Below are positions 1 through 64,000 of a stretch of 64,000 bases of DNA, piece by piece (the stretch's first letter is position 1; the number at the start of each line of letters is the position of its first letter). The translations under genes and the position numbers were made by a program. The DNA is taken from the NCBI GenBank assembly GCA_029254375.1, contig JAQWXR010000045.1, positions 1 to 64,000 of the forward strand, read 5' to 3'. The notes beneath the pieces are model-generated. The model was not told the origin of the DNA and did not search any database. It saw nothing but the letters and a program-made list of their open reading frames with translations. This stretch comes from Schleiferiaceae bacterium. Its GTDB lineage: Bacteria > Bacteroidota > Bacteroidia > Flavobacteriales > Schleiferiaceae.

Positions 1-579
1 TGGGACGGGGTGTTTCATGACGGGCGCAAAGCCCATGATGGAAGCAGCCTATTTTCAGAAATTGACAGTATGGGGCTCAATTTGTTGCGCTTTGGTCACT
101 ATCTCCAGACGACGCAACTTCTCCCTGTGGCTATTGTAACGGGGGAACTCAACCCAAGTGCGGAAGCCTTTGCCCTTCGTGAACATCTTTCTCATTTTTG
201 CTTTTTTGCCAAAGACAAACGACGAGCTATTAGCCCACTGAATGCCGATTGGAATGTGGACGTTGAGGATTGGGGATTTGTCTTTGATGATGTCCTTGAT
301 TTTGGCCTAGCTTCAGAAGTTGGCCTTCGCGCCATGGTACATAGGGAAGCTTGCGATGAGACCTACCACTACGCGGTCAATCAAGGCTGGGTAGATTGGA
401 CCCTGCAGCCTGATCACGCCGTTCGGCAATTTGCAGAACGCTATCTTACCGAAGCGGGCATTTGGGAAGCCGTTATTGAAGGGCGAATGACCATGTCCGA
501 CCAATACAAGGAATACTGGAAGCTCCGAAACTCTCAGGAGTTGATACGCCTGGACTTTAGGGACAAAGCGGTCCAGTAA
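1..579 (+). CDS. KdsC-like HAD phosphatase, 5' end cut by window edge
   Basis: The reading frame is open from the first base and ends at TAA 577-579. The pieces fit the KdsC/YrbI branch of HAD phosphatases, which remove phosphate from sugar phosphates such as KDO-8-P. Visible are the end of motif I (DGVFHDG at the very start, its nucleophile Asp probably just outside the window), motif II in IVTGE, motif III Lys in AKDKRR, and motif IV in FVFDDVLDFG. Only about ten residues should be missing. A C-terminal tail of roughly 40 residues goes beyond the minimal KdsC fold. The substrate cannot be told from sequence. It converges on rny, with a shared hairpin terminator between. Confidence 0.7.
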   Translation, partial: WDGVFHDGRKAHDGSSLFSEIDSMGLNLLRFGHYLQTTQLLPVAIVTGELNPSAEAFALREHLSHFCFFAKDKRRAISPLNADWNVDVEDWGFVFDDVLDFGLASEVGLRAMVHREACDETYHYAVNQGWVDWTLQPDHAVRQFAERYLTEAGIWEAVIEGRMTMSDQYKEYWKLRNSQELIRLDFRDKAVQ

Positions 580-598
580 AGGCTCGGGAATAAACAAA

Positions 599-630
599 AA
601 AAGCCAGCTGTTTAGCTGGCTTTTTTGTTT
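599..630. terminator. bidirectional intrinsic terminator
   Basis: An 8-bp stem AGCCAGCT/AGCTGGCT with a GTTT loop lies at 602-621. It is flanked by an A-run on the left and a T-run on the right, so it can stop both the HAD gene (+) and rny (-). Confidence 0.85.
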
Positions 631-640
631 TGTAGATGTT

Positions 641-2176
641 TTATTTCGCGATGCTCGTAGCGCGAGTTTCCCTAATGACCGTTACTCGGACTTGGCCAGG
701 GTAGGTCATTTCATTTTGAATCTTTTGAGATATGTCGAATGCAATCGTGCTTGCCTGGGTATCCGAAACTCGGTCACTTTCTACCATAACGCGAAGTTCG
801 CGTCCAGCATGAATCGCAAAGGCCTTGTTTACTCCATTAAAGCCCAAAGCCATTTGCTCCAAGTCCTTGAGTCGCTGCATGTAGCTTTCCGCCAATTGGC
901 GACGGGCACCCGGACGCGCACCGGAAATGGCGTCACAAACCTGAATAATTGGTGACAAGAGCGAGGTCATTTCAATTTCGTCATGGTGTGCACCAATTGC
1001 ATTGCAGATGTCTGGCTTCTCCCCATACTTTTCAGCCCATTGCATGCCCAATAATGCATGGGGCAAATCAGTCTCTTCAAAAGGAACTTTGCCAATGTCA
1101 TGGAGTAGACCAGCGCGCTTGGCCGCTTTCGGATTGAGTCCAAGTTCTGAAGCCATTACAGCGCTCAGTTTAGCTACTTCTTTAGAGTGCGCCAATAAGT
1201 TTTGACCATATGAAGATCGATATTTCATTCGACCCACCATACGCATAAGTTCGGGATGCAAACCGTGAATGCCCAATTCAATGGCCGTGCGCTTACCTAG
1301 TTCGGCAACCTCGTCTTCGATGCTTTTGGTGACCTTTTCTACCACCTCCTCAATTCGGGCAGGATGGATTCGGCCATCCGTAACCAGTCGGTGCAGGGAA
1401 AGACGTGCAATCTCACGGCGCACGGGATCAAAACAACTCAGGATAATCGCTTCGGGGGTGTCATCCACAACAATTTCCACGCCCGTTGCAGCTTCGATCG
1501 CCCGAATGTTACGGCCCTCACGCCCAATGATTCGGCCTTTCATGTCATCGTTTTCAATGTGGAATACCGACACCGCATTTTCATTGGCTTGCTCTGTTGC
1601 AATCCGCTGAATCGTCTGGATAACAATCTTCTTTGCTTCCTGATTTGCGGTCATTTTTGCCTCTTCCAAGGCAGTCTGAATGTAAGAAGATGCTTCATGT
1701 TTAGCTTGCGCTTTCACCGCCATGATCATCTCCTCCTTAGCCTGCTCAGCCGTGATGCCTGCGAGACTTTCCAATTTCTGCAATTGCTGTTGCAGTGTCT
1801 TATCTAACTGACTCTCTTTGCTTTGCATTCCTTCCAGCTTCCGCGTGTAGGATTCCTCTAGACGGCTCAATTCTTTTTCTTGGCGTCGCACCTCTTCCCC
1901 TCTTTTATTGTGCTCCTGCTGGGCCTCTTTCAATTGCCCGTGCTGTTCTCGGATTTTGGCTTCTCGCTCGGAGGAACGCTGCTCATGTTTTTCTTTGAGC
2001 TCGAGATAGCGCTCTTTGGACTGAAGCATTTTCTCTTTCTTAAGCGCCTCGCCTTCTTTTTCAGCTTCGCGTAAAATGGCCGCCGCCTTCGATTTTAGGG
2101 CTGTCTGCTGCAAAACAACGGCTCCAATGGAACCGGCTGCAATACCTGCAAGACTCGCCAGGATGAATTCTATCAT
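641..2176 (-). CDS. rny: ribonuclease Y
   Basis: Membrane-anchored endoribonuclease that starts bulk mRNA decay. The 511-residue protein has the full RNase Y layout: an N-terminal membrane segment (about 1-22), a long charged coiled coil (about 28-190), a KH domain with the GxxG-type motif [10 protein letters not shown] (214-223), and an HD domain with LLHDIGK (HD at 359-360) for metal binding. Length matches the family. It is last in a coiled-coil protein/zapA/rny run, an arrangement I know from other Flavobacteria. A weak -7-like string (TAGACTTTG on the minus strand) sits 13 bases before the ATG, so it may also have its own promoter. Confidence 0.97.
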
Positions 2177-2235
2177 GGTCGTCTTATTTCAAAGTCTACT
2201 TGCATGGACCCTCCACACAGGCTAGGCTCAGACCA

Positions 2236-2538
2236 TCAACTTTGACTTAACACTGCATCCAATTGGGCTTGTACGCTCTGAAGACGCCCTAAAAGCGCCT
2301 CCGACTCTTTGCTATGGTCCTCTCCACCTCTTAATCCAAGCATTTGATTGGCTAATTGAAGGGCACACATGGCCAAAGCGTCTTGTTTATCCCCGACCGC
2401 ATAACGTTCTTCAAAACGCTGCATCGCAGAGTGTATGACAGTTACCGCTTTTCGAACCCGCTCCTCTTCTTGACGCTCAATGGTCAAAGGATAGCTTCTT
2501 CCGGCGATGCTGACTTTTATTTTAAGCGTATCATTCAT
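2236..2538 (-). CDS. zapA: cell division protein ZapA
   Basis: A 100-residue protein of ZapA type. ZapA binds FtsZ and bundles protofilaments at the division ring. The N-terminal part (KIKVSIAGRSYPLTIERQEEERVRKA) has the typical ZapA beta-strand/helix pattern, and the C-terminal half is a predicted coiled coil for dimer/tetramer formation. It starts 12 bp after the upstream coiled-coil gene and is followed by rny after 59 bp, so the three probably share a transcript. Confidence 0.9.
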   Translation of the reverse strand: MNDTLKIKVSIAGRSYPLTIERQEEERVRKAVTVIHSAMQRFEERYAVGDKQDALAMCALQLANQMLGLRGGEDHSKESEALLGRLQSVQAQLDAVLSQS

Positions 2539-2550
2539 GCTCCAATGGGA

Positions 2551-2841
2551 TTAGGCATTCAGCTGCGCAAGGCATTTGTTGATTTCCCTTACCCATTCGT
2601 TCAGTTGCGACTTCAGGGCTTGGCGCTCTGCCTGGGTGCCATTGAAAGCCATCAACAAACGAAGTTGTTCAATTTCGCTTCGCAATTGGGAGGAGTTTTG
2701 CTTCTGAACTTTCAGTTCTGCATGCAAATCTTCCACTTGCTGAGCTTTTTCCTCCAACTCTCCAATAGCCAATCGATACCGCTCAATAAGGCTATGCACC
2801 TGATCTTGAATGCGCTGAGTTTGATCTATTAGAGTAGACAT
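2551..2841 (-). CDS. small coiled-coil protein upstream of zapA
   Basis: A 96-residue protein made almost entirely of heptad-like helix, rich in Glu, Gln, Lys and Leu (for example IGELEEKAQQVEDLHAEL), with no signal peptide. I chose the ATG at 2841 over one 45 bases upstream. The -7 box at 2862-2869 would place the transcript start between them, and the extra residues (with Cys, Pro and Tyr) do not look like coiled coil. The position directly before zapA suggests a division-associated partner comparable in role to ZapB. That is inference from context only. Confidence 0.75.
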   Translation of the reverse strand: MSTLIDQTQRIQDQVHSLIERYRLAIGELEEKAQQVEDLHAELKVQKQNSSQLRSEIEQLRLLMAFNGTQAERQALKSQLNEWVREINKCLAQLNA

Positions 2842-2861
2842 TGAAGGATAAGTTGAACATT

Positions 2862-2869
2862 CAAACTTA
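2862..2869 (-). promoter_or_regulatory. -7 promoter box TAAGTTTG for the coiled-coil/zapA/rny unit
   Basis: Exact match to the Bacteroidota -7 consensus TAnnTTTG on the minus strand, 20 bases before the ATG at 2841. No clear -33 TTTG was seen. Confidence 0.5.
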
Positions 2870-2907
2870 GCCAATCTCTGGGGCATTTCCTATCTTCCCA
2901 AGTACAT

Positions 2908-4518
2908 ATGACGCGCATTTTTTTTATTGTTTTCTGCCTTTCTTTCGCTCCGATGGGCGCACAGAGCTATATCTCCGTGCAACCTTTGGGCGGGTCCGTT
3001 GATTTTGCAGGGACCTTTGGCGAATTGCGCAATCACCACTTTCACTCTGGGGTTGATTTTCGAACAGGAGGGCGCATTGGCGAGCCGGTTCGGGCCGTGG
3101 CCAACGGCTATTTGAGTCGGATTGTTGTGCGTCCCGATGGATTTGGCTGGGCACTCTATCTGAGTCACCCATCTGGCTTTACGTCCGTATATGCCCATTT
3201 AGATGATTTTCAGCCCGCATGGCACGATGTGGCCATGAATCTAGCGGCGCGAAGCCAATCCCACAAATTGGATCTGTATTTGGAACCAGGAGCCTACGCT
3301 GTTCAGGCCGGAGATACCATTGGATGGTCCGGTAATTCGGGGGGATCAGCAGGACCTCATCTTCATTTTGAATGGCGGGACGCGCGTAGCGAAGAGCCCT
3401 TAGATCCCTTTGACTATGGATTGTTCTATGGCACAGATAGCTTTTCTCCGCGTCTTATCGCTTTATACAACGCGCAAGGACAGCGAGTCAGCATCTCGGA
3501 CGGGGTATGGAATGAAGTGATCTCGGTCGCCGCCTGGCCGGACTTAGGACTTGAATACCTCGACCGAAAGCATCCGAAAGGATTGAGCCTCGGGATGCAG
3601 TCGCTCGAAACCGAATGGAATTCATTTGAAGACAGCAGCCGCATCTTCCATCAAATGTGGGAAATGAAACGGTTTTCCTTTGAAGACACTCGATCGGCAG
3701 ATGGATTGATGCAGCCCGAAGTGAAGCGATTGACCGGTAAACGAACCTATCGTGTGGCTCCCGCCTTGACAAAAAGTCCCCGATGGAGTGGTGCGACTCC
3801 AGATTATTTGAAGCCAGGAAAATATCTCCTCCGACTTACTGCCACCGCAGCCAATGGTGAAGTCATAAAGTCTGAAGGCCCTGTTTTATTGACTAGCCAC
3901 GACAGTCCTTGGAAAGGAGGTGATTCAGTGATTTTTGGCTCTAATGGAACCTTGGGCACGGAACACATGGAGCTTACTTGGGCGAAAAACAGTTTTACGG
4001 AGGCCTTCACGCCACGATTTGTAGAAGTCGATGCCACTCATTGGAGAGGAAGTCCCGATGTCCCTGTGTTACAATCCCTAGAGTACTCGTGGATTCCTCC
4101 AAAGGACTATCCAGATGCCTGGCGTTCCAAAACGGTGCTAATTGGTCGGGATGCTCGTGGTTCATATCGCATTATTGGAGACCCGCAAAGCAATGGGCGC
4201 ATTCGCTTCCGAATTAAAATCTTTGGAGACCTGCGTATTACCCAGGACCTTGAGGCTCCAAAATTGGGCTCCATCACCACGTCCTCCTTTCAAGGCAAGG
4301 CGGCATGGTCATTGCGTATGGTAGATAACCTGCTTGACATAGTGGACTATTCAGTGTGGATAAACCAGGTTTGGCATTGGTCATACTACGATGCGAAGAA
4401 TAAACGTTTATACATTCCCAAGCCCCAAATTTCTGGAATGATGTCGGGAACAAATATGCAGATTCGCGCCAAAGACGAGGCAGGAAACCTCAGTACCTTT
4501 GATGTCACCTTACCATGA
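2908..4518 (+). CDS. secreted M23 (LytM) family metallopeptidase
   Basis: Exported zinc peptidase that cuts peptide cross-links of peptidoglycan. The 536-residue protein begins with a signal peptide (about 1-19, ending near MGAQS). The LytM domain follows within about 25-165. It has the zinc-binding HFHSGVDF, the VYAHLDD strand, and the closing HLHFEW motif. The remaining ~370 residues are beta-rich with no recognised domain and may position the enzyme. M23 peptidases next to zapA/rny are common in this phylum. Its stop overlaps the next start (ATGA at 4515-4518), so it forms an operon with the following two or three genes. A degenerate -7-like TATCTTCC lies at 2891-2898. Confidence 0.9.
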   Translation: MTRIFFIVFCLSFAPMGAQSYISVQPLGGSVDFAGTFGELRNHHFHSGVDFRTGGRIGEPVRAVANGYLSRIVVRPDGFGWALYLSHPSGFTSVYAHLDDFQPAWHDVAMNLAARSQSHKLDLYLEPGAYAVQAGDTIGWSGNSGGSAGPHLHFEWRDARSEEPLDPFDYGLFYGTDSFSPRLIALYNAQGQRVSISDGVWNEVISVAAWPDLGLEYLDRKHPKGLSLGMQSLETEWNSFEDSSRIFHQMWEMKRFSFEDTRSADGLMQPEVKRLTGKRTYRVAPALTKSPRWSGATPDYLKPGKYLLRLTATAANGEVIKSEGPVLLTSHDSPWKGGDSVIFGSNGTLGTEHMELTWAKNSFTEAFTPRFVEVDATHWRGSPDVPVLQSLEYSWIPPKDYPDAWRSKTVLIGRDARGSYRIIGDPQSNGRIRFRIKIFGDLRITQDLEAPKLGSITTSSFQGKAAWSLRMVDNLLDIVDYSVWINQVWHWSYYDAKNKRLYIPKPQISGMMSGTNMQIRAKDEAGNLSTFDVTLP

Positions 4519-5159
4519 ATACATTCCGTACGTTTTTATTTCTACTTGTCCTCACTCTAGGGAACGACCTATGTGCTCAACGCACAGTGCAGGTGTCTGG
4601 TGTCATTCTGACCCAGGATTCAAGCGCTCAAACTATTCCCAACACCAAAATTCAGGTCAAAGGACGGCCTCTGATTGCACATTCCGGAGATGACGGTTTC
4701 TTCAGTATTGCTTCAGCTCCAGGAGATACCGTGTTATTTCGACGATTTGGATTCGAGATCGAGCGACTTTGGGTTCCGGATAGCCTTCAAGGAGATTCTT
4801 ATTTGGCTGTAGTTCAAATGCCATGGAATAGCCTAGAATTAGACGAGGTAACGCTCTACCCCTGGCCGCGCCCTGAAGATTTAACGCGCGAGCTCCTCGC
4901 CATGGAAGTGAAGACAAGCGAACGCGATATCGCCTTGCGAAATTTGGCCATCCAATCGTTGAAGGAGCAGGCTAAAGTTATGGGGATGGATGCCGGGGAA
5001 ATGTCACGCTACATTATGACCGCCCAAACGCAATCCGTGCACAACGCAAATCGATACTACGGCAGCAATGGAGGCACGGCTATTCTTGGCCGCCTGAGTG
5101 ATCCATTTGCATGGTCCCAGTTCTTTAATGCCCTCAAACGAGGGGACTTCAAGCGATAA
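4515..5159 (+). CDS. exported CarboxypepD_reg-like domain protein
   Basis: A 214-residue protein with a signal peptide (1 to about 21, ending DLCAQ). A carboxypeptidase-regulatory-like beta sandwich covers about 22-110 (VQVSGVILTQDSS, then IPNTKIQV and DGFFSIASAPGDTVLFRRFGFE). After LDEVTLYPWPRPEDL comes a helical C-terminal half. The sandwich normally sits at the N terminus of large TonB receptors; here it is a separate gene joined to a receptor by a TAATG overlap (5157-5161). It may be an accessory of that receptor, or a member of the common stand-alone Bacteroidota family with the VLYPWP motif whose role is unknown to me. Confidence 0.75.
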   Translation: MNTFRTFLFLLVLTLGNDLCAQRTVQVSGVILTQDSSAQTIPNTKIQVKGRPLIAHSGDDGFFSIASAPGDTVLFRRFGFEIERLWVPDSLQGDSYLAVVQMPWNSLELDEVTLYPWPRPEDLTRELLAMEVKTSERDIALRNLAIQSLKEQAKVMGMDAGEMSRYIMTAQTQSVHNANRYYGSNGGTAILGRLSDPFAWSQFFNALKRGDFKR

Positions 5160-7333
5160 TGATTTCTCTATTTCTCTTCGCCGGGCTATGGGCTGCGGCG
5201 GACATCCATGAGAATGATAGCCTACCCAAGGTTCGGATCCTCGACGAAATTGAAATCGTGGGCAACAGGAAATCTAGTAACACCCTCGTCTTAAAAACAG
5301 CAAATTTCGGTGGAATAGGACAAATTGGAGGATCCGTCGAAGGGATGGTACGAAGCCTTTCTGGGGTCGCTGGCTCGGATGAACTCTCCTCCCAGTATTC
5401 TGTGCGAGGGGGTAATTTTGATGAAAACCTCCTGATTATTAATGGATTTGAGGTGTATCGACCCCAATTGGCTCGAAGTGGTCAACAGGAAGGCCTAAGT
5501 GCCATCAATCCAGATTTCGTACAGTTTTTAAAGTTTTCTGCCGGAGGATTTGACGCTTCCAAAGGCGACAAGCTTTCCTCGGTACTTGATATGACCTATC
5601 GTAGCCGTGGAACTGCGGATTTGCCCCTTCGCAAGCTTCGCCTAGGCCTATTCTCTGGCCGGGCGTTTAATAGTATTAATCTCGACCATGAAGGACCTCG
5701 CGGCCCGGTTTATGCCAGTATCGCCTTGGGACTTCGCTACCGGAGCAACGCCCCCTTTATCCGAGGCGGCGACGTCCAAGGAGACCTTCGTTCTGACGCA
5801 CAGGACGTTCAACTATTCTACGAATCATCCAGTCTTCGCTGGAATCACGAAGTCCTTGCCATTGCCCAGTCAAGTACTTTTGCACTGCGTCCCAGTTCGC
5901 GAACGACCGAATTTGGCACCGTAACTGAAGTCCTTCGGCTCAATGTCTACATGCAAGGATTAGAGCGCTACCAATATCAAAACATTTTCATCGGAGGCCG
6001 AAGTCGCTATCGATTGGATGAAAACCAATCAATTTATCTGGAATCCAGCTTAGTTCAGGCCTTGGAACAGGAGAGCATGGACGTGGAGAGTGCATATCTC
6101 CTAGGAGAAGTCAACAATAATCTAGGATCAGATAATTTTGGAGAACTTTCCTATTTGCGCGGCTCTGGAGGTCATCATCGCTTTGCGCGAAATGACTTGT
6201 GGATTCGTGAAACCCAAGCCAAAATAGGTTGGACCCACGAGAGCAAATCCCAACGTTGGGACGCCTCGATCGCCTATAGACAACAGGACGGCATAGATCG
6301 AGTGCATGAATGGGTCAACATTGATTCCGCGGGATACAGCTTGCCTCATCAGCCCACGGAAGTCATTCTTCAAGGTGGAGACACCCTACAGAATCCCAAG
6401 GAGAGTCTTCGGCTCTTTCAATTGACAAACAGTGAAGGACGTTTAATCAATGGTAAATTGAGTGGCCACATCCTTTGGGAGGGTAGCAGCGAATCTAGTT
6501 CGTTCACATGGCGTTTAGGCATGCGCTATATTCGAGATAGCCGAAGTGCAGAGCAACGCCTCAGCCCACGAATTTCTGGACGCTGGAGGCTTTCGTCGGA
6601 TTACGCCATGGAACTAGCCGCGGGATCCTATGCTCAAACCGCGAGTATTCGTGAATTGCGCGACTGGAAAACGGGAGACTTTTTAGGTACTGCTCGTATG
6701 CAACATGCCTGGCATGGAATCGCTGCGCTAGAGCGTGAGTTTGAATCCAAAGGCCGTCCTTTTTTCTGGCGTGGAGAGGCTTATATCAAGTACTTAGACC
6801 GTGCTTTCCCATTTGAGCAAGACGGTATGCGCGTGCGATACCTCGGAGATGGCCCTGGGGTCGCCCGGGTAATTGGGGTAGACAACCGGGTCCACAGCGA
6901 ATGGCTACCTGGAACTGAGTCTTGGGCATCCCTTTCTTTGTTTCGCGCCCAAGAACGATTTGACAGCCCCCAATGGTCTGATCGAGGCAGTGATTATCGC
7001 TTCAGCTTTTCCTTGCGCGTAGAAGATGCCTTACCCGGCAACTTGCAAGACAAAGTGTACATGCAAATCAATATCACTGGAGGATTTCCTTTTGCAGCGC
7101 CCCTTGAAACGAATAAAGACTTCCGTAGCCCCCCCTACCGTCGAATGGATTTAGGATTTCAGCACGAATTTGGCCCCAGGGCCAGCTTGGGCTTGGAAGT
7201 GTTTAACTTACTCGAGATTCGCAACACGGCCTCCTATTTTTGGATCATGGATATTTCGACAGCCCGTCAGTATGCCGTACCGAACTATTTGACCAACCGC
7301 CTACTCAATCTGATCTTTCAATACCAATTATAA
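5159..7333 (+). CDS. TonB-dependent outer-membrane receptor
   Basis: Outer-membrane beta-barrel transporter energised by TonB-ExbBD. The 724-residue protein has a short signal peptide (1 to about 14), a TonB-box-like stretch (ILDEIEIVGNRK), a plug domain with the usual QYSVRGGNFDENLLIINGFEVYRP and the KGDKLSSVLDMTYR segment, then a barrel ending in hydrophobic/aromatic strands (LLNLIFQYQL at the C terminus). It lacks the N-terminal CarboxypepD_reg domain; that domain type is encoded just upstream in a separate overlapping gene. The cargo is unknown. It is directly followed (0 bp) by a 77-residue gene. Confidence 0.9.
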   Translation: MISLFLFAGLWAAADIHENDSLPKVRILDEIEIVGNRKSSNTLVLKTANFGGIGQIGGSVEGMVRSLSGVAGSDELSSQYSVRGGNFDENLLIINGFEVYRPQLARSGQQEGLSAINPDFVQFLKFSAGGFDASKGDKLSSVLDMTYRSRGTADLPLRKLRLGLFSGRAFNSINLDHEGPRGPVYASIALGLRYRSNAPFIRGGDVQGDLRSDAQDVQLFYESSSLRWNHEVLAIAQSSTFALRPSSRTTEFGTVTEVLRLNVYMQGLERYQYQNIFIGGRSRYRLDENQSIYLESSLVQALEQESMDVESAYLLGEVNNNLGSDNFGELSYLRGSGGHHRFARNDLWIRETQAKIGWTHESKSQRWDASIAYRQQDGIDRVHEWVNIDSAGYSLPHQPTEVILQGGDTLQNPKESLRLFQLTNSEGRLINGKLSGHILWEGSSESSSFTWRLGMRYIRDSRSAEQRLSPRISGRWRLSSDYAMELAAGSYAQTASIRELRDWKTGDFLGTARMQHAWHGIAALEREFESKGRPFFWRGEAYIKYLDRAFPFEQDGMRVRYLGDGPGVARVIGVDNRVHSEWLPGTESWASLSLFRAQERFDSPQWSDRGSDYRFSFSLRVEDALPGNLQDKVYMQINITGGFPFAAPLETNKDFRSPPYRRMDLGFQHEFGPRASLGLEVFNLLEIRNTASYFWIMDISTARQYAVPNYLTNRLLNLIFQYQL

Positions 7334-7567
7334 ATGCGCATCGTAGAGCAGATTCCTCACCCCGACTTTCGTTTGGTTATTTACGCTACAGATAACCAAT
7401 TCATTGTGGAGATTGAGGCTGGGCCTATGCGTCAAGCCTACCGCTTCAGCAAGGAGCGCTTCCCTACCGTTGAGGTGGTAAAGGCATGTATTCAAGAGCC
7501 ATGGCTAGAAAACGTGCGTAGCCACTTTAATGGGATGTACGTTGACTGGAAAAAAACGTGGGAGTAA
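7334..7567 (+). CDS. conserved-looking small cytosolic protein
   Basis: The 77-residue frame starts with ATG immediately after the receptor stop, so it is almost certainly translated from the same mRNA. It has no signal peptide or membrane segment. The sequence alternates beta-like stretches (FRLVIYATDNQFIVEIEAG) with a C-terminal helix and several Trp/Tyr residues. I do not recognise the family. Base composition and codon use match the neighbours. Confidence 0.65.
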   Translation: MRIVEQIPHPDFRLVIYATDNQFIVEIEAGPMRQAYRFSKERFPTVEVVKACIQEPWLENVRSHFNGMYVDWKKTWE

Positions 7568-7572
7568 TAAGC

Positions 7573-7629
7573 CCGCAGGGAGTTAAACTACCCAATACAC
7601 CAATCAAGAAACCTTGACCCCCCCTGCGG
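7573..7629. repeat. inverted repeat with nested hairpin between convergent genes
   Basis: CCGCAGGG (7573-7580) and CCCTGCGG (7622-7629) are perfect 8-bp inverted arms 41 bases apart. They enclose a small TCAAG/CTTGA hairpin (7604-7617). There is no T-run, so it is not a standard intrinsic terminator, although it lies between the ends of a + and a - gene. Confidence 0.5.
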
Positions 7630-7654
7630 ACCATGTAGGAACGCCTAATTAGCG

Positions 7655-8926
7655 TCATTGTTCAGCCGCTTCGAAAACTTTTTGCATCCGTTTCAGGGCT
7701 TCGCTCATTTGATCTTCGGTGATAACAAGAGGTGGAGCGAAGCGGATAATATTCCCGTGAGTAGGCTTGGCTAGGATCCCAGCATCCCGCAACGCCATAC
7801 AGAGATTCCAAGCTGTTTTAGATTCAGCGCTATCATTGATCAATACAGCGTTGAGGAGGCCTTTTCCTCGGATCCCTTTGACTAGGTTCAAATGGCCAAT
7901 TTTCTCAGCTAGGCCCTCGCGAAATTGCTTTCCACGCTGACGAGCATTTTGCATTAAAGCCTCTTCTTCCATGACCTCCAAAGCTGCTTGGGCCACTTTG
8001 GCTGCGATCGGATTCCCACCAAATGTGGAACCGTGCTGGCCTGGTTTAATAGTCAGCATGATGGCATCGTCGGCCAAAACCGCACTTACGGGGTAAACGC
8101 CACCGGAAAGAGCCTTTCCTAAAATCAGAATGTCTGCACGTGTATACCTACCCTCTTGACGTTCGCATTGACCCGCAGCGCAATGGCAATCCCCACAAGT
8201 GGCTAGCCATGAACCTGTTCGGCCGATTCCGGTTTGAATTTCATCGGCCAAGAACAAGACGTTTCTGGCGGCACAAAGAGCCGCTGCTTTGGGAATAAAG
8301 TCTTCGGAAGGGACAACCACGCCTGCCTCTCCTTGAATGGGCTCTACCAGAAATCCTGCTACGTGAGGATCCTCAAGCGCCTCAGCTAAGGCCTCTAGAT
8401 CATTGTACGGAATGTGCACAAAACCTGGCATAAAGGGTCCAAAACCGACAAAGCTGTCCGGATCACTAGAAAATGAAATAATGGCCGTCGTGCGGCCATG
8501 GAAATTCTCTCCACAGACTACAATTTTTGCCAAATTTTCGGGTACTTTCTTCACATCGTAGGCCCATCGTCTGCAGAGCTTTATGGCCGTTTCAACGGCT
8601 TCTGCCCCGGAATTCATCGCTAAGACCTTGTCATATCCAAACCGCTCAGTGATGGCTTTTTCAAACGGACCCAACTCAGAATTGTAAAAAGCACGCGAAG
8701 TGAGCGCCAATTTCTGAGCTTGTTCGATCATGGCATTTAGAATTTTCGGGTGGCCATGGCCTTGATTGACTGCAGAGTACGCGCTCAGAAAGTCGAAATA
8801 TTCTTTTCCTTCCACATCCCAAACCATTACCCCCTCGCCCCTTTCGAGGACCACCGGCAATGGGTGATAGTTATGCGCTCCATGTTTGTCTTCAAGGGCT
8901 ATGAAATCTGATGGGCTACGTGTCAT
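7655..8926 (-). CDS. rocD: ornithine aminotransferase
   Basis: PLP-dependent class III aminotransferase that converts ornithine plus 2-oxoglutarate to glutamate semialdehyde and glutamate, linking arginine/ornithine to proline and glutamate. The 423-residue length fits. Family motifs: the N-terminal [16 protein letters not shown], the [12 protein letters not shown] cofactor loop, [13 protein letters not shown], and [12 protein letters not shown] holding the Schiff-base Lys (K271). A short insertion just before that motif holds four cysteines (C244, C247, C249, C254), which classical OATs lack as far as I recall. It diverges from rlmD with a 53-bp spacer carrying -7 boxes for both. Confidence 0.93.
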
Positions 8927-8943
8927 TTCTAAAGGGTTTTTCC

Positions 8944-8951
8944 CAAAGATA
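8944..8951 (-). promoter_or_regulatory. -7 promoter box TATCTTTG for rocD
   Basis: Exact TAnnTTTG on the minus strand, 17 bases before the rocD ATG. It lies back to back with the rlmD box at 8968-8975. Confidence 0.65.
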
Positions 8952-8967
8952 AGGTCCGGAAGAGGAC

Positions 8968-8975
8968 TATCTTTG
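8968..8975 (+). promoter_or_regulatory. -7 promoter box TATCTTTG for rlmD
   Basis: Exact TAnnTTTG ending 4 bases before the ATG at 8980. The predicted transcript start falls on or next to the start codon, so the mRNA should be leaderless or nearly so. Confidence 0.65.
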
Positions 8976-8979
8976 AAGC

Positions 8980-10404
8980 ATGATTTTAGAAGGAATTCTC
9001 ATGGAACGCGCAGGTGGTCGAGGGATTTGTATCGCCCACACCCCGGAAGGCAAAACCATTCTTGTTTCAGGTGCCGCTCCCGGGGATGTGGCCACGATCA
9101 AAATAATTCGCAAGCGGAAGAAACATTTAGAAGCGGTCATTGAGCATTTGGACGTCCCCTCGCCGCATCGTGTTGAGCCAACCTGCTCCTACTCCGCCCA
9201 TTGTGGGGGTTGTAGCTGGCAGCACGTGGCATATGCCGAGCAAACTCGATTCAAAGAAGTGGAGGTCAATGAAAACTTGCGTCGGATAGGTGGCGTGGAA
9301 GTGGCGGATAGCCGCAGTATTGTGCCTGCCCCAAAAGCATTGCGATATCGCAACAAGTTGGAATTCAGTTTCTCCGCAAGCCGCTGGCTAACCTGGGATG
9401 AGATTGCCTCGAATGAACCGATTGAAAAGGGAAATGCCTTGGGCTTTCATGTGCCAGGAATGTGGGACAAAATTATGGATATTGAGACCTGCCATCTTCA
9501 ACCGGAGCCTTCCAATGCGATTAAAAACTTTATTCGCAGCTATGCCAAAGACCACGGACTGACATTTTTCCACCCAAGAGAGAAGCACGGTCTTCTTCGC
9601 ACGCTCATGCTGCGCTGCACTTTGGCGGGAGAATGGATGTTAGTCCTGCAATTTTTCGAAGAACCCGGGCAGGAGGGGCTTGCACTATTGGCTGCTGTCC
9701 AGACAGAATTTCCAATGCTCGTGAGCATATACTTTGCATACAATCCTAAACCGAATGACAGCATCTACGACTTGGATTTGCAACTCTTTTATGGTCAAAG
9801 TCATTTAACTGAGCGCATGGATTCAGCCATTGCCGGAGGAAAAGAGTTGTCTTTTAAAATCGGTCCTAAGAGCTTTTATCAGACGAATCCAGAACAGGCT
9901 CATCGGCTGTACAGTGAGGCCGTCAAACTAGCTGATTTACGCGGAGGCGAAACTGTTTATGACCTTTACACTGGGACTGGGACGATAGCGTTATTTATGG
10001 CCCAAGTGGCAGGCAAGGTTATTGGGATTGAATCCGTCCCTGAAGCCATTGATGCCGCTAAAGAAAATGCGCTAATCAACGGGATAGACAATGCATTCTT
10101 CGAAGTTGGAGACATGCGGAACGCGTTTAGTGAGGAGCTTTGGGAGCGTCATGGCAAGCCCGATGTCCTCGTCACTGATCCACCAAGGGATGGGATGCAT
10201 CATAAAGTGGTTGAACGACTCCTTGAGTTGGATATTCCTCGGATTGTTTACGTTTCATGCAATTCCGCAACACAAGCTCGAGATCTCGCCCTTCTGAGCG
10301 AAGCCTATGAGGTTCAAACTGTGCAAGCAGTGGATATGTTCCCGCAAACACACCATGTAGAGAACATCGTGTTATTAGTCAGAAAGTCCGGCTATGGCGC
10401 ATAG
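8980..10404 (+). CDS. rlmD: 23S rRNA (uracil-5-)-methyltransferase, RlmD family
   Basis: SAM-dependent RNA methyltransferase that makes 5-methyluridine in 23S rRNA. The 474-residue protein has an N-terminal TRAM domain (about 1-60), a cysteine cluster for an Fe-S centre (C78, then CGGC at 84-87), and a Rossmann domain with [16 protein letters not shown] and [10 protein letters not shown]. The catalytic motif [12 protein letters not shown] lies near the C terminus. I kept the ATG at 8980: ILEGI aligns with the TRAM start of relatives, and the promoter box sits exactly 4 bases upstream. An ATG at 9001 is the alternative. Its close relatives RlmC and RumB-type enzymes are not fully excluded. Confidence 0.92.
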
Positions 10405-10543
10405 CGCGCACTTCGGGGAGGGGCACGCCCAGGAGCAAACAGGCAGAGATTTAGATGGACCCATTCTAGTCTCGCAAGAGCTTTTGGCATCCGTTTCCAA
10501 AGATGTCGCCTTCCCTCTGACCGATCAAAGCCCAGGGAGATAA
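10394..10543 (+). CDS. possible 49-residue ORF overlapping the rlmD end
   Basis: ATG at 10394 overlaps the last 11 bases of rlmD in another frame and runs to TAA 10541-10543, filling most of the 172-bp gap before the next gene. The predicted peptide is hydrophilic, with no signal or membrane segment and no recognised similarity. Overlap with the upstream gene is typical for real operon genes here, but the length is within chance range. Confidence 0.2.
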   Translation: MAHSAHFGEGHAQEQTGRDLDGPILVSQELLASVSKDVAFPLTDQSPGR

Positions 10544-10576
10544 AGAAGTTTATTTCTGTGCTAAATTGCAATCACT

Positions 10577-11077
10577 ATGACCGAACGCACGCTTATTCTT
10601 GATCCTGAACGAATTCACCGCATGCTTGAGCGAATGGCTTGGCAAATTTTGGAACGCCATGGTATCGAAGAGGAAGTCATCCTCGTTGGTATCAGTAAAT
10701 CGGGTTTCCGCCTGGCTCAATTACTTCAAGCGAGAATTCAAGCCATCTGCAATGGCCCTATCGGGCTAGCTGAAATCTCTGTAAATAAGCGCTCTCCAGC
10801 ATCCGGACCCACGGAATGCAGTTTGCGCCCACGCGACTTTGAGGGTAAGAATATCGTGGTCATTGATGACGTCTTGAATACGGGGGCGACCCTCATATAT
10901 GCGGTTCATTACTTTCTTCAGGCCCCGCTTAAGCGCTTGTCCACGGCGGTACTGATTGACAGGAACTTCAAGAAGTTTCCGATCAAAGCCGACATCAAGG
11001 GAATGAGCCTTAGCACGAGCCTTCAAGACCGTGTGGAGGTAGATTTAGAGGGGAACGAAGCGGTTTACTTGATATAA
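10577..11077 (+). CDS. PyrR-like phosphoribosyltransferase
   Basis: Type I phosphoribosyltransferase fold, 166 residues. The PRPP loop is VVIDDVLNTGATL, and the upstream ILVGISKSGFRLAQLL matches the first core strand of PyrR (uracil phosphoribosyltransferase/pyrimidine regulator). The C-terminal part (FPIKADIKGMSLSTSLQDRVEV) also follows the PyrR pattern. No pyrimidine operon is nearby, so a regulatory role in pyr attenuation is unsupported here. Salvage of a base with PRPP is the safe reading. It converges with aroK, the two CDS overlapping by 13 bp at their 3' ends. A 7-base TAAATTG lies 8 bases before the ATG. Confidence 0.8.
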   Translation: MTERTLILDPERIHRMLERMAWQILERHGIEEEVILVGISKSGFRLAQLLQARIQAICNGPIGLAEISVNKRSPASGPTECSLRPRDFEGKNIVVIDDVLNTGATLIYAVHYFLQAPLKRLSTAVLIDRNFKKFPIKADIKGMSLSTSLQDRVEVDLEGNEAVYLI

Positions 11078-11589
11078 GGACGCGTTAGGGAGAGCAAAGA
11101 CTCTAAGACATCCACTTTTTCGACAGAAATTCGGTGGGCCGCCTTCTCATAATAGGGCAATCTCTCAAGCAAATGCTTTCCTACAAATTCAGGATACATG
11201 TCCACATCGAGGTCTTTTAGAAGAGGTCGTTCATTGCCCGCTACGGTGGAATTTCGCAATCGCTCACTCAGAAATCCCACCCCTGCATGGAGGTAAATCG
11301 TCTCGCCTTGGGCATTCATAACGTCCATATTGTCGTAAAAGCACGGACTGCCCCCGCCTACTGCAATGATGCCTTCGAGGGTTGCGCTTCGCTGAATTTC
11401 CTCCCGCTCTTGCTTTCGAAAGGCGAGTTCTCCAAAGGTGCTAATATATTCATAGATAGACATTTGAAGTCTTGATTCCAGCAGCGCATCCAGGTCATGT
11501 ATCGGGAGCTGACTAGCCTTAGCCCACTTCTTGGCCCAGGTACTTTTACCTACCCCCATGTAGCCGATTAGATAGTAACGATTGCGCAT
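11065..11589 (-). CDS. aroK: shikimate kinase
   Basis: Phosphorylates shikimate with ATP in the chorismate pathway; aroC lies elsewhere in this window. The 174-residue protein has the P-loop GYMGVGKSTWAKKW (about 8-21), the substrate-binding DLDALLE, the FRKQEREEI segment, VGGGSPCF (the GGG motif) and the lid RPLL region. I start at the ATG at 11589 and not at the in-frame TTG at 11595. That TTG is the end of the exact -7 box TAATTTTG (11593-11600), which ends only 3 bases upstream of the ATG. Confidence 0.92.
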   Translation of the reverse strand: MRNRYYLIGYMGVGKSTWAKKWAKASQLPIHDLDALLESRLQMSIYEYISTFGELAFRKQEREEIQRSATLEGIIAVGGGSPCFYDNMDVMNAQGETIYLHAGVGFLSERLRNSTVAGNERPLLKDLDVDMYPEFVGKHLLERLPYYEKAAHRISVEKVDVLESLLSLTRPYIK

Positions 11590-11592
11590 GCT

Positions 11593-11600
11593 CAAAATTA
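11593..11600 (-). promoter_or_regulatory. -7 promoter box TAATTTTG for aroK
   Basis: Exact TAnnTTTG on the minus strand ending 3 bases before the aroK ATG, which predicts a leaderless transcript. Confidence 0.6.
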
Positions 11601-11644
11601 TCGGATTTTTCCCGAGCAGAAGGAATTGAATTAAAGTTTCTCGC

Positions 11645-11652
11645 TATATTTG
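11645..11652 (+). promoter_or_regulatory. -7 box TATATTTG of the tRNA-Lys/tRNA-Leu unit
   Basis: Part of the 12-base string TATATTTGCACC that is identical in front of the tRNA-Val and tRNA-Asp genes. An ATTG at 11625-11628, 16 bases upstream, could serve as the -33 element. Confidence 0.75.
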
Positions 11653-11676
11653 CACCCTCGTTTAAAAAGCGAGAAT

Positions 11677-11749
11677 GACTCGATAGCTCAGCTGGTAGAG
11701 CAATACACTTTTAATGTATGGGTCCTGGGTTCGAGCCCCAGTCGAGTCA
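11677..11749 (+). tRNA. tRNA-Lys (UUU)
   Basis: 73-nt cloverleaf. Acceptor GACTCGA pairs with TCGAGTC, the anticodon stem ATACA/TGTAT encloses loop CTTTTAA with anticodon TTT at 11710-11712, and the T-arm reads GGGTTCGAGCCCC-like. CCA is not encoded. It is co-transcribed with tRNA-Leu six bases downstream. Confidence 0.97.
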
Positions 11750-11755
11750 CAAAAT

Positions 11756-11838
11756 GCCCTGGTGGTGAAATTGGTAGACACGCCATCTTGAGGGGGTGGT
11801 GACCTACGGTCGTGCTGGTTCGAGTCCAGTTCAGGGCA
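11756..11838 (+). tRNA. tRNA-Leu (GAG)
   Basis: 83-nt type II tRNA. Acceptor GCCCTGG pairs with TCAGGGC (last pair G-T), the anticodon stem CCATC/GGTGG encloses loop TTGAGGG with anticodon GAG at 11790-11792, and the variable arm (GACCTACGGTC) is long. CCA is not encoded. Confidence 0.95.
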
Positions 11839-11855
11839 CAGAAACCCCAATTCCT

Positions 11856-11890
11856 ACACGCTCAACCTTGGGGTTCGAGCGTGTTTTTTT
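11856..11890 (+). terminator. intrinsic terminator of the tRNA-Lys/Leu unit
   Basis: Stem ACACGCTC (11856-11863)/GAGCGTGT (11877-11884), with a nested AACC/GGTT, followed by a T-run. The sequence from here to 12010 shows no gene; it holds only the leader region of msrB. Confidence 0.85.
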
Positions 11891-12010
11891 TACCTTGAAT
11901 TGACTGCCAAGAGTTTGGGGGGTTTTTTGAAAGAAACCCTAACTCCAGATGTCTCTAATTTTTGGAATTGACGCATATAAACTTTTTAACGTACCGATTG
12001 TTTTATTTCC

Positions 12011-12520
12011 ATGACGATGTATTTCCCTTTTCGCACGTTGGCTTTGGCATGCCTCATCGCTACGGTTTCATCCTGCCAGGCTCAAACACCCTCAACTATG
12101 TCTGAAAACCCTAATCCAACGGTCAAATCTGACTCAGAATGGCTTGCCCAACTCGGGCCAGAACGCTACCGAATCCTTCGTCAAAAAGGCACTGAATATC
12201 CACGAAGCGGAGTATATGATCAGCATTTCGAGGAAGGAACATACCATTGCGCTGGCTGTGGGACGACGCTATTTACGTCTGATTCCAAGTTTGATGCACA
12301 TTGCGGATGGCCCAGTTTTGATCAGGCAGTAAATTCAGAGGTTGTCTCAGAGTCCCGTGACGTAAGCGTGGGGATGATTCGGACGGAAATTCTTTGTCGC
12401 ACCTGTGGCGGACACTTAGGTCACGTATTTGACGACGGCCCTACAGAAACTGGACTGAGATACTGTGTAAATAGCCTTAGCCTCACGTTCGAGCAGGACA
12501 GCATCCAAGGCGCTAAATGA
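12011..12520 (+). CDS. msrB: lipoprotein peptide-methionine (R)-S-oxide reductase
   Basis: Repairs methionine-R-sulfoxide in proteins. The 169-residue protein has a type II signal peptide with lipobox VSSC near residue 22, so it should work in the periplasm on a membrane anchor. The MsrB domain shows both zinc CxxC pairs (CAGC and CRTC), the substrate motif CGWPSFDQ, GGHLGHVFDDGP, and the catalytic Cys in RYCVNSLSL. Periplasmic MsrB lipoproteins are known in this phylum. An in-frame ATG two codons later (12017) is a possible start. A secreted-protein gene follows after 28 bp. Confidence 0.93.
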   Translation: MTMYFPFRTLALACLIATVSSCQAQTPSTMSENPNPTVKSDSEWLAQLGPERYRILRQKGTEYPRSGVYDQHFEEGTYHCAGCGTTLFTSDSKFDAHCGWPSFDQAVNSEVVSESRDVSVGMIRTEILCRTCGGHLGHVFDDGPTETGLRYCVNSLSLTFEQDSIQGAK

Positions 12521-12548
12521 TGGCTTGAAAATTGCTCTAGTCCTTTTC

Positions 12549-12914
12549 ATGAAACACGCCCTTTTCCTCCTCCCCTTCGCCTTAGGGGCTTTGACCAATT
12601 GCGAAGACACCTCAGTGTGCGACATGTCTTTTCATACAGTCGGTTTTACGTGGTCTGATTCCAGCCAAATACCAGACAAGGTGGATGTCGTTGTGCGTGA
12701 AACCAAAGACAGCCTTAGGAGTCATTTTACAGGTTTACCCGGCTATTATCCGGTCGTGACGGATGAACATCAAAGTCTTTTTTTCAATATCGACTTCATT
12801 GTGGATGTGTATGTCTATGATTCAAACGATAGTTTGTTGACTCAAAATGAATGGCTTATCACTGCTGACCGCTGTCATATTCAAAAAGTCAGCGGGCCTG
12901 ATATTCTTCCTTAG
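12549..12914 (+). CDS. small exported protein, possibly a lipoprotein
   Basis: A 121-residue protein starting at ATG 12549, with a hydrophobic signal segment ending LGALTNC. The Cys is in lipobox position, but Asn before it is unusual, so lipidation is uncertain. The mature part is acidic and beta-like, with three further Cys-containing turns (CEDTSVCD near the N terminus and DRCHIQK near the C terminus) that could form disulfides. I do not recognise a family. The placement 28 bp behind msrB suggests co-transcription and a periplasmic or outer-membrane location. Confidence 0.7.
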   Translation: MKHALFLLPFALGALTNCEDTSVCDMSFHTVGFTWSDSSQIPDKVDVVVRETKDSLRSHFTGLPGYYPVVTDEHQSLFFNIDFIVDVYVYDSNDSLLTQNEWLITADRCHIQKVSGPDILP

Positions 12915-12943
12915 ACAGGATGGGTAAATGCATAAATTGAGTA

Positions 12944-12951
12944 TATATTTG
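12944..12951 (+). promoter_or_regulatory. -7 box TATATTTG of tRNA-Val
   Basis: Start of the shared TATATTTGCACC string, 12 bases before the mature tRNA 5' end. Confidence 0.75.
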
Positions 12952-12963
12952 CACCTCCAATTT

Positions 12964-13038
12964 GGGAGATTAGCTCAGCTGGTTCAGAGCACCTCGTTTA
13001 CACCGAGGGGGTCGGGGGTTCGAACCCCTCATCTCCCA
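12964..13038 (+). tRNA. tRNA-Val (UAC)
   Basis: 75-nt cloverleaf. Acceptor GGGAGAT pairs with ATCTCCC, and the anticodon stem CCTCG/CGAGG encloses loop TTTACAC with anticodon TAC. The sequence after the discriminator A reads CCA (13039-13041), so the tail may be encoded, unlike the other tRNAs here. Confidence 0.97.
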
Positions 13039-13040
13039 CC

Positions 13041-13068
13041 AAAGCCGCAGCATACTGCGGCTTTTTTT
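13041..13068 (+). terminator. intrinsic terminator of tRNA-Val
   Basis: Stem AAAGCCGCAG/CTGCGGCTTT with loop CATA and a T-run, starting directly at the tRNA 3' end. Confidence 0.9.
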
Positions 13069-13100
13069 ATTAAGCACCCTAAGCACCTAACAAATTCACC

Positions 13101-13445
13101 TTGAGAGTATATCAACGCTTGGCATTAGCCTCCATAGTCCTTTCGATAGTGCTTCTTTACATTCTTAAGCCTGATCAAAAGGATCACAGCGAAGAGGCTG
13201 TAACGAATGGAGTTCTTTATCTCGAAAGTCAAGCCAAAGAAGCTGGTTTGAAGGGTGGTTTCGTTTCGTGGGGAAGCAATCAACTTGCGGAAATGACTAT
13301 CTCCGTAAAGAACTATCAATCCTTTGCTCTCTTCTCCACGGGAGAAGTCTATGTGGCCGGGATCAAAAGAGGCGATAGCTTTGGCTGTGCGTCAAAAGTG
13401 TGGATACTCTGGGAACCTTTGGAATCAGATGAAACAAGAAATTAG
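13101..13445 (+). CDS. small membrane-anchored protein, TTG start
   Basis: A 114-residue frame with an N-terminal hydrophobic segment (about 7-22, LALASIVLSIVLLYIL) after a basic residue, typical of a signal anchor. The rest is soluble and contains short beta-like stretches and one Cys. The only usable start is TTG at 13101; the first ATG comes much too late. No family is recognised. Codon use is ordinary. The uncommon start codon leaves some doubt that the call is right. Confidence 0.5.
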   Translation: MRVYQRLALASIVLSIVLLYILKPDQKDHSEEAVTNGVLYLESQAKEAGLKGGFVSWGSNQLAEMTISVKNYQSFALFSTGEVYVAGIKRGDSFGCASKVWILWEPLESDETRN

Positions 13446-13465
13446 GCACGAAAAGATCGAAAGCT

Positions 13466-13500
13466 TGTAAAAAGAAAAAGGGCGCCCTATGGGCGCCCTT
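13466..13500 (-). terminator. intrinsic terminator for the small minus-strand gene
   Basis: Perfect stem AAGGGCGCCC/GGGCGCCCTT with loop TAT (13478-13500). A-rich sequence on its left gives the T-run on the minus strand. It ends the gene at 13521-13739 and may also stop the + gene. Confidence 0.8.
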
Positions 13501-13520
13501 GAAGCTTTACGATGCTGACC

Positions 13521-13739
13521 TTACTTGGATACGCTGTATCCGAGGCTTGTCAAATAAGCAATGCGCTCTTGAACAATTGAATCTTCACGGCGAGAAATCT
13601 CTTTAGAAATACTCTTGCTAAATCCTTCTAGTTCTTCGGATGAAAATTTACCTAAAAATTGAGAAGCAAAAAGTCCCTTTAAGGTTTTGTTATTATTCTG
13701 ATTTTCACGAAAATGGGCGACAAGTTGACCTGGAGTCAT
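13521..13739 (-). CDS. orphan 72-residue protein in an AT-rich pocket
   Basis: A charged, mostly helical protein of 72 residues, with SISKEISRREDSIVQERIAYL in its C-terminal half. There is no signal or membrane segment and no recognised family. I start at ATG 13739; the in-frame TTG at 13766 is part of the exact -7 box TACATTTG (13764-13771). It has its own promoter and terminator. The sequence around 13740-13830 is much richer in A+T than the rest of the window, so recent acquisition is possible but not shown. Confidence 0.6.
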   Translation of the reverse strand: MTPGQLVAHFRENQNNNKTLKGLFASQFLGKFSSEELEGFSKSISKEISRREDSIVQERIAYLTSLGYSVSK

Positions 13740-13763
13740 AGGTATAAATTTTAAAAGTTTTAT

Positions 13764-13771
13764 CAAATGTA
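13764..13771 (-). promoter_or_regulatory. -7 box TACATTTG for the orphan gene
   Basis: Exact TAnnTTTG on the minus strand, 24 bases before the ATG at 13739. Confidence 0.5.
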
Positions 13772-13831
13772 ATATGAATATTAGAAAGAATAAAATAAAT
13801 ATTCATTTTTAGTCATTTACAAATGTTTATT

Positions 13832-15799
13832 TCAAAAATTAAGTACCTTAAATATCGCATCTTCTATCCGAGAATTTGCTAAAAATCCTTGCTCTAAATT
13901 AGCAGAAAATGGAATGGGAATATCCAATGAGGTCACTACTTCTACAGGAGCATCTAAATTGGTAAAACACTTAGCTTGAATCTGGTGGCTCATGTCCGCA
14001 GCGAAAGACCCACGGAAGCTGTCCTCTTGAATTATCACACAGCGCCCTGTTTTTCTAACTGAATTTTGAACGGTTTCAAAATCCATAGGGACCAACGTGC
14101 ACATATCAATCACCTCAGCAGACAAGCTCGGGTGTTTTTTTTGCCATTCTTCAATCCAGCGCATTCCCAGCCCATAGGATACGAGGGTCACATCCTTTCC
14201 TTCCGTTCGGACCCTAGCCTTTCCAAAAGGAAGAACATACGCTTCCTGAGGGACCTGGCTTTCTTGCGAACGATATAAGGCCTTGTGTTCAAAGAAGAGT
14301 ACCGGATTAGGATCCTGGAAGGCCTGGATTAGCAATCCCTTAGCATCATAGGCGTTAGAGGGGTAGACCACTTTGAGCCCAGGTACCCGGGTAAACCAGG
14401 CTTCTGTACTCTGGGAGTGAAATGGGCCAGCGGCCACTCCTGCACCCGTAGGCATTCGAATGACCATATTAAGCGATTGTCCCCAGCGATAATGAAGCTT
14501 TGCGGCTTGATTGCAGATTTGGGTCATGGCTTCGGTGACAAAGTCCGAAAATTGCATTTCGACCATTACCGCGTGACCCTCGACTGCCAGGCCAACACCC
14601 GCGCCAACAATGGCAGATTCACAGAGCGGTGTATTTCGCACTCGATCTTTTCCAAAGCGTTCAACAAAACCTTCGGTGGCTTTAAACACCCCACCATAAT
14701 CTGCAATGTCCTGGCCCATCAAAATCAGGTTGGGGTTCAAGTCCATAGCTGCCTCTAAACCTTCCCGAATGGCATCGATCATACGGCGTGTATGGACCGG
14801 CCCAGTGGGTTCGGCTGTGGGGCCCGAGGCGACCTGTTCCGCATAGACATCCTTTAACTCCAACTCTGCGTTAAAAACAGGATTAGGCTCTTCCAAAGCC
14901 TCATTCAAAGAATCCAAGACCAACTTGTGGCAATTGTCCTCTAATAACTTAAGGTCTGTTTCATTCATCCATTGATTCATCAAGATATGTGACTTAAATC
15001 GATCAATGGGATCTTTATCCTTCCATGAATCAATGAGCCCTTCAGGGTAGTATTTCGTTCCAGAAGCTTCTTCATGACCACGCATGCGAAATGTGACACA
15101 TTCTAAGAGTATAGGACGTGGGTTTTCACGTATGGATTCCGTCAATTTTTTACTCAAGGAATAGACCGCCTCGAAATCATTTCCATCGACGGAATGCGCC
15201 TCCATCCCATAGGCTGGACCTTTGACCGTGAATGAATCAAAGACGAATTGTTCTTTTGAAGGCGTAGACAGGCCCCATTGATTGTTCTCTATTACGATAA
15301 GCACAGGCAAACTCCAGACGGCAGCCACGTTCAATGCTTCATGAAAATCACCTTCGGATGCCCCTCCATCACCACTAAAAACAAGAACGCACTTCTTCTC
15401 TCCGCGAAGTTTTCGGGCCAAGGCTAAGCCATCCGCCACTCCGAGTTGCGGTCCTAGATGGCTAATCATTCCAAAAATCTTATGTTCTGCACTGCCAAAA
15501 TGGAAGGATCGATCCCTCCCCTTGGTGAATCCAGTCATCTTGCCTTGAAACTGGGCAAAGAGTTTGCGCAATGGGATGTCTCGAGTGGTAAAAACGCCTA
15601 AATTCCGATGCATAGTGCAAATCCATTCGTCGTCCTCCATCGCTAGCGCCGTTCCTACAGAAACAGCTTCTTGGCCATACGAAGAAAACCATTTGGAAAT
15701 TCTGCCCTGACGCAACGCAATGAGCATTCGATCCTCCACGGCGCGAGGCAAAAACAGAGATGTGTAGGCGGCAGAAGCGTTTTTAGCTGAAAATTCCAT
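13832..15799 (-). CDS. fused alpha/beta 2-oxoacid dehydrogenase E1
   Basis: Thiamine-diphosphate-dependent decarboxylating subunit of a 2-oxoacid dehydrogenase complex. The best fit is the branched-chain (2-oxoisovalerate) type that supplies branched acyl-CoA for iso-fatty acids. The 655-residue protein joins both chains. The alpha half (about 1-300) has the TPP motif GDGGASEGDFHEAL (GDG at 143-145, closing NN at 172-173). A short linker leads to the beta half from about 336 (TRRMIDAIREGLEAAM, then the GQDIADYGGVF and HSQSTEAW segments). No E2 or E3 gene is nearby. A pyruvate or acetoin substrate cannot be excluded from sequence alone. Confidence 0.88.
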   Translation of the reverse strand: MEFSAKNASAAYTSLFLPRAVEDRMLIALRQGRISKWFSSYGQEAVSVGTALAMEDDEWICTMHRNLGVFTTRDIPLRKLFAQFQGKMTGFTKGRDRSFHFGSAEHKIFGMISHLGPQLGVADGLALARKLRGEKKCVLVFSGDGGASEGDFHEALNVAAVWSLPVLIVIENNQWGLSTPSKEQFVFDSFTVKGPAYGMEAHSVDGNDFEAVYSLSKKLTESIRENPRPILLECVTFRMRGHEEASGTKYYPEGLIDSWKDKDPIDRFKSHILMNQWMNETDLKLLEDNCHKLVLDSLNEALEEPNPVFNAELELKDVYAEQVASGPTAEPTGPVHTRRMIDAIREGLEAAMDLNPNLILMGQDIADYGGVFKATEGFVERFGKDRVRNTPLCESAIVGAGVGLAVEGHAVMVEMQFSDFVTEAMTQICNQAAKLHYRWGQSLNMVIRMPTGAGVAAGPFHSQSTEAWFTRVPGLKVVYPSNAYDAKGLLIQAFQDPNPVLFFEHKALYRSQESQVPQEAYVLPFGKARVRTEGKDVTLVSYGLGMRWIEEWQKKHPSLSAEVIDMCTLVPMDFETVQNSVRKTGRCVIIQEDSFRGSFAADMSHQIQAKCFTNLDAPVEVVTSLDIPIPFSANLEQGFLANSRIEDAIFKVLNF

Positions 15800-15843
15800 G
15801 CAATTCGACGTGGGTTGTGTTCGTACAAAGGTGGGGCAGGAAG

Positions 15844-15851
15844 TACATTTG
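15844..15851 (+). promoter_or_regulatory. -7 box TACATTTG for the 2OG-oxygenase gene
   Basis: Exact TAnnTTTG ending 4 bases before the ATG at 15856, which predicts a leaderless mRNA. Confidence 0.6.
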
Positions 15852-15855
15852 TCGT

Positions 15856-16785
15856 ATGAACCTGCAAACTCTCAACCTACAGAATTTCGTCCAAGGCGAT
15901 TCTTCAGAGCGTCAAGCCTTTGTTTCTAGCCTAGGAAGTGCTTTTGAAAGTATTGGCTTCGCGGCTATCGAAGGGCATGGATTTAGCAATTCGGAGCGCG
16001 ACGCTCTTCAAGGGGTCATTAAAGACTTCTTTGAACAAGCTACCGAAGAAAAAATGCGATCACACAACCCTAAAGCGAAAGGCCAGCGAGGCTACACTCC
16101 TTTCGGCATTGAACATGCCAAAGGGGAATCGCGTCCAGACCTCAAAGAGTTTTATCAATGGGGGCCTATGAATGCGACAGAGCGGAGTTTAGCTCCCAAC
16201 ATTCAAGTTCCTCATGTGGATAATTTAGATTCGACAGTAAAATCAGCCTATGAGAAATTGGAGATGGTGGGTCAAAATTTAATGCGTGCCATTGCATTGC
16301 ATTTAAACCTTCCAGAAAACTTTTTCGACGCATACTTGGACCAAGGCCATTCGATCTTCAGGGCGATTCACTACCCCGGTCAAACAAGCCCCATGGTTGA
16401 GGGAATCCGTGCTGCCGCGCATGAAGATATCAATTTGATCACTTTACTCATGGGTGCTTCAGCCGAAGGATTGGAGCTCTTGAATAAAGAGGACCAGTGG
16501 GTACCTATTCACGTCACTTCTGAAGTTTTAGTCATCAATGTTGGCGATATGCTGCAGCGGTTGACAAACAACCTGCTACGAAGCACGACCCACCGTGTCG
16601 TAAATCCATCTGCAGATAAATGCCATCTCCCACGCTTTTCCATGCCCTTCTTCGTGCACCCAGCAGAAGAAATGCCATTGAATTGTTTGGACTTTTGCGT
16701 GAGCCCAGACCATCCGAAATCCTACGAAGACATGACCGCCGGTGCCTATCTACACGAGCGACTCGTGGAAATTGGTCTCGCTTAG
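15856..16785 (+). CDS. isopenicillin-N-synthase-like 2OG/Fe(II) oxygenase
   Basis: Non-heme iron oxygenase fold of the IPNS/2-oxoglutarate family, 309 residues. The iron triad is visible: HED in [13 protein letters not shown] (H and D two apart) and the distal His in STTHRVVNP. An RxS co-substrate motif follows (PRFSMPFF). The N-terminal domain ([23 protein letters not shown]) is the usual DIOX_N. The substrate is unknown; bacterial members of this group are rarely characterised. I start at ATG 15856 because the promoter box sits 4 bases upstream; a longer frame from 15817 would include promoter sequence. trmD follows after 2 bp. Confidence 0.85.
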
Positions 16786-16787
16786 GA

Positions 16788-17465
16788 ATGCGTATTGATA
16801 TCATCTCTGTCCTTCCGGAGCTCATCCGGAGTCCATTCGAAGCGAGTATTCTAAAACGCGCCCAGCAAAAAGGCATCGTCGAAGTACAGTTGCACAATCT
16901 CAAGGATTTTGGGATGGGCAAGCATCGACAGGTGGATGACTATTCCTTCGGCGGAAATGCGGGCATGGTTTTACGTCCAGAACCTTTGTTTGAATGTATT
17001 GAGTTCCTCCAATCTCAACGGAGCTATGACGCGATTATTTACACCACACCCGATGGTCGTCGTTTTGATCAAAAGGCAGCGAATAACTTGTCTCTTCTAG
17101 AAAACATACTCGTCATATGCGGCCATTATAAAGGAATAGATCAACGTGTGCGGGATCATTTCGTAACCCACGAAATAAGCATAGGAGACTATGTTTTAAG
17201 TGGCGGAGAATTAGCCGCCGCTGTAATTTCCGATGCGATTATTCGTTTAATCCCAGGGGTGTTGAACGACGAAACATCTGCCCTAACCGACTCATTTCAA
17301 GACAATTTACTAGCTCCGCCAGTATATACTCGACCAGCTGAATTTCGTGGCCTAGATGTTCCCGAAGTCCTCACCTCGGGCCATTTTAAAAAGATTGAAG
17401 ACTGGAATCACGAGCAAGCGTTGCAACGAACCAAAGAGCGCCGTCCTGACCTTCTTGAGGACTAA
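16788..17465 (+). CDS. trmD: tRNA (guanine-37-N1)-methyltransferase
   Basis: Makes m1G37 next to the anticodon, preventing +1 frameshifts; essential in most bacteria. The 225-residue protein starts [17 protein letters not shown] and has the SPOUT trefoil-knot motifs [12 protein letters not shown] and [15 protein letters not shown] that hold SAM. It also has the Asp/Glu-rich VDDYSFGG loop and the C-terminal helical domain. An open frame extends upstream to 16620 inside the oxygenase gene, but the ATG at 16788 matches the family start. It precedes rplS, the usual trmD-rplS order, although rplS has its own promoter. Confidence 0.96.
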
Positions 17466-17509
17466 GATCTTACTGACTTTTTGGGTATACAATTTATTTA
17501 GCTTTTTTA

Positions 17510-17517
17510 TATCTTTG
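17510..17517 (+). promoter_or_regulatory. -7 box TATCTTTG for rplS
   Basis: Exact TAnnTTTG, 130 bases before the rplS ATG, so the mRNA has an unusually long leader for this window. Confidence 0.6.
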
Positions 17518-17647
17518 CCGACCCGATCGGAGGAACCTAAACGCGCTTACATTAAGCCGTTTGAGCCAAAGTGAGGATTCAAGCGACGTTAACCTCTGGC
17601 CATCGTGGCGAATGTTGACGATCGATGAACGCACAAAATGCACAGCT
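17518..17647 (+). ncRNA. structured 5' leader of rplS
   Basis: 130 bases between the promoter box and the ATG, without a convincing reading frame of its own. Three hairpins can be drawn: CCGA/TCGG (17518-17530); a strong AAACG-bulged C-GCTTA/TAAGC-CGTTT stem with a CAT triloop (17539-17562); and GCCA/TGGC around TCG (17599-17609). Ribosomal-protein leaders that bind the product and repress translation are known for L19 in other bacteria, so autoregulation is a reasonable guess. Confidence 0.5.
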
Positions 17648-17995
17648 ATGGACCTGATTAAATACGTCCAAGAAAAATTTGTCGAATCGAAGGAGTTCCC
17701 TTCATTCGCGGCTGGTGATACCATCACCGTCTACTACCAAATTCGTGAAGGAGAAAAAACCCGAACGCAGTTCTTCCGCGGCGACGTTCTTCAGCGCAGT
17801 GGCTCGGGAACTACCGAGACCTTCACCATCCGTAAAATGTCCGGAAATACCGGCGTTGAGCGTATTTTTCCGGTAAACATGCCAAACCTCGAGAAGATCG
17901 AAGTAAACAAGCGCGGTAAAGTTCGTCGTGCACGTATCTTCTACCAACGTGAGCGTACAGGTAAATCAGCTCGTATTAAGGAGCGCCGTGGATAA
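17648..17995 (+). CDS. rplS: 50S ribosomal protein L19 (bL19)
   Basis: 115-residue bL19, located at the 30S-50S interface. The start MDLIKYVQEKFV and the core motifs FAAGDTITVYYQIREG, TRTQFFRGDVLQRSGSG, TFTIRKMSGNTGVERIFP and KVRRARIFYQRERTGKSARIKER are diagnostic. An in-frame extension reaches back to 17561 but does not match the family start. Upstream lies the long leader. A strong terminator follows, so it is the last gene of the trmD region. Confidence 0.98.
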   Translation: MDLIKYVQEKFVESKEFPSFAAGDTITVYYQIREGEKTRTQFFRGDVLQRSGSGTTETFTIRKMSGNTGVERIFPVNMPNLEKIEVNKRGKVRRARIFYQRERTGKSARIKERRG

Positions 17996-18031
17996 GTCGT
18001 AAAGGCTTGGTCTTTGACCCCAATTTCTTTT

Positions 18032-18059
18032 AAATGGAGCCTTCGGGCTCCATTTTTAT
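18032..18059. terminator. UUCG-loop terminator between rplS and the OmpA gene
   Basis: Stem AAATGGAGCC/GGCTCCATTT with a C(TTCG)G tetraloop, followed by T-rich sequence on the + strand. The stop codon of the minus-strand OmpA gene (18056-18058) abuts the stem, so it may act in both directions. Confidence 0.85.
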
Positions 18060-20002
18060 TTGCTCAAAACTTGAAACACAGTGCGCCGATTCATCGCGCG
18101 ACCACTGGCATTGGCATTATCTGCAATCGGCAAACTATTGCCGTAGCCCTTGGCTGTCATTTGACTCGACACTACCCCCTCCATTTCTAAATAATCCATC
18201 ACCGCATGCGCTCTTTGATCAGAGAGCAATTGATTGTCACTTGCTCTACCTACGTTGTCGGTATGACCTTGAAGTTCAATGCGCATCGTGGGATGCGCCT
18301 TTAGATATTGGACAAATGGCCTTAACGAGGCTTTATCCAGTGGAGACATCTGATAACTGTTGGTCGCAAATCGAACAGAATTCAACGAGAAGCTCTCACC
18401 GACCTCTAATTTTTTAGCCTCTAAGATGGGCACTTTAGCTTCCTCGTACCGAGGTTCCACCTCCACACGTACGGCCGTAAATCCCACTTCGGGGTTTTCT
18501 ATGCTGACCACATAGTCACTCACTTCGGTAGCGGAAACAACGGCCGTAAAGGTGCCGGTTGCCGCATCGACTCGAACACGTGTGACTTCGCGTGTCTTTA
18601 GATTCTCGATACGCAAACTCACGCCATCGGGCAGTACATCTGCTCCTTCCACAGCCCCAGTCAGGAAGGCAACTTGATCGCCCCGTGAGGACTCCGCTAA
18701 GGGAAAGCCATAAAAGTCGTAGCCAGAGCCTGCGGGCAGGTCCCCTACTTTCTCATTGCTGGAGAAATAGGCCATGGGAGATTTCGCTGCTACGGAAAAT
18801 CCAACCTCTGCTTTATCCGTATTGATTGGATAGCCTAGGTTTTGAGGAGCTGTTTCTTGGCGTGAATCCACCACAAAGACATCAAAGTCTCCAAGGCCAG
18901 GGTGCCCATTTGATGAAAAGAACAAACTGTGACCATCGGCGTGTAGGAAAGGCGATTTCTCATCCCCATCGGTATTAATACGAGGGCCCAAGTTCCGCGG
19001 ATCCGACCAACTACCATCCACCTCTCGACTCACCTCATACAGATCTAAGCCCCCAAATCCTCCTTCGCGATTAGACGTAAAGATCAAACGATCCCCATTC
19101 GCCGAGAGTGTCGGCTGAGATTCCCATGAATTCGGGCGGTTGACGGTCTCCAAAGCTTTGAAGTCGAGCCAAACATCATACGTGTTTTGGACTAAAAATA
19201 TATCGCAGTTCCGATAGCCATTCCCCAGTAATTGACAAGATGTTAAGGCCATCCACCGATTATCTGCCGTTAAACTTGGCCCACCTTCATTGAATCCTTG
19301 ATTAAAGGGAGGCGACAGTTCCGAAATATCTTTTACCCCGTCCGGTCCATTGCTTCCAACGCAGAACTCTTCTTTGAGGCGACGAATGGGCGCCGGACCA
19401 CTTTTTCGATCCAAAACCTCCTGACGGCGCGTGAAGTACCACGTTGCCTCATCAGGGCTAAGAACGCCTAAAAATTCATCTGCAGAGGCGTCGAGACCGG
19501 AAATACGATAGGGCTCAAAGGCAATAGGGTGCCTCTTTAAAGAATCTACGAGGGCCCACGTGGCTAATTGCTTGCGTGCATCCGTCAAAAAAGGGGATCC
19601 GGAAGGCGCCTCTGCTACGAAAGTCTGAAGCATGCGCTGGGCATCCTCTTGACGACCTTGACCAGCCCACAGCGCGCCCAACTTGTATGCCAAGTCTGGA
19701 TGATAACCGGGGCACGCGATGTACACTTGGTTCAGCAGTGAAGAGGCCATTTCTGCTTTTCCTAAAAGCAAGTTCATTTCCGCATTCAAATAATTCAAGT
19801 GAATGCTTTGCTCTGGTGATTTTCGAATTGCCGTATTGAGATACACCCGCGCCATGTTGACATCTCTTCGGTCAAGCGCCTGCTCGGCTTTCAGCACTTC
19901 AGGCGTTGGCTCTGGGGCCGCGGAACAAGAACCAAGCTCGACTTGCGCATGCATCGCGTAGCCTCCGAGTATGTAGCCAAATAACAGGAGTATTTTTCTC
20001 AT
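18056..20002 (-). CDS. OmpA-family protein with TPR and PD40 repeats
   Basis: Outer-membrane-associated protein that binds peptidoglycan. The 648-residue protein has a signal peptide (1 to about 19), TPR-like helices (about 25-150), WD40-like PD40 beta-propeller repeats (such as PTLSANGDRLIFTSNREGGFGG and LHADGHSLFFSSNGHPGLGDFD), a short carboxypeptidase-like sandwich, and a C-terminal OmpA domain (IELQGHTDNVGRASDNQLLSDQRA). This order is common in Bacteroidota, including gliding/T9SS-associated proteins. I use ATG 20002, which overlaps the symporter stop as ATGA and follows a purine-rich GGGGAGG; a GTG at 20011 is the alternative. Confidence 0.9.
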   Translation of the reverse strand: MRKILLLFGYILGGYAMHAQVELGSCSAAPEPTPEVLKAEQALDRRDVNMARVYLNTAIRKSPEQSIHLNYLNAEMNLLLGKAEMASSLLNQVYIACPGYHPDLAYKLGALWAGQGRQEDAQRMLQTFVAEAPSGSPFLTDARKQLATWALVDSLKRHPIAFEPYRISGLDASADEFLGVLSPDEATWYFTRRQEVLDRKSGPAPIRRLKEEFCVGSNGPDGVKDISELSPPFNQGFNEGGPSLTADNRWMALTSCQLLGNGYRNCDIFLVQNTYDVWLDFKALETVNRPNSWESQPTLSANGDRLIFTSNREGGFGGLDLYEVSREVDGSWSDPRNLGPRINTDGDEKSPFLHADGHSLFFSSNGHPGLGDFDVFVVDSRQETAPQNLGYPINTDKAEVGFSVAAKSPMAYFSSNEKVGDLPAGSGYDFYGFPLAESSRGDQVAFLTGAVEGADVLPDGVSLRIENLKTREVTRVRVDAATGTFTAVVSATEVSDYVVSIENPEVGFTAVRVEVEPRYEEAKVPILEAKKLEVGESFSLNSVRFATNSYQMSPLDKASLRPFVQYLKAHPTMRIELQGHTDNVGRASDNQLLSDQRAHAVMDYLEMEGVVSSQMTAKGYGNSLPIADNANASGRAMNRRTVFQVLSK

Positions 20003-21390
20003 CCTCCCCACTGCCCTTCCGACTCAGAAACGGCTACCGCTACCGAAGCATCCCCGGTGACGTTGATTACGGTTCGGCACATATCCAAAATCCGATCTAC
20101 CGGGAAGATGATGGCAATCCATGCCGGATTCAAGCCTACAGCATCGAGGACCATGATAAGCATGATGAGTCCCGCGGAGGGTATCGCTGCCGCTCCGATG
20201 GATGCAAAGACGGCCGTTACGATGATGATCATCTCTTGAGCCAGACTCAAGTCCAATCCATGCAATTGAGCCAAAAACAAGACCGCAACAGCCTGATAGA
20301 GGCTCGTTCCGTCCATATTCACCGTGGCGCCAATAGGCAGAGTGAACTGGGAAATCTCTTCATTGACCTTTAAATGCTCATGCACACATTCCATCGTCAC
20401 GGGAAGGGTCGCCGCCGAAGAGCTCGTGCTAAAAGCCAGCAATTGGGCCGGACGAATGTTCTGATGCAAGAAGCGAAAACTTCGCATCCAGGAATAGCCT
20501 TTTTTGCGGACAAACCACCAAACTAAGGTGGGATATATGATCAAAGCCATGAGCACTAGGCCTCCTACTACGGTAAGCATATATACGCCAAAGGAAGAGA
20601 GTAGATCCGTGAATCGGCTCGGATCATCCCCTGCGAGCTGTGAGAGGGTGCTAGCCATGAGTGCAAAAACGAAGAAGGGCGCAGCAAGCATGACAATTTC
20701 AACCATCTTGATGAAGACTTGGGCACTTTGGCTCATGAAAGCACGAATGGTCTCCGTTTGCGTTTTGGGCATCATCACGATGGCAATCCCAAAAAAGAGT
20801 CCAAAAAATATAACCTGAAGCATCAAGGAGTTATTGAAGGCCAAAAAGATATTACTAGGTACCATGTCCACTAAAAAGGCCAAAGGTCCCCGATTTGATT
20901 CCGCTCGTGCCGAGGCAATCTTATCCCCTAAGTCCATGGAGGAAACTTCTAAAGCCGGGATACGATCTTCATAGTCTGGATTCTCGGACCACCACTGCCC
21001 ATCCGGTGATGGTTTGCCTTCGGATTGGAGCCAAGCTTCAAATCCTAGACGGTTTTCGAGCACCTGGTCTGACGATACAAAGGTCCCTGGCTGAATGACA
21101 TTTCCCAACATCAGGCCAATGAGTATGGCAATCAAAGTGGTTCCGATGTAGAGCCCTAAGGCCTTTCCACCTATTCGCCCCAGCGCCTTGGGATCACCCA
21201 ACTGGCCAACCCCATCAATGAGGCTGAACAAGACCAAAGGAATGGCAATCAACTTCAGGGCATTAATGAAGATGATTCCAAACGGGGATATCCAATCTTG
21301 CGTAAAGGCAGAGCCCCCCATAAATGAGCTAACAACCGCCCACACAATACCCAGCATCATACCTAGGATGATCTTCGTATGCAATTTCAT
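19999..21390 (-). CDS. dicarboxylate/amino acid:cation symporter (SDF family)
   Basis: Inner-membrane secondary transporter of the DctA/GltP family, moving C4-dicarboxylates or acidic/neutral amino acids with Na+ or H+. The 463-residue protein has about eight hydrophobic segments, the serine-rich re-entrant loop (TSSSAATLPVTMEC), the NMDGTSLYQ transport motif, and the second re-entrant loop (SIGAAAIPSAGLIMLI). A roughly 80-residue hydrophilic loop after TM3 is larger than in DctA. It overlaps aroC by 4 bp and the OmpA gene by 4 bp, so the three genes form one tight operon. Confidence 0.93.
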   Translation of the reverse strand: MKLHTKIILGMMLGIVWAVVSSFMGGSAFTQDWISPFGIIFINALKLIAIPLVLFSLIDGVGQLGDPKALGRIGGKALGLYIGTTLIAILIGLMLGNVIQPGTFVSSDQVLENRLGFEAWLQSEGKPSPDGQWWSENPDYEDRIPALEVSSMDLGDKIASARAESNRGPLAFLVDMVPSNIFLAFNNSLMLQVIFFGLFFGIAIVMMPKTQTETIRAFMSQSAQVFIKMVEIVMLAAPFFVFALMASTLSQLAGDDPSRFTDLLSSFGVYMLTVVGGLVLMALIIYPTLVWWFVRKKGYSWMRSFRFLHQNIRPAQLLAFSTSSSAATLPVTMECVHEHLKVNEEISQFTLPIGATVNMDGTSLYQAVAVLFLAQLHGLDLSLAQEMIIIVTAVFASIGAAAIPSAGLIMLIMVLDAVGLNPAWIAIIFPVDRILDMCRTVINVTGDASVAVAVSESEGQWGG

Positions 21391-22478
21391 TTTGAGATCT
21401 GTTGAATGCGTTGTGCTAAAGAAAAATCAGCCAAAACCAGGGCGACCATGGCTTCGACAATAGGCACTGCGCGCGGCAGAACCGCCGGATCGTGCCGACC
21501 TTCAATTTGTATCGCCACGGAGTCCCCTTGGCGATTAACTGTTTGCTGGGATTGCTTAATGCTCGCAATAGGCTTAAACGCCAAACGGAATAAAATGGGC
21601 ATTCCATTTGAAATTCCGCCTTGAATCCCTCCTGAATGATTGCTAGATGTCTGTCCCGTGGCGATAAAAGGATCGTTTTGAATGGAGCCCCGTGAATCGG
21701 CTCCTGAAAATCCTGAACCGAACTCGATTCCCTTGGCCGCATTGATTCCCATAAGGGCATAGGCCAAGCGGGCAGATAACTTGTCAAAAACGGGCTCTCC
21801 CCAACCCGCTGGCACCCCATCCACCCGGCAGGCAATGACACCTCCCGCGGAATCCCCTTCCGTCTTCAGGGATTCTAACGCCGCTTGCATCTGCTGTGCT
21901 GTCTCAGGGTGCGGGCAACCTGTGATGTGTAATGATGCATTTTTCGGGTCAAAGCGAGCTTCGGCTGGGATGCCAATTCCTGCCATGCGCTCCACAAAAG
22001 GCATAATGCGAAGATCCGCAGGCAGAAGCTGCGCCGCTAATGCGCCCGCTACGACTCTACAAACCGTCTCACGCGCTGAGCTTCTACCTCCGCCTCGATG
22101 ATCTCGAAGGCCATACTTAGCTTCATAGGTGTAGTCCGCATGAGAAGGGCGGTACTGATCATGAATCGCTTGATAGTCTTTGGAGCGTTGGTCCGTGTTT
22201 TCAATGATAAACCCAATCGACGAGCCCAAGGTTTGACGCTTGCCTTTAGCGTCCGCTTCGGGATGAAATCCGCTGAGGAAGCGCACCTCATCCTGCTCTT
22301 TTCGCTCGGTTGTTAGCGCATTCTGGCCTGGGCGTCTTCGATCCAATGCGCGCTGAACCTCTTCAAGATCCATCCAAATCCCCGCGGGGACTCCATCCAA
22401 AACGCCCCCCATTGCGGGTCCGTGAGACTCCCCAAATGTGCTCAATCGTAAAATCTCTCCAAAGCTGTTCCCTGCCAT
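21387..22478 (-). CDS. aroC: chorismate synthase
   Basis: Last step of the shikimate pathway: EPSP to chorismate, using reduced FMN. The 363-residue protein begins MAGNSFGEILRLSTFGESHGPAMGG (signature 1). It also has RPGQNALTTERKEQDEVRFLSG, the HRGGGRSSARET signature (residue region about 125-140), and a C-terminal IEGRHDPAVLPRAVPIVEAM. I chose ATG 22478 because it gives the family N terminus and lies 5 bases after the exact -7 box TATTTTTG (22484-22491). aroK is 11 kb away. The pairing with a symporter and an OmpA protein is not functionally obvious. Confidence 0.97.
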   Translation of the reverse strand: MAGNSFGEILRLSTFGESHGPAMGGVLDGVPAGIWMDLEEVQRALDRRRPGQNALTTERKEQDEVRFLSGFHPEADAKGKRQTLGSSIGFIIENTDQRSKDYQAIHDQYRPSHADYTYEAKYGLRDHRGGGRSSARETVCRVVAGALAAQLLPADLRIMPFVERMAGIGIPAEARFDPKNASLHITGCPHPETAQQMQAALESLKTEGDSAGGVIACRVDGVPAGWGEPVFDKLSARLAYALMGINAAKGIEFGSGFSGADSRGSIQNDPFIATGQTSSNHSGGIQGGISNGMPILFRLAFKPIASIKQSQQTVNRQGDSVAIQIEGRHDPAVLPRAVPIVEAMVALVLADFSLAQRIQQISK

Positions 22479-22483
22479 ATCCT

Positions 22484-22491
22484 CAAAAATA
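22484..22491 (-). promoter_or_regulatory. -7 box TATTTTTG for aroC
   Basis: Exact TAnnTTTG on the minus strand ending 5 bases before the aroC ATG. Confidence 0.6.
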
Positions 22492-22501
22492 CGCGATACC
22501 C

Positions 22502-22509
22502 TACCTTCG
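22502..22509 (+). promoter_or_regulatory. -7-like box TACCTTCG for hutI
   Basis: One mismatch to TAnnTTTG, ending 4 bases before the hutI ATG at 22514. It is back to back with the aroC box in a 35-bp intergenic spacer. Confidence 0.5.
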
Positions 22510-22513
22510 TTCC

Positions 22514-23773
22514 ATGCGCACGCGATTAGAAAACCTGGACGGTTTGGCTTTAACCTTTGCGAATGAGGCGTCACCGGCCTTTCTTTCCGGAAAGAATATG
22601 GATGAAGCTCCGATTCTTCGAAACGCCTTCCTCGATATGGAAGGCGGAATGATCGTTGGATTTGGCCTCATGGACGACATAAGGCCCGAAGATGACCCGC
22701 CACGAATTCGCCGGGTCGACGGACGCGGCCGTTGGGCGCTTCCTGCTCTAATCGACTCCCATACCCATATGGTATTTGCAGAAGAGCGTTCTGAAGAATT
22801 TGAAATGCGAATGCGGGGCGCGACGTATGCCGAGATTGCTGCCGCCGGAGGCGGTATTCTGAATTCTGCTGCTGCTTTAGAGGTCTGTTCCGAAGAATCT
22901 CTTGTCCATGCTTTACTACAGCGTTTGAGCCAAGCGAGAACTAGCGGCAGCGCCGTGGTAGAAATCAAGAGTGGTTATGGCCTTTCCCTAGACGCTGAAA
23001 TAAAAATGCTTCGGGTGATCAAACATGCCAAATCGCTCACACGAATGCCTCTATTTGCAACATTCTTAGGTGCTCATGCCGTCCCTTCGCGCTTCCAAGG
23101 CCAACGCGAAGTCTATTTCGACGAAGTTCTAAATGTCATGCTCCCTGCCATTGCTTCGGAAGGCTTGGCTGACTTTGTAGACATTTTTTGTGAGGACCAA
23201 TACTTTACGCCGAACGAACTCTCTCGCCTCGCAGAAGCTGCAACGCGCCTTGGACTGCCCCTGAAGGCGCATGTGAATCAATTTACCAGCACTGGTGGAA
23301 TCCAAGCTAGCATCGCTTCAAAAGCTTTAAGTGTAGATCATTTGGAAGTAATGACCGAGCAAGATATCGCGGACTTAAAAGACGCATGGTCGAATAGCAC
23401 AGGTCCAATGCCCGTTGCCCTCCCTGGCTGCTCCCTTTTCTTGAACATCCCCTACGCGCCTGGACGTCAAATGATTGATTCAGGGCTTCCTCTTGCCTTA
23501 GCTTCAGATTTTAATCCAGGTTCTGCCCCCAGCAGCAATTTAATGCTGGTGTGGAGTTTAGCCTGTCATCAGATGAAACTCACACCCATGGAAGGATTGG
23601 TGGCTCTCACCATCAACGCAGCAGCAGCTCTTGGAGTTAGCCAAAGAATGGGTAGCATTGCTATAGGCAAAGAAGCTCATGTCCTTTTGACCAAACCCAT
23701 ACAAGGTCTGGCTAGTCTTCCCTATCATTTTGGAGAGAATTTAATCGAACACACATTTGTTTTTGGCCAATGA
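22514..23773 (+). CDS. hutI: imidazolonepropionase
   Basis: Third step of histidine degradation: hydrolyses imidazolone-5-propionate to N-formiminoglutamate. The 419-residue amidohydrolase has the metal HxH in DSHTHMVFAEERSEEF, substrate motifs RMRGATYAEIAAAGGGI and EIKSGYGL, metal His in KAHVNQF and VDHLEVM, and the late Asp in ALASDFNPGSAP. An open frame runs back to 22310 through the aroC start region. I use ATG 22514 for its family-like N terminus and the promoter box just upstream. It overlaps hutG (ATGA). hutH and hutU are not in the window. Confidence 0.95.
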   Translation: MRTRLENLDGLALTFANEASPAFLSGKNMDEAPILRNAFLDMEGGMIVGFGLMDDIRPEDDPPRIRRVDGRGRWALPALIDSHTHMVFAEERSEEFEMRMRGATYAEIAAAGGGILNSAAALEVCSEESLVHALLQRLSQARTSGSAVVEIKSGYGLSLDAEIKMLRVIKHAKSLTRMPLFATFLGAHAVPSRFQGQREVYFDEVLNVMLPAIASEGLADFVDIFCEDQYFTPNELSRLAEAATRLGLPLKAHVNQFTSTGGIQASIASKALSVDHLEVMTEQDIADLKDAWSNSTGPMPVALPGCSLFLNIPYAPGRQMIDSGLPLALASDFNPGSAPSSNLMLVWSLACHQMKLTPMEGLVALTINAAAALGVSQRMGSIAIGKEAHVLLTKPIQGLASLPYHFGENLIEHTFVFGQ

Positions 23774-24735
23774 ACCCATTTGATTCTTACCAAACGCGCA
23801 GCGGCGAACGCCGTCTTGGAGACCTACTAAAGCAACGAGCTGCTGGCGAGGGACAGTACATTTTTGTTGGGGTGGCCGAGGATATAGGCGTTCGAGCGAA
23901 TCTGGGCCGCGCAGGAGCGGCATCTAGTCCTGCCGCTATCCTCGAGGCGCTGGCAAAACTGCCCCTAAATCCATGGTCCGAATCGCTCGACCTCGGCTGG
24001 ATTTGGGTCGATGTGGCCGACCTCCAGGTCGCTTCTCAGGCTCATTCCGGCCCCGAAGGCCTCCCCGCCTTGCGCGAACTGGTCGCTCAAGTAGATGCCC
24101 GCGTAGAAGCAGCCGTGCAGCCATTATTTGCTGCCGGCAAAATCCCTATTCTGCTAGGAGGAGGACACAACAATGCCTACCCTTTACTCAAAGCGGCTGC
24201 AGTGCGACAGCCCATGAATGCCTTGAACCTGGATCCTCACCCGGATTGCCGGGCCTTGGAAGGACGTCATAGCGGCAACGGGTTTAGCTACGCTCATGCA
24301 GCTGGCTATCTAAATCGCTATTGCGTGCTTGGATTAAGCGAGCATGGCTGTAATGAGGCGAGCTGGGAGATGATTCAGAGCACGCCTGGATGGACGGCCT
24401 TGAGCTATGAATCCTGGGCCATACGCGGAGAGATGGATTTTACCACGGCACGTAATCTAGCCCTTCAGCACGTTCAGGCGAGCAAATTTGGGATGGAAGT
24501 ATGTGCCGATGGCATCGTAGGCTGTCCGAGCAGCGCTCAAACTGAACTTGGTTGGACGTGGGAGCAGGTGGCCGAATCCGTCTATCTCGCGGGTCAAAGT
24601 GGACAAGCCGCATACCTCCATCTGGCCGAAATAGCTTTGGGGCTTTGCCCTGAGGAGCGTCGAGCCGCGGTAGCAAAGGCCGCTGCTTGGACGGCTATGC
24701 AGTTCATCCGCGGCTGCGAAAGCCCAATGGAATGA
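23770..24735 (+). CDS. hutG: formimidoylglutamase (arginase family)
   Basis: Hydrolyses formiminoglutamate to glutamate and formamide with a binuclear Mn centre. The 321-residue protein shows the arginase-fold motifs GGGH (130-133) and DPHPD (155-159). The third motif, normally a D-x-D, reads E243-V-C245-A-D247, so one or two metal ligands look altered. RHSGNGFSYAHAAGY suits the hut-type Bacteroidota branch. It overlaps hutI and ftcD by ATGA junctions, so it is firmly in the histidine operon. The stretch around 23.9-24.1 kb is more GC-rich than its neighbours. Confidence 0.85.
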   Translation: MNPFDSYQTRSGERRLGDLLKQRAAGEGQYIFVGVAEDIGVRANLGRAGAASSPAAILEALAKLPLNPWSESLDLGWIWVDVADLQVASQAHSGPEGLPALRELVAQVDARVEAAVQPLFAAGKIPILLGGGHNNAYPLLKAAAVRQPMNALNLDPHPDCRALEGRHSGNGFSYAHAAGYLNRYCVLGLSEHGCNEASWEMIQSTPGWTALSYESWAIRGEMDFTTARNLALQHVQASKFGMEVCADGIVGCPSSAQTELGWTWEQVAESVYLAGQSGQAAYLHLAEIALGLCPEERRAAVAKAAAWTAMQFIRGCESPME

Positions 24736-25655
24736 ACTGGCTGGAGTGCGTTGCCAATGTATCGGAGGGTCGGCGACACGAGGTTATTTCTGTGCTCCAA
24801 AGGGCCATTCAGAGCATTCCTGACGCCCTTTTGCTCCATGCAGATTCAAGCTATGATGCGCATCGCACTGTGTTCACTTTTGTGGGACCTGAAGATGCTG
24901 TCGTGAACGCGGTATTGCACCTTGCTCGGGCTTGTCATGAGCATATTGATATGCGGCAACACAGCGGATATCATCCACGCATTGGCGCGCTCGATGTCTG
25001 TCCAATTATTGCCCTTTCGCCTGAAGCAGAGAATTCAGCAGAACATGCCGTGCGACGAATCGCCACAGGACTGGCTGAGGGCGGCATGGGAGGATGGTTT
25101 TACGCACTTAGTGCGCAGCGGGAGCAGTATCGCGATTTGGCGGAGGTTCGGCGCGGTGAATATGAGGGACTGCCTGCCCGCGCGACAAGCTTTGACTTTG
25201 GCGGATTTGATCCACGCTTCGGGGCGATCGCTCTGGGAAAACGGCCTTTTTTGATCGCCTACAACATCAATGTGAAAAGTCGAGATCTCGGACTTGTTCG
25301 CGAGGTCGCTCGACGGATTCGTCAAAAAACTCCTGGCGGCCTGCCCGGTGTCAAGGCCATTGGCTGGGATAGCCCAGTATTTTCATGTAGCCAAGTGAGC
25401 TGTAATATTGTGAACTTGAATGAATGCAGCCTAAAGCAACTTTTTGACCGAGTTCAACGTGAGGTGCATACGCTCGGCTCTTCTTTGAAGGGCTCTGAAT
25501 TGATTGGCTTAGCACCTATTTACGCCTTTCGCGATTTTGACCGCATTGAGGATGCTGTAAACTATCTCGGGCTGGACAGGGTTAAATCATTTAGAATTTC
25601 AGAACGAATTTTAGAATATCGACTACCTAATGCACCGTTAGATAAAGAAGTATGA
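24732..25655 (+). CDS. ftcD: glutamate formimidoyltransferase
   Basis: Transfers the formimino group of formiminoglutamate to tetrahydrofolate, the folate-linked alternative to HutG. The 307-residue protein covers only the two formiminotransferase subdomains (CVANVSEGRRHEVI at the start, HIDMRQHSGYHPRIGALDVCP, and YNINVKSRDLGLVREVARRIR). The cyclodeaminase half of vertebrate FTCD is absent, as in many bacteria. The start ATG 24732 overlaps the hutG stop. It also overlaps the following SDR gene (ATGA). Confidence 0.93.
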   Translation: MNWLECVANVSEGRRHEVISVLQRAIQSIPDALLLHADSSYDAHRTVFTFVGPEDAVVNAVLHLARACHEHIDMRQHSGYHPRIGALDVCPIIALSPEAENSAEHAVRRIATGLAEGGMGGWFYALSAQREQYRDLAEVRRGEYEGLPARATSFDFGGFDPRFGAIALGKRPFLIAYNINVKSRDLGLVREVARRIRQKTPGGLPGVKAIGWDSPVFSCSQVSCNIVNLNECSLKQLFDRVQREVHTLGSSLKGSELIGLAPIYAFRDFDRIEDAVNYLGLDRVKSFRISERILEYRLPNAPLDKEV

Positions 25656-26353
25656 ATTTAGAAAATAAACGCATCCTCATTACGGGTGCCTCTTCGGGCT
25701 TGGGCAAAGCAATGGCCAAGGCACTCATTTCCAAAGGGGCCCGAGTTCTCATTACAGGACGCGACGCTGAAAAAGTGCAGCATGTTGCCAATGAGTTAGG
25801 CTGCTGGGGTTTGGCTTCCTCTATTGCTTCTGAGGAGGCCGTTCATGAGCTATTTGCTGCCATGGATCTGACTTGGGGTGGCATCGACATCCTCATTAAC
25901 AATGCGGGCATAGGCTACTTTCATCCCGTTGAAGAGGTGCAATGGGCGCACTTGGAGGAGATCTTTCATACCAACGTATTTGGCGCGGCTATGGCGGGCC
26001 GTGAAGCGGCCATACGCATGAAGGCGCAATCTTCAGGGCACATAATCAATGTCGCTTCCACTGCGGGATCTCGAGGCTTCAAGAATGGAACGGTCTACGC
26101 TGCTTCCAAATTTGCACTCAAAGGCATGACCCAATGTTGGATGCATGAATTGCGGCCACATAATATTCGCGTCACGCTTCTTAGCCCTTCGGCGGTACCA
26201 ACGGCATTCAACGTTGAAAACCGCGAAGAAAAAGGCTTAAAAGACGGCTTACTAAGCCCGAAGGAATTGGCGCATGCGGTAGTTTCTGTCCTCGAAATGG
26301 ATAGTCGTGGATTTATACCAGAACTTGAAGTTTGGGCTACTAATCCTTTTTAA
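25652..26353 (+). CDS. short-chain dehydrogenase/reductase
   Basis: NAD(P)-dependent SDR of 233 residues: cofactor motif TGASSGLGKAM near the N terminus, NNAG, catalytic Ser in NVASTAGSRGF and YxxxK in VYAASKFALKG. The closest overall look is classical 3-ketoacyl-ACP-reductase-like SDRs, but the substrate cannot be assigned. The ATG overlaps the ftcD stop, so it is the last gene of the hut operon. A link to histidine breakdown is only positional. It ends 1 bp before the convergent alkane-monooxygenase-like gene. Confidence 0.85.
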   Translation: MNLENKRILITGASSGLGKAMAKALISKGARVLITGRDAEKVQHVANELGCWGLASSIASEEAVHELFAAMDLTWGGIDILINNAGIGYFHPVEEVQWAHLEEIFHTNVFGAAMAGREAAIRMKAQSSGHIINVASTAGSRGFKNGTVYAASKFALKGMTQCWMHELRPHNIRVTLLSPSAVPTAFNVENREEKGLKDGLLSPKELAHAVVSVLEMDSRGFIPELEVWATNPF

Positions 26354-26354
26354 A

Positions 26355-27350
26355 TCAATTATTTGGTATCCTATGGTTCATTACTTTGAACCATAAAAAT
26401 GGAAGCAAGGTCAAGACCATCATTGCTGGATAACCCGCAGGCATCTGAGGCGCATGGTCATGGTTCAATAGAATCGGATACTTTTTATGGGGTGAGGCAT
26501 GATGATCACTATGGCGTGTCAGCTCAAAGAGCATAAATCGCCCAAGTGGATGATTCGAATTCCAAGAGTGAATGGGCGTCGTCGTTTCATAACGCAGATC
26601 AGATTCCTTTTTTCGTTGCAATCCATAATGCTCGATATAATTGACCGTCTCAAGGAGCAGAAAACCAAGCACTGAAGCCAGGATCCAGGGCCCTGCCGCC
26701 ATGGGTTCGATCCATAATATGGTCAAAAAAAGCGCCACTTCCCACATGCACAATCGTCCCATCAGCGCTCGATCAATCCGCCACGCCGAACGCCACGCAC
26801 CCCATACGGATCTCATCCAAAAGGCATAGATGCTTTCATTCTTTCGGGCCGAGGAGGGATCTTCCGGTGTCGCCACGTGCTTGTGGTGCCCCCAGTTGTG
26901 ATCAATAAAAAACTGAGCATATAAGGTGGTCACTAAGAGCATCTGAGCTAAGGTCTGGTAGTGTTTTTGGGGGCGATGGCCCAGTTCATGAGCTACATTA
27001 ATAGCCAAAGCGCCAGAAGACACACCATAGGCAGTAATATGCCCTGCCAATGAGAGATAATCTCCTCTTGCGATATCCTCTGGGGAAACCCATATCAAAA
27101 GGACGAGCGCATACAGTTGCGCAGGCAAGGCAAGGAGAAGTAAAAGGTCAAACCAAGCCGACTGCTCTCGCTTGCTTCTCAGCTGCACTGGTGGGTTTTG
27201 CACCATGGGAGGGAGAATAATCTCAAGTAGCGGGACGAACCCAAAGGCATAAGCCAAGGCTATGAATGCTGCCCATCCTTCCGAGTACATTGAGACACAG
27301 ACCGATAATGTCAAAGAAAAGGCAAGAAGATAGCGTAGGTGAGCAAACAT
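26355..27350 (-). CDS. AlkB-like integral-membrane di-iron monooxygenase
   Basis: Membrane hydroxylase of the alkane 1-monooxygenase family, 331 residues with about six hydrophobic segments. All histidine boxes for the di-iron site are present: HELGHR, HNWGHHKHVATPEDP, NYIEHYG and LTRHSDHH. AlkB enzymes hydroxylate the terminal carbon of alkanes or fatty chains with electrons from rubredoxin; none is encoded nearby. It is 9 bp behind a CrtA-like gene on the same strand, so the two are probably one operon. The substrate could be an alkane, a fatty acid or a carotenoid end; the sequence does not decide. Confidence 0.88.
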   Translation of the reverse strand: MFAHLRYLLAFSLTLSVCVSMYSEGWAAFIALAYAFGFVPLLEIILPPMVQNPPVQLRSKREQSAWFDLLLLLALPAQLYALVLLIWVSPEDIARGDYLSLAGHITAYGVSSGALAINVAHELGHRPQKHYQTLAQMLLVTTLYAQFFIDHNWGHHKHVATPEDPSSARKNESIYAFWMRSVWGAWRSAWRIDRALMGRLCMWEVALFLTILWIEPMAAGPWILASVLGFLLLETVNYIEHYGLQRKKESDLRYETTTPIHSWNSNHPLGRFMLFELTRHSDHHASPHKKYPILLNHDHAPQMPAGYPAMMVLTLLPFLWFKVMNHRIPNN

Positions 27351-27359
27351 ATTGAACGT

Positions 27360-28061
27360 TTATTTCTTGAAGTTAGGCAAACTGCCTATGAAATTCAGGA
27401 TTTCCATTCGCACAAACATTTCTTCGCTGTACCAGTCATATTTCCTCGTTTTTTTGACCATTGGGGCGTGTTGTCGACTTCGATAGGCAAATTCATCGAG
27501 ATGCTCCGCACTTTCCCAGACTGAAAGCGTGGCTTGCTCAATAAGCGGGTACTCTCCTACTCCTTTGGCATAGCGGACGCCGGGCTGTTCGGCAATCCGT
27601 CGAGACGCAGATGGGACATTCCACCAAAAACGGAGTGCTTGACGGCGACGTATGCTCGCGCGCGTGAGGACCGCCAGGGGTCCTTTCCATTCAGAATTAG
27701 TCTCGGGAAAGGCAAAGGGCTCTTGTCCATTCCATGTGCCATGTCCTTTGCGGGGTCGCGCATCCCATCCATAGACTCCGTTAGCATAGCCTCGTAGATC
27801 AATAAAAATCGCGTTTGAATTCCAGAAATCATCGGATTGTTCTTTACTCTCCCAGACGGTAAACCACGCATAGGTCCCCCAATCGGGCCAGATAGAAAAT
27901 CCTTGCCCCGCGCCACTTCCAAGCATCTTACCAAAGCAAAGTCCGGGCGCCTCGATCCCCTGCCGAAGACTAATGCCCATGGCACCAAAGGCCCTCCAGC
28001 GAGCTCTAAAGCCCGTGAATGTCATGAATCGTACAGAGATGTGTCGGCCTTTGGGCTTCAT
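27360..28061 (-). CDS. spheroidene-monooxygenase (CrtA)-like protein
   Basis: The 233-residue protein follows the CrtA pattern along its length. It starts with RWRAFGAMGISLRQGIEAPG and FGKMLGSGAGQGFSIWPDWG. It continues through LAVLTRASIRRRQALRFWWN and RYAKGVGEYPLIEQATLSVW, and ends with the YDWYSEEMFVRMEIL region. CrtA proteins are heme oxygenases that add keto or hydroxy groups at C-2 of acyclic carotenoids. No other carotenoid gene is in the window. The operon partner is an AlkB-like hydroxylase. I am confident of the family, less of the substrate. Confidence 0.8.
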   Translation of the reverse strand: MKPKGRHISVRFMTFTGFRARWRAFGAMGISLRQGIEAPGLCFGKMLGSGAGQGFSIWPDWGTYAWFTVWESKEQSDDFWNSNAIFIDLRGYANGVYGWDARPRKGHGTWNGQEPFAFPETNSEWKGPLAVLTRASIRRRQALRFWWNVPSASRRIAEQPGVRYAKGVGEYPLIEQATLSVWESAEHLDEFAYRSRQHAPMVKKTRKYDWYSEEMFVRMEILNFIGSLPNFKK

Positions 28062-28151
28062 TCGGTCAATTTGTCAGTTTATTTCTTCTAACAACCGGCG
28101 TGGCATGCGCCTTGTTTAGTTCCCTAACGTATAAAATTAAATCAAAGCATT

Positions 28152-30047
28152 ATGGCGACTGGAAAAATCAACGTTTCGGCGGACAATATTTTCCCCATTA
28201 TCAAAAAATTCCTCTACAGCGATCACGAAATCTTTTTAAGAGAGCTCATATCAAACGCAGTAGATGCAAGCAATAAACTCAAAACCCTGGCCAATCTAGG
28301 CGAATTCAAGGGCGAGCTTGGAGATATGACCATACAGGTCCACATCGACAAAAAAAAGAAGCAACTACGCATCATTGACCGAGGCATCGGAATGACGAAA
28401 GATGATGTCCAGAAATACATTAACGATGTGGCCTTCTCCGGAGCGGAGGAATTTGTCAAACAATATGAAGGCAAAGTGGAAAAAGGCGCTATGATTGGGC
28501 ACTTTGGATTAGGATTCTATTCCAGTTTCATGGTATCCTCCAAAGTTGAAATCAAATCCCTTTCATGGAAATCTGAAAACGAAAAAGAAGGGGCCCACTG
28601 GAGCTGTGACGGCTCGCCAGAATTTGAAATGAAAGGCTGCAGTCGTAAAGACCGCGGAACAGAAATTATCCTACACATTGATAGCGAGAGTGAGGACTTT
28701 CTTGAAGAACACAAAATCAAGGAACTACTGAAGAAGTATGCCCGATTTATGAGCATACCCATTCAGTGTGGAGAAAAGGAAGAACGGGTGAATATGGCCG
28801 CTGAAGGCGAAGAAGCCAAATATGAGTCGGTCAAATCCGCTGATATTATCAACGAAACCGAGCCCGCTTGGACCAAAAAGTCGAGCGAACTGAGCGATGA
28901 GGACTATAAGAACTTCTACAAAGCCCTCTACCCTTATTCGTTTGAGGACCCCCTCTTCCATATTCACATCAACGTAGACTACCCATTCGACTTGACAGGC
29001 ATCCTGTTCTTTCCAAAGATTAAGCCGAACATGGAGCTTCAAAAGAACAAGATTCAGCTCTACCAAAGTCAAGTATTCATCACGGACAACGTCGAAGGTA
29101 TCGTCCCAGATTTCTTGACACTTCTTCACGGCGTGATCGACTCAAAGGACATCCCGTTGAACGTTTCTCGCTCCTATTTGCAGGCAGATGGCAACGTCAA
29201 AAAAATCAGTGGACACATCACAAAAAAAGTGGCGGACAAACTGGAAGAAATGTTCAAAGCGGATCGGGTGGACTTCGAAAGCAAGTGGAAGGACATTTCT
29301 ATGATCATCGAATACGGCATGGTCACAGACGAAAAATTCCACGAACGTGCTCAAAAATTCAACCTTTTAAAGTCCGTCGTCGAAGACAAATACTACACCC
29401 TAGAGGAGTACTTGGAGAAGATTTCCGCCTTGCAAACTGACAAGGAAGGACAACGCGTAGTTCTGTACGCTTCGAATGCTGACGCTCAGCACAGCTACAT
29501 CCAAAAGGCGAAAGCCGAGGGCTATGATGTGATTTTATTGGATTCGCCCATTGCCGGACACAGTATTCAGAAGTTCGAAGGCAGCCAAGAAAAACTTCGC
29601 TTTGCCCGTGTAGACAGTGACTTACTCGATAAGCTCATCCCAAAAGGCGACGAGCGGACATCGATCTTGACTGAAAAGGAAATTGAGGCCTTGAAGGGTC
29701 ATGTTGAGGGTGCTTTAAATAGCAAAACGTACACCGTGCGCACAGAAGCCTTAGGCAGCGATGACGCACCTATGATGATTACTATTCCTGAATTCATGCG
29801 CCGCATGAAGGAAATGTCTGCCACAGGTGGAGGGGGCGGTTTTATGGGAATGGGAGACTTCCCGGAGAGCTATGATCTCGTGGTTAACACCAATCATGCA
29901 CTCGCTGGAAAAATCCTGCAAGCTGAAGACCAAGTGCGCGATGGTATGATTGCTCACGCAAAAGACCTCGCCTTGCTTCAACAGAACCTGCTTCAGGGTG
30001 AAGCTTTAACTGCATTTGTCAACCGCGCAATGGACCGTTTGGTATAA
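28152..30047 (+). CDS. htpG: molecular chaperone HtpG (Hsp90)
   Basis: Bacterial Hsp90, an ATP-driven homodimeric chaperone. The 631-residue protein has the GHKL ATPase motifs (FLRELISNAVDASNKL, IIDRGIGMTKDD, GHFGLGFYSSFMV), the middle domain from about 220 (YPFDLTGILFFPK, then LNVSRSYLQAD) and a C-terminal dimerisation part. The glycine-rich loop TGGGGGFMGMGDF near 560 is unusual in wording but sits in a variable area. The upstream region has no TAnnTTTG box next to the start, which may fit control by another sigma factor. DUF2911 follows after 12 bp. Confidence 0.97.
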   Translation: MATGKINVSADNIFPIIKKFLYSDHEIFLRELISNAVDASNKLKTLANLGEFKGELGDMTIQVHIDKKKKQLRIIDRGIGMTKDDVQKYINDVAFSGAEEFVKQYEGKVEKGAMIGHFGLGFYSSFMVSSKVEIKSLSWKSENEKEGAHWSCDGSPEFEMKGCSRKDRGTEIILHIDSESEDFLEEHKIKELLKKYARFMSIPIQCGEKEERVNMAAEGEEAKYESVKSADIINETEPAWTKKSSELSDEDYKNFYKALYPYSFEDPLFHIHINVDYPFDLTGILFFPKIKPNMELQKNKIQLYQSQVFITDNVEGIVPDFLTLLHGVIDSKDIPLNVSRSYLQADGNVKKISGHITKKVADKLEEMFKADRVDFESKWKDISMIIEYGMVTDEKFHERAQKFNLLKSVVEDKYYTLEEYLEKISALQTDKEGQRVVLYASNADAQHSYIQKAKAEGYDVILLDSPIAGHSIQKFEGSQEKLRFARVDSDLLDKLIPKGDERTSILTEKEIEALKGHVEGALNSKTYTVRTEALGSDDAPMMITIPEFMRRMKEMSATGGGGGFMGMGDFPESYDLVVNTNHALAGKILQAEDQVRDGMIAHAKDLALLQQNLLQGEALTAFVNRAMDRLV

Positions 30048-30059
30048 CTTCGTGAACCT

Positions 30060-30902
30060 ATGAAAAAGACGATTCTAACTATCATGGTTCTTGGAAGCCT
30101 TTCCATGCTTGCTCAAGAACTCCCCCAACCCTCACCTACCCTGCACCTCGAGCAGCGGGTAGGTCTCACCGACATTAGTTTGGACTATTCACGTCCGAGT
30201 GTGAATGGTCGGGACATTTTTGGAGATCTCGTACCGATCGGTAGCCATTGGCGGGTCGGGGCGAACCAAAATACCAAAATCAGTTTTTCTACCCCGGTGA
30301 CGATTGCCGGAGAATCCGTTCCTGCGGGAACCTATAGCCTTTCCATGATTCCAGGCAAAGGCGATTGGACGGTGATTCTCAATACGAAAACCGATATGTG
30401 GGGCGTGGATGGTTACAGCCAAGAAGAAGATGTCCTTCGGACTTCAGTGAGCCCTATGGCTATTTCTGCGGTCGAGAGCATGAGTCTCACATTAGAAAAC
30501 CTTAAAGTTTCTTCGGCCGACCTCGTTCTCTCTTGGGATGAAACATCGGTCACGGTGCCTATTGAATTGAATACCATGGAGTTGGCAAAGGCAAATATTA
30601 GCCAAGCCATTCTGGATAGCCCAGAAGACTGGAAAGTGTATCGCAGTGCCGCCACGTTCTACAACCAGAATGACATCCACTTGGACCAAGCACTGGTCTA
30701 CATGGAGAAGGTCTTGACCCTCAAGGATGACAGCTGGTATAACTATTATCTCTATGCCCAAGTGCTTGCCAAGAATAGCCGCAAGAAAGAAGCACGCAAA
30801 GCGGGAGAAAAGGCAATCGAAATGGGACGGGCTGATGCCGCAAAGAACAACGCACCTTTTAACTACAATGAAACGATCAAGCGATTCATTTCGAACTTAT
30901 GA
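30060..30902 (+). CDS. DUF2911 exported protein with C-terminal helical repeats
   Basis: A 280-residue exported protein with a signal peptide (1 to about 18). The DUF2911 beta domain follows: VGLTDISLDYSRPSVNGRDIFGDLVPIGSHWRVGANQNTKI and AGESVPAGTYSLSMIPGKGDWTVILN pieces are hallmarks. A TPR-like helical tail covers about 195-280. The function of DUF2911 is unknown. It starts 12 bp after htpG and may be read through from it; a TTCG-type -7 variant (TAACTTCG) also lies 7 bases upstream. A strong terminator follows. Confidence 0.88.
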   Translation: MKKTILTIMVLGSLSMLAQELPQPSPTLHLEQRVGLTDISLDYSRPSVNGRDIFGDLVPIGSHWRVGANQNTKISFSTPVTIAGESVPAGTYSLSMIPGKGDWTVILNTKTDMWGVDGYSQEEDVLRTSVSPMAISAVESMSLTLENLKVSSADLVLSWDETSVTVPIELNTMELAKANISQAILDSPEDWKVYRSAATFYNQNDIHLDQALVYMEKVLTLKDDSWYNYYLYAQVLAKNSRKKEARKAGEKAIEMGRADAAKNNAPFNYNETIKRFISNL

Positions 30903-30924
30903 TTTGCTTGTCTCAGATTTAATT

Positions 30925-30952
30925 CAAAAACCCGGCTCATGCCGGGTTTTTT
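30925..30952 (+). terminator. intrinsic terminator after DUF2911
   Basis: Stem AACCCGGC/GCCGGGTT with loop TCAT (30929-30948) and a T-run. Confidence 0.9.
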
Positions 30953-30959
30953 GATGAAC

Positions 30960-30967
30960 TATATTTG
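30960..30967 (+). promoter_or_regulatory. -7 box TATATTTG for the TonB receptor at 31005
   Basis: Exact TAnnTTTG only 8 bases after the preceding terminator and 37 before the ATG. The -33 region falls inside the terminator hairpin. Confidence 0.6.
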
Positions 30968-31004
30968 GCTCAAAATTGTTACCACAGAAGAAAGAACCCT
31001 CACT

Positions 31005-33359
31005 ATGCGTAAACTTCTCCTACTAGCTCTTCTCTTACCCCTCGTTTTACAGGCTCAAATCATCCGCGGCACAGTCGTGGACGCCTCAGACAATAGCCCA
31101 CTTCCTGGTGCAATTATCTCAGTCCAAGGCACTTCCAACCAGGCGATCAGCGACATGGATGGGAAATTTGAAATTTCAGGAATTAAGACCGGACTATTCA
31201 ATTTAACTGTGGCTCTAATTGGTTATAACCCCAAGACGCAATTTGAAGTTCTCGTAACCCAAGCAAAGCCTGCAATGGTCAATTTCAATCTCCGCGAGGC
31301 GTTACAAGTATTGGATGAGGTGGAAATATCAGCACAACAACAATTCAAGCAAGAGGCGCAATCACCCGTAAGCGTTCAAAGCATTGGCATCAATGAAATA
31401 CAGCGTAACCCTGGGGGAAACCAAGACATTTCCAAAGTAATTCAATCACTCCCCGGTGTGGCTTCGGGTGTGGCGTTTCGAAATGACCTGATTATTCGTG
31501 GTGGAGGTCCAAATGAAAACCGCTTTTACTTGGACGGCATTGAAATCCCTGCCATTAATCACTTCGCCACCCAAGGGGCTTCTGGGGGCCCAGTAGGTAT
31601 GATCAATGTGAATTTCATTCGAGATGTGGATTTTTACACGTCTGCTTTCCCTGCCCAAAGGGGGAATAGCCTTTCCTCCATCATGGAGATCAATTTGAAA
31701 GATGGACGCACGGACAAGACAGGAGGTATTTTTCAGATTGGCGCTTCGGAAGTTGGCTTGACTTTGGACGGCCCTATCAACAAAAAAACCACATACCTCG
31801 CTTCAATTCGCCGGAGCTACTTGCAATTCCTTTTTAAGGCAATCGGCCTACCTTTTCTTCCATCTTACAACGATTATCAATTCAAGGTTAAGCACAACTT
31901 TGACCGGAACAACCAATTGACCATCTTGAGCCTTGGAGCCTATGATGTGAGCGTGCTAAATACCGATCAAAACGAAACACCCGAGCAACGATATATCCTT
32001 AATTACCTGCCGGAATACAATCAATGGAACTATAGCATTGGCGCCAAATACACACACTTTGGTCCTGCCGGAATCACCAATCTCGTTTTAAGTCGATTCA
32101 TGCTGAACAATGAGTCTTACAAATACGAGAACAACGACCGTTCCGCAAATCAATTGCTCAACTATGCGTCTCAAGAAATTGAGAATAAATTCCGCCTAGA
32201 GCATCAAGTTAAAAAAAGCCGCTGGGAATCTATGGTTGGTTTTGGCCTAGAGCAAGCCAAGTATAACACTCAAACCTATGACGAGCGCCTTCCAGGTGGC
32301 TTTATCCTAGACTATACCACGGATGCCGTCTATTACAAAGCAAATGCTTTTGCCAATTGGGTGGGTCGCTTCGCGGAAGATCGACTCAAACTCTCCTTAG
32401 GTTTGCGCACAGACATCATTGATTTCAATGCGAGCACGCAGAATCCATTGAATCAATTATCGCCTCGCCTCGCATTGTCCTACAGCATCAATGAGAACTG
32501 GACTTTAGACGGCAATTATGGCATCTACTATCAGCTTCCTCCATACACGGCCCTGGGATACTCTGGTTTGGATGGTGAAAATTTGGATTTGAGCTTTATT
32601 CGAGCCGAGCATTTTGTGCTTGGAAGCAGTCAATACTGGCCATGGAATGCCAAAACCTCGATCGAAGGATTCTATAAGCGCTACAGCAATTATCCTTTCT
32701 TGCTGCGAGACTCGATCTCCTTAGCCACCGTGGGCGGGGACTTTGGGGTGATTGGGAACCAATTGGCAACATCTACGTCGGATGGTCGTGCCTATGGACT
32801 GGAATTAACATACCAACAGAAACTCTATAAGGGGCTATTTGGTATCGCTGCCATCACCTTGGTCCGTTCTGAATTTCAGGACATTCAGGGTAACTATGTA
32901 CCTAGCTCATGGGACAATGGCCTCATTGCGACATTCACTTTTGGTAAGCGCTTTGGCAAAAACTACGAAATAGGTATGCAGTACCAGCATCTGGGCGGGG
33001 CTCCTTATACTCCATTTGATCTTGACAAAACTGCGACGATTTATAACTGGGATGTTTTGGGACGCGGTATTCCCAATTACAACTTGCTCAACTCCCAGCG
33101 TCTAGGGGAATTCGATCGTCTCAATATTCGCGTCGACAAGAAGTGGTTCTTAAAGAAAGTAAACATTGATTTGTATTTCGACCTTCAGAATGCCTTGGCC
33201 TATAAAGTGGCCGGACCTGACTTCATCGATGTTGTGCGCGATTCCGATGGCAATCCCGTAATCAATCCAGATAAGCCATGGCAGTATCAAACCACCACAT
33301 TGCCCAATATAAATGGCGGCACCGTTCTCCCCAGTGTAGGATTCATCTTTGAGTTCTAA
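31005..33359 (+). CDS. TonB-dependent receptor with CarboxypepD_reg domain
   Basis: Outer-membrane receptor of 784 residues: signal peptide (MRKLLLLALLLPLVLQAQ), a CarboxypepD_reg-like sandwich (about 19-110, IIRGTVVDASDNSPLPGAIISVQG), the TonB-box/plug region (LDEVEISAQQ, VIQSLPGVASGVAFRNDLIIRGGGPNENRFYLDGIEIP-type plug) and a 22-strand-type barrel ending SVGFIFEF. The typical terminal Phe is present. The cargo is unknown. I chose ATG 31005; in-frame codons further upstream lie within the terminator and promoter. It is flanked by terminators on both sides and so is probably monocistronic. Confidence 0.92.
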   Translation: MRKLLLLALLLPLVLQAQIIRGTVVDASDNSPLPGAIISVQGTSNQAISDMDGKFEISGIKTGLFNLTVALIGYNPKTQFEVLVTQAKPAMVNFNLREALQVLDEVEISAQQQFKQEAQSPVSVQSIGINEIQRNPGGNQDISKVIQSLPGVASGVAFRNDLIIRGGGPNENRFYLDGIEIPAINHFATQGASGGPVGMINVNFIRDVDFYTSAFPAQRGNSLSSIMEINLKDGRTDKTGGIFQIGASEVGLTLDGPINKKTTYLASIRRSYLQFLFKAIGLPFLPSYNDYQFKVKHNFDRNNQLTILSLGAYDVSVLNTDQNETPEQRYILNYLPEYNQWNYSIGAKYTHFGPAGITNLVLSRFMLNNESYKYENNDRSANQLLNYASQEIENKFRLEHQVKKSRWESMVGFGLEQAKYNTQTYDERLPGGFILDYTTDAVYYKANAFANWVGRFAEDRLKLSLGLRTDIIDFNASTQNPLNQLSPRLALSYSINENWTLDGNYGIYYQLPPYTALGYSGLDGENLDLSFIRAEHFVLGSSQYWPWNAKTSIEGFYKRYSNYPFLLRDSISLATVGGDFGVIGNQLATSTSDGRAYGLELTYQQKLYKGLFGIAAITLVRSEFQDIQGNYVPSSWDNGLIATFTFGKRFGKNYEIGMQYQHLGGAPYTPFDLDKTATIYNWDVLGRGIPNYNLLNSQRLGEFDRLNIRVDKKWFLKKVNIDLYFDLQNALAYKVAGPDFIDVVRDSDGNPVINPDKPWQYQTTTLPNINGGTVLPSVGFIFEF

Positions 33360-33376
33360 ACACTTTTGTGGTAATT

Positions 33377-33405
33377 CAAAAAGGCGCCTAATGGGCGCCT
33401 TTTTT
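33377..33405. terminator. bidirectional terminator overlapping the end of the NamZ-like gene
   Basis: Stem AAAAGGCGCC (33379-33388)/GGCGCCTTTT (33394-33403) with a 5-base loop. The stop codon of the minus-strand gene (33388-33390) lies at the stem-loop border, so the last codons of that gene are part of the stem. Confidence 0.85.
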
Positions 33406-34701
33406 CGTCGCTTTCTTGGTTCTTTTTCCCGGTGCAACGTTTGCTGCATCAGCTGGTGTTACGGGGGATTTGGGACTGTACAGCATATACTTGGCTCGAA
33501 TCTCCTGGTAGATTATTAAGTCCTTCTGCCAAGAGGATGTGATTTCTTCTTCAGATTGCCCAGCAACCAAGGCAAGCTCTAAGGAAGGACCACCCGCGAG
33601 TTTGTCCATGAAGGATGTGAAAAAGGGTTTCAGCGTATCAAGTCCTTTGGCGGTATATGCGTGGTAGACCTCATGGAGGTAGTTCAGACGCAATCCGTCC
33701 TCTGGATGAAATGGCATTTCTACTAAATCCCAGCCTTGACAGATTTCTCCTTCAAATTTTGGAGAGGACGCTCCGGCATTGGGCATGGGGGTAAATGAAA
33801 AAGCACTTGAATCAATCCAAGGCGCACCTATCCACTCAAAGGGTGCCTTCGTGCCACGGCCGACACTCACCGGGCATGCTTCAAAAAAGCAAAGTGAAGG
33901 ATATAGAGCAATCGCATGCGCATTGGGCAGGTTCGGTGACGGGGGTGCCTCGTCGGGAAAAAAAACTGGCTCACGGTGGTAGTCAATACACGGCATGACT
34001 CGGAGTTGGAGTGAATCCGCCCCAGGAATCCACCCTTCGCCTTTGACCATTTGGGCATATTCTCCGATCGTCAAGCCATAGAGTACAGGCACCGGATGCA
34101 TACCCACAAAGCTGGTGAACGCAGTGTCTAACACAGGGCCATCCACCACATTCGCAAAGGGATTAGGACGATCCAAAACGATAAGCGTCTTCTGAAATTC
34201 GGCGCAGGCCTCCATTACATAAGTCAGCGTGCTGATGTACGTGTAAAAACGCACTCCGACATCTTGAAGATCAAAGAGCAGCACATCTACATCCGCCAAA
34301 TCTTCCGCGCTAGGCTTCTTATGCGAGCCGTAGAGGGATACTATAGGGATTTCGACGCCGTCCACTTCTTCATCTTCGACATGCTCCCCGGCGGAAAAAC
34401 TCCCCGTAAAGCCATGTTCAGGCGAGAAAATTTTAACCACATTCAGGTGAAGCTTTTTCGCACGTTCCACCGTGTTGTAAAATCGTTTTTTCTTTACGTC
34501 ATAGTTGAGACTGGCTGCATGAGCGACGATAGCATAGCGAAGGGTATCCGGAGCTTCCTTAAGTTGCTCTAGCTGCAAAGCCCCACTGTGTTCGGCACCT
34601 CGGAGATAGGCTGTCTTGCCCTGCCCTAGAGCTAAAAAAGAAGAGAAAAAAAAGAAGACGATGCCATAGGCCCCGACGCGCCAAGTATCTTTACGCTGCA
34701 T
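33388..34701 (-). CDS. NamZ-like exo-beta-N-acetylmuramidase (DUF1343, GH171)
   Basis: DUF1343 proteins include Bacillus NamZ, an exo-acting muramidase that releases N-acetylmuramic acid from peptidoglycan chain ends. The 437-residue protein has a signal peptide (to about residue 27, ending ALGQ) and the family signature KIFSPEHGFTGSFSAGE, whose Glu matches the proposed catalytic acid. It also has LLFDLQDVGVRFYTYISTL, DRPNPF and SVGRGTKAPFEWIGAPW. The C terminus is a short Ala/Lys-rich tail (GKRTKKATKKGAH) partly encoded by the terminator stem. Its ATG shares the CATG at 34699-34702 with the divergent permease gene. Confidence 0.85.
   Translation of the reverse strand: MQRKDTWRVGAYGIVFFFFSSFLALGQGKTAYLRGAEHSGALQLEQLKEAPDTLRYAIVAHAASLNYDVKKKRFYNTVERAKKLHLNVVKIFSPEHGFTGSFSAGEHVEDEEVDGVEIPIVSLYGSHKKPSAEDLADVDVLLFDLQDVGVRFYTYISTLTYVMEACAEFQKTLIVLDRPNPFANVVDGPVLDTAFTSFVGMHPVPVLYGLTIGEYAQMVKGEGWIPGADSLQLRVMPCIDYHREPVFFPDEAPPSPNLPNAHAIALYPSLCFFEACPVSVGRGTKAPFEWIGAPWIDSSAFSFTPMPNAGASSPKFEGEICQGWDLVEMPFHPEDGLRLNYLHEVYHAYTAKGLDTLKPFFTSFMDKLAGGPSLELALVAGQSEEEITSSWQKDLIIYQEIRAKYMLYSPKSPVTPADAANVAPGKRTKKATKKGAH
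34686..34693 (+). promoter_or_regulatory. -7-like box TATCTTTA for the FtsX permease
   Basis: One mismatch to TAnnTTTG, 6 bases before the ATG at 34700. It lies inside the first codons of the divergent NamZ-like gene. Confidence 0.4.
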
Positions 34702-35920
34702 GGGTTCAAGATGGCGATTTTTCTCGATATGGCTAGGCTGGCAATGGGGCCGCCGAAGCCCAAAAGCGTCTGTATCCAATTTTTTGGCTTCGGCTGTCAT
34801 AGCGGCAGGCATTTTTACTGTCATAGTGGGCATTGCCACGGGGCAAGGTCTTCAAGAAGCCATCGATCGCAAAGTCGCCACATTCCATGGCGAGGTCCAA
34901 TTGCGTGGCTACCAGCAGGCGCTTTCCGCGGATGCCCAAGACCTTTTCTTAAGCCCGAAGGATATACAACGAATCAGGTCTCTCCCACCATTCACAGATG
35001 GCCAGTGGTTCTCTGCCTGCTTTAAGGCCGGCATGGCCAGCGCCAATAAACAGATGCTTGGCGCACAACTCATGGGCTTTGACTCCATTCCTGCACGAAT
35101 TACTGAGCAATTGGTCGATGGGAGACTGCCCCGTTGGCCCTCCAATGAGATGCTTATCTCCACAGAAATAGCTCGACAACTCCAACTTGCTGTGGATAGC
35201 AGTTTCGAAGTATACTTTTCAAGGGACCCCAGCTCGCTGCCCACTGTCCGCTATTACACGGTGTCGGGCCTGTACCATACGGGATTGCAAGAGTGGGATG
35301 CCACAATGATGTTCTGTCATGAACGCCAAATCCAAAAGATCAATCGCTGGGATTCAAGTCAGCACCAAGCATGGGTCTTTTATGGGAATCATCCCATATC
35401 CGTGGAAGAAAGCGCGGCACTCCGTGGGATCTTACCCTTGGATTGGGACGTCTACCTCCCTCAGCAAGACTTTCCGCAACTCTATCAATGGCTGGACCTT
35501 TTTGACACGAATACGTTGATTTTAGGCATCATTCTCACTTTGGTCGCAGCCTTCAATTCAGCTGTGGTCGTATTCATCCGTGTTATTGAACGGAGAAAAG
35601 CCTTGGCGATTCTTCGAACCATGGGTTTGTCTTCCAATCGACTCACGCATGCAATGCTTTCCTTGTTTAGTCGATCGGTTATTGGCGGAGTGCTCTGGGG
35701 CAATGGCCTGGCCCTGTTCCTGCTTTGGGCCCAATCCACCTATGGTTTTCTCCCCTTAGATGCCGAAACATACTATGTCGATCACGTACCTGTTAGCTGG
35801 AATTGGACGGGATTTCTTGCCGCTAACCTCCTAATATTCATAGCGGTTCTCGGAACTTCCATCCTTCCGGCCAAAATTTTATCAAAATTCCACCCGTCAC
35901 AGGTTTTTCGAATGCAATAA
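34700..35920 (+). CDS. ABC transporter permease, FtsX/LolC-LolE type
   Basis: A 406-residue inner-membrane protein with one N-terminal membrane segment (about 25-48), a large periplasmic MacB-like domain (about 50-265), and three C-terminal segments (LILGIILTLVAAFNSAVVVFI, around 320-345, and near 375-395). The FtsX core motif appears as ERRKALAILRTMGLSSNRL. The best fit is the LolC/E-type lipoprotein-releasing permease found in Flavobacteria. No ATPase is encoded beside it. The start codon overlaps that of the divergent NamZ-like gene. tRNA-Asp follows. Confidence 0.85.
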   Translation: MGSRWRFFSIWLGWQWGRRSPKASVSNFLASAVIAAGIFTVIVGIATGQGLQEAIDRKVATFHGEVQLRGYQQALSADAQDLFLSPKDIQRIRSLPPFTDGQWFSACFKAGMASANKQMLGAQLMGFDSIPARITEQLVDGRLPRWPSNEMLISTEIARQLQLAVDSSFEVYFSRDPSSLPTVRYYTVSGLYHTGLQEWDATMMFCHERQIQKINRWDSSQHQAWVFYGNHPISVEESAALRGILPLDWDVYLPQQDFPQLYQWLDLFDTNTLILGIILTLVAAFNSAVVVFIRVIERRKALAILRTMGLSSNRLTHAMLSLFSRSVIGGVLWGNGLALFLLWAQSTYGFLPLDAETYYVDHVPVSWNWTGFLAANLLIFIAVLGTSILPAKILSKFHPSQVFRMQ

Positions 35921-35926
35921 GCGGTA

Positions 35927-35934
35927 TATATTTG
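35927..35934 (+). promoter_or_regulatory. -7 box TATATTTG of tRNA-Asp
   Basis: Start of the same TATATTTGCACC string found before the other two tRNA units. The TTTTTCG at 35904-35910, 16 bases upstream, may act as -33. Confidence 0.75.
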
Positions 35935-35959
35935 CACCCTTCCTAGGAAGAACCAATCT

Positions 35960-36033
35960 GGTGCGGTAGTTCAGTTGGTTAGAATATCGGCCTGTCACGC
36001 CGAGGGTCGCGGGTTCGAGTCCCGTCCGCACCG
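35960..36033 (+). tRNA. tRNA-Asp (GUC)
   Basis: 74-nt cloverleaf. Acceptor GGTGCGG pairs with CCGCACC, the anticodon stem TCGGC/GCCGA encloses loop CTGTCAC with anticodon GTC, discriminator G is at 36033. CCA is not encoded. Confidence 0.97.
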
Positions 36034-36034
36034 C

Positions 36035-36061
36035 AAAAGCCTGCTCCCTAGCGGGCTTTTT
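36035..36061 (+). terminator. intrinsic terminator of tRNA-Asp
   Basis: Stem AAAAGCCTGC/GCGGGCTTTT with loop TCCCTA, directly after the tRNA. Confidence 0.85.
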
Positions 36062-36083
36062 GCATTTTTGTCCGCAGACCACC

Positions 36084-36091
36084 TACCTTTC
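36084..36091 (+). promoter_or_regulatory. -7-like box TACCTTTC for the small membrane protein
   Basis: One mismatch to TAnnTTTG, ending 4 bases before the ATG at 36096. Confidence 0.45.
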
Positions 36092-36095
36092 TTAT

Positions 36096-36272
36096 ATGAA
36101 AAACAAATTAGGCCCCGCTCTATTCATATTGGGAACCTTGGGCATTCTCACCTCGGATATCTTCTTCATGAACCACTTGATGGGAGCGCGCAATGTCTAT
36201 TGGACAGGATTCACTCTCTCCTTCGCGGGAGGATTTATTAGCCTTTGGCAATGGCTCAAAGGCAAGCTCTGA
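36096..36272 (+). CDS. 58-residue two-segment membrane protein
   Basis: A short basic start (MKNK) leads into two hydrophobic segments (about 6-26, LGPALFILGTLGILTSDIFFM, and about 35-54, VYWTGFTLSFAGGFISLW), ending in a Lys-rich tail. This is a plausible inner-membrane hairpin with both ends in the cytosol. I recognise no family. The ATG lies 4 bases behind a -7-like box, the same geometry as several housekeeping genes here, which supports the start choice. Confidence 0.65.
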   Translation: MKNKLGPALFILGTLGILTSDIFFMNHLMGARNVYWTGFTLSFAGGFISLWQWLKGKL

Positions 36273-36351
36273 GCCCCCCTCCACTCTCTGTTTAAGCAGC
36301 TCTCATTGCCGAAAATGGGGGGTTTCCAACAAGCCTGTTGATCACTCTCAT

Positions 36352-36390
36352 CTTTTTGAGGTGTTTTTCGTCAAAAAAGGCTGTTTTTTT
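36352..36390. promoter_or_regulatory. phased A/T tracts upstream of trxA
   Basis: Four homopolymer tracts (T5 at 36353-36357, T5 at 36364-36368, A6 at 36373-36378, T7 at 36384-36390) are centred 11, 9.5 and 11.5 bases apart. That is about one helical turn, a pattern known to bend DNA. It also contains CTTTTTGA/TCAAAAAAG inverted arms. The rest of 36273-36458 shows no gene. Confidence 0.45.
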
Positions 36391-36425
36391 GAACTGTCTT
36401 CCATGGCTAATTTGGTCAAGGCGGT

Positions 36426-36433
36426 TACATTTG
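36426..36433 (+). promoter_or_regulatory. -7 box TACATTTG for trxA
   Basis: Exact TAnnTTTG, 25 bases before the trxA ATG, 36 bases downstream of the phased tracts. Confidence 0.6.
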
Positions 36434-36458
36434 TGTTTCACTACTAGAACGTTTACAG

Positions 36459-36776
36459 ATGGCACTTGAAATTACAGAAAGCAACTTCCAAGACCTCGTC
36501 TTGAAATCAGATAAGCCCGTATTGGTTGACTTTTGGGCCGCATGGTGCGGGCCCTGTCGCATGGTAGGCCCCATCGTAGACGAATTGTCCAACGATTTTG
36601 AAGGCCGCGCCATTGTAGGCAAGGTGGACGTTGACAAAGAAGGCGAAATAGCCATGCAATTTGGCATCCGCAACATCCCTACCCTCCTGATCTTCAAGAA
36701 TGGAGAAGTTGTAGACAAGCAAGTTGGCGTCGCAGCCAAGAATGTCTTGGCCGGGAAGCTGGAAGCCCAACTTTAA
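36459..36776 (+). CDS. trxA: thioredoxin
   Basis: 105-residue cytosolic disulfide reductase. Active site WCGPC in DFWAAWCGPCRMVGP, the buried Asp (KPVLVDFW), cis-Pro in IRNIPTLLIFKNGE, and the final amphipathic helix are all present. It is followed 3 bp later by the heptose guanylyltransferase/phosphatase gene, so the heptose cassette is likely read from the trxA promoter. Confidence 0.96.
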   Translation: MALEITESNFQDLVLKSDKPVLVDFWAAWCGPCRMVGPIVDELSNDFEGRAIVGKVDVDKEGEIAMQFGIRNIPTLLIFKNGEVVDKQVGVAAKNVLAGKLEAQL

Positions 36777-36779
36777 GCC

Positions 36780-38084
36780 ATGGTCAACACCGCAGTGGTC
36801 TTGGCCGGCGGAAAAGGGACACGTTTGCAGTCTGCTTTTCCTAATCTGGCGAAGCCCATGGTCCCTATTGCGGGAAAACCCGTACTTCAACACTTGGTGG
36901 AAACATATAGCGCTCAAGGAATTGAGCGCTTTTTATTTACTATTGGCCACCGAGGAGATCAGATTCGTAGTCATTTTGGAGACGGATCCCCTTGGGGAGT
37001 CCAAATTGATTACTACGAAGAAAAAGAGGCCCTAGGGACCGCGGGAGCTCTAACACGAATTCAGGAGATACTTCCCAGCCAATTTTGGGTGTTGTACGGG
37101 GATACTATAAGTGACATTGATTTGGCAAAGATGGAAGCATTCCATGTGAGTAAACGCGCTGAAGCAAGCCTATTTGTCCACCCAAATGATCACCCATATG
37201 ATTCGGATTTAGTCCAAAATGACCGTCAAAGCAGAGTCATCGCGGTTCATGGCAAACCACACGATCTAAATGTCGACTACCCAAACTCCGTCAACGCAGC
37301 TTTTTACCTCCTCAACAAGGAGATTATCGCCCACATTCCCACGGACAGGGCAAGTGATTTTGGAAGGGACCTTTTCCCAGCCTGGGCTCATTCCTTGAAA
37401 CTGTTCGCCTATGCCAGTCCGGAGTATATTAAAGACATGGGCAGGCCTGAGCGGCATTCTCAGGTAGAAAAAGCAATTCTTTCGGGTAAAGTCGCCGCAC
37501 GAAACTTGAGCTATCGACAACGAGCTATTTTTTTGGACCGGGATGGCGTCATTAATGTGGACACGGACCTAATCAAGGTGCCGAATGAAATGCAGGTCTA
37601 CCCATTTGCCGGGCCTGCAATACGCCGAATTAATCAGTCTGATTTCCTGTCCGTGGTGGTTACCAATCAGAGCGCGGTGGCACGCGGCCTAACCGACTTG
37701 GATGGCATCGATGCGATTCACGCCCGAATGGATCGGCAGCTGGGTGAGCATGGAGCATTTGTGGATGCCCTCTATTACTGCCCGCATCATCCGGACCGAG
37801 GTTTTCCCGAGGAACGTCCTGAGTACAAAATTCCTTGCAGCTGCAGAAAGCCCAGCCCAGGCATGCTTCTCGCTGCGGCTGATCGCTTTCAAATTGATTT
37901 AGAGCGATCGTGGATGATTGGGGACAGTCCGCGTGATATCGAAGCCGGGAAAGCGGCCGGTACACGCACTATCCGAGTACGGACAGGCCATGGCGCACTT
38001 CCCGGGCCTGAACCGGACTATTGGGCCGAGAATTTAGAAGCGGCTGTGGAACTTATCTTCACCATAGAAAGCGATTCCCAGTGA
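36780..38084 (+). CDS. fused heptose-1-P guanylyltransferase and heptose-bisphosphate phosphatase
   Basis: 434 residues holding two enzymes. The N-terminal part (about 1-235) is a sugar nucleotidyltransferase: [30 protein letters not shown], then [10 protein letters not shown] and [12 protein letters not shown]. The C-terminal part (about 245-430) is a GmhB-type HAD phosphatase: [11 protein letters not shown] nucleophile, [11 protein letters not shown], the zinc-binding cysteine/histidine loop CPHHPDRG...CSCRKP, and [16 protein letters not shown]. With hddA and gmhA next door, this fits HddC+GmhB, giving GDP-D-glycero-alpha-D-manno-heptose. Nucleotide choice (GTP or another NTP) is inferred from context. 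The stop overlaps the kinase start. Confidence 0.85.
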
Positions 38085-39064
38085 TCATTACCCGCACCCC
38101 TTTTCGTATTTCCTTCGTTGGTGGAGGTAGTGACCTCCCTGCCTTTTATCGGGCCCACGGTGGTTCCGTCCTATCAACGACGATTGATAAGTATATGTAC
38201 ATTTCTTCCCATGACTATTTTGAGGCTGGGAAAATTCGAACAAAATATTCCAAAACAGAAACGGTCAGCGCCGTATCAGACATAGAACATCCCATTCTGC
38301 GGACGATCATGCAACGCTTAGGCGTTCGCGAAGGCTTAGAAGTGAGTTCCATCGCAGATGTACCCGCGGGCACAGGAATGGGGTCCTCTTCGAGTTTCAC
38401 TGTAGGCACCTTGCACAACTTAATGGCGCGCGAAGGGCGCTTGCATGAAGTCAGCAAAGCCTGGCTAGGTGAACAAGCCTGCCGTGTAGAGCTCGAAGAT
38501 TTGAGCGAGCCCATTGGTAAACAAGACCAATATGCAGCTGCTTTTGGCGGACTAAATATCATCGACTTTCATGCCAACGACCAGGTTAGCGTGAGTCCAC
38601 TAAATCTTTCATCAGAAGGTATACTGGAATTTTCGTCACATCTAAGGCTCTATTATTTCGGTAACCAGCGAAGCGCCAGTAGCATTTTGGAAGAACAAAG
38701 TCAACGAGCAAGTGAAGCAGATAAGGTCCAGGCCTTAAAGGAGATGGTCGGATTTGTGCGTCCCTTTTCTGGGTATCTTCAGTCTGGTGAATGGGAGGCC
38801 ATTGGGGCTCTCATGCATGAGAATTGGATGCTTAAACAATCCTTGGCCTCAGGCATTAGCACGGGACCTATTCAAGAGGCCTATGCCGCCGCTCAGCGTG
38901 CCGGCGCATGGGGAGGGAAGCTCTTGGGTGCTGGCGGTGGTGGCTTCATGCTGTTTGTAGCGCACCCTGGTCAGCATGCGGCGTTGGATCATGCTTTGTC
39001 CAGTTTGCGCCCATTCCCTTTCAGTCTTGAAACGGCAGGCTCCCAGGTGATTTTTAACGGCTGA
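38081..39064 (+). CDS. hddA: D-glycero-alpha-D-manno-heptose 7-phosphate kinase (GHMP)
   Basis: GHMP-family kinase of 327 residues that phosphorylates heptose-7-phosphate at C-1. The start is GTG 38081, overlapping the upstream stop as GTGA, and gives [22 protein letters not shown], the family N terminus. ATP-binding [15 protein letters not shown] and the C-terminal [15 protein letters not shown] motif are clear. An open frame 20 codons longer runs inside the previous gene and lacks family similarity. The neighbours supply the other three activities of the pathway. Confidence 0.88.
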
Positions 39065-39073
39065 TAAATCCAC

Positions 39074-39081
39074 TACCTTTA
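39074..39081 (+). promoter_or_regulatory. -7-like box TACCTTTA for gmhA
   Basis: One mismatch to TAnnTTTG, ending 4 bases before the ATG at 39086, so gmhA may also be transcribed independently of hddA. Confidence 0.45.
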
Positions 39082-39085
39082 TCCT

Positions 39086-39685
39086 ATGACCGCAGTAGAA
39101 TATCGCCAGTTGCTCACTGAAACCTTGGATCGACTCGACATGGCGTCCGTGGAGGCCATGATCGATTGCTTTTCAAAAGCGCATGCCGCCGGCGCGCAAA
39201 TCTTTACTTTGGGCAATGGAGGTTCTGGGGCTTCGGCAAGCCATGCGGCAGGTGATTTTCTCAAAGGCGCTTCCTACGGCTTGGATCAACGATTCAAAAT
39301 GATCTGTCTCAATGACAATCTACCTTCCATGATGGCCATTGCCAATGATATAGGTTGGGATGACATTTTTGTCGAGCCATTGAAGAATTTCATGAAGCCT
39401 GGGGATGTTGTAATTGGCCTCAGTGGCTCAGGTAATTCAAAAAATGTTATCAAGGCAGTTGATTATGCCAAGAAACACGGGGCAACCGTAATTGGAATGA
39501 CCGGATTTTCTGGTGGCGAACTGCGTCGCAAAGCGGATATTTCCATTCATTCTGATGCAATGGATATGGAAGTAGCTGAGGACATACACATGGCCGTCTT
39601 TAATATGGTCAAAAAGGTCATGATGGCCCGTCTTATGGGAGATGCTCCTAGCATGGGTGGCACCTATGATGCCCGCGTTCGTTAA
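39086..39685 (+). CDS. gmhA: sedoheptulose 7-phosphate isomerase
   Basis: SIS-domain isomerase of 199 residues converting sedoheptulose-7-P to D-glycero-D-manno-heptose-7-P, the first step of heptose activation. Motifs: FTLGNGGSGASASHAAGDFLKG, the NDIGWDDIF loop, VIGLSGSGNSKNVIKAV, and EDIHMAVFNMVKK with catalytic Glu/His. A phosphoheptose-specific reading is supported by the hddA and HddC-GmhB neighbours. It converges on the NMO gene across a 90-bp spacer with no clear terminator. Confidence 0.9.
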   Translation: MTAVEYRQLLTETLDRLDMASVEAMIDCFSKAHAAGAQIFTLGNGGSGASASHAAGDFLKGASYGLDQRFKMICLNDNLPSMMAIANDIGWDDIFVEPLKNFMKPGDVVIGLSGSGNSKNVIKAVDYAKKHGATVIGMTGFSGGELRRKADISIHSDAMDMEVAEDIHMAVFNMVKKVMMARLMGDAPSMGGTYDARVR

Positions 39686-39775
39686 TCTAGTCAAGCGATA
39701 GCCAAGGGCATCTTCTAAGCGCTGGGGGTGTCTGCCGAACTTTTGTCCTCCTTTGAACTTTCTCACATAGTTACT

Positions 39776-40729
39776 TCATCGAGCTAAGCGAGAAAGTTGG
39801 CTAAGGGTCTGGACACAGTCTTCATAAATCGTTTGCGTTATGTCCCGCGCGGATGGCAGGTCGTGAATGGATTGGGCCACTTGTCCAATTTCAAGCTCCC
39901 CAGCATACAAATCCCCTTCAAACATCCCTTTTTTAGCCCTACCCCGCCCAAGCAATGCTTGGAGCTCATCCTTACTTGCGCCACGATTGTACGCGGATTG
40001 GACTTCTTGATAAAAGGCATTTTTAATAAGGCGAACTGGCGCCAATTCCTTTAAAGTCAACTGGGTATCCCCTTCTTTTGCGCGCAGAATAGCCTCCTTG
40101 AATGCCGGATGGGCTGAAGATTCTTGGCTGGCTGCGAAGCGACTTCCAATCTGAACCGCGTCCGCGCCGAGGGCGAGCGCAGCAGCCATCGCGCGGCCAT
40201 CTGCAATACCACCCGCCGCAATGACGGGAATTTTTACCGCATCACGCACAGCTGGAATCAGCACCATGGTCGTTGTTTCTTCACGGCCATTGTGCCCGCC
40301 GGCTTCAAATCCTTCCGCAATGACGGCATCCACGCCGGCCTCCTGAGACTTTAAGGCAAAGGCGGCTGAGGATACAACATGCATGACGACGATCCCTGCC
40401 TTTTTAAGCCGCTCCGTATGCGTTCGAGGGCTGCCTGCACTGGTAATAACCACCGGAACCTGAAAATCAATACAGGATTGGATATGCTCTTCCATACTGG
40501 GATACAACAGGGGAAGATTCACGGCATATGGCCGATTCGTTTCAGTTTGAAGCTTGGCTAGATGTTCTCGCAACACCTCTGGATACATGCTGCCCGAACC
40601 CAAGGTGCCTAGGCCCCCCGCGTTCGAAACGGCCGAGGCCAGGCGCCATCCCGAACACCAAATCATCCCCCCTTGAATGATCGGAACTTTGATTCGAATT
40701 AAATCCGTGATGGGCGTTTGAATCGGCAT
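39776..40729 (-). CDS. nitronate monooxygenase / FabK-like flavoprotein
   Basis: FMN-binding TIM barrel of 317 residues. The N-terminal VPIIQGGMIWCSGWRLASAVSNAGGLGTLGSG, AEGFEAGGHNGREE and IPVIAAGGIADGRAMAAALALGADAVQIGSRF segments define the NMO/FabK family. Members either oxidise toxic nitronates or reduce enoyl-ACP; the sequence does not cleanly decide, and public annotation usually says nitronate monooxygenase. It is the last gene of the dnaE-MORN-mnmA-S8 run, 5 bp after the protease gene, and therefore co-transcribed. Confidence 0.85.
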   Translation of the reverse strand: MPIQTPITDLIRIKVPIIQGGMIWCSGWRLASAVSNAGGLGTLGSGSMYPEVLREHLAKLQTETNRPYAVNLPLLYPSMEEHIQSCIDFQVPVVITSAGSPRTHTERLKKAGIVVMHVVSSAAFALKSQEAGVDAVIAEGFEAGGHNGREETTTMVLIPAVRDAVKIPVIAAGGIADGRAMAAALALGADAVQIGSRFAASQESSAHPAFKEAILRAKEGDTQLTLKELAPVRLIKNAFYQEVQSAYNRGASKDELQALLGRGRAKKGMFEGDLYAGELEIGQVAQSIHDLPSARDITQTIYEDCVQTLSQLSRLAR

Positions 40730-40734
40730 GAACG

Positions 40735-42366
40735 TCAGAATGCAGGAACTTTTAATACCAAGGGCTCCTCGGCCTCAATCTGAAGAAAGGTCATAACAGG
40801 ATAAGAGACAAGACTTTGAGGCATGGTTCCAGCCGTCAAGGTCCACTCTTCAAGAAGGCGGCCCGAGAAATCATAGCGCCGAACGGATGTACTCCCGGTT
40901 GGGCGGGACCGATGGAGCACATACCCCTCCCCTTGCGGACGCAAGGTCCAATCCGGCTCTAAACTTGGTTCATCTAATCCCATCACAGCAAGGGCATTTC
41001 CAAAATTTGGGATACCCCATCCCAGGAGGCTGTCGGGCTTGCTCGCCTGACTCGCTTCATTGCGCACGAGAGCCATCAAATCCTGAATACTTATCGTACT
41101 ATTAGTTGCTTTATATGCTTGGACTAAACAAGCCATCGCTCCACAGGCAATCGGAGAAGCGAAGGACGTGCCATTTCCCGTACCCACCTGGCCAGAGGAT
41201 TTCATAATGGTGGAAGAGGAGCCTCGCGTGGCAATATCTGGTTTAATGCGGCCGTCGGCCGTGGGGCCCTGACTTGAAAAGCCAGCCCGAACGCCTAAAC
41301 CGTCTACTGCCCCTACCGAAAAAATAGAATCTGCATCAGCTGGACAGGAAATGTACTTCCATGAAGAGGCTCCTTCATTGCCCGCTGCAACCACTACGAT
41401 CATGCCGGTTCGAGCAGCCGCAGTAGCGGCCAAAGAAATGACTGCTGTCCTGCCGTCTAGGTCCGCATAACTATGGTCACCGATGCCATTGTCAAAGGTG
41501 GTATAGCCCAGCGACGTATTGATTACATCGACACCTAAGGAATCCGCCCATTCGGCAGCGACCACCCAATTGTCTTCTTCAACAAGGGTTTCGGAGTACT
41601 CATCCTCCGTCCGAAAGAGGTAATAGTTCGCTTCTGGTGCCGTACCGACGAAAGTTCCATCTAGATCGGAACAAATGGCACTCAACACGGACATTCCATG
41701 GCTTCCAGCCTGAAAGACATTGCTGTCATTATCTACAAAATCATGCGTAAGCACAATGCGATTTTGGTTCCATGCCCCGGTAAAGCATGAATGACTCTCA
41801 ACTCCAGAGAAGCCGCCGTCCATAAGTGCTATATTGACGCCCAAACCAGTATATCCCGCATCGTGCAAGGGAATGAGATTGATTTGGCTCACTTGATCTA
41901 AACTTTGACCATAGGTATAGCTACTGAGACCTTCATCGCTCGGAACCGCGTTTGGCGCGAGAAGTCCTGTAGAAATTACAGATCCCGAACCTTCAGCCCA
42001 TCGACTTATTTTCAATCTAGCCACGGGCTGAATTGCCTTCACTCCTGAAAGAGCCGACAATGAGGCTAATTGTTCTTCGGTAGCTTCGACCGTTACGGCG
42101 CGGAACCAGCGTGATACTCGGTATACTTGGGCCCCTGTCGACTCTACTTGGGCGATGGCTTCGGATGCAAGCGGGAAATCGTTCGGCTTGAGCGGAATCC
42201 CTTGTCGAACGCGTCGTTCAATACCTGCGGGAGACAAGGCCGGGATGTCCGACGTGGCTGAACTCAAGCCCATGGCTGCTTCGTCCAAAAAGACCCAATA
42301 GCGTGTTTGCGCTTGAGAAGAGAACGCTACAATGAGGAGAAAAATGAAGAGTTTAAACTTTTTCAT
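40735..42366 (-). CDS. secreted subtilisin-like (S8) serine peptidase
   Basis: 543-residue exported protease: signal peptide (1 to about 19, SSQAQ), an N-terminal inhibitor-like propeptide, and the S8 domain with catalytic Asp in NIALMDGGF, His in GSHGMSVLSA and Ser in GNGTSFASPIACGAMA. The last ~75 residues (VRRYDFSGRLLEEW, ending LVLKVPAF) resemble a divergent type A T9SS sorting domain, suggesting secretion through the type IX system. It is placed 2 bp behind mnmA, an odd companion for a secreted enzyme. Confidence 0.9.
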   Translation of the reverse strand: MKKFKLFIFLLIVAFSSQAQTRYWVFLDEAAMGLSSATSDIPALSPAGIERRVRQGIPLKPNDFPLASEAIAQVESTGAQVYRVSRWFRAVTVEATEEQLASLSALSGVKAIQPVARLKISRWAEGSGSVISTGLLAPNAVPSDEGLSSYTYGQSLDQVSQINLIPLHDAGYTGLGVNIALMDGGFSGVESHSCFTGAWNQNRIVLTHDFVDNDSNVFQAGSHGMSVLSAICSDLDGTFVGTAPEANYYLFRTEDEYSETLVEEDNWVVAAEWADSLGVDVINTSLGYTTFDNGIGDHSYADLDGRTAVISLAATAAARTGMIVVVAAGNEGASSWKYISCPADADSIFSVGAVDGLGVRAGFSSQGPTADGRIKPDIATRGSSSTIMKSSGQVGTGNGTSFASPIACGAMACLVQAYKATNSTISIQDLMALVRNEASQASKPDSLLGWGIPNFGNALAVMGLDEPSLEPDWTLRPQGEGYVLHRSRPTGSTSVRRYDFSGRLLEEWTLTAGTMPQSLVSYPVMTFLQIEAEEPLVLKVPAF

Positions 42367-42368
42367 AC

Positions 42369-43514
42369 TTATGCATTGATTATTCCTGAACCCAATAGTT
42401 CATTTTCATGATACCATGCGGCAAACTGACCAGCAGCCACCGCTTTCCATGCCTCCTTTGGGATGAGTTGCAGGCCCTCTGAATCACAACGAAGTTCGCA
42501 AGGCACCAAGGCTTGTCGGTAGCGTATTCGGGCGGAAACCATTCGACTTTCCCCGGGCTTAAGAGCCTGAGAAGGATTGATCCAAAGGACTTCATTGGCC
42601 CTGATGCAAACACAGGGGCGATATAGACCAGGATGATCAGCCCCTTGCCCCGTGTAGACGATGTTCGTATGCACATCCGTAGCTAGGACGAAGAGCGGCA
42701 AGGCTTTACCGCCAACAAGCAGGCCTTTGCGCTGACCTACCGTGAAGAAATGTGCTCCTAAATGCTCTCCCACGGGCTGGCCCATCCTCGGCTCTAACTT
42801 CCAGGCCTGGCCACACACTGGGGTCTCAAACACCTCATTACCTGCTTCAATTTCAATGATTTGACCTTTTTTTACTTGGAGTTGCTGTTGTAAAAAATCA
42901 GGCAGTCGAACCTTTCCTATGAAGCAAAGTCCTTGACTATCCTTCTTTTCCGCTGTGGCTAATCCCGCCTCGGAAGCTATCCGTCGGACTTCGGGCTTTG
43001 GTAAGTGCCCAATAGGAAACAAGGCCTTTTCAAGCTGATCCTGATTCAATTGGCAAAGAAAATAGCTCTGATCCTTATTTCCATCTGCCCCAGCCATTAA
43101 GTGATGGATGCCATCCTCCGAAGTGGTCTTTTGGGCATAATGCCCCGTGGCTACAAAATCTGCACCCAACGACAGGGCCGCCTTCAGGAAAAGATCAAAT
43201 TTTATATCGCGATTGCAGAGGACATCTGGATTTGGCGTTCGCCCGGCTTGGTACTCTGCAAACATGTAGTCCACGATACGCGTCTTATAGTCAGCGCTTA
43301 AGTCCAAAACTTGGAACGGAATGCCCAACTTATCAGCGACTAGCAGAGCGTCATTGGAATCTTCGATCCATGGACATTCCGCTTCCAACGTAGGACTTTC
43401 ATCCGTCCAGTTTCGCATAAACAAGCCAATGACTTCATTTCCAGCTTCTTTGAGCAGATATGCGGCCACAGAAGAATCCACCCCGCCAGAAAGTCCTACG
43501 ACAACTCGAGCCAT
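42369..43514 (-). CDS. mnmA: tRNA-specific 2-thiouridylase
   Basis: Adds sulfur to U34 of tRNA-Lys, Glu and Gln. The 381-residue protein has the PP-loop [15 protein letters not shown], the catalytic cysteine in [13 protein letters not shown] and the second in [13 protein letters not shown], the QDQSYF-type segment ([12 protein letters not shown]), and the C-terminal beta-barrel domains. Start [11 protein letters not shown] at 43514; its A is also the last base of the upstream TGA (TGATG junction). tRNA-Lys(UUU), one substrate, is encoded in this window. Confidence 0.95.
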
Positions 43515-44206
43515 CAGTAATTGACTTCTTTGGTGCTGCGACCTTGGTGAAACCATGTTCCCTTCAAGGGCTTCCCTTCAGAGAATTCGATCCACTTTCC
43601 CTCTTTAAGGCCATGAACATAGCTTCCACGAAGGGCGATCCGTTCATTTTCATCGTATTCAGTCCAAATGCCATGCGGTTGATCCTCAAAGTATTCCACG
43701 CTCCGAATTTTCTGAGCACTTTCATCAAATCGGGTCCAGGTCCCTGATTTCATATCTACCGACATAACGCCCGTTTCGACAAGTTGCCCATTCGGATAAT
43801 ACGTTTGGTAAGGACCATTGAGTGCACCCCCTGCGTACGTTTCGGTGCTGAGCAATTTGGCATTGAGATCATACACCCTCCATGTACTGTCTTTTACTCC
43901 CGGAGCAGCATATTTCCCTTCGGCCAAAAGCACCGAATTCTCTGCGTACTCAAGGACATAACAGACTTGGGTCATACCGCGGAAGTACATCTCTGCACGC
44001 TTAGCGCCATTCGCGTGATAATGGGTAAAGGTGCCCACGGGAATGCCCTGGTCAAAGTTGCCTTTATAGCGTAGAACTGTAGATTTCTCAAAGCGGACTT
44101 CCCACGGACCATGTTTTTGGCCATTGAGCATCTGATTTTGAGCGAAGCCCGGCAGAGCGCAGAGGCATAGGGCACTCACAATCCAGCGAAAAGAGTTACT
44201 ATTCAT
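43514..44206 (-). CDS. exported MORN-variant (YwqK-like) repeat protein
   Basis: 230 residues: signal peptide (1 to about 22, GFAQ) then about six repeats of the toxin-antitoxin-YwqK/MORN-variant type ([51 protein letters not shown]). Such repeats form extended beta sheets in Bacteroidota envelope proteins. The antitoxin label in databases is not informative here, because this one is exported and has no toxin partner. It is locked between dnaE (TAATG overlap) and mnmA (TGATG overlap). Confidence 0.8.
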
Positions 44207-47200
44207 TATCCGGCAGTTTCTGTTTTTACGGCAGCATGAAAATGCGACAATTCATCTAATTCTTTTAACAAATGGCGATCCACGCCGGCCGACCAATCTC
44301 GGCTAGGCATCTTGATCTGGGTTCTTGTTACCGGATCCATCACGTGAAAGATGACTCGATTCTTACCCGGATACTTCTTTAATATTCCAGCTAATTCGCT
44401 CCAGCGTTCGGGTTGCACGTCATCCACTGCGGCAAAAAGGCTGAGACTTCGCGCTTCGCGCTCAAATAGCTCTGACAATAAATATATTTTGGAGATGTCT
44501 GCAAAAAGCCGAGCCGAAGCGTCATCTCGGGCCCATGTGGGGCGCTGCACTCGGCCGCGAACAAGGACCATCAAATCATTCACAAAGAAAGAACGGAAAT
44601 CTAAGAAGGACTGCCCAAACAGAACAAATTCTCGACTGCCTTCATGATCCTCCAGGGTGAATGAGCCCATTTCCTTTCCATTCCGCGTCGTTCTGAAATT
44701 GACATTCGAGATTAATCCGGCGACCGCAAAATCACGACTACCCGACCCCTGAACAAAGGCTTCAAGATCTTCTAGTTCAGAAATGCGATTTTTAGTGAAG
44801 GTTTTGATTTCGTATTGGAAGCCATCCAAGGGATGCGCGCTGAGGTAAATACCATTGACGTCCTTTTCAGACTTAAGTAATTCCATCGTATTCCATTCAG
44901 CTACCTCAGGAAGTTCAGGCTCCGGGATGTCCATACCACTCTCCTCGCCAAAGAGCGATACTTGGGTCGAATTCTCCTGATCCTGAAATCCTTGGCCATA
45001 GCGTCGAACCTTCTCTAAGAAGTTCTTTCCGTCGTTTTGCTCCTCCGAAAACAACATGGCACGGTGCATCCCTGGAAAACTATCAAATCCTCCCCCTAGC
45101 GCTAGCGCTTCCCAAGTTCCTTTGTTTACGACACGCAGATCAACCCGTCGTGCCATGTCAAATACAGATCGATAGGGGCCATTTTCATTCCGTTCCTTCA
45201 GCAAGAATTCCACCGCACTGCCTCCCACTCCGCGCATGCCCAGTAGACCAAAACGCAAGGCTCCTTGCTCGTTAACGGTAAATCGGCCATCTGATTCGTT
45301 TACATCGGGCCCTAAGACATCCATGCGCATCCGCTTACACTCCTCCATGAAGAAACTCACTTGCTTGATATCGTTCATGTTATTCGAGAGCACGGCAGCC
45401 ATGTATTCCGCCGGATAATGGGCTTTGAGGTAGGCTGTTTGGTAGGCTATCCAGGCATAGCACGTAGAGTGCGACTTGTTAAAAGCATAGGATGCAAAGG
45501 CCTCCCAGTCTTTCCAAATCTTTTCTAGTATGGTCGCATCATGGCCGCGCTCTGCCCCGCCCGCCACGAATTTGGGCTTCATTTTATCAAGAACATCCCG
45601 AAGCTTTTTTCCCATCGCTTTCCGCAAGACGTCCGCTTCGCCTTTCGTGAATCCAGCGAGCTTTTGGGACAAGAGCATGACCTGCTCTTGATAGACGGTA
45701 ATTCCATACGTCTCCTTCAGATTGTCTTCCATGTCCGCGAGGTCATACGCGATGGCCTCAACTCCGTGCTTTCGGCGAATGAATGAGGGGATATATTCAA
45801 TAGGACCCGGTCGGTACAGGGCATTCATGGCAATGAGATCGCCAAAAACACTCGGCTTTAAATCTTTGAGGTGCTTTTGCATCCCCGGGGATTCATATTG
45901 GAAAATGCCCACCGTTTCTCCCCGTTGAAAAAGTGTGTAGGTTTTCTCATCATCCTTCGGAATGGCTTCGATATCCAAAGCCACGCCATGCCGCTTTTTC
46001 ACTAAGGCCACGGCATCTTTGATCAATGTGAGGGTTTTTAGGCCCAAGAAATCCATTTTTAACAAACCGGCAGATTCTACGACCGCATTGTCAAATTGAG
46101 TGCACCACATTTCGCTATCCTTGGCAGTAGCCACGGGAATAAGTCCTCGTATGTCTGTAGGGGTAATAATGACGCCACACGCATGAATTCCCGTATTGCG
46201 CAAAGAGCCTTCGAGCACTTTGGCTTTAATGAGGGTTTCGCCCGAGGAATCTTTTTGGGCCATAATGCGTCTCAGGGCCTGGGCCTTTTCATAGTCTTCT
46301 CCACGAAACTGCTCTCGAAGCGCTTTGTCGTCCAGTCCTAGAATCTTGACCAAACTCTGATTATCTGGGACCTGCTTAGTCAGGCGATCCGCTTCATCAA
46401 AGGTCAAATCTAACGCCCGCGCGGCATCCTTTATCGCGGATTTGGCGGCCATGGAGCCATAGGTTATGATTTGAGCGACCTGGCTCGAACCGTAGGTATC
46501 GATGACATATTGTATGACCTTGTCGCGACCTCGATCATCGAAGTCAATATCAATATCCGGCAGGCTTACGCGGTCGGGATTCAGAAATCTCTCAAAAAGT
46601 AAATCATACTGAATCGGGTCGACATTGGTAATGCCGATGCAATAGGCCACCGCAGAACCTGCGGCGGAACCTCGACCGGGCCCCACACTGACATCCATTT
46701 CGCGGGCGGCTTGGCAAAAATCTTGAACTATCAAAAAATAGCCTGGGTAGCCCGTCCGTTCAATCGTGTTTAATTCAAAATCCAAACGCTCTTGGACTTC
46801 GGTGGATATCTCTCCATAGCGGGCTTTAGCACCCTTGAGGGTCAAATGACGCAAGTAGGCATTCTCTCCACGCTTTCCTCCGTCTGCCTCATCGGCAGCA
46901 TCTAGGAACTCGCCAGGGATATCAAACTTGGGCAGGAGCACTTCCCTCGCCAGGGGGTAGTTCTCCACCTTATCACTGATTTCTTTCAGGGCGTCGAGTA
47001 ATTCCGGTGTGTCTTCAAAACGCTCCGCCATTTGGGACCGCGTAGGGAGGTAGAACTGATCATTTGGGAATCCATAGCGGAAGCCCCGGCCTCGACCGAT
47101 TGGCGTGGCCTTTTTTTCATTTTCCTTGACGCAGAGGAGCACGTCATGGGCATCCGATTCCTCTTGGTCAATATAAAAGGCGTTATTGGCCGCTATGGCG

Positions 47201-48624
47201 CATACTCCGTGTGCTTTACAAAATCGTAGAAGGACTTCATTGACCACTTGCTCTTCGGGTAGGCCGTGCCGGTTAATTTCAGCATAGAAATCATCTCCGA
47301 ACTGCTCCTTGTACCACAGAAAAGCCTCCTCTGCTTGCTTTTCTCCCACATTGAGTATGAGCGAGGGCACCTCCCCGTATAGCCCGCCTGTGGTGCACAT
47401 AACACCTTCTTTGTGGGCCGCAAGCAGGTCCTTATCAATACGTGGCACGTAGTAAAAGCCCTCGATAAAAGCAGAAGAACTCAACTTCGCTAAGTTGTGG
47501 TAGCCCACTTTATTCTTGGCCAAGAGCGGAGTTTGGAATCCGTCATCTTTTTGACTCTTGTCTGTTCTGTCGCGACACACATAGGCCTCATACCCCACAA
47601 TGGCCTTCAGTTCAGCACGGTCTCCTGGGCGAGTTTTGTTGTAATCGGCGACGGCTTTAACAAATTGAAACGCCCCCATCATATTCCCCAAATCTGTCAA
47701 GGCAACGGCAGGCTGACCATCCTTCACGGCACGCTTAACTATGGCTGGCACTTTCGCCGTCGCCTGCAAGATGCTAAATTGACTGTGGACATGAATATGG
47801 AAAAAATGAGGAGCAACCTGAGCGTCAGCATTCTCGTTGGCCGTTGTATCGCTCTCTTCCTCTTGAACACTCGCGGTATTTGGCGCAGATGCCTCTAAAG
47901 CCACAGGCCGCAATTTCTTGCCTGACGCCAAAAGTGCGCTTTCCTCTTTTAGGTTGCGATGCTTCAGTCCAATTCCCAGGATGGGCTGAAGATGAGCAGA
48001 CTGAAACTGTGCCAACATAGTGCCATCCCAACCTATGGCCTCAGGGCTCCAGTGACCCATGCGAACCAATTCCCAAAAGCATCGTGCGGAGGCTTCGACG
48101 TCTGCGGAGGCATTGTGAGCCTCGGCAAAGTCGCCCTGAAATAAGTGCGCATGGAGTTCCGTTAGCTTAGGAATCTTGAATCCGCTCCCCTTTCCGCCGA
48201 CAATCTGAGTGACTTTTGCCGTGGCCTGGGTGCAGGTGTCAAGCACGGGGAGTTGGAGTTTTCCGTGATTCCTGGTCAAACGCACAAATTCAGCGCCCAT
48301 CACTTGAAGGTCAAAACGCAGGTTGTGCCCAATGAGAAATTTGCTTTGAGCCAACGCAGCCTCAAAGGCGTCCATGACTTGCGCCATGGCATGCCCTTCG
48401 GACTGTGCCAAGGCGGTGGAAATCCCATGGACTTTTTGGGAAGCAAATGGAATATTGAAACCTTCCGGATAAACTAAATAATCCTTTGCTTCAATGAGAC
48501 TGCCGTCTGCGGCATGCAGTTGCCAAGCCAGCTGAACCACCCGTGGCCAGTTGTCTACATCTTCAATAGGGGCATTCCATCGCTGGGGCAGCCCGGTGGT
48601 TTCGGTGTCAAATATGAGATACAT
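44206..48624 (-). CDS. dnaE: DNA polymerase III alpha subunit with N-terminal exonuclease
   Basis: Replicative polymerase of 1472 residues. Residues 1 to about 190 form a DnaQ-like DEDDh exonuclease (FDTETTG with D6 and E8, NLRFD, HNASADVEA). A PHP domain starts near 275 (HIHVHSQFSILQA). The polymerase core has VGPGRGSAAGSAVAYC, the catalytic LPDIDIDFDDRGR, and FAGFTKGEADVLRKAMGKK. OB-fold and C-terminal parts follow. The exonuclease-fused form is normal for Bacteroidota, so proofreading is in cis. Start MYLIFDTETTG at 48624; a TATTTTTA box lies 8 bases upstream (48633-48640). Confidence 0.97.
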   Translation of the reverse strand: MYLIFDTETTGLPQRWNAPIEDVDNWPRVVQLAWQLHAADGSLIEAKDYLVYPEGFNIPFASQKVHGISTALAQSEGHAMAQVMDAFEAALAQSKFLIGHNLRFDLQVMGAEFVRLTRNHGKLQLPVLDTCTQATAKVTQIVGGKGSGFKIPKLTELHAHLFQGDFAEAHNASADVEASARCFWELVRMGHWSPEAIGWDGTMLAQFQSAHLQPILGIGLKHRNLKEESALLASGKKLRPVALEASAPNTASVQEEESDTTANENADAQVAPHFFHIHVHSQFSILQATAKVPAIVKRAVKDGQPAVALTDLGNMMGAFQFVKAVADYNKTRPGDRAELKAIVGYEAYVCRDRTDKSQKDDGFQTPLLAKNKVGYHNLAKLSSSAFIEGFYYVPRIDKDLLAAHKEGVMCTTGGLYGEVPSLILNVGEKQAEEAFLWYKEQFGDDFYAEINRHGLPEEQVVNEVLLRFCKAHGVCAIAANNAFYIDQEESDAHDVLLCVKENEKKATPIGRGRGFRYGFPNDQFYLPTRSQMAERFEDTPELLDALKEISDKVENYPLAREVLLPKFDIPGEFLDAADEADGGKRGENAYLRHLTLKGAKARYGEISTEVQERLDFELNTIERTGYPGYFLIVQDFCQAAREMDVSVGPGRGSAAGSAVAYCIGITNVDPIQYDLLFERFLNPDRVSLPDIDIDFDDRGRDKVIQYVIDTYGSSQVAQIITYGSMAAKSAIKDAARALDLTFDEADRLTKQVPDNQSLVKILGLDDKALREQFRGEDYEKAQALRRIMAQKDSSGETLIKAKVLEGSLRNTGIHACGVIITPTDIRGLIPVATAKDSEMWCTQFDNAVVESAGLLKMDFLGLKTLTLIKDAVALVKKRHGVALDIEAIPKDDEKTYTLFQRGETVGIFQYESPGMQKHLKDLKPSVFGDLIAMNALYRPGPIEYIPSFIRRKHGVEAIAYDLADMEDNLKETYGITVYQEQVMLLSQKLAGFTKGEADVLRKAMGKKLRDVLDKMKPKFVAGGAERGHDATILEKIWKDWEAFASYAFNKSHSTCYAWIAYQTAYLKAHYPAEYMAAVLSNNMNDIKQVSFFMEECKRMRMDVLGPDVNESDGRFTVNEQGALRFGLLGMRGVGGSAVEFLLKERNENGPYRSVFDMARRVDLRVVNKGTWEALALGGGFDSFPGMHRAMLFSEEQNDGKNFLEKVRRYGQGFQDQENSTQVSLFGEESGMDIPEPELPEVAEWNTMELLKSEKDVNGIYLSAHPLDGFQYEIKTFTKNRISELEDLEAFVQGSGSRDFAVAGLISNVNFRTTRNGKEMGSFTLEDHEGSREFVLFGQSFLDFRSFFVNDLMVLVRGRVQRPTWARDDASARLFADISKIYLLSELFEREARSLSLFAAVDDVQPERWSELAGILKKYPGKNRVIFHVMDPVTRTQIKMPSRDWSAGVDRHLLKELDELSHFHAAVKTETAG

Positions 48625-48692
48625 GCGTTCTTTAAAAATACCGCACACCACCCCGTTTTAGGGGCAAAACAAGGGAAAGTTATTAACGATTT

Positions 48693-49997
48693 CTAGACGA
48701 GAACCCCCTCCAAATCATACTCCGATGAGGCGGTGATTTCTAGCTCCACGAAGCTGCCTTTTTTTAGGTGAACCTCGGGGGCATGGATATGGACTTCATT
48801 ATCCACATCAGGACTGTCGTGTTCCGTTCTCCCCACATAGCCACCGTCCGCTTCGACTCGATCGATAATGCATACCAATCGCTGCCCTACTTTGGCGGCA
48901 TTAAGCTCTTCGGAAATATCCATTTGAGCCTCCATGATAGCATTCAGACGGTTTTGCTTAACCTCCGCTGGGACATCATCTTCTAAACCGAATGCATGGG
49001 TGTTCTCCTCATGGCTATAAGTAAACACCCCGAGTCGCTCAAAACGCTGGTCTTTAACCCATTGCAGGAGGATATTGAAATCCTCTTCTGTTTCGCCGGG
49101 ATAGCCTACGATAAGGGTAGTTCGAATCGCCATCCCGGGTACTTTGCTGCGCATAGCGCCCAAAAGGCGGTTCGTCTTTTCCATGGTGGTCCCGCGGCGC
49201 ATACTCTTGAGCACCGGATCTGCGATGTGCTGCAAAGGAATGTCCACGTAAGCACATACTTTTGGATTCTCCCGAATGACGTCCAGCACATCTTCTGGAA
49301 AGCCTGTAGGAAACAAATAATGTAAGCGGATCCATGCGATGCCTTCCACTTCAGACAAGGCCGTAACTAAGTCTGCCAATCGTCGCTTTTTGTACAGATC
49401 CAAGCCATAGTAGGTCAAATCTTGAGCAATCAGAATCAATTCTACGACCCCTTTTGCCGCGAGTTTTTTGGCTTCAGTCACCAAGTCTTCAATGGATGTG
49501 CTCTTATGTACACCGCGCATCAAAGGAATCGCACAGAAGGAACAAGGTCGATCGCAGCCCTCAGAAATCTTGAGATACGCATAATGCTGCGGTGTGGTCG
49601 TCAAGCGCTCGCCGACAAGCTCACGCTTGTAATCGGCCCCGAGCGCTTTAAGAAGCAAGGGAAGATCGCGTGTGCCAAAGTATTGGTCCACATCGGGAAT
49701 CTCCTTTTCCAAGTCGGGTTTATAGCGCTCGCTCAAACATCCTGTGACAAAAACCTGATCCAAATGACCCGCTTTCTTAGCGGAAACTGCATCCAAAATG
49801 GTGTTTACCGATTCCTCCTTGGCGTTGTCAATAAAGCCGCAGGTATTGATGACCACGATGCGGCCTTCCTCTTCATGGACAACATCCTTCCCAGAGGCCT
49901 GAAGTTGTCCCATTAGGATCTCGCTATCATACACATTTTTTGAGCACCCAAGGGTGATCACATTGATGCGATTCTTCTTTGCAGAGCGCGTTCTCAT
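48693..49997 (-). CDS. rimO: ribosomal protein uS12 methylthiotransferase
   Basis: Radical-SAM enzyme adding a methylthio group to Asp of ribosomal protein S12. The 434-residue protein has the N-terminal cluster domain (VITLGCSKNVYDSEILMGQL, INTCGFI, VTGCLSERY), the radical-SAM CDRPCSFCAIP, and the C-terminal TRAM domain. The YDSE and CGFIDNAKEES wording separates it from MiaB. It follows AMP nucleosidase and ftsY on the same strand with a 6-bp gap. Confidence 0.95.
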   Translation of the reverse strand: MRTRSAKKNRINVITLGCSKNVYDSEILMGQLQASGKDVVHEEEGRIVVINTCGFIDNAKEESVNTILDAVSAKKAGHLDQVFVTGCLSERYKPDLEKEIPDVDQYFGTRDLPLLLKALGADYKRELVGERLTTTPQHYAYLKISEGCDRPCSFCAIPLMRGVHKSTSIEDLVTEAKKLAAKGVVELILIAQDLTYYGLDLYKKRRLADLVTALSEVEGIAWIRLHYLFPTGFPEDVLDVIRENPKVCAYVDIPLQHIADPVLKSMRRGTTMEKTNRLLGAMRSKVPGMAIRTTLIVGYPGETEEDFNILLQWVKDQRFERLGVFTYSHEENTHAFGLEDDVPAEVKQNRLNAIMEAQMDISEELNAAKVGQRLVCIIDRVEADGGYVGRTEHDSPDVDNEVHIHAPEVHLKKGSFVELEITASSEYDLEGVLV

Positions 49998-50003
49998 AAT
50001 AAC

Positions 50004-50774
50004 TTAAAACTTCAAGTGACGAACTGAAAGTCCCTCATTTTTAATTTCTTCCAATGATTCGATACCAATGGAAATATGGGTGTTTACAAAGTCTTTACTC
50101 ACAAGGGAATCACTTGCTTCGGTTTTTACACCTTCAGGGACCATCGGCTGATCAGAGACCAACAATAGAGCACCTAAAGGGATGCGATTTTTGAAGCCAG
50201 CGGAGAATAGCGTGGCCGTTTCCATGTCGATAGCCATGGCTCGTATTTCTTCCAAGTAGGCCTTGAATTCTTCGTCATGTTCCCAAACCCGGCGGTTGGT
50301 TGTATAGACGGTACCCGTCCAATAATCACATGCTCGATTTCGAATGACGTGTGACACGGCGCGCTGCAAGGAAAAAGCCGGGAGCGCCGGCACTTCTGCG
50401 GGGAAGTACGCATTGGAAGCGCCCTCTCCGCGGATGGCCCCTATCGGAACAATGTAATCACCTATTTCAGTGCGCTTTTTAAGCCCACCACATTTGCCCA
50501 AGAACAATACCGCTTTGGGCTGAATAGCACTGAGCAAATCACTTATGGTTGCCGCATTCGGGCTCCCCATGCCAAAGTTAATCATGGTTATGCCTTGGCC
50601 TTGGGCACAGGGCATTGACTTCCCTTCTCCAAGCAGCTTCCCTCCAGTTAATTCTACAAATCGATGGAGGTAGTCATGAAAGTTTGTCAATAAGATGTAA
50701 TCGGTAAATTCATCGAGAGCAAGCCCGGTATACCGTGGTAGCCAATTAGCTGTGATTTCTTCTTTGGTTTTCAT
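50004..50774 (-). CDS. amn: AMP nucleosidase (Bacteroidota type)
   Basis: Splits AMP into adenine and ribose-5-phosphate. The 256-residue protein has a nucleoside-phosphorylase-like fold: ITMINFGMGSPNAATISDLL, AVLFLGKCGGLKKRTEIGDYIVP for phosphoribose binding, AMAIDMETATLFSAGF and the LLVSDQPMVPEGVK catalytic Asp loop. It is much shorter than the E. coli enzyme, as in other Bacteroidota. Its ATG overlaps the ftsY stop by 4 bp. Insertion between ftsY and rimO is unusual as far as I recall. Confidence 0.88.
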   Translation of the reverse strand: MKTKEEITANWLPRYTGLALDEFTDYILLTNFHDYLHRFVELTGGKLLGEGKSMPCAQGQGITMINFGMGSPNAATISDLLSAIQPKAVLFLGKCGGLKKRTEIGDYIVPIGAIRGEGASNAYFPAEVPALPAFSLQRAVSHVIRNRACDYWTGTVYTTNRRVWEHDEEFKAYLEEIRAMAIDMETATLFSAGFKNRIPLGALLLVSDQPMVPEGVKTEASDSLVSKDFVNTHISIGIESLEEIKNEGLSVRHLKF

Positions 50775-51670
50775 TCGAATAATGCATTGATGTACGCTTC
50801 GGCATCAAAGGGAATTAGGTCATTTACTCCCTCCCCAACTCCGACAAAGCGCACGGGTATATTCATTTTTGCAGAGATGGCCAAGGCCACCCCTCCTTTG
50901 GCCGTTCCATCCATTTTGGTCAGAACGAGTCCGGATACATGAGTTACTTTCGAAAACTCCACCGCCTGCTGGACGGCATTTTGCCCCGTGGAGGCATCGA
51001 GAACGAGCAGCACCTCATGCGGTGCCTCAGGAACGATCTTCTCCATTACCCGTTTAATCTTGGACAATTCATTCATCAGGTTAACCTTATTGTGTAGCCG
51101 TCCCGCTGTATCGACCAATATCACATCCACGTTAGAGCGCTGTCCAAGCTCTACGGCGGCATAAGCCACTGCGGCCGGGTCTGTGTTCATTCCTTTCTCC
51201 ACAATCGGCACATCGACCCGCTGCGCCCATATTTTTAATTGTTCCACCGCCGCTGCCCGAAAAGTGTCTGCCGCGCCAAGCAAAACATTCTGTCCTTGGC
51301 TTTTGAAATAGTTTGCGAGTTTTCCTATACTGGTCGTTTTTCCTACCCCATTGACTCCAACGACCAAAATAACGTGTGGGCCTGGCTTTTGCAGCAAAAG
51401 AGGTCCAGAGGGTTGACCGGACATGGCGGCCATTAGCGTTTCCCGGATGAGCGACTTGAGCTCTTCCTCTCCAAGATACTTATCCTTTGATACGCGTTCT
51501 TGCACGGCCTCAATCAGAAGCACCGCCGTATCGACGCCTACATCTGCCGAAATGAGCGCTTCTTCCAGTGCATCCAAGGACTCCTCATCGACCGTGCTTC
51601 GGCCCACTACGGCGCGACTCAATTTACCTAGTAAGCTCTCCCGGGTCTTTCTTAATCCAAACAAGGCCAT
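50771..51670 (-). CDS. ftsY: signal recognition particle receptor FtsY
   Basis: SRP GTPase receptor that docks ribosome-SRP complexes at the membrane. The 299-residue protein is a bare NG unit without the acidic A domain: N domain (about 1-85), P-loop GVNGVGKTTSIGKLAN, DTFRAAAVEQLKIW, DTAGRLHNK, TKMDGTAKGG and the closing PVRFVGVGEGVNDLIPFD. Short FtsY is normal here. A TACCTTG box ends 4 bases before its ATG, just downstream of the terminator of the ribosomal-protein unit, so it starts a new transcript. Confidence 0.96.
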   Translation of the reverse strand: MALFGLRKTRESLLGKLSRAVVGRSTVDEESLDALEEALISADVGVDTAVLLIEAVQERVSKDKYLGEEELKSLIRETLMAAMSGQPSGPLLLQKPGPHVILVVGVNGVGKTTSIGKLANYFKSQGQNVLLGAADTFRAAAVEQLKIWAQRVDVPIVEKGMNTDPAAVAYAAVELGQRSNVDVILVDTAGRLHNKVNLMNELSKIKRVMEKIVPEAPHEVLLVLDASTGQNAVQQAVEFSKVTHVSGLVLTKMDGTAKGGVALAISAKMNIPVRFVGVGEGVNDLIPFDAEAYINALFE

Positions 51671-51674
51671 ACTA

Positions 51675-51681
51675 CAAGGTA
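51675..51681 (-). promoter_or_regulatory. -7-like 7-mer TACCTTG for ftsY
   Basis: Minus-strand TACCTTG, lacking one T of TAnnTTTG, ends 4 bases before the ftsY ATG. It touches the T-run of the preceding terminator. Confidence 0.35.
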
Positions 51682-51710
51682 AAAAAAAGCCGCTCGGTAG
51701 GAGCGGCTTT
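51681..51710 (-). terminator. intrinsic terminator of rpmB-rpmG-DUF4295
   Basis: Stem AAAGCCGCTC/GAGCGGCTTT with a 5-base loop. On the minus strand it is followed by eight T. Confidence 0.9.
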
Positions 51711-51736
51711 GTGTTGAACGATGTCTCGTTGCAATC

Positions 51737-51886
51737 TTAGCTATTGAAGAAGTTATTGACATCATCCTTAATGATGATTTTCTCTTCGTAGGCATAAGCT
51801 CCTTTCGAAGACTTAACCAATTTTAACGCCTTGGTGTAAGTGACACCACCGGCTTTTTTCAAGGTTGCTACTACTTTCTTTGCCAT
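51737..51886 (-). CDS. DUF4295 family protein
   Basis: A 49-residue basic protein starting MAKKVVATLKKAGG and ending KDDVNNFFNS. It matches the small DUF4295 family that sits behind rpmG in Bacteroidota and is thought to be ribosome-associated. It starts 2 bp after the rpmG stop and ends 27 bp before the terminator stem, so the operon is rpmB-rpmG-DUF4295. Confidence 0.88.
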   Translation of the reverse strand: MAKKVVATLKKAGGVTYTKALKLVKSSKGAYAYEEKIIIKDDVNNFFNS

Positions 51887-51888
51887 GA

Positions 51889-52071
51889 TTACTTAATTTC
51901 TTTGTGGACCGTCATACGCTTGAGAACAGAATTAAATTTCTTAATCTCCATTCGGTCTGGGGTGTTCTTTTTATTCTTGGTAGTGATATAGCGAGATGTG
52001 CCTGCTTGGCCACTCTCCTTGTGCTCAGTGCACTCTAGGATCACTTGGATACGATTGCCTTTTTTCGCCAT
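51889..52071 (-). CDS. rpmG: 50S ribosomal protein L33 (bL33)
   Basis: 60 residues. [20 protein letters not shown], then [27 protein letters not shown] is the standard bL33 sequence. Only one of the usual zinc cysteines is seen (C14), so it is the zinc-free C-minus form. It lies 11 bp behind rpmB. Confidence 0.97.
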
Positions 52072-52082
52072 GATAAATCAGA

Positions 52083-52322
52083 TTAAATGGCAACGTGGCC
52101 GTTAGCGCGTGCTTCTGAAAGCACAGCATCAATTCCTTTCTTATTAATCGTCTTCAAGGCGGCGGCAGAGATACGCAGGGTAATCCATTGATCTTCGCTG
52201 GGCACATAAAAACGCTTGCGCAATAAGTTCACATTGAACTTGCGCTTGTTCTTTTTGTTCGAGAAAGAGACGTGGTTACCTACCATCGCTTTCTTTCCTG
52301 TGATTTCACAAACTCGTGACAT
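52083..52322 (-). CDS. rpmB: 50S ribosomal protein L28 (bL28)
   Basis: 79 residues with the bL28 pattern: [29 protein letters not shown], then [19 protein letters not shown]. First gene of the rpmB-rpmG-DUF4295 operon. An exact -7 box lies upstream, and the leader carries a small hairpin and a tandem 7-base repeat. Confidence 0.97.
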
Positions 52323-52363
52323 AGCTACTTAGTACTTAGTAAAACCGTTTCACAACGGGTGTG
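52323..52363 (-). promoter_or_regulatory. short leader of rpmB with hairpin and tandem repeat
   Basis: Minus-strand hairpin CCGTT-GTGA-AACGG (52345-52358) followed by TTTT, then a direct tandem of the 7-mer TACTTAG read on the + strand (52326-52339), 3 bases before the start codon. It could be a weak attenuator or a binding site for the product. Confidence 0.35.
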
Positions 52364-52371
52364 CAAAGATA
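52364..52371 (-). promoter_or_regulatory. -7 box TATCTTTG for rpmB
   Basis: Exact TAnnTTTG on the minus strand, 41 bases before the rpmB ATG. Confidence 0.6.
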
Positions 52372-52431
52372 TGTAAAGTTTCCATTAAAACGAGGGTATG
52401 AGGGCCTTTTTTTTTCGCTTGAAGCATGTGC

Positions 52432-53676
52432 TCAATCCGTTGCCAGTCCCTGACGCAAGGCGTTTAGACTCGCCAAAATGCTTTTTTCAATCACCCGACT
52501 ACGGTCTTTGCCCATCTGGAAACACCGCGCCCAAGAATATCCTGGACCAGATACTGCTATCCAAACTGTACCTATGGGCTTCTCCGCTGACCCCCCCGTG
52601 GGGCCTGCAATTCCGCTCGTTGCAATGGACCAGTCGGTTTTTAAATGCTTTCGGACTCCCGTGGCCATTTGTCTAACAACTTGCTCACTAACCGCTCCAT
52701 ACAAAAGGAGATCAGCGGGATTCACGGATAATTGTGCTTGCTTTACCACATTGGCATAGGCGACTATCGCACCTTGAAAATAGGCCGAACTCCCAGACAC
52801 GGATGTCAAGCGCGATGCGATACCACCCCCAGTGCAGCTCTCAGCCGTAGAAAGGGTTTGCCCTCGTTCGATTAACATTTGGCCTATGACTTTTTCCAGA
52901 GGCACTAGCTCCTCTGCGTAGGCATCATTCCCTAAAAGTTGTTTTAAACTGGCCGCTGCCTCACTAATAGCTTGGACCAATACCTCTTCTTGCTTTGATG
53001 GGCCCGCGACGGAAATACGCAACTTCACTAATCCAGGTGATGGCAAATAGGCTAAACTCAATGGGGGCTTTAGTGCCGACTCCCAGTCTTCCATGCGCAT
53101 GGCAAGATCTGATTCCGGAATTCCTTGAACAACCACATAGCGGTGAAGTAGAATTTCATTTCGTTCCTCACGCATTCGCGGAAGAATGCCATCTTCCATA
53201 ATGCGCTTCATCTCGTAGGGCACCCCTGGCATGGATAAAATGCGTTGCTTTCCTCTGGTCCAAAGCATGCCTTGGGCCGTTCCCACGGTATTTTGAATCA
53301 CTTCTGCCGAAGCGGGCAATTCTGCTTGGGGACGATTAAGCGCATTGGGTACGCGGCCCATCCCAGCAAATAATGCTTCAATATGCGCATAGACTTCGGG
53401 GCGAAAGATTAAATAATCCTTCAAATAGTCACAGAGCACCTTTTTTGTGAGATCATCTTTCGTGGGGCCGAGGCCTCCCGTCAGTAAAATCCAATCTATA
53501 TGCGCCGGAACGGCCTCGAGCGCAGCCACAATGGCCTCGGGACGGTCCGAAATAGACGTGATCCGCTCCACTTGCACTCCACATTCATTCAGTTGTTGAC
53601 CCAGCCAAGCCGAATTGCTATCGACCGTTTGACCTAGCAAAATTTCTGTCCCAATCGTAATAATTTCCGCACGCAT
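52432..53676 (-). CDS. cinA: CinA-family NMN deamidase-related protein
   Basis: 414 residues. The N-terminal MoCF-like domain (MRAEIITIGTEILLGQTVDSNSAW, LLTGGLGPTKDDLTK) is followed by a C-terminal PncC-type domain (STAESCTGGGIASRLTSVSGSSAYF, then SGIAGPTGGSAEKPIGTVWIA). The second domain deamidates nicotinamide mononucleotide; the first has ADP-ribose pyrophosphatase activity in studied relatives, so NAD salvage is the likely role. An exact TACCTTTG box ends 4 bases before the ATG. The order cinA-rpmB-rpmG-DUF4295-ftsY is familiar from Flavobacteria. Confidence 0.93.
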   Translation of the reverse strand: MRAEIITIGTEILLGQTVDSNSAWLGQQLNECGVQVERITSISDRPEAIVAALEAVPAHIDWILLTGGLGPTKDDLTKKVLCDYLKDYLIFRPEVYAHIEALFAGMGRVPNALNRPQAELPASAEVIQNTVGTAQGMLWTRGKQRILSMPGVPYEMKRIMEDGILPRMREERNEILLHRYVVVQGIPESDLAMRMEDWESALKPPLSLAYLPSPGLVKLRISVAGPSKQEEVLVQAISEAAASLKQLLGNDAYAEELVPLEKVIGQMLIERGQTLSTAESCTGGGIASRLTSVSGSSAYFQGAIVAYANVVKQAQLSVNPADLLLYGAVSEQVVRQMATGVRKHLKTDWSIATSGIAGPTGGSAEKPIGTVWIAVSGPGYSWARCFQMGKDRSRVIEKSILASLNALRQGLATD

Positions 53677-53680
53677 GGTT

Positions 53681-53688
53681 CAAAGGTA
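53681..53688 (-). promoter_or_regulatory. -7 box TACCTTTG for cinA
   Basis: Exact TAnnTTTG on the minus strand ending 4 bases before the cinA ATG; predicts a leaderless mRNA. Confidence 0.65.
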
Positions 53689-53741
53689 GGCTTGGGAGCC
53701 ACGCCTTTTTGCGTAGATTTCCACGTCCTTAAACTACCCTT

Positions 53742-54218
53742 ATGAAGAAAATAGAAATCACTTTGGATAGCTTTGACACGCTCTCGGAACTCAGTGCTTC
53801 AGATCAGAGCTTAGTGCGTGCCGCCATCGAGCGACTTGGAACGGGGCATGCCCCATATTCAAATTTTCACGTGAGCGCTGCTTGCCGAACGCAAGACGGA
53901 CAAATATGGATTGGCACTAATCAAGAAAACGCCTCTTTTCCTGTAGGCATCTGTGCCGAACGTGTAGCCCTTTCGGTGGCCAATATGCAAGCCCCTGGGC
54001 AAAAAGTGATCGAGATGGCCATCGTTTACCGCGATCCAAGCCATCGTCATAAGGATCCTCTCGCTCCTTGTGGCATGTGCCGTCAAGCCCTCAGTGAGCA
54101 GAGTCAACGACAGGCCAGCCCTGTCCGCCTTCTTTTGGCCAATGAAAAAGGGGCGAGTTGGATTTGTGAGGACGCAAATTCCCTTCTACCCCTTTCGTTT
54201 GACCTAAGAGACCTTTAA
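53742..54218 (+). CDS. cdd: cytidine deaminase
   Basis: Zinc enzyme converting cytidine and deoxycytidine to uridine forms in pyrimidine salvage. The 158-residue protein has GHAPYSNFHVSAACRT, the active-site ENASFPVGICAERVALS (zinc Cys and catalytic Glu), and the second zinc motif PCGMCRQALSEQ. Possible -7 TAGATTTC lies at 53714-53721, 20 bases before the ATG. It is convergent with the next gene (2-bp gap). Confidence 0.95.
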   Translation: MKKIEITLDSFDTLSELSASDQSLVRAAIERLGTGHAPYSNFHVSAACRTQDGQIWIGTNQENASFPVGICAERVALSVANMQAPGQKVIEMAIVYRDPSHRHKDPLAPCGMCRQALSEQSQRQASPVRLLLANEKGASWICEDANSLLPLSFDLRDL

Positions 54219-54220
54219 AT

Positions 54221-55123
54221 TCAGTCCGCCGAAACCTCCTCGAGCAAGTCTAAATATTCCTGACGTGTAAACTCCTGGACGTGACTCACGCCATTTTCTT
54301 TGCTTTGGGTACCTAAAAAGTACCGGACATTCGATCCCTCCCCTTCGATACGAATTCGTAAATCAAAATCAGCATCTCCATCAATGAATTGGGGAAAGTA
54401 AAATTTGAACATTTCCCGAGATGCCCTTAGCAAATTGGCTTTGTACGGGACAAAGATGATTTCACCTCCGAATTCACCCGACCGCAGTTGGTATAGAATT
54501 ACGTCCACATCATTGTTGTAATCCACACGAAAACCCAACTGTCCTTCGTCCGTCGTGTCCACGCTATATAGACGATCTCCAGGCTCTAATTCATTGCGTT
54601 CATCGCCCACATAATGAAGGTTTTCCCTCGCCAGAAAGGAGTCTGTAGCTGAACCAATAAAAGGCATCCATTTGCTGTAATCTGGTAGCCTCAATTTATC
54701 GGGTACCAGTCGGAATTCGTAGCGAACGGTATCCTTGCTTCGGCTACTTTCGATTATAGCTGAAATTCCCATGGGATGATTCATGGAATTGAACCCAGAG
54801 CTATCTATTAAATACTTTCCCGGAAAGGCCTTTTGAATAACCTTCTGCTGTTTTTTGCTCGTCGCTGTCACAAAAACGGAAGTCACACGCCTTTCCATAT
54901 TGTCAAGGGAAATGGTCTCTAGTTCTGCGCTTATTAAGAATGGGGTGTACTGAACTTGAAAAAGATCCTCTTCCAAGGCCAAAAACGAAGGGGACATAGA
55001 ACGCAATCCAATAGAATCCTGGCCGAGTAAATTGTATGCTAACTGAGCAAGCTGAGAGTCAATTTTTTGGGCTGACATTCCCAAGGAGAGGGTCAAAGCA
55101 GAAGACAAAAAGAATCGTTTCAT
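54221..55123 (-). CDS. exported protein of unknown function
   Basis: 300 residues with a signal peptide (MKRFFLSSALTLSLGMSAQ). The mature part is mixed alpha/beta, rich in acidic residues and Ser, with no recognised motif or Cys pattern. Segments such as GEFGGEIIFVPYKANLLRASREMFKFYFPQF and FDLRIRIEGEGSNVRYFLG suggest a globular, possibly outer-membrane-facing protein. I use ATG 55123, which gives a clean signal peptide; an upstream ATG at 55141 adds six residues that do not fit. It is divergent from cutC. Confidence 0.75.
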   Translation of the reverse strand: MKRFFLSSALTLSLGMSAQKIDSQLAQLAYNLLGQDSIGLRSMSPSFLALEEDLFQVQYTPFLISAELETISLDNMERRVTSVFVTATSKKQQKVIQKAFPGKYLIDSSGFNSMNHPMGISAIIESSRSKDTVRYEFRLVPDKLRLPDYSKWMPFIGSATDSFLARENLHYVGDERNELEPGDRLYSVDTTDEGQLGFRVDYNNDVDVILYQLRSGEFGGEIIFVPYKANLLRASREMFKFYFPQFIDGDADFDLRIRIEGEGSNVRYFLGTQSKENGVSHVQEFTRQEYLDLLEEVSAD

Positions 55124-55166
55124 ACATTTTAAATCAGCCATAATTGTGCCATATTTGAAGTCAATA

Positions 55167-55820
55167 ATGCTTGAAATTTGCGCCTTCCACCTTGAAGATT
55201 GCTACGATGCTGTTCGAGCTGGAGCCGAGCGTCTTGAGATTTGCCAAGATTACGAGGCTGGCGGTATAGGCCCGCCAAAAGAATGGATTTTTGCATTGAA
55301 ACATAGCGTGCACGTTCCTTTAGTTGCTATGATTCGTCCACGTCCAGGGAATTTTTGCTATTCCAAAGAGGAATGGCAAACGATGCATGAACGAGCAATT
55401 GAATACAAAAACGCGGGGGCACATTCCTTAGTTTTCGGGGGACTTAGCCGTAAAAACCGTCTGGATATCCCTTCCTCAAGCAATCTAATTCAAAGCATAG
55501 GGCTACCCTGTGTCCTTCATCGGGCTTTTGATAGCCTAGAGGACCCGTTCCAAGGGGTCGAAGATGCTATCTCCGCCGGTTTTATTCGAATATTGACAGG
55601 CTGGGGATCGAAAGATCTTCATACCCTTCGTGCAATCAAAAACTTGGCTGGGTCGCGTATAGAAATTCTCCCTGGAGGTGGCATCCGCTCGAGCAATGTC
55701 TCGCCCTATCTCAAATTAGGGTTTAAACAAATCCACAGTTCCGGGATTACTGGCCCAAGCCTTCGAATGAACTCCAGCGAAGTGCTTGGCTTATCTCAAG
55801 CCATGAAAAGCTCCATGTAG
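55167..55820 (+). CDS. cutC: CutC family protein
   Basis: TIM-barrel protein of 217 residues with the CutC hallmarks MLEICAFHLEDCYDAVRAGAERLEIC, GGIGPPKEW, VPLVAMIRPRPGNFCYS, VLHRAFDSLEDP, ILTGWGS and EILPGGGIRSSNV. CutC was linked to copper homeostasis in E. coli, but the biochemical role is still unclear. An open frame reaches back to a GTG at 55146; I prefer ATG 55167 because it gives the family start. Confidence 0.92.
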   Translation: MLEICAFHLEDCYDAVRAGAERLEICQDYEAGGIGPPKEWIFALKHSVHVPLVAMIRPRPGNFCYSKEEWQTMHERAIEYKNAGAHSLVFGGLSRKNRLDIPSSSNLIQSIGLPCVLHRAFDSLEDPFQGVEDAISAGFIRILTGWGSKDLHTLRAIKNLAGSRIEILPGGGIRSSNVSPYLKLGFKQIHSSGITGPSLRMNSSEVLGLSQAMKSSM

Positions 55821-55842
55821 GTCGTCCCTGCGACGAAACGAA

Positions 55843-56832
55843 TCATGCCAAAAGAGCCCCTACGTCAATCAATTCAGGCGCTTGCCCAGATCGAGCCATA
55901 GCATATTGAAATCCAGGACGAAGCGCAAAAGCTCCTACTTTTCCCTCTGTATCCATAGCGATAAAACCAATTTGGGTATCCTCGATGCCGGCGTTTCGAC
56001 GTTCAAAGAATTCATGAATTTTTCGAACAGCACGCTCACAGGCTTCTTGAGGACTGAAGCCACGTTCCATTTCCGAAACAACTCGGTAAGAACCGACTAC
56101 CCGAATCACTTCTTCGCCATGGCCCGTAGCCGTTGCGGCACCAATAGCCCCGTCGACATATAGCCCCGCCCCTATAATCGGACTATCTCCGACCCGGCCA
56201 CGCATTTTAAAGGCCATTCCACTCGTGGTACAAATCCCAGCCAAGCGCCCTTCTTGATCAAGGGATAGTTGCCCAATGGTATCGTGGTTCTCTATATTGA
56301 CTATGGGTCTGTAGTTTGACTTCTCGCGCCACTTCTCCCATTCCTGTTTGGAATCCGGGACCATTAAATCTTGAAGTGGAAAGCCCATTTCCTGTGCAAA
56401 TTGCCGAGCACCTTCTCCTACTAACATGACGTGAGGGGTTTTCTCCATCACCGCCCGGGCGAGCGAACTTACGTGCACCACATTTTCCACCGCGGCGACT
56501 GAACCAATATTGCCCAAATGATCCATGCAGCATGAATCTAATGTGACATGGCCATCGCGGTCGGGGCGACCACCTAATCCTACTGAACGTTCATTGGGGT
56601 CCGCCTCGCACAATTTAACACCTGCTTCCGTGGCGTCCAGGGCTGAACCCCCAGCACTCAGGACCTTCATGGCTTCCGCCGTCGTTTCGAGCCCAAATCT
56701 CCATGTAGCGATGGAAACGGGCTTAGTGAGGGCATTCCTATGCTTCATACTTCCGGCACGCAGCGCACCGGGCAGCACTGCGCTGAGCACGGTACTTCCT
56801 CCAAGTATCTTCAAAAAATCAATACGCTTCAT
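55843..56832 (-). CDS. N4-(beta-N-acetylglucosaminyl)-L-asparaginase (glycosylasparaginase)
   Basis: Ntn-hydrolase that cuts the GlcNAc-Asn bond left from N-linked glycans. The 329-residue precursor has an N-terminal signal-like segment (about 1-26, FLKILGGSTVLSAVLPGALRAG) and the self-cleavage site NHDTIGQLSLD, where Thr becomes the new N-terminal nucleophile. Later come the substrate loop MRGRVGDSPIIGAGLYVDG and ATGHGEEVIR. It overlaps the GH20 hexosaminidase gene by 4 bp. Together they suit breakdown of glycoprotein glycans in the periplasm. Confidence 0.9.
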   Translation of the reverse strand: MKRIDFLKILGGSTVLSAVLPGALRAGSMKHRNALTKPVSIATWRFGLETTAEAMKVLSAGGSALDATEAGVKLCEADPNERSVGLGGRPDRDGHVTLDSCCMDHLGNIGSVAAVENVVHVSSLARAVMEKTPHVMLVGEGARQFAQEMGFPLQDLMVPDSKQEWEKWREKSNYRPIVNIENHDTIGQLSLDQEGRLAGICTTSGMAFKMRGRVGDSPIIGAGLYVDGAIGAATATGHGEEVIRVVGSYRVVSEMERGFSPQEACERAVRKIHEFFERRNAGIEDTQIGFIAMDTEGKVGAFALRPGFQYAMARSGQAPELIDVGALLA

Positions 56833-58466
56833 TTTTGGCTAAATTTTAACTCATAGTCCGCATAGTTAGCCCAACCTATGGCTTGCAGACGACGAACGTG
56901 GTACTCTAGGGCTGCCAGAAAGGCCACATCTTCTCCAGGTCGTTTCTCCCCACGCCAGAGGACTTCGGATAATGCCGAGGCGCGCGGCTGCACCATGTGC
57001 TCAACTTGTTCTGGGGTTTCCATGTACTCGGTCCAAACATTAGCCTGCGCTCCCAGCACATAGCCCTGCCAGTTGACCGGATAGAGCGCCCCAGGCTCGC
57101 CCTGCAAAGGGTTAAAACTATAGACATCCCAAAGAGCATTGAATCCCCCAATAGCCACAGGCTCCTCCGCAGGATTGAATTGATAATGGTCAAAATACAA
57201 GGGCTTGCCTGGTGTCATCACCACGGGGTGGCCCATTGAAGCCGCTTGCACACCCCCTGCCGTACCGCGCCATGACATGACCGCGGCATTGGGTGCCAAT
57301 CCACCTTCCAAAATTTCATCCCAACCAATAATATTTCGGCCATGCGAATTGAGGTAGCGCTCCATTCGAGTGATGAAATGAGATTGTAATTCGTGTTCAT
57401 CCTGGATATGGTTTCTGGCCATTTCCGTTTGACACTTTGGGCAGGTCTTCCAGCGGGTCTTTGGACACTCATCTCCACCGATGTGGATCAAAGGCGAAGG
57501 GAAAATGTCCATGACTTCATCTAAAACTTCCTCCAGGAAGGTGAAAACCTCTGGGTTTCCGGCGCAGTACACATCGTCAAATACGCCCCATCCGTGAGCC
57601 ACTTCGAAGGGACCACCAGTGCATGAAAGCTGCGGGTAGGCGGCCAATGCTGCCAATGAGTGACCAGGCATTTCAATCTCCGGGATGACAGTGATGCCGC
57701 GGAGACGGGCGTACTCTACAATGTGCCGCGCCTCCTCCTGGGTGTAAAAACCACCGTGCTGTGTACTGTCAAAACGTTGCTCGCTATACGCTCCAGTTTG
57801 GGAAGCAGTGCGCCATGCGCCCACCTCAGTGAGTTTGGGGTATTTTTTGATTTCAATTCGCCAACCTTGGTCCTCGGTCAAATGCCAATGGAAACGATTG
57901 AATTTGTGCAAAGCCAGGTTGTCGATATACTTCTCAATAAATTCAATCGGCATGAAGTGTCGACAGACGTCCAAGTGCATGCCTCGATAGGCAAAGCGCG
58001 GCTGGTCTTCTATGTGCATCGCTGCAATTTCAAAACCCGGCATGATTTTATCGCCCTTTTGTGCAGACCAATGCTCGACAGGTACGAGCTGCATGAGGGT
58101 AACTAAGGCATAATATTTTCCAGCCTCACTTTCCGAATATATCACCAAGGAATCCGCATAAACATCTAAGATGTAGGCACCTTCTGCTCCTACTCCGTCA
58201 TAGTAGTCCTCTAGCGGAAAATTATTACGGAAAACAATGGGAAAACCATCCTCCGACTGAGGCCAGGCTTGCGTCAATGCGAAATTCGTTGTTTCGATAT
58301 TTCGAAACGTAACAGGCCCATGCAGAATGGCAGCAGGCGCCCTGTTATCCAACTCTATCACCAGAGGCTGAGGCAGTAAAGTCATTGGATTCACCCCAGG
58401 AGTGATCATGGACGACTGGCAAGCAGCCAATGCTAAAAGGCTCAAGAATGTGAAAAGTTGCTTCAT
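56829..58466 (-). CDS. lipoprotein beta-N-acetylhexosaminidase, GH20
   Basis: Releases terminal GlcNAc/GalNAc from glycans by substrate-assisted catalysis. The 545-residue protein has a lipoprotein signal (lipobox ALAAC near 16), a GH20b-type N domain, and a catalytic TIM barrel with MHLDVCRHFMP, FHWHLTEDQGWRIEIKKYPKL, HGGFYTQEEARHIVEYA, the acid/base pair in HIGGDECPK, and the NVWTEYM motif with catalytic-site Trp/Tyr. Two CxxC-like cysteines (CPKCQ) follow the active site. A TTCG-type -7 box (58486-58493) lies 19 bases upstream. Confidence 0.94.
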   Translation of the reverse strand: MKQLFTFLSLLALAACQSSMITPGVNPMTLLPQPLVIELDNRAPAAILHGPVTFRNIETTNFALTQAWPQSEDGFPIVFRNNFPLEDYYDGVGAEGAYILDVYADSLVIYSESEAGKYYALVTLMQLVPVEHWSAQKGDKIMPGFEIAAMHIEDQPRFAYRGMHLDVCRHFMPIEFIEKYIDNLALHKFNRFHWHLTEDQGWRIEIKKYPKLTEVGAWRTASQTGAYSEQRFDSTQHGGFYTQEEARHIVEYARLRGITVIPEIEMPGHSLAALAAYPQLSCTGGPFEVAHGWGVFDDVYCAGNPEVFTFLEEVLDEVMDIFPSPLIHIGGDECPKTRWKTCPKCQTEMARNHIQDEHELQSHFITRMERYLNSHGRNIIGWDEILEGGLAPNAAVMSWRGTAGGVQAASMGHPVVMTPGKPLYFDHYQFNPAEEPVAIGGFNALWDVYSFNPLQGEPGALYPVNWQGYVLGAQANVWTEYMETPEQVEHMVQPRASALSEVLWRGEKRPGEDVAFLAALEYHVRRLQAIGWANYADYELKFSQK

Positions 58467-58485
58467 GCGTCGAATGGGCTTTCCC

Positions 58486-58493
58486 CGAAGATA
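58486..58493 (-). promoter_or_regulatory. -7-like box TATCTTCG for the GH20/glycosylasparaginase operon
   Basis: One mismatch to TAnnTTTG on the minus strand, 19 bases before the ATG. Confidence 0.4.
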
Positions 58494-58521
58494 CGCCCGA
58501 AGACATCTCGACTAATCGACG

Positions 58522-60795
58522 TCAGAAAGAGTAGCGAATGGATGTTTGGACATTGCGACCAGGAGCATTGATGCCGCTAGCGAAGGTTCGGTACTGGGTG
58601 TCTAGGATGTTTTGAACACCGAGTTGAACGATGAAGCCTCTCATGGCTTTATAGGTGCAGCTGGCGTTCCATGTAATCCAGGCAGGCATGCCTTCAGGAG
58701 TGGCATATTGTTCATTATCCTCCCCGTTCAACTGGTAATTCTTGATATGCTTCCAACCGTTGCCCAGCATGAATAGATCCACATTCCACGCCTCATACAT
58801 CCAATTCAAACTAAGTTTACCAGAAACCGGGGGTATATGGTCCAAATTCCTGTTTTGAGGAAATCCAACCATGCCGCGGGTTCCATGGAAAAGACCTGAA
58901 GCCTTCCAATGACTCAAAAGATTTATTGTGCTCCGAACAGAAAAGCCTACAATCGTTGCGTTCTGAACATTTTGCTGAGCATAAACGCCCGAAAGATTTC
59001 CATCATACATCACAGAGTCTTTGCCATCGAGCTGAAAGGCATCTAGCATCAAGGCATCGGTCAATGCCGTCGTATAGGCGTTCCATTCTACGCTGTGACC
59101 TCCTGGAAGGATACGGATATTGCCAATTTCTGCAGTAAAAGCTTGTTCTGGGCGCAAGTTTGGGTTCGGTACGATCAACATCCCTGGGGCGGTTTCAAAG
59201 ACCTTGGCGATATCGTCAATATTAGGAACCCGGTAAGCCGTAGATAGCGCTGCGGAATACTTATTTAATTCTGTGGGGGTATAAATCATACCTATGCTCC
59301 CGGACGCTACAGGCATACGCTGATAAATAAACTCGTACGGAAAGGGGAAGAATGTTTTGTCGGAAAATTCACTGTACAATACGGAATTGCCTACGCGAAA
59401 GCCTTCGGTCAGGGTGATTTGAGGGCTAATTTGGTTGATATGCGTGGCAAATGCTGCGAGTGAATACATCTCGTTCCTGCCGCCCGGATACCTAGAGTCT
59501 AGAGACATTTGGGGTCCGTTATTGAAAATGTCTTGGGCAAAAGCACTAGAACGAGCGGATTGAAACCACCCATCCACCCCGGCACGCAACGTGTTGCTCC
59601 CCCAGCGCTTCATGGCATCGGAATTGAAGCCATTGACCATCACCTGTTCCAATCTTGATTGCAAAACAGGGTTGTCAAATTTTCGATTCATCCGACTTTC
59701 TTCCACATTTTGGTGATAGATTGCTACGGAAACCCCATCAAAGCCCAACAAATTCAATGCATCCCACGTATAGCTTGCCATGAGTCGCTTTTGCGGCCCA
59801 TAATACCAGTCGCCGTTTTTTAAACCTGATCCACTGGGATCCGTTAAACGGTCGTAACGCGGGATATTGGTCGACGTTGAGGCTTGGATATTTAGCGTGT
59901 TACGGCGATCAGCGCGATTTCGATATAGGATTTTTTGGACGAGGTCATACTGCGTATACCCACTCCCTTTCTGAATCCAAGGACTAGGATTGGTTAACAA
60001 GGAGTCTCCCGTCAAGGTGCGAATGACGTATGTGTCTCGCTGTCCATAGAGGCTACCAAAATAGGGATTGACCCGTCGTCCCCCGCGAAGATCTCCAAAA
60101 TCAGACTCAGTGAGAGACGTATAGAAGGCCCAGCGAAGGCTTGAACTCGATAATTCAACATGCTTCGCCCAACTTTGCGTGGCCGTGCTGTATTTGGAAA
60201 ATACTTGGCCCGAAAACTTTGTTCCTTCGATCGAAAACGAAGGCGTTTTGGTAAAAAAGTGAACCAAACCACCCATCGCGTCACTTCCATACGCATTCGA
60301 CGTTGGGCCAAAGGCCACTTCAACACGTTCTAAGGCAAAGGCGTCTACTGTGATGGCATTTTGAAGGTGACCCGATCGATAAATTAAATTATTCATCCGC
60401 ACCCCATCCACCACGAGTAAAACCCGATTGGCCTCCATTCCGCGCAAGATGATAGAACCACCTCCTAATTGGCTTTTTTGAACAGAAATACCTTGAACAT
60501 TACTCAGAACATCCACCGTGTTCGAGGCCATGGACGATTGGATTGCCGATTGGCCAATGACGGCCACTTCTTGGATAACTTTTTTCTTGATTTCTACTGA
60601 ACGATAGGCAGACACCACTACTTCTTTCAAGGGATTGTAGAGGCTGTCTGGCTCTGTCTTTTTAGCCAATTTTGGTCCGGGTGAACTCAATATGCGGAAT
60701 TCCACATAGCTGCCGCTGAGACCCGACTGGGCGCTCAGACTGAAGCTAAAAATTAAAACCGCCACTAGGGCGAAAAGACAAGGGTGGATTTTCAA
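58522..60795 (-). CDS. TonB-dependent receptor, siderophore/heme-like
   Basis: 757-residue outer-membrane receptor with a signal peptide (1 to about 22) and a TonB box (KEVVVSAYRSVE). The plug includes DVLSNVQGISVQKSQLGGGSIILRGMEANRVLLVVDGVRMNN, a form typical of hemoglobin/transferrin/siderophore-type receptors. The barrel ends NVQTSIRYSF with terminal Phe. It lacks a CarboxypepD_reg domain. The cargo is inferred only from the plug style. An inverted repeat covers its start region (60793-60814) and could be an operator. Confidence 0.9.
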   Translation of the reverse strand: MKIHPCLFALVAVLIFSFSLSAQSGLSGSYVEFRILSSPGPKLAKKTEPDSLYNPLKEVVVSAYRSVEIKKKVIQEVAVIGQSAIQSSMASNTVDVLSNVQGISVQKSQLGGGSIILRGMEANRVLLVVDGVRMNNLIYRSGHLQNAITVDAFALERVEVAFGPTSNAYGSDAMGGLVHFFTKTPSFSIEGTKFSGQVFSKYSTATQSWAKHVELSSSSLRWAFYTSLTESDFGDLRGGRRVNPYFGSLYGQRDTYVIRTLTGDSLLTNPSPWIQKGSGYTQYDLVQKILYRNRADRRNTLNIQASTSTNIPRYDRLTDPSGSGLKNGDWYYGPQKRLMASYTWDALNLLGFDGVSVAIYHQNVEESRMNRKFDNPVLQSRLEQVMVNGFNSDAMKRWGSNTLRAGVDGWFQSARSSAFAQDIFNNGPQMSLDSRYPGGRNEMYSLAAFATHINQISPQITLTEGFRVGNSVLYSEFSDKTFFPFPYEFIYQRMPVASGSIGMIYTPTELNKYSAALSTAYRVPNIDDIAKVFETAPGMLIVPNPNLRPEQAFTAEIGNIRILPGGHSVEWNAYTTALTDALMLDAFQLDGKDSVMYDGNLSGVYAQQNVQNATIVGFSVRSTINLLSHWKASGLFHGTRGMVGFPQNRNLDHIPPVSGKLSLNWMYEAWNVDLFMLGNGWKHIKNYQLNGEDNEQYATPEGMPAWITWNASCTYKAMRGFIVQLGVQNILDTQYRTFASGINAPGRNVQTSIRYSF

Positions 60796-60814
60796 CTTTG
60801 ACTAAATCAAATTG
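60793..60814. repeat. imperfect inverted repeat at the receptor start
   Basis: CAACTTTGA (60793-60801) and TCAAATTG (60807-60814) are inverted arms with one extra base in the left arm, around a CTAAA spacer. It overlaps the first bases of the minus-strand TonB receptor gene and its promoter area. Confidence 0.35.
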
Positions 60815-60860
60815 ATGCATCTAGTTTGGAGCAAAGCCTGTGCCAAATGGCTACCATCAC

Positions 60861-60868
60861 TACCTTTA
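60861..60868 (+). promoter_or_regulatory. -7-like box TACCTTTA for yaaA
   Basis: One mismatch to TAnnTTTG, ending 5 bases before the ATG at 60874. Confidence 0.45.
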
Positions 60869-60873
60869 AGAAT

Positions 60874-61608
60874 ATGAAGATGCTGCTTTCCTCTGCAAAA
60901 ACCATGGGCACTACTCCCCTTTTCGCCTCGCAAAATCCTGCATTCCTGCCCGAATCTGCTCAACTCATGAGCAGTCTCAAAAAGTGGAATTTAAAAAAAG
61001 TGGCTGCCTTTTATGGCACATCCTCGAGCCTTAGTCTCAAGGTTCATGCAATGATTGCGGCATGGGATTTGGAAGCCCATTCGAATGGAGGATCTGCGGC
61101 ATTGGGGCAGTTTAAAGGGGAGGCCTTTGCCAAACTAGATGTGGACCACATGAGTCCTAAGGTGCAGGATTACGCCCTCGACAACATCGTGATTGGATCT
61201 GGACTATATGGACTCCTAAGAGGAAATGATGCCATCATGCACTACCGGCTCGACATGGGCCAAAAAATCGATAGTTCGGGGCTTAAAACCTTTTGGCGGC
61301 CCAGAGGATCGGCCCTACTCAAAGCCATTTGCGAGGATGATTTCCTCGTGAATATCGCCTCGGCGGAATACGGAGAAGCCTTTGATCTAATGGGCATCGA
61401 CGTGTATGAGGTCGACTTTTGGCAAATCGTTAGCGGTAAACGTCGAGCGATGTCCGTATTTAGCAAACAAGCACGTGGACTCATGGCTAGACATTTATGC
61501 CACCATGCTTCCGATGGCCTGGATGCATTGGAAGGCTTTAGCGATGAAGGATATCTCCTGGTTGAACGAGCTGATGGAGGGAAACGATTTGTCTTTGAGC
61601 GCAGCTAA
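60874..61608 (+). CDS. yaaA: YaaA-family peroxide stress protein
   Basis: 244-residue DUF328/YaaA protein; in E. coli YaaA lowers free iron and oxidative DNA damage. Matching segments are MKMLLSSAKTM at the start, AAFYGTSSSLS, YGLLRGNDAIMHYRLDMGQKI, WRPRGSALLKAI, VNIASAEYGEAF and SVFSKQARGLMARHL. The longer open frame from 60826 would run across the promoter box; the ATG at 60874 gives the expected start. The Ala/Ser in SSAKT replaces the usual SPAKT. Confidence 0.88.
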   Translation: MKMLLSSAKTMGTTPLFASQNPAFLPESAQLMSSLKKWNLKKVAAFYGTSSSLSLKVHAMIAAWDLEAHSNGGSAALGQFKGEAFAKLDVDHMSPKVQDYALDNIVIGSGLYGLLRGNDAIMHYRLDMGQKIDSSGLKTFWRPRGSALLKAICEDDFLVNIASAEYGEAFDLMGIDVYEVDFWQIVSGKRRAMSVFSKQARGLMARHLCHHASDGLDALEGFSDEGYLLVERADGGKRFVFERS

Positions 61609-61618
61609 TTGAGCGAAT

Positions 61619-63295
61619 CTATCGCATAAGGTGTATGGTACCATGGATTACAGCCACCTGTGGAACGTCCGAATTCCCGGAACGGACAAGTACGAAGTAC
61701 ACTCCGTCTGCCGCGGCCTTCCCGCGGATATAGCCATCCCAAGCTTCTGTAACACTCTGACTTCGGAAGACTTCTTGACCCCAGCGGTTGATGATGGACC
61801 ATTCGGCCCAATCCGCGTTGGTGAACTTGGGTATAAAAACATCATTGACCCCATCACCGTTGGGGGTGAACACATTTGGCATTTCGACTTGGGGAATGAC
61901 ACGAAGAGGGAAACAAATACTATCTCCACAGCCTCCAGGAAAACGCAAATAAAAACAAATTTCTTCGGGCCGTTGGCTAAACTGATTAGGTATTGGGCCA
62001 TTGAACCACGTGCTTAACAATTGGCTTGAATTCAAATTCCAAACTTGACTACTGGGCTGTATTCCCATAGGCTTGAAGGAAATGGTCACCTGACTACTGT
62101 CTGGAAATTGACTCCCCCACCCTGGCGCTTGAACTGTAAAGTGATAACAAGAACCCAGGGCATTGGGATCAATAATGGGCGGAAGAACCATGAGCTGACC
62201 GCTCAAAGGATCTATGACACATCCTGCCGTAGAATCGAATCCCAGGGTCAAACTCGGTGCGGGAGACACCTGGATGGATTGCAACGGAACGCTGCTGCGG
62301 CAGCCATGGTTGGTGACGACGGTCAAGCTGCCCGCGTAGCTACCTTCGTTTTGATAGCAGTGGACGGGGAAGCGGCCCGTATCTTGAGAGCCATCAGCCC
62401 AGTCCCATTGCCGCCAGACAATTTGCCCTGGCGCATTTACCAAAGAGCTATCCGCCCATTGCACGCAGATTCCTGGACAACCAAGTGTCTTAGAGGCAAC
62501 ACCACGCGCTAATGGCACGGGATACGGCTGCACATTTAAGCTGGCCGATGCCGTACAACTATAGGTGAATTGAATATCATCGAGACCAAAGTCGTTCCCC
62601 GCCAAAAGAGTACTCACACTTTCAATGAGGACCACGGCATTTCCGCTAGCAGGTACCGTAAATGGGAAGGTGTAGTTTCCCCATACGCCAACCGTCGTAG
62701 GGGTCGTTTGATTACTCCCAATGACCGTCCCATTGATTTTCACCCGGAACTGACCTGCAGGACTCGCCAAGGTGAGCATCCAAAGTGATAACGTTGCACT
62801 AGACCCCGCGGGCAAGGCCACAGTCTGGGACCAAATCGTCTTGATCCCACTGGTGGAACCATTAATAATCATGTAATTCCCTGTGCCCGTCGTGTGATCA
62901 CCCCATGCCGCAAAATTGGGATGCACGGCGTTGGCACTAGAGCCAACCGCATAGGTTCCTTCGTTCCAAATACTTGTTGGACTATAAATATACTGGGTAC
63001 CAAAGCCGCTATTCCCGCTAGAAAAATTCCAATTGACGGCATTCTGACTTCCTGAGGTTGAACTGCTGACCGTATAGGTGACCGAGGAATCCACATAGAC
63101 CATGGGATTGGGGCAGGTAGTACAACTAAGCCCAAAGCTTGGGCTCCAGGAGTAGCTCGTGCCCCCAGAAACAGTCACAGCCATACTATCGCCGGGACAG
63201 GTGTTGACGCTGGATGGACTCACCGATACTGCGCACTGACCACGCATGCCGTTGGCAAGCATAGTTAGCATACACAAAAGGACAATTTGACGCAT
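61619..63295 (-). CDS. secreted protein with gliding-motility-type T9SS C-terminal domain
   Basis: 558 residues: signal peptide (to about residue 19), a Ser/Thr-rich Ig-like stretch, a carbohydrate-binding-like jelly-roll segment (about 85-245), and a PKD-like segment (QWDWADGSQDTGRFPVHCYQNEG). The type B sorting domain (CHU_C, TIGR04131-like) reads VEMPNVFTPNGDGVNDVF, SIINRWGQEVF, AWDG and DGVYFVLV. It should leave the cell through the type IX system. Several cysteine pairs may form disulfides. It diverges from the M28 peptidase gene across 52 bp; a TACCTTGG string lies near the start. Confidence 0.92.
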   Translation of the reverse strand: MRQIVLLCMLTMLANGMRGQCAVSVSPSSVNTCPGDSMAVTVSGGTSYSWSPSFGLSCTTCPNPMVYVDSSVTYTVSSSTSGSQNAVNWNFSSGNSGFGTQYIYSPTSIWNEGTYAVGSSANAVHPNFAAWGDHTTGTGNYMIINGSTSGIKTIWSQTVALPAGSSATLSLWMLTLASPAGQFRVKINGTVIGSNQTTPTTVGVWGNYTFPFTVPASGNAVVLIESVSTLLAGNDFGLDDIQFTYSCTASASLNVQPYPVPLARGVASKTLGCPGICVQWADSSLVNAPGQIVWRQWDWADGSQDTGRFPVHCYQNEGSYAGSLTVVTNHGCRSSVPLQSIQVSPAPSLTLGFDSTAGCVIDPLSGQLMVLPPIIDPNALGSCYHFTVQAPGWGSQFPDSSQVTISFKPMGIQPSSQVWNLNSSQLLSTWFNGPIPNQFSQRPEEICFYLRFPGGCGDSICFPLRVIPQVEMPNVFTPNGDGVNDVFIPKFTNADWAEWSIINRWGQEVFRSQSVTEAWDGYIRGKAAADGVYFVLVRSGNSDVPQVAVIHGTIHLMR

Positions 63296-63347
63296 TTAAA
63301 GCCAAGGTACAAACCAAGGAACATTGAATACGTCGTACTTTAAACAC

Positions 63348-64000
63348 ATGAAAACACGGCTGATAAAATCGAACTTTTTGGTCTTTATTCTTTGGGCCGC
63401 TCAAAGCGCCTTTGCCCAAAGCAATTTTGTCGTAACCTCGAATGCCGCAGGGGCTGTGCTACATGGTGAATTTGACCCCACCACATATGCGCTTGGAAGC
63501 ACAGCCACCCCAAGAGCCATCAGTGCGGCCATTTATGAAGACTTGAATGCGGATAGCCTCAAGGCCTACATCTTGCGTTTGGCTAGCTTCGAGAACCGAA
63601 ACACTGGAAGCGACACGGCATCGTCCACCCGGGGAATTGGAGCGGCGCGGCGGTGGGTCTACCAGTCGTTTCAACGCTTTTCTACGCAACAAAATTCCCG
63701 TCTCCTTCCGTCCTACTTCCAATTTGATCAGGGCATCTGTGGCATGGCCCAACACCGAAACATTTTAGCCGTTCTGCCCGGCACGGATACAGCCAACCAC
63801 CAGATCATCCTGATTGAAGGGCATATGGACAGTCGTTGTGATAGCCCTTGCGATACAGCCTGTTTGGCCCAAGGGGTGGAAGACAACGCGAGCGGCACCG
63901 CTCTGGTGATGGAGCTAGCACGCATCATGTCCTCTCATGAATATCCAGCCACATTAGTCTTTATGGTCACCATTGGGGAAGAACAAGGGCTTTATGGCGC
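63348..64000 (+). CDS. M28 family zinc peptidase, 3' end cut by window edge
   Basis: ATG 63348 gives a signal peptide (about 1-24, ending SAFAQ) and an open frame to the window end, 217 residues seen. M28 aminopeptidase motifs are in place: IILIEGHMDSR (zinc His and Asp), VEDNASGTALVMELARIM (bridging Asp), and TIGEEQGLYGA (catalytic Glu pair). Three cysteines lie between the first two motifs (CDSPCDTAC). The remaining metal ligands should follow beyond the window. It probably acts outside the cell, as such enzymes do in this phylum. Confidence 0.88.
   Translation, partial: MKTRLIKSNFLVFILWAAQSAFAQSNFVVTSNAAGAVLHGEFDPTTYALGSTATPRAISAAIYEDLNADSLKAYILRLASFENRNTGSDTASSTRGIGAARRWVYQSFQRFSTQQNSRLLPSYFQFDQGICGMAQHRNILAVLPGTDTANHQIILIEGHMDSRCDSPCDTACLAQGVEDNASGTALVMELARIMSSHEYPATLVFMVTIGEEQGLYG

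Follow-up and report, generated by a model that had tools for sequence, protein, structure and literature searches.

A crtA-like gene and an alkB-like gene lie 9 bp apart on the minus strand of a Schleiferiaceae genome, an arrangement that recurs in related genomes of the family. The reading favoured here, with a probability of roughly 0.6, is that the CrtA-like enzyme is a carotenoid 2'-hydroxylase of a myxol-type pathway, that the AlkB-like enzyme is an ordinary, rubredoxin-less hydroxylase of alkyl chains, and that local rearrangement made their genes neighbours. Both enzymes belong to known kinds; what is lineage-specific is their pairing, which is local to a single group of aquatic bacteria with small genomes.

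A conserved pair of genes

The window (the whole stretch of 64,000 nucleotides that was analysed, from contig JAQWXR010000045.1) contains the following features at the locus.

27360-28061, minus strand: crtA-like gene, 233 aa
27468-27470, minus strand: codon of CrtA His198, candidate haem ligand
27351-27359, minus strand: 9-bp gap between the crtA stop and the alkB start
26355-27350, minus strand: alkB-like gene, 331 aa, integral membrane di-iron monooxygenase of the AlkB family
26976-26990, minus strand: AlkB His box 1, HELGH (H121, H125), invariant in 26 sequences
26883-26900, minus strand: AlkB His box 2, HNWGHH (H151, H155, H156), its histidines invariant
26628-26630, minus strand: AlkB H241, in the motif NYIEHYG, invariant
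26499-26513, minus strand: AlkB His box 3, HSDHH (H280, H283, H284), invariant
25652-26353, plus strand: SDR gene, convergent to alkB, behind hutI-, hutG- and FTCD-like genes

The open reading frame coordinates bear out the positions and spacing given in the initial annotation, with crtA preceding alkB. A divergent hsp90 (htpG) gene flanks the pair on the side away from the SDR gene. Among 22 sampled genomes of the genus, 14 carry crtA and alkB adjacent, in the same order, on the same strand and beside hsp90; in nine of these the stop of the first gene and the start of the second overlap by 4 bp (ATGA), and in the other five the gap is 9-24 bp. Two genomes from a second genus of this family (g9) have the pair too; there the genes are 64-66 bp apart and a fabH-type gene lies upstream. 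Since the genes adjoin in 14 genomes of one genus and two of another, the pairing is not a matter of chance, and the possibility raised at the outset, that they are neighbours in no relative, does not hold. The spacing and the overlap suggest that crtA and alkB are probably co-transcribed.

The arrangement can also come apart. Five genus members have crtA at the same place and no alkB match in the genome, while in one g9 genome (G045) alkB occupies that place and both crtA and cruF are missing; within the genus, alkB occurs only in genomes that have crtA. From the pairs in both genera and the losses of a single gene, it therefore follows that the operon arrangement is real, old within the family and breakable from both sides.

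Two further observations concern the flanking genes. The SDR neighbour is also gone in the genus members without alkB (L009-L013, compared with L004-L008), and the SDR gene and alkB seem to have been gained or lost as a block. The order fabH-crtA-alkB of g9 (L048, L049) has a partial counterpart in G031 (L060), where a fabH-type gene likewise lies upstream of crtA and no alkB match is found.

The AlkB-like protein and its electron supply

The alkB-like gene product matches the Pfam family FA_desaturase (PF00487, E 3.5e-23) and, in a phmmer search, the solved alkane 1-monooxygenases over nearly their full length (8f6t, E 5.1e-62; 8sbb, E 9.5e-57). Superposition of its AF2 model on 8f6t gives a TM score of 0.90 and an rmsd of 2.4, at 34% identity. 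All nine histidines of the di-iron site are present, as had been claimed for the His boxes, and are conserved in 26 of 26 aligned sequences, so that the protein has both the AlkB-type membrane fold, as predicted, and the nine histidines that membership of this family requires. These features are shared with the AlkB of Fontimonas thermophila (8f6t/8sbb), from which the window protein differs in lacking a loop of about 14 residues and in coming from a genome and family devoid of rubredoxin. The loop (columns 207-220 of alignment A1), which might conceivably bear on donor docking, is missing in the AlkBs of the genus and present in most relatives as well as in the solved AlkBs. In the tree, a long branch (0.78) leads to a single clade holding the AlkBs of the genus, and the paired g9 AlkBs lie in a separate clade nearby. 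The plasmid collection held only distant AlkBs, the best being 46% identical, in Persicobacter.

The lack of a rubredoxin gene, first remarked on for the neighbourhood, extends to the whole genome (88.5% complete), in which no match to PF00301 was found, and to all sampled genomes of the family, including 69 that carry alkB. The same model does find matches among the controls (7 of 14) and in eight other relatives, and a rubredoxin gene overlooked through genome incompleteness is thus unlikely, given its absence family-wide. A search for rubredoxin-like motifs around 80 alkB loci gave a single match, whose context is not rubredoxin-like.

The genome thus lacks the AlkG (rubredoxin) partner expected of an AlkB-type alkane monooxygenase, which weakens the case for a canonical AlkBGT system and leaves the identity of AlkB itself intact, because the same situation is found in Dokdonia. 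This member of the Bacteroidetes possesses AlkB without AlkG or AlkT, and was shown by a stable-isotope experiment to assimilate hexadecane (PMC10654063); rubredoxin-less alkane assimilation in Bacteroidetes is therefore already known. The two cases have in common a Bacteroidetes AlkB in a genome without AlkG and AlkT, and they differ in that the crtA partner is described only for the window, while Schleiferiaceae alkB has been reported from metagenomes only. Those metagenomes come from Arctic lakes, where the gene was taken as a marker of hydrocarbon degradation (PMC10176705).

The electron supply also bears on the question of what the two enzymes may have in common. CrtA enzymes require O2 and reduced ferredoxin (PMC10604819), and the donor of AlkB is perhaps a ferredoxin able to serve CrtA too. 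The operon could accordingly reflect a common requirement instead of a common substrate, whereby two O2-dependent monooxygenases would draw on the same ferredoxin supply or respond to the same signal, such as light or oxygen. The tight coupling of the genes and the absence of any rubredoxin available to AlkB agree with this, although inspection of the neighbourhood revealed no ferredoxin or reductase gene adjoining the operon, and the proposal is rather unlikely.

The CrtA-like protein and the carotenoid pathway

Residues 8-227 of the crtA-like gene product match the NCBIfam model of spheroidene monooxygenase (NF045923) with E 2.3e-49 and 168 bits. The homology to the CrtA family is full-length, yet the score lies below the equivalog cut-off of 300 bits set for the Rhodobacter enzyme, and the protein is for this reason considered a member of the family and not an equivalog of Rhodobacter CrtA. 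It aligns (alignment A2) with the CrtA proteins encoded in cruF-crtD clusters, and is 35% identical over 215 residues to that of the crtY-cruF-crtD cluster of genome G123. Because this identity is only 35%, a shifted product is possible. A sequence search against solved structures gave no significant relative.

The predicted structure of the protein (AF2 model, pLDDT 92.8) finds its best matches among the aldoxime dehydratases, which are haem enzymes (Z 14.4, 223 residues aligned, rmsd 3.9; 9.3 for the next other protein). By this measure, the predicted fold is nearer to the haem aldoxime dehydratases than to other dimeric alpha-beta-barrel monooxygenases, which score at most 9.3. Such a fold, as modelled, agrees with the five-coordinate haem of CrtA (PMC10604819), a common fold alone being no proof of function. 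His198, invariant in 26 sequences, is a candidate for the haem ligand.

The initial annotation noted that no carotenoid synthesis gene is present nearby. This is correct for the neighbourhood and misleading as a guide to the organism, since a gene set found on other contigs dispels the notion of a genome without a carotenoid pathway. Contig 31 carries crtI and crtB together with an idi-like gene, contig 44 carries crtYcd-crtZ, and cruF and crtD are found on contigs 18 and 4, respectively. The scores exceed the respective cut-offs for CrtD (608 bits against 500), CrtI (702 against 640), CrtYcd (89 against 39) and CruF (72 against 25); CrtZ is without a family match, yet shares 47% identity with the CrtZ-like protein encoded in the cluster of G123. 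Judged by sequence, these genes make up a myxol pathway set, and the genome has what a CrtA-OH enzyme would need, namely cruF, crtD and a cyclase to provide a 1'-hydroxy-3',4'-didehydro psi end.

The flavobacterial CrtA-OH of the myxol pathway hydroxylates C-2 of the psi end, and in Nonlabens spongiae it was shown to form deoxymyxol from 1'-hydroxytorulene once CrtY, CruF and CrtD have acted (PMC11855829). The gene order crtA-crtY-cruF-crtD-crtZ-crtB in G123 reproduces the Nonlabens cluster, and G101 likewise has crtA inside a crtY-cruF-crtD cluster of Nonlabens-like order. Among 149 relatives, crtA is accompanied by cruF in 47 of the 51 genomes that have it (kinship uncorrected), as would be expected if CrtA works on the product of CruF. 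With the CrtA-OH of Flavobacterium P99-3 and Nonlabens spongiae (PMC11855829), the window enzyme thus shares its protein family and the companions crtI, crtB, crtD, cruF, crtZ and a lycopene cyclase. In contrast to these, its gene is paired with alkB at a great distance from the rest of the carotenoid set, and the cyclase belongs to the CrtYcd type.

Taken together, homology, the pathway in its own genome and the co-occurrence with cruF argue strongly that the protein is a carotenoid C-2 oxygenase, so that there is good support for the earlier suggestion of a CrtA-like enzyme acting on the end group of a carotenoid; the protein is most likely a carotenoid 2'-hydroxylase of the CrtA-OH type. 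A hydroxyl product is likely, rather than a keto product. The enzyme could instead be a ketolase forming a 2-oxo product, as in purple bacteria, for it shares its family with spheroidene monooxygenase, and ketolation by CrtA consists of two successive hydroxylations by the same type of enzyme (PMC10604819). This is unlikely, the score of 168 bits being well under the equivalog cut-off and the characterised flavobacterial members being hydroxylases (PMC11855829).

Distribution of the two genes

A literature search for both enzyme names together found no paper, in agreement with the earlier remark that no described pathway pairs the two families. The suggestion of successive action by both enzymes on a single hydrophobic substrate fared less well. 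A joint AlkB-CrtA pathway would require co-occurrence and adjacency beyond one lineage, and 395 Bacteroidia genomes, drawn evenly across the class, show no such pattern. In this sample crtA is present in 38 genomes and alkB in 153; both are present in 17, against about 14.7 expected, and by coordinates they adjoin only in the genome of the window.

A similar picture emerges from the named genome collection. Among its 80 alkB loci, crtA adjoins only the four closest, which are MAGs titled Cryomorphaceae, Schleiferiaceae and Flavobacteriales, including BACL7 and UBA972. Other alkB loci have unrelated neighbours, such as a glutamyl-tRNA-synthetase-like gene in about 20 of the 80. Crt genes of another kind accompany alkB in a Flavobacteriales genome (UBA6165; L168:6001-9026), where alkB and genes like crtI and crtZ follow one another on the same strand; the crtA pairs aside, this is the sole locus of the 80 with carotenoid genes adjoining alkB.

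Within the family, the association of alkB with crtA is not significant (Fisher p 0.12), and that with cruF is a weak tie (p 0.02, kinship uncorrected). Several near-complete genomes of the family possess alkB and neither crtA nor cruF. A dependence of AlkB on the carotenoid pathway was rejected, as alkB occurs without a cruF match in 16 genomes, of which several are 99% complete or better. In g15 genomes, alkB lies about 8-15 kb from crtA; this was not taken as one cluster with a functional link, the intervening genes being unrelated.

Because alkB is so loosely tied to crtA and cruF, and because precedents exist in the rubredoxin-less Dokdonia and in the alkB of Schleiferiaceae, the most likely role of AlkB is that of a stand-alone hydroxylase of alkyl chains that does without rubredoxin and uses another electron donor. 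The opposing idea is that AlkB was recruited in the genus to tailor the carotenoid oxidised by CrtA, for instance through hydroxylation of a methyl on its end group, so that a xanthophyll not yet described would result. An operon with ATGA overlaps in nine genomes, a tight and repeatedly kept coupling, could mean joint function, and the restriction of alkB within the genus to crtA genomes, the single long-branched clade with its lost loop and the alkB beside crtI and crtZ at L168 point the same way. Against it stand the five genus members with crtA and no alkB, the g9 genome with alkB at the same place and neither crtA nor cruF, the lack of association or adjacency across the class and the fact that the solved AlkB structures are alkane monooxygenases, which together make the recruitment of AlkB to a carotenoid very doubtful.

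Proposed roles and their meaning

Under the favoured reading, of a carotenoid 2'-hydroxylase beside an ordinary alkyl-chain hydroxylase, CruF would hydrate a monocyclic carotenoid of the myxol type at its open (psi) end and CrtD would then desaturate that end, after which CrtA would hydroxylate its C-2 at the haem, using O2 and reduced ferredoxin. CrtYcd and CrtZ would form the hydroxylated ring at the opposite end of the carotenoid. AlkB would use its membrane di-iron site, and a donor other than rubredoxin, to hydroxylate alkyl chains, those of biogenic alkanes or the like, at their terminal carbons. The two genes would have been brought together by local rearrangement within the small-genome Schleiferiaceae lineage.

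The pair ties a step of the myxol-type carotenoid pathway to AlkB in aquatic Bacteroidota. Should AlkB after all prove to have been recruited to carotenoid tailoring, the result would be a new xanthophyll and the first carotenoid oxygenase of the AlkB family. A metagenome survey counts these Bacteroidota as abundant hydrocarbon degraders on the basis of alkB (PMC10176705), and a sampled family without rubredoxin raises the questions of whether alkB marks hydrocarbon use in these bacteria and which donor feeds their AlkB.
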